DNA from: JAFGIT01 sp016929465 [NCBI: Candidatus Coatesbacteria bacterium]
Lineage (GTDB): Bacteria > B130-G9
Direction: 5' to 3'
Length of the DNA stretch: 10,262 nt
Assembly: GCA_016929465.1 (NCBI GenBank)
Contig: JAFGIT010000132.1
Location: forward strand, 1-10,262
Within the stretch, counting starts at the first letter, position 1; each line of letters opens with the position of its first letter. The notes beneath the pieces are model-generated. The model worked only from the letters and a program-made list of their open reading frames with translations. It was not told the origin of the DNA and did not search any database. A program made the position numbers and the translations under genes. Positions 1 through 10,262 of this stretch are shown here, piece by piece.

Positions 1-222
1 GAGGGCAAGGAGCACAACCAGGGCGTGGCTTATCTTGATGATGGGACGATGGTTGTAGTTGAGGATGCCCGCAAGTCAATGGGCAAGATCGTCGAGGCAG
101 AGGTCACTAGCGTGCTTCAGACGACTGCGGGCCGTATGATCTTCGCGAAGATGGGCGCTCGTCCCCCGCAAGAATCGAAGCGCGGCGGCAGGAGTTCCGC
201 CTCCAGGGGCGGCCGTTCCTAG
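1..222 (+). CDS. PIN/TRAM-domain protein (YacL-like), C-terminal fragment
   Basis: The reading frame is open from base 1 to the TAG at 220-222, giving 73 residues of a protein that begins upstream of the window. The visible part is a TRAM domain, a small beta-barrel thought to bind RNA: E-G-K-E, then [19 protein letters not shown], then [20 protein letters not shown]. This matches the end of the membrane-anchored PIN-TRAM family (Bacillus YacL, mycobacterial PilT-like proteins), in which an N-terminal PIN nuclease-like domain precedes the TRAM. Those upstream parts are not in the window, so nuclease residues cannot be checked. The tail after the TRAM (about 20 residues) is basic and rich in Gly, Arg and Ser, which suits nucleic-acid contact. 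Placement directly before ispD and ispF is also seen with yacL in Firmicutes. The GTG at 25-27 is internal, not a start. Confidence 0.85.
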
Positions 223-237
223 GCTGCATATCGGAGA

Positions 238-960
238 TTGATTGCATTGGAGAGAGCTCCAGGCGCTCCGGTTCAGTTCGTTTCTGCAATCGTAGTAGCC
301 GGAGGCTCCGGTGAGAGGATGGGCTCCGAGGTCGAAAAGCCCTTTATCGAGATTCTCGGAGTGCCCATGCTCTTTTATTCCATGCAGGCGATCCAGGATT
401 GTGAGGACATCTCTGAAATGGTTCTAGTTGTCTTCAAAGGCGGCGAAGAGCGGCTTGATGCTGCCGGGGGAGTTGCACGATTTCCCAAACTAACCGCGAT
501 CGTCGAAGGGGGGCCGAGGCGGCAGGATTCCGTATTCAACGGTCTTGCGGCGTGCGATGATAGAGCGGAAATAGTCGCGGTTCATGACGCAGCGAGGCCG
601 ATGCTGAGGAAGGAGTGGCTTAACTCTGGAATCAACGCCCTTGGAGACTGCGCAGGGGCGATTTTCGCCGCTCCCCTGACCGATACGATCAAGCGCTCAT
701 CCCCCGAAGGGATTGTGCTCGAGACCGTGCCGCGAGACGGTCTATATGCGATTCAGACTCCGCAGATATTTACCAGAGACTGGCTATTCAGAGCTCATAG
801 CAGAGCCCGGCTGAACGGCACAATTGGCACGGACGATGCCGCGTTGGTCGAGGAAATCGGCGGCAAGATAAAGATTTTGCCGGGTCCTCCTAATAATCTG
901 AAGGTGACCTATCAAGATGATCTTCTGGTTCTAAAGGCTTTTTTGGAAGCGAGGAAATAG
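238..960 (+). CDS. ispD: 2-C-methyl-D-erythritol 4-phosphate cytidylyltransferase (IspD)
   Basis: IspD joins MEP to CTP, giving CDP-ME and pyrophosphate, the third step of the cytoplasmic MEP pathway to isoprenoid precursors. Counted from the TTG at 238 the protein has 240 residues, close to the usual 225-240. The nucleotide-binding loop AIVVAGGSGERMG (17-29) is followed by Lys34; Arg27 and Lys34 match the catalytic Arg20/Lys27 of the E. coli enzyme. Also present are VHDAARP (115-121), TDTIKR (148-153), a TVPRDGL segment with its conserved Arg, QTPQIF, TDDAALVE, and a C-terminal NNLKVT with the conserved Lys. The start is uncertain: no ATG is available, and the TTG at 247 (237 aa) is better spaced from the weak GGAG at 233-236 than the TTG at 238. 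It lies 15 nt after the PIN/TRAM gene and 2 nt before ispF, so the three are probably co-transcribed. Confidence 0.95.
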   Translation: MIALERAPGAPVQFVSAIVVAGGSGERMGSEVEKPFIEILGVPMLFYSMQAIQDCEDISEMVLVVFKGGEERLDAAGGVARFPKLTAIVEGGPRRQDSVFNGLAACDDRAEIVAVHDAARPMLRKEWLNSGINALGDCAGAIFAAPLTDTIKRSSPEGIVLETVPRDGLYAIQTPQIFTRDWLFRAHSRARLNGTIGTDDAALVEEIGGKIKILPGPPNNLKVTYQDDLLVLKAFLEARK

Positions 961-962
961 AA

Positions 963-1448
963 TTGGGCAGGTCGGGAATAGGCTTCGATTGTCATAGGCT
1001 GGTCGAGGGGCGGAAGCTCATCCTCGGAGGTGTGGAGATTCCGTATGAGAAGGGGCTCTTAGGGCATTCAGACGGCGATTCGCTCTGCCATGCGATCTGC
1101 GACGCCCTCTTGGGAGCGGCATCCCTTCCCGACATCGGTCACCAGTTTCCCGATACGGATCCCGCGTATAAAGGGGCGTTCAGCCTTGATCTACTGGCAG
1201 CTGTTCGTGAGAAGATCATCGAGACCGGGTTCTATCCAGTGTTCATCGACGCTGTGATCATTGCCCAGGAGCCCAAGATCGGGCCGCATTACGAGGCGAT
1301 GCGCGAGGCCATATCCGGCGCGCTCGAGATCCCTTCATCATGTGTCAGCGTGAAGGCCTCAACCACCGAGGGACTTGGCTTCTTGGGGGCAAAGGAGGGC
1401 ATCGCAGCGCTGGCGATAGCATCCGTCACGGAGATGTCCAGAGAGTGA
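963..1448 (+). CDS. ispF: 2-C-methyl-D-erythritol 2,4-cyclodiphosphate synthase (IspF)
   Basis: IspF cyclises CDP-ME 2-phosphate to MEcPP with release of CMP, two steps after IspD in the MEP pathway; the active form is a trimer with zinc. The 161 residues match the family length of about 157-160. The metal ligands are visible as Asp9 and His11 in GIGFDCH and His43 in the helix after HSDGD, corresponding to E. coli Asp8, His10 and His42. Other hallmarks are LILGGVEIPYEKGLLGHSDGD, DALLGAASLPDIG, FPDTDPAYKGA, IIAQEPKIGPH, and VKASTTEGLGFLGAKEGIAA near the C-terminus. The start is a TTG at 963 with GAGG at 951-954, 8 nt upstream, inside the end of ispD; no ATG lies near the expected N-terminus. 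IspD and IspF are often neighbours or fused, so the 2-nt gap is normal. No clear terminator follows. Confidence 0.96.
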   Translation: MGRSGIGFDCHRLVEGRKLILGGVEIPYEKGLLGHSDGDSLCHAICDALLGAASLPDIGHQFPDTDPAYKGAFSLDLLAAVREKIIETGFYPVFIDAVIIAQEPKIGPHYEAMREAISGALEIPSSCVSVKASTTEGLGFLGAKEGIAALAIASVTEMSRE

Positions 1449-1681
1449 TTCGGGATATTTCTTGCGATTTGGATCGCCATTAGATCGCTTGTTAGCTATC
1501 CTTCCGAGGCTTTTGGGGAAGATGCATTCGAGCGTACGAATGGCTTCACGGCCTACCTTCCATTCTATGGTCCGGTCCCTTATCACACCTTGACGCCGAA
1601 ATTATCCAAAGTTTTTTCCCTCTTGATTTTTGGTGGGGTGAGGGATTATCTTTCTGTGTGTGATTAATCGTAGAGATTAGG
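1449..1681. other. Intergenic region between ispF and the tRNA pair
   Basis: This stretch of 233 nt has no plausible gene. The antisense frames crossing it have no family features. An imperfect hairpin (ATC-CTTCC paired with GGAAGAT, one bulged C, about 1498-1523) lacks a following T-run and is not a convincing terminator for ispF. The last 60 nt are rich in T and G and contain a possible promoter for the tRNA genes, listed separately. Confidence 0.6.
1623..1652 (+). promoter_or_regulatory. Possible sigma70-type promoter for tRNA-Thr/tRNA-Tyr
   Basis: TTGATT (1623-1628) lies 18 nt before TATCTT (1647-1652); each matches the consensus at 4 of 6 positions. Transcription would begin about 20 nt before tRNA-Thr at 1682. 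A T-run just upstream of the -35 resembles the T-run before promoter P1 at 8556. The match is weak and other alignments of the -10 are possible. Confidence 0.35.
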
Positions 1682-1753
1682 GCTGGCGTAGCTCAGTGGT
1701 AGAGCAGCTGATTTGTAATCAGCCGGTCGGGGGTTCGACTCCCTTCGCCAGCT
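1682..1753 (+). tRNA. thrU: tRNA-Thr (anticodon TGT)
   Basis: The cloverleaf is complete. The acceptor GCTGGCG (1682-1688) pairs with CGCCAGC (1746-1752), with T1753 as discriminator. The D-arm contains GCTCAGTGGTAGAGC. The anticodon stem GCTGA/TCAGC encloses the loop TTTGTAA with anticodon TGT at 1714-1716 (codon ACA). The T-loop is TTCGACT, with two G-T pairs in the T-stem. No CCA is encoded, so a CCA-adding enzyme must finish the 3' end. It is the first of two tRNA genes before a terminator. The symbol is assigned by synteny with the E. coli thrU-tyrU-glyT-thrT-tufB operon, where the first tRNA has the same anticodon. Confidence 0.95.
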
Positions 1754-1784
1754 TAATCGCTGAATACGTGATGTTACGAGTGCT

Positions 1785-1866
1785 GGGGAGATACCCAAGC
1801 GGTCAAAGGGGGCAGGCTGTAAACCTGTTGGCGTAGCCTTCGGAGGTTCGAACCCTCCTCTCCCCA
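1785..1866 (+). tRNA. tyrU: tRNA-Tyr (anticodon GTA)
   Basis: This is a class II tRNA with a long variable arm, as expected for bacterial tRNA-Tyr. The acceptor GGGGAGA (1785-1791) pairs with TCTCCCC (1859-1865), with A1866 as discriminator. The anticodon stem GCAGG/CCTGT (one G-T pair) encloses CTGTAAA, giving anticodon GTA at 1819-1821 (codons TAC/TAT). The T-stem GGAGG/CCTCC is perfect around TTCGAAC. No CCA is encoded. It lies 31 nt after tRNA-Thr and is probably on the same transcript; a strong hairpin begins only 8 nt downstream. The symbol is assigned by operon synteny. Confidence 0.96.
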
Positions 1867-1873
1867 CTTAGGG

Positions 1874-1928
1874 CGCTCAGGCCGCTCGTAGAGCTACAAG
1901 GGGCTCAGCGGCCAAGAGCGTTTCTTTT
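1874..1928 (+). terminator. Rho-independent terminator (or attenuator) after tRNA-Tyr
   Basis: CGCTC (1874-1878) pairs with GAGCG (1916-1920), and GGCCGCT (1880-1886) pairs perfectly with AGCGGCC (1907-1913). The two helices are separated by an internal loop of one and two A residues. The 20-nt loop contains a small inner hairpin GTAG-AG-CTAC. TTTCTTTT (1921-1928) follows the stem at once. The 12 strong pairs plus U-run are what an intrinsic terminator needs. It ends only 35 nt before the ATG of the large secreted-protein gene, leaving little room for a separate promoter, so it may be leaky or regulated. Confidence 0.75.
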
Positions 1929-1950
1929 AGGGATCGATGCGAAACCGCAA

Positions 1951-1957
1951 AGGGAGG
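1951..1957 (+). promoter_or_regulatory. Ribosome binding site that fixes the selenoprotein start
   Basis: AGGGAGG lies 6 nt before the ATG at 1964. It sits inside the alternative frame from the ATG at 1937, which has no such site. Starting at 1964 also places a classic signal peptide at the very N-terminus, so 1964 is preferred. Confidence 0.85.
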
Positions 1958-1963
1958 AAAAAC

Positions 1964-4900
1964 ATGCATCGGAATATCATCCTGTCAATCCTGCTGGTTT
2001 TGTTCGTTTTTGCCAGCGCTTCAGCTTGGGCAGCTATGCCTAATGTCGGGGACGTGGCCCCAAACGTTCGATATCAGGACATCGACACCGAGGAGGACCT
2101 TTGGCTTTACGATGAGTATGCCGGCTCGATCGTAGTCCTCGAAATGTTCGCAGGTTATTGAGGCTACTGCAAACCTACGCTGGCAGCGTATCAACAATAT
2201 ATTTGGGATTACTTCAGACCTGACAAACCAGTTTATGTTATCGGAATGGATGTTTACCAAGGCGATTCAGCCGCATCCTGCCGTCAATACAGAGAAGATA
2301 ATGGCTATCATGTCGATTTCGGCTGGGATGAATATGAGGAAGTCGCCGCGAACTATATGGGCTCTGGCTATCCGACCTCGGTCGCGATCGACTGTCAAGA
2401 CCCGCCTATAGTCGTCTGGACTAGGTCGGGGCTGTGCGAAGACACTGACCGGACAAACTACTGCGTTCAGAACCTTCAGGAACAGATTGAGAACGACTGG
2501 TTGCCTCTCTGCAACGACGCCCCAGAGCTCTCTAACCCTGATTACGATCCTGCCTTCGGGCGGACAGACACAGATTTTAATTTCTATATCGACTATTTTG
2601 ACCCTGATGGCGACGCGCCCAATGAGATCATAGTCTTTGTGAACGGAACTCCCCATGCGATGAGCCTCGACACTGGCACCGCTGACAACGGAACTTACGT
2701 CTGGACCGGAACGATTTCCCAGGAAGGTCAGGCGCAATTCTACTTCTATTGCAGCGATGGCAGAGGCGGGGAGGATACGACCGGAAACTACAACGGACCG
2801 TATGTCTATGACGACTACGACCCGCCTTCCTCGAGCTGTTCCGCGCCGTCGAGATCGCAATCGAATACCATAACCGTTGACTACACATCGTCGGACGCGG
2901 ATTCCGGCGTCTCGAGAGTTGACCTCTGGATGCAATGCGCCGGTGGTGGCTACAGCCTGATTGATACTTCCACCAATCAGAATGGAAGCTTCAACGTGAA
3001 CTTGAATTCCGGCAATGCCGTGTATGATTTTTACACGAGAGCGACCGACTTGGTGGGCAATTTAGAGGATGCTCCCGGAACAGAGGATGCCTCCACTATC
3101 TTTGACAATACCGCTCCGGATTCATCGGTTGACCCATCGTTGGAGTACTACTGGAATAATCTACCAGTCCAAATCGACTTCGACGCAGACGATAACTTGA
3201 GCGGAGTTGATTACATTGACCTCTGGTATAGATATGAAGGTGGTTCCTGGACCGACAGCGGACTGACCGCATCCGGCGTGGCAGGCACCTTCAACTTCGA
3301 CGCTCCCCAGGGCCAGGGCGGCTACGAGTTCTACACGATCTCTACCGATCTCAATGGGAACGTTGAAACAGCGCCTACAAGCGCGCAGGCCGATGTCCTT
3401 TACGATGCGACACTGCCTGTCTCGAGCTGCTCGACCATCCCTCAGACAAACGCCGACACGATCGGCATTAGCTTCAATGCATCTGACAACGATGAGGTCG
3501 ATGATACCGATCTTTGGTATCAGTTCGAAGGCGGAGCCTGGACCTACACCGGACAGACGATGAGTGGAGTGTCCGGCACGTTCAACTATACTTTCGGCCA
3601 AGGGGATGGAGTCTATGGATTCTACACCATTTCGCACGATATGGCGACCAACGTCGAGAATCCGCCGGCTTCTGCAGACACCGCGATCAGGCTCGACCAG
3701 ACTATGCCGGAGTCGAATTGCACCGCTGATGCTCTAATCGGCGAATTGCCTTTCGACATCCAATTCACTGCGTCCGATGCCGGCACAGGCGTTGCATCGA
3801 CTAAACTCTACTACCGCTATGAAGGTGAGACTCAGTGGCAGGATGGCTACCAAACAAAGCCGGGCGAGAGCGGCCTGTTCTCACTCGATCCGACGGTCAT
3901 CACGCCCCAATACGGCGATGGCAATTACGAGCTGATGACAATTTGCACGGACAATGTGGGCAATAAGGAGGCTCCTCCCGCTGCCCCCGATCAGACAGTC
4001 ACGCTCGATACCACTCCGCCATCCTCCTTTGTGACGTGCAATTCAATGTCGCCAACATCTCCGTTGCAGTTGGATTATACCGCCAACGATTCTCTCTCGG
4101 GATTGAGCAGCGTCACCCTGTGGTATAACTTCAACGGTGGAGACTGGGTGGATTCAGGTCTGTCCGATACTTTCGGGACATCGGGCAACTCGATCAATGT
4201 CGAGAACGGATCCTTTACCTTCTCATTCCCACATGGTGATGGTGTATATGGCTTCCTGACGATTGCTGCCGACATTGCAGGCAACAATGAGACGCCAGGA
4301 ATGGCAGATTGCACCTGCTCATTCGACACGACGTCGCCCAACACGACCGGGCAGACGGACGGAGTAGTCAATGATCCGACGATACAGATCAACTATCAGT
4401 CGGTCGATGCTCTGACTGCGGTGGCGAATGTTCGTCTCTACTACAAATACACTGATCTCGAGGGTGAGGCAGACGCTACCCTCTATGACACTGGTCTCGA
4501 TGAAACGGCTCCGGCAGGCACATTTGTCTGGGCACCGGACAGAGGACCGGGCTACTACTACTTCTACTTCTCGGCGACGGATACGGCCGGGAATACGGAG
4601 GCGACAAGCGGCGCGGCCGATACGAGCTGTCTCTACGACCCGAGGCTTGCGCTCTCCAATATGACAGCGCCAGGATATGTGACCGAGCCTTCAGTCGCGA
4701 TACAATTCACGACCGACATAGGCAATGATGGCTTCGATCACGTTACCCTCTACTACCGGTTCGGCGAGACGCTGTCTGAGGCAGAGAGTGCCGATTGGAC
4801 GGCAACCGATACGATCTCCACCGAACAAGCGGGAACGCTTAATTTTGCTTGTCCAGATGGGGACGGCTTCTACCAGTTCTTTACTCGCGCGACGAGCGGA

Positions 4901-7900
4901 AGCTGGTTGCTCGAGCCTATTCCTGACGTCGCAGATGGAACCACACTGTTCGACGGGGTTGCTCCCGAGACAACCATCACGGGGCCAGCGATTTCTGCCA
5001 ATTCACAATTCAATCTGAATTACACCACGGTCGAGGCCTATGGCTTGGTCTCCATCGATATCTACTACGAGTATGGAGGCACATGGAGCCTATATACGAC
5101 AGTAACCCAGATGAATGGAGTCGTGGTCTTCAACACTCAGGGCAATGAGGGCGTATATAGCTTCTACACCATCGGAACCGACGTTGCGGGCAACGTAGAA
5201 GACGTGCCAGTGGCAGGCTATGACTGCACGGTTACGGCGGACCTGAATCCTCCGATCTCGCAGGCCAGCGTTGACACTTACGGGACCGGTTTCCCGATCG
5301 AGGTGATCTACACCGCCAGCGATACAGTGACCCCGGTCACCAATGTCTCCCTCTGGGTGAAATATGGAAACGGGCCGTGGACCAGCACCGGTCTCTCCGG
5401 TGCCGGCGATCTCGGCACTCTCTACTACACACCGGCTTCTGCTGTTGAAGGCATATACAGGTTCTATACCTCGGCAGTAGATGAGGCGGGACACTCGGAG
5501 GTATCTCCATCTTCTGATCCGGACCAGATCACAATTGACTGGACACCTCCGGTAACGACCTGCTCCTCGCCAGCGCTTTCGAGCGAGCCGGAAGTCGATG
5601 TGAGTTACACCGGGACCGACCTGCTATCTGGAATGAGCTCCGTCTCGGCGTGGATATACGCCAGCGGCGTTTGGCAGGACACCGGCTTGCTTGGCCCGGC
5701 GGACAGTGGCGTCATCACTGTTGACGTGTCCGCTTGGGGTGAGGGGTCATTCGGATTCTGCGTGCTCGGCCGAGACAATTGCGGCAACGTAGAGGGTCTC
5801 CCGGCTGTGCCGCCAACGGCGACGCTCTATGACATGACGAAACCGACCTCTGCGGCAGGATTACCCGCCGGAGGTCTTTATGCCAACACTTCACCGGTGG
5901 CGATACCCTACACTGCGAACGATGCAGCAAGCGGTGTTGCCAGCGCAAGCCTGTGGTACAAATTCAACGGTGGAGCCTGGCTCAACTCGGGCCTCTCGAA
6001 TACGCCCTCGGGATTGTCACCAATGGCTGATGGCTCATTCTCGTTCATACCGCCGAGCGGAGACGGAACATACCAATTCGCAACACGCGCACTCGACAAC
6101 GCTGGCAATCTGGAAGACCTTCCGGCGACTCCGGATGGCGGAGCTCTCGTGTTCGACCAGACAGCGCCGAGCTCGTCCGTCTCATTCGATGGGACCTATG
6201 CTATCGCGTTCCCGATTGTTCTCGATTATGTGGCTGCAGACTCCACTGCTGGTATTGACGAGGTCTCTCTATTCGTCTCAGTCGATGGTGGAGCCTATGT
6301 GGATACCAATCTAACAGGTACCGCGACAGCGGGTCAGTTCAGCTATACGCCTGACACTCTCGTCGCGGGAACGTATCGCTTCTACTCAGTTGCCAAGGAC
6401 AAGGCAGACAATGTCGAGTCCGCTGCTGCATCGGCAGATGCGACGGTAATATTCGACACGATACCTCCCGTCTCGAGCGCTAAGGTCTCCAAGGCCTACG
6501 CGAACGCTTTCCCGATCTCGGTATCGTTCACTTCAACGGATGCCGGAACTGGCCTCGTTGAGACTCGCCTCTGGGCGAGCTTCAATAACGGCGTCTATAC
6601 CGACACCGGGCTATTCTCGGCCAATAAGTCCGGCACATTCAAATATTTGCCTGGCACCTTGGCCGATGGGACGTATTCGTTCTATACCCGCTCCTCCGAC
6701 ATTGCTGGCAATGTCGAGGCTGCACCTGACGAAGCGGATGCGTCGATAGTAGTTGATAGGATTGCCCCCACGTCGTCCTGCTCGATTGACGGGACGGTGG
6801 CCAATTCATTCCCGCTTTCGATCGATTACACTAGTTCCGACAGCGGCTCTGGTGTTGATCACGTCGAGCTATTCTACAGACTGAATGGCGGTGCTTGGAC
6901 GCTAGTAACCTCGTTGACGGACGCATCCGGCACGTATGACTTCACCCCTGCTCCAATCGCCGATGGGCGATATGAGTTCTACACGAAGGCTTACGACCAC
7001 GCATCCAATGTCGAGGCGACCGCTGGCTCGGAAGACGGAGTAAGCGTTGACACGACGCCCCCAACATCGTCAGCGTTCACGCCTGAAGGGACAGTAGCCT
7101 CGCTGCCGTTCTATGTGTTGTTCAATTCACGCGACGACGCCTCCGGTGTTTCGACGACCACCCTGTGGTATAGCTTCAACGGCGGGGCGTGGTTGGATTC
7201 AGGTCTGGAGAAGAGCGGAACGGTTGGGCAATTCGAATTCTCCGCGCCTGATGGCGAGGGTACCTATCGATTCTATACAATTTGTCAGGACATGGTGGGC
7301 AACGTCGAGGCAGCGCCAAGTGTCCAGGACGGCTCGACCAGGTACCACGTGCCGAAGCCCGAGGTGGAGATCAGTGATGAATCTCTCAGCTTTGGCGAAG
7401 TGAACGTGGGCGGACAGGCGATGCAGTCTCTGTTCATAAGCAATGTCGGTGACACAAACCTGATTGTCCAGGACATCTTGAGTGACGATGCTGCTTTCAC
7501 GGTTTCGATAATGGGCACCTTTCCCAAGACGCTTGGGCCGGGAGCTGCCGTTCTCTGCACCGTCATATTCGCGCCCGATGAGGATGGCGAGTTTGATGCG
7601 GAACTATCGATAGAGACTAATGATCCTCTGTCTCCTATTATGACCGTAGCGCTGTCCGGTACTGGCATTGAGGTCGAGGGTGAGTTCGTTGCCGACATCT
7701 GGGCGAATGGACAGGTATTCGCCTTCAACGACACCCTAATGGTCGAAATGCGTATATGGAACACGGACGACCCTGTGGACATCGACCTCTCAGCGGAGTT
7801 GGTCTTCAATCTCGGTGGTGCTGATGAGCAGGTCTGGTCTGCAGTAGATGGCGGCTGGGTAGCTGGCGAAAGCCTATATGCGAGCGCAATGTCGATCGAG

Positions 7901-8437
7901 ACTGGCTACGACGAGACAACGGAGCTGCTAAGCACGACGCTGCCCTGCAAGCTGCCGATGGTGGTGAAGTCCGGTGTTTACACATTGCGTCTCTCCGCAA
8001 TGGAGGCCGGAACATCCAATCTAATAGCGGATGAGGTCGTAGAGACCTTTGTGCTGGATGGGGACCCGTTCGTTGCCATTTCGGTTGACAAGGCCACCTA
8101 TTCATCACTCGGCGATACGATCAGCATCTCGCTGAATGCACTCGTGCCCTACGGTGTGACTGCTGACTACTATGTCATCATGTTCACTCCGGATGGCTCT
8201 TTCTGGGCACCAACAGGCTTCGGGGCCGTACCGTGGGTTTCAGATGCAGTTCCACTGTTTGCAGGATTGGAGCTAGAGGGAGTCTTCACTTTCTCGGGTG
8301 TAGCCTTTGTGGCGGACCTGCCCGCCTCAGCGCCGTTTGACCTGCCGGGGAATTACACGATTTACACCGGCCTGGTCGAGCCCGGCACGCTGAGCCCGAT
8401 CTCTGATTTGGGAATGGCCACATTCACGATAGAGTAG
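1964..8437 (+). CDS. Secreted thioredoxin-like selenoprotein with 15 Ig-like repeats (TGA read as Sec66)
   Basis: I do not recognise this as a named protein. The 2157-residue frame is open except for one TGA (residue 66), proposed to encode selenocysteine. Order of parts: signal peptide 1-23 (MHR, hydrophobic core, ASAWA); thioredoxin/TlpA-like domain about 25-183, with redox motif Sec66-Gly-Tyr-Cys69-Lys-Pro after a beta strand (VVLEMFAGY) and the cis-proline loop GYPTSVAID at Pro137; a divergent Ig-like domain about 185-283; 15 Ig/FN3-like repeats 286-1794; an ASH/HYDIN-type domain about 1800-1906 (LSFGEVNVGG, FAPDEDGEFDAELSIETND, ALSGTG); two beta-rich domains about 1907-2031 and 2032-2157. 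No C-terminal sorting motif was seen. Inferred role: an exported thiol-disulfide or peroxide-handling enzyme on a long extracellular stalk. The gene lies inside a split tRNA-tuf operon. It ends with three in-frame TAGs. If the TGA is a true stop, this would be a broken gene; the intact frame and SECIS-like hairpin argue against that. Confidence 0.85.
2159..2161 (+). other. In-frame TGA proposed to encode selenocysteine (Sec66)
   Basis: The TGA follows codons for F-A-G-Y and precedes G-Y-C-K-P-T-L. In TlpA/ResA-like thioredoxin domains the motif is F-W-A-x-W-C-x-x-C-x-P, so the TGA falls exactly on the first, nucleophilic cysteine, the position where selenocysteine replaces cysteine in known redox selenoproteins. 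The neighbouring Tyr65 takes the place of the usual Trp, so reading TGA as Trp would not restore the motif. No other in-frame TGA occurs in the gene, and Trp is written TGG many times. Confidence 0.83.
2176..2190 (+). promoter_or_regulatory. Putative bacterial SECIS element
   Basis: TACGCT (2176-2181) pairs perfectly with AGCGTA (2185-2190) around the loop GGC (2182-2184). The loop begins 20 nt after the TGA. This agrees with the general bacterial SECIS model: a hairpin in the coding sequence just after UGA, roughly 16-37 nt from UGA to the apical loop, a short stable upper stem, and a G in the first two loop positions. It would be bound by SelB carrying Sec-tRNA. It also encodes part of helix 1 of the thioredoxin fold (T-L-A-A). 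Confidence 0.72.
2819..7345 (+). repeat. Fifteen tandem Ig/FN3-like protein repeats of about 100 aa
   Basis: Residues 286-1794 of the selenoprotein divide into 15 units averaging 100-101 residues. Each starts near D-x-x-x-P-x-S-S/T, passes an F/Y-T-A-S-D-x-x-S-G-V segment, an L-W-Y-x-F-N-G-G-x-W-x-D-S-G-L strand pair, a G-x-F-x-F-x-P strand, G-D-G-x-Y-x-F-Y-T, and ends in D-x-A-G-N-V-E-x-A-P. Units 5, 11 and 15 are closest to this consensus; 6 and 7 are the most divergent (longer, with insertions around the L-Y-Y strand, and unit 7 lacks the A-G-N motif). The DNA copies are diverged, so this is not a recent expansion. Such arrays form extended beta-sandwich stalks on the outside of cells. Confidence 0.88.
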
Positions 8438-8470
8438 TAGTAGGCTAATTTGTAAGACTTCATGGAAATT

Positions 8471-8507
8471 CGGGCGCCTCGTTCTGCGGGGCGCCCGCTC
8501 CATTTTT
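8471..8507 (+). terminator. Rho-independent terminator of the selenoprotein gene
   Basis: CGGGCGCC (8471-8478) pairs perfectly with GGCGCCCG (8490-8497). The stem can extend inward by a T-G and a C-G pair, leaving a 7-nt loop. The sequence CTCCA and a run of five T (8503-8507) follow. It starts 34 nt after the TAG at 8437. The T-run is five bases from the stem, so efficiency is uncertain. Confidence 0.78.
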
Positions 8508-8555
8508 ATCGACTCACTCTTTTGGAACTCTGAAGGACGTGATGTGTTTTTTTCC

Positions 8556-8583
8556 TTGACACGATCCAAAAAGCGAGTATTGT
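8556..8583 (+). promoter_or_regulatory. Promoter P1 of the tRNA-Gly/tRNA-Thr/tuf unit
   Basis: A perfect -35 TTGACA (8556-8561) is followed after 16 nt by TATTGT (8578-8583), 4 of 6 matches to TATAAT. A T-run lies directly upstream. The spacer contains CAAAAAG, shared with P2. It follows the selenoprotein terminator and would drive the downstream tRNA and tuf genes. Confidence 0.6.
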
Positions 8584-8713
8584 TCTTGGCTCGCTTTAGC
8601 AACGGATGTTTGTGGTTAGTCCTCGTATAAGGGCTGCCTTGGAAGATTTTCAGCGCAGAGTCGCGGTGACAAGGACACTTGTGTTCTTGTTGAGCACATG
8701 TGTTAAAAGGCTG

Positions 8714-8743
8714 TTGACACTGAGCAAAAAGAGCTTATATTGT
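8714..8743 (+). promoter_or_regulatory. Promoter P2 of the tRNA-Gly/tRNA-Thr/tuf unit
   Basis: A perfect -35 TTGACA (8714-8719) is followed after 16 nt by TATATT (8736-8741), 5 of 6 matches; the overlapping TATTGT (8738-8743), the same hexamer as in P1, has an 18-nt spacer. This is the best promoter in the window. Transcription would begin near 8750, about 120 nt before tRNA-Gly. Confidence 0.68.
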
Positions 8744-8867
8744 CTTTCAAAGAAGAGGAATCAATTCTCGTCAATTATGTGCTGGGGCTTGCTGCCTGGC
8801 CACCAGAAGGGTTTTTTCGCGCCTACCGAAAGGTGGGAGTTTTACTCCGTTTTGATGAGGGATTACG

Positions 8868-8941
8868 GCGGGAATAGCTCAGTTGGCTAGAGCATCAGCC
8901 TTCCAAGCTGAGGGTCGCGGGTTCGAATCCCGTTTCCCGCT
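8868..8941 (+). tRNA. glyT: tRNA-Gly (anticodon TCC)
   Basis: The acceptor GCGGGAA (8868-8874) pairs with TTCCCGC (8934-8940), discriminator T8941. The D-arm is GCTCAGTTGGCTAGAGC. The anticodon stem TCAGC/GCTGA encloses CTTCCAA with anticodon TCC at 8902-8904 (codons GGA/GGG). The T-arm is CGGG-TTCGAAT-CCCG. No CCA is encoded. It begins the distal half of the split tRNA-tuf operon; the symbol is by synteny with E. coli, whose glyT has the same anticodon. Confidence 0.96.
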
Positions 8942-8964
8942 TTGTCAACAGAAATACAATATCT

Positions 8965-9037
8965 GCCCACGTAGCTCAGCAGGTTGAGCACTTCCTTGGT
9001 AAGGAAGAGGACACCGGTTCAAATCCGGTCGTGGGCT
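8965..9037 (+). tRNA. thrT: tRNA-Thr (anticodon GGT)
   Basis: The acceptor GCCCACG (8965-8971) pairs with CGTGGGC (9030-9036), discriminator T9037. The anticodon stem CTTCC/GGAAG encloses TTGGTAA with anticodon GGT at 8998-9000 (codons ACC/ACT). The T-arm is CCGG-TTCAAAT-CCGG. No CCA is encoded. It lies 23 nt after tRNA-Gly and 109 nt before tuf, and complements the tRNA-Thr(TGT) at 1682. The symbol is by synteny with E. coli thrT. Confidence 0.96.
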
Positions 9038-9046
9038 TTTTATAAT
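9018..9046 (+). promoter_or_regulatory. Possible internal promoter for tuf
   Basis: A perfect -10 hexamer TATAAT (9041-9046) lies just after tRNA-Thr. At 17 nt upstream is TTCAAA (9018-9023, 4 of 6 to TTGACA), which is part of the T-loop of tRNA-Thr. The overlap may be coincidence in an AT-rich spacer. Confidence 0.3.
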
Positions 9047-9134
9047 ATGCATGAATATATACAGCAGATTGATATGGACGATAGGGACGGAGCTTCCGGT
9101 AGTCTGGTTGGATTCTGTCCAGTGATCGCATTTT

Positions 9135-9140
9135 AGGAGG
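9135..9140 (+). promoter_or_regulatory. Ribosome binding site of tuf
   Basis: A full AGGAGG lies 6 nt before the ATG at 9147, as expected for one of the most highly expressed genes. A GTG directly before the ATG is in frame, but its spacing is shorter and EF-Tu proteins normally begin M-A-K. Confidence 0.85.
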
Positions 9141-9146
9141 TTAGTG

Positions 9147-10262
9147 ATGGCAAAGGAAAAATTCGAGCGGACAAAGCCTCATGTGAACGTCGGGACGATT
9201 GGTCATATCGACCACGGAAAGACGACTTTGACTGCCGCGTTGACGCTCTGTCTGTCCAAAAGAGGACTCGCTCAGTACACGTCCTTCGAGAATATCGACA
9301 AGGCCCCTGAGGAGAGAGAGCGCGGTATAACGATCGCGATCGCTCACGTCGAATATGAGACGGAGAACAGACACTACGCGCATGTGGATTGTCCAGGGCA
9401 CGTTGATTATATCAAGAATATGATCACCGGTGCCGCCCAGATGGATGGCGCAATATTGGTTGTCGCAGCTGACGACGGACCGAAGCTCCAGACGAGAGAG
9501 CATATACTTCTCGCAAAGCAGGTCGGTGTGCCCTACATCGTTGTTTATTTGAACAAGGCGGACCTCGTTGATGACAAGGACCTAATCGACATCATCGACA
9601 TGGAAGTTCGCGAGCTTCTCGACAAATACGAGTTCCCAGGAGACGAGGTCCCGATAATATGCGGGTCGGCCCGTAAAGCACTCGAGTGTGGTTGCGGAAA
9701 GGACGAATGCGAGAGCTGTGGCTCGATAATCCAGCTCGTAAGGGCAGTCGATGAATACATCCCCACGCCCGAGCGTGCAGTGGACAAGCCGTTTCTGATG
9801 TCTGTCGAGGACGTCTTCAGTATCCAGGGCCGTGGCACCGTTGCGACCGGTAGGGTCGAGCGCGGTATCATAAAGATGGGTGAAGATGTCGAGATCGTAG
9901 GGATACATGAGACCCGCAAGACGGTCTGCACCGGTGTCGAGATGTTCCGCAAGATACTCGACAGCGGCGAGGCCGGTGATAACATCGGGGTGCTCTTGAG
10001 AGGTATCAAGAGAACCGATATCGTCCGCGGTCAAGTTATTGCGAAGCCGGGAACGATTACGCCGCACACTAACTTCAAGGCGAGAGTTTATGTTCTGTCC
10101 GAGAAGGAAGGTGGACGGCACAAACCGTTCTTCAATGGATACAGACCTCAGTTCTACTTCCGCACGACAGACGTGACTGGCGTCATTACTCTGCCCGAGG
10201 GTGTGGACATGGTCATCCCAGGTGATAACATTGATATGACAGTGAAGCTGATCAACCCGATC
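9147..10262 (+). CDS. tuf: Elongation factor Tu, 3' end cut by the window
   Basis: EF-Tu is the GTPase that carries aminoacyl-tRNA to the ribosomal A site. The window holds 372 codons of about 400. The G1 loop GHIDHGKTT is at residues 19-27; RGITI and HVEYE mark switch 1; DCPGH with catalytic His85 marks switch 2; NKAD replaces the usual NKxD with Ala; GSARKAL is the G5 region. Domain 2 begins near [28 protein letters not shown], and domain 3 includes [24 protein letters not shown]. Divergences from typical EF-Tu: Val86 in DCPGHVDY (usually Ala), GPKLQTREH (usually GPMPQ), and a cluster Cys181-x-Cys183-x4-Cys188-x2-Cys191 directly after G5. The position after tRNA-Thr(GGT) matches E. coli tufB. 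The gene is intact as far as seen. Confidence 0.97.

Follow-up and report, generated by a model that had tools for sequence, protein, structure and literature searches.

A giant bacterial gene with an in-frame TGA is predicted to encode an exported selenoprotein with a TlpA/ResA-like UxxC head on an immunoglobulin-like stalk

Does the only in-frame TGA of a giant bacterial gene stand for selenocysteine (Sec), and if so, what kind of protein does this gene encode? The window, a stretch of DNA of 10,262 nucleotides, holds a reading frame that contains exactly one TGA, at residue 66, between its ATG and its TAG stop codon. An earlier note on this DNA had described an ATG with a good ribosome-binding site, a single TGA, a 2063-codon open frame, and a 2157-aa product, and each of these was confirmed (Table 1), with the 2063-aa frame extending from 2246 to 8437. 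The predicted protein has a mass of 227 kDa, a pI of 4.05, and 26 Cys-or-Sec positions. The note had also called it secreted, a description whose entire support is the signal peptide seen by eye in the translation. No anchor was found in the window protein.

Table 1. Positions in the window of the giant gene, its predicted parts, and its neighbors
Feature	Positions	Strand	Basis or remark
tRNA-Thr(TGT)	1681-1754	+	ARAGORN; upstream of giant gene
tRNA-Tyr(GTA)	1785-1867	+	ARAGORN; directly upstream of giant gene
Ribosome-binding site GGAGG	1953-1957	+	sequence
Giant gene, predicted selenoprotein	1964-8437	+	2157 residues with TGA 2159 read as Sec; stop TAG 8435-8437
Predicted signal peptide, residues 1-24 (MHRN...ASAWA/A), no lipobox Cys	1964-2035	+	by eye from translation
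TlpA/ResA-like (AhpC-TSA) redox head, residues 25-183	2036-2512	+	PF00578 profile; ResA chains in PDB
Predicted Sec66 codon TGA, first position of UxxC	2159-2161	+	same codon in 4/4 family genomes (own included)
Predicted resolving Cys69 of UxxC	2168-2170	+	invariant across 12 Sec heads
bSECIS-like hairpin UACGCU-GGC-AGCGUA	2176-2190	+	20 nt after UGA; codon conservation, covariation
Pro137 of GYPT loop, cis-Pro position	2372-2374	+	homologue and PDB profile alignments
15 Ig-like (Big_13-type) repeats, residues 282-1793	2807-7342	+	Pfam Big_13 and repeat HMM
ASH/HYDIN-like, choice-of-anchor D domain, residues 1799-1899	7358-7660	+	Pfam/NCBIfam-type profiles
Two-module C-terminal region	7661-8434	+	common to many other proteins of own genome
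Terminator-like hairpin, 12 pairs	8471-8497	+	3' of giant gene

We searched the window's own genome, a draft that is 86% complete, for selA, selB, selC, and selD, and all four are present. tRNA-Sec(UCA) reaches 73.1 bits (gathering score 47), SelB 353.8 (cut-off 242), SelA 560.5 (cut-off 268), and SelD 356.7 (cut-off 125); SelD is of the Sec type, with its own Sec codon in GAGUAAK. tRNA-Sec was found in all four genomes of the family. The same observation of one TGA in an otherwise open 2157-codon frame would be made if TGA were a sense codon for another residue (e.g., Trp or Gly) throughout the lineage, in which case there would be no selenoprotein. However, in 45 loci of this genome, a non-random sample selected for other purposes, 72 of the 177 non-overlapping frames that start with ATG and span 250 aa or more end in TGA. 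TGA is thus a normal stop codon here, and genome-wide reassignment was rejected. Given that homologues have Cys at the TGA position and that the genome encodes the Sec machinery, a sense-codon reading appears exceedingly improbable.

The earlier note had raised the matter of a base error at the TGA. The TGA is not a one-off, since it occupies the same codon, at the redox position, in 4/4 family genomes (own included), one relative being Candidatus Coatesbacteria B130_G9. The orthologue heads are 70-81% identical to that of the window, and the signal peptide and the UxxC motif, which lie on either side of the TGA, are conserved as protein. Across approximately 1520 aligned codons, 683 specify the same residue in all four genomes (Met and Trp excluded), and 111 of these 683 are the same codon. 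The longest run of unchanged codons, which includes the TGA, is 7 (codons 63-76), and the next longest is 3. This run lies where the family shares a hairpin pattern 3' of the TGA, UACGCU-GGN-NGCGUA. These observations bear on the possibility that the TGA is a real stop, produced by pseudogene formation or an assembly error, with translation restarting at the ATG at 2246. That ATG does open the 2063-aa frame, the assemblies are drafts (two of the relatives being metagenome-assembled genomes), and a frame change further downstream breaks the orthologue of G001 in two. Nevertheless, the TGA, its flanking residues, and the hairpin are kept in all four genomes, the sequence on both sides of the TGA is conserved as protein, and the TGA-plus-hairpin design recurs in 12 genomes outside the family, all of which makes a real stop highly improbable.

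The bSECIS model described in PMC13188914 specifies a loop of 3-9 nt, a stem of 4-16 bp, a G in the first two loop positions, and a spacing of 16-37 nt, and the window hairpin, with 6 bp, the loop GGC, and 20 nt, falls within this geometry. The same geometry with at least 6 pairs also occurs at 375 of 2138 codon positions of the giant gene, so the weight of the argument rests on codon conservation, covariation, and a comparison with Cys heads. Folding energy does not clearly set three of the four family sequences apart from shuffles, so these same three lines of evidence were used in its place. Folded on 42 nt, the window hairpin has a z of -0.13, and 80 of 200 shuffles fold as well as it does, making its energy unremarkable. 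PMC13188914 gives a screening limit of -7.5 kcal/mol minimum free energy, which the window (-7.1 kcal/mol on 42-45 nt) and G001 (-6.9 kcal/mol) narrowly miss, by 0.4-0.6. The family sequences of G002 and G003 pass this limit, the lowest-energy fold of G002 being different from the conserved hairpin.

Covariation was assessed in 18 of the 19 Sec heads, the hairpin of G053 being omitted because its loop is 6 nt. The stem shows strong covariation: all eight pairs counted (8/8) change on both sides, and the covariation score of 0.658 exceeds both the 0.194 of shuffles and the values obtained by sliding the alignment, which go no higher than 0.132. A measure of further pair types was matched by 78 of 500 shuffles. 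The spacing between UGA and hairpin is 16-20 nt over the 19 Sec heads. A hairpin with at least 6 pairs is in place in 16/19 Sec heads versus 4/38 Cys heads, the latter being the subset of Cys matches for which genomic loci were in hand. The earlier reading of a selenoprotein with Sec at residue 66 is thus supported by the Sec machinery, the TGA in all four genomes, and the Cys or Sec of homologues. From the sequence, the TGA at 2159-2161 very probably encodes Sec, and we hold with considerable confidence that the giant gene encodes an exported selenoprotein.

What kind of head carries this residue? PF00578 matches the window head with 27.4 bits and so passes the curated Pfam cut-off of 26; the G002 orthologue gave no PF00578 match at E <= 0.01. 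ResA/TlpA chains are among the best PDB profile matches. In three profile alignments (2ls5, 4nmu, and 3c71), the U66 column of U66-G-Y-C69-K-P coincides with that of the leading Cys in CxxC, and in both ResA chains (4nmu and 3c71) the Pro of GYPT lines up with the cis-Pro residue of the loop. Both the placement of the TGA at the first redox position and the assignment of GYPT as the cis-Pro loop, as put forward in the earlier note, are therefore borne out, and the head has the (C/U)xxC pair and the cis-Pro by which a ResA/TlpA-like redox domain is recognized. As a refinement of the thioredoxin-like head described earlier, the domain belongs with TlpA/ResA (AhpC-TSA) proteins and not with plain thioredoxins. 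The NCBIfam ResA model (NF002854, cut-off 170) gives scores below its cut-off, 27.1 bits for the window and 40.2 for G002. AlphaFold, run on the head from 3 sequences, returned a poor model with a mean pLDDT of 44, so the assignment of the fold rests on sequence profiles. Most homologues examined have Cys at the position of Sec66. The alignment of homologues at residue 66, suggested as a check in the earlier note, gave Cys or Sec except in two divergent paralogues in the window's own genome (C90 and C269), which lack the first Cys. The Sec heads retain U and C, and nearly all retain the cis-Pro, while the remainder diverges; in an alignment of 12 of them, just two columns do not vary, and Cys69 occupies one of these.

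A selenoprotein whose head is instead a peroxidase or oxidant sensor of the AhpC/Prx type, or a disulfide-forming oxidase, seems rather unlikely to us. The Pfam name of the domain is AhpC/TSA, peroxiredoxin chains appear among the weaker PDB profile matches, and the family shows no variation at four further head cysteines (C144, C158, C167, and C183), all of which would suit such an activity. On the other hand, the head combines UxxC and a cis-Pro loop, as opposed to the TxxU that PMC13188914 gives for Sec peroxiredoxins, the best-named profile matches are ResA, and electron carriers are available, with two matches to a CcdA/DsbD-type membrane domain in each of the four family genomes.

C-terminal to the head, the 15 Ig-like repeats claimed in the earlier note were recovered, each being 96-108 aa long, with a weak 16th at residues 204-268 by HMM. 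The repeat-HMM scores of the 15 units are circular because the HMM was built from them; the independent Pfam Big_13 profile scores 80.8 bits against a cut-off of 27. For the domain that follows, claimed to be an ASH domain, the HYDIN-like (36.3, cut-off 25.5) and choice-of-anchor D (48.7, cut-off 45) models pass, while the ASH model itself remains below its cut-off (25.4 versus 27). We considered and rejected the idea that the last 258 residues form a dedicated C-terminal sorting signal, since they match 45 places in the window's own genome (G000), many of them non-terminal. When 44 of these rows were inspected (3 were not judgeable and 2 had a match running past a stop), 9 ended within 2 aa of the stop, and by eye many other copies directly follow a signal peptide. 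The C-terminal region is a common module and no sorting tail. A profile search showed that the Por_Secre_tail sorting domain of T9SS cargo is absent from the window protein; no T9SS tail was found in its genome, and one of the four family genomes has one match. Other giants in the same genome have the same stalk, ASH domain, and tail with different N-terminal parts, so the window protein appears, by its sequence, to combine a redox head with a scaffold that is standard in, and specific to, its lineage. A peptidase head on one such giant (L107) was dropped, as it lacks Pfam support.

Outside the family, we found at least 15 further UxxC heads with an in-frame TGA in 12 genomes (G004, G053, G057, G079, G104, G120, G200, G221, G386, G387, G388, and G390). 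Their frames are 153-818 aa long, 12 of them being 496-818 aa; the head in G200 (L151) is the short one of 153 aa, and that in G104 (L152) is truncated by a contig end. By eye, 13/15 have a signal-peptide-like N-terminus. Their tails include T9SS-sorting domains (G004 and G057), FlgD-Ig (G120), and a dockerin match below the cut-off (G079), the others being unassigned. Heads in G132, G227, and G173 and C304 of G000 were set aside because their TGA is a terminal stop only, and L159 (an unrelated pattern, RGRRUPGC) and the L038, L057, and L076 rows, which come from other frames, were excluded. Given that Sec-TlpA heads occur on smaller proteins in other phyla, the window protein is the largest found here of a wider set. 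In a tree of 12 of the 19 Sec heads, the outside heads and the window family do not form one clade. We lean toward the view that selenium redox chemistry takes place outside the cytoplasm in three or more bacterial groups of phylum rank, by way of a modular exported Sec-TlpA class, having UxxC, a hairpin 16-20 nt after the UGA, and interchangeable T9SS tails, dockerin-like or FlgD-Ig modules, or a 15-Ig stalk, in which Sec would have been gained or lost more than once and of which the 227-kDa window protein would be the extreme.

In another explanation, the protein is an adhesin or resembles an S-layer protein, the Sec head is just one of its modules, and the redox chemistry of the head serves the protein's own folding or cross-linking. 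This would fit the 15 Ig-like repeats, the low pI, the 26 Cys-or-Sec positions, and the giants of the same genome that join this stalk to other N-terminal parts. Yet the head keeps U, C, and mostly the cis-Pro amid divergence, as expected for catalysis on other molecules, and the same kind of head is found on unrelated tails of smaller proteins; we consider this explanation unlikely. Preferring a TlpA/ResA-type reductase, we infer its reaction, partner, and location as follows. SelB with Sec-tRNA would bind the hairpin and insert selenocysteine, and the signal peptide would take the protein out of the cytoplasm. There, the Sec66-Cys69 pair may act as a thiol-disulfide (selenylsulfide) reductase, with the head held out on the stalk of 15 Ig-like domains and the ASH and C-terminal modules perhaps mediating its attachment to the envelope or the binding of partners. 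Reducing power probably crosses the inner membrane via the CcdA/DsbD-type transporters of all four genomes.

Selenocysteine is costly and easily oxidized. A Sec head conserved on an apparently exported scaffold of 2157 aa, together with like heads in other phyla, suggests that uncultured bacteria use Sec for a redox task in their envelope or outside the cell. Should gene callers cut the frame at the TGA, as the earlier note expects, they would miss both the signal peptide and the active site, and too few members of the class would be counted. With one peptide, one residue, and one hairpin, the locus offers a clear test case. As their names imply, the DsbG-like, multiheme cytochrome ExtKL, MtrB/PioB barrel, and TonB-dependent receptor selenoproteins act outside the cytoplasm. 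These exported or envelope selenoproteins, listed in Table 1 of PMC13188914, have other folds, and none of the names given there denotes an Ig-stalked TlpA head. The same table lists two UxxC selenoproteins, a Prx-like thiol:disulfide oxidoreductase (PF00578) and a thiol-disulfide isomerase-like protein (cd02966), also mentioned in PMC1088965, which resemble the window protein in their AhpC-TSA/TlpA-type fold by profile, UxxC, and UGA with bSECIS. The window head makes up only about 1/14 of the 2157 aa, and since that table gives neither sizes nor architectures, a giant member could be among its entries. The catalytic head thus belongs to a kind already described among selenoproteins, and the export of selenoproteins is in itself not new. 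Neither the Ig-stalked 227-kDa architecture nor a multi-phylum modular Sec-TlpA class was found in a non-exhaustive literature search covering titles and abstract openings, with subscription papers and preprints outside its range, which is consistent with the earlier statement that no bacterial selenoprotein of this architecture or size had been described.

Compared to ResA, TlpA, and StoA (PDB 1st9, 4nmu, 1jfu, and 3erw), the window protein has the same TlpA-like domain by profile, and the two ResA alignments place the redox pair at the same column and share the cis-Pro loop; it differs in having Sec for the first Cys and a giant stalk, and in scoring below the NCBIfam ResA cut-off. The outside Sec-TlpA proteins share its TlpA-like UxxC head and the TGA with hairpin, and differ in their tails and length. 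A 354-position model, NF041054 (ResA-like WAxxUGC motif-containing protein), describes by its name a Sec-containing ResA-like protein; at E <= 0.1 it did not match the window protein, and its matches to the proteins of G057 (28.4 bits) and G004 (23.2 bits) are weak against a cut-off of 300. Upstream of the gene, the tRNA-Thr/tRNA-Tyr pair of the window likewise lies 5' of the gene in L045, L046, and L047.

The giant gene opens with an ATG at 1964, passes through a single TGA at 2159-2161, and ends with a TAG at 8435-8437. Translation and domain searches confirm the earlier note's description of one frame through this TGA that encodes 2157 residues, with 15 Ig-like repeats and an ASH domain. 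The computed mass, with Cys in place of Sec, is approximately 227 kDa from residue 25 onward. The source genome is a 3.19 Mb draft in 423 contigs, one of which (C261) is the window in its entirety.

Features of the giant gene and its 3' flank
Feature	Location	Strand	Remark
Signal peptide	N-terminus, before residue 25	+	by eye
TlpA/ResA-type head	residues 25-183	+	domain profiles
Linker region after head, weak Ig-like match	between head and repeats	+	
15 Ig-like repeats	residues 282-1793	+	
ASH/choice-of-anchor-D domain	residues 1799-1899	+	
C-terminal region (tail), two modules	last 258 residues, window 7661-8434	+	
Terminator-like hairpin, 12 pairs	8471-8497		3' of giant gene
Promoter-like sites	strongest at 8714-8741 (11 of 12)		5' of tRNA-Gly

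The earlier note had proposed a check for selA, selB, selC, and selD in the same genome, and all four are found in the 86%-complete draft, which encodes SelA, SelB, SelD, and a tRNA-Sec with anticodon UCA. Its SelD (L049, C277:3018-3944) is itself a selenoprotein, with the Sec codon in GAGUAAK and, by eye, a hairpin-like stretch, AGGUC-CGGGU-GACCU, after the TGA. TGA otherwise functions as an ordinary stop in this genome, being the terminal stop for 72 of 177 long frames in a non-random sample of 45 loci. All four family genomes, comprising the source genome and its relatives G001, G002, and G003, possess tRNA-Sec and an orthologue with TGA at the identical codon. The family heads are 70-81% identical to the window head, and U66 and C69 are kept while neighbouring residues vary (the motif is U-S-H-C in G001). 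Cys is found at the Sec position, as anticipated, in homologues from the same genomes (WATWCGPC and similar), but two paralogues in the source genome have lost it. These TlpA-like paralogues, L117 (C90:1668-2099; AVSDSRC) and L144 (C269:1663-2052; ETTSSRC), lack the first Cys, have open frames of more than 700 aa each, and are apparently redox-dead relatives.

In all four family genomes, the sequence CUACGCU-GGN-NGCGUAUC lies 3' of the TGA. The window hairpin has the bSECIS geometry published in section 5 of PMC13188914, and its energy is 0.4 short of the -7.5 kcal/mol screening limit given in that section. Geometry by itself is weak evidence, because a hairpin of at least six pairs is found at 375 of 2138 codon positions of the giant gene under a wide geometry and at 97 of 2138 under a narrower one. 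By folding energy, three of the four family sequences are unremarkable, and G002 favours a different fold. The hairpin codons, however, are frozen among the four orthologues. In a codon alignment of approximately 1520 codons, with Met and Trp codons excluded from the count, the residue is identical in all four at 683 codons and the codon itself at 111 of these (16%). The longest run of identical codons, seven including the TGA, lies within residues 63-76; the runner-up is three.

We scanned 386 genomes with a profile built from nine heads (four family, two Sec from other genomes, and three Cys). UxxC heads on an in-frame TGA were found in at least eight non-family genomes (G004, G053, G057, G079, G104, G120, G200, and G221), with some loci inspected. 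Candidates from G132, G173, and G227 were set aside as Cys heads with a merely terminal TGA (three of 11 loci in one inspected set). Eight genomes from the G079 phylum yielded 29 head matches past 1e-15, 20 without a TGA and nine with one; the latter are spread over six of the eight genomes, and all nine have UxxC at the TGA and a GGC loop 17 nt downstream, closed by 4-8 pairs. The total is at least 19 Sec heads in at least 16 genomes from, by kinship labels, at least three phyla. Among the matches listed, 15 Sec heads are non-family. The open frame spans 496-818 aa in 12 cases, 354 aa in one, and 153 aa in another; the remaining one is cut by a contig end. A signal-peptide-like N-terminus is seen by eye in 13 of these 15 proteins, the exceptions being those of G120 (start unclear) and G200 (cut). 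The head lies directly behind the signal peptide in the window family and most other Sec proteins; the G057 head instead comes after LVIVD repeats plus an ASH-like domain. A Pfam/NCBIfam scan of the proteins from the eight named genomes revealed T9SS sorting domain tails in G004 and G057, a FlgD-Ig tail in G120, a dockerin match under the cut-off in G079, and no tail domain above cut-off in G053, G104, G200, or G221. In G386, two Sec-TlpA genes (L160 and L166, contig C112) lie approximately 2 kb from each other, and, by eye, the C-terminal sequences of both look like the dockerin-like stretch that closes the protein from G079.

We aligned the hairpins of 18 of the 19 Sec heads, omitting that of G053 (6-nt loop). 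The stem register was fixed by the loop and the window-family hairpin begins one codon later than the others, both of which tilt the comparison somewhat toward structure. Two-sided changes occur in all eight pairs of the stem (shuffle mean 5.8; eight reached by 5 of 500). Cells able to pair amount to 84.7%, versus 58.6% in shuffles and at most 48.6% in slid versions, and the covariation score is 0.658, versus 0.194 and at most 0.132, respectively. The 16 further pair types are unremarkable, matched by 78 of 500 shuffles. In a control comparison, a hairpin of at least six pairs with a 3-6 nt loop and 16-26 nt spacing is present in 16 of 19 Sec heads versus 4 of 38 Cys heads (Fisher p 6e-8, relatedness ignored).

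Phylogenetic analysis of 38 heads, 12 with Sec and 26 without, sets the window family apart on a separate long branch. Since the Sec label requires four changes on this tree, at least two of them forced by well-supported branches, Sec was acquired, or replaced by Cys, on more than one occasion; the tree is silent on direction. One Cys head that clusters with Sec heads, L062 (G028 C118:5601-6023; FATWCPGC), has a 6-pair hairpin, CGAGGC-GCAGA-GCCTCG, 20 nt past the Cys codon. This hairpin is possibly a relic of a Sec-to-Cys change, or may be due to chance, given that four of 38 Cys heads have a hairpin of this kind.

Domains of the ResA/TlpA families are extracytoplasmic disulfide reductases that receive their electrons from CcdA/DsbD. 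By analogy with these families, the head would reduce disulfides outside the cytoplasm with a CcdA/DsbD-type electron supply, and Sec as its attacking residue should make it a faster and less easily inactivated reductase. Each of the four family genomes has two CcdA/DsbD-type matches. Four additional head cysteines, C144, C158, C167, and C183, are invariant within the family and perhaps form structural disulfides. Two other giants of the source genome, L107 and L109, combine Big_13 repeats, an ASH domain, and the tail with different N-terminal parts (FG-GAP in L109). Because they share the stalk and tail, we infer that the window protein is a Sec redox head mounted on the lineage's standard scaffold. 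The tail has 45 matching places in the source genome, including the window, and 19, 24, and 7 in G001, G002, and G003. The matches in the source genome, on C378, C301, C171, C254, C18, and other contigs (L107-L111), are C-terminal in other giants of 1347-3552 aa and, by eye, lie right after the signal peptide in many other proteins.

The head groups with known UxxC selenoproteins of the PF00578/cd02966 kinds, which appear in Table 1 of PMC13188914 and are also mentioned in PMC1088965. That table includes DsbG-like, multiheme cytochrome, outer-membrane barrel, and TonB-dependent receptor selenoproteins, so selenoproteins outside the cytoplasm as such are already known. No Ig-stalked or giant entry was noticed in the table, which gives no sizes, and a literature search of titles and abstract openings found none, consistent with the earlier note, whose author knew of no described bacterial selenoprotein of this architecture or size. 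As far as these sources extend, the giant is therefore a new form of a known kind of selenoprotein.

The giant gene lies between tRNA-Thr/tRNA-Tyr and tRNA-Gly/tRNA-Thr (1681-9144), followed, by eye, by an EF-Tu gene. G001 and G002 keep all four tRNAs, split in the same way; G003 keeps the upstream pair, and its contig stops within the giant gene. A search of 1400-2300 for sigma-70-like promoters gave no match (0.8 expected by chance). Together with the terminator-like hairpin and the promoter-like sites before tRNA-Gly, this suggests that the giant gene is perhaps co-transcribed with the two upstream tRNAs and separately from tuf. The G001 orthologue (L047, C46, near position 9000 on the reverse strand) is open in two frames, resembling a frame change that is either real or an assembly error. 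The G002 locus (L046) carries an extra inserted 749-aa FG-GAP protein at 8979-11225 with the same tail as the giant.
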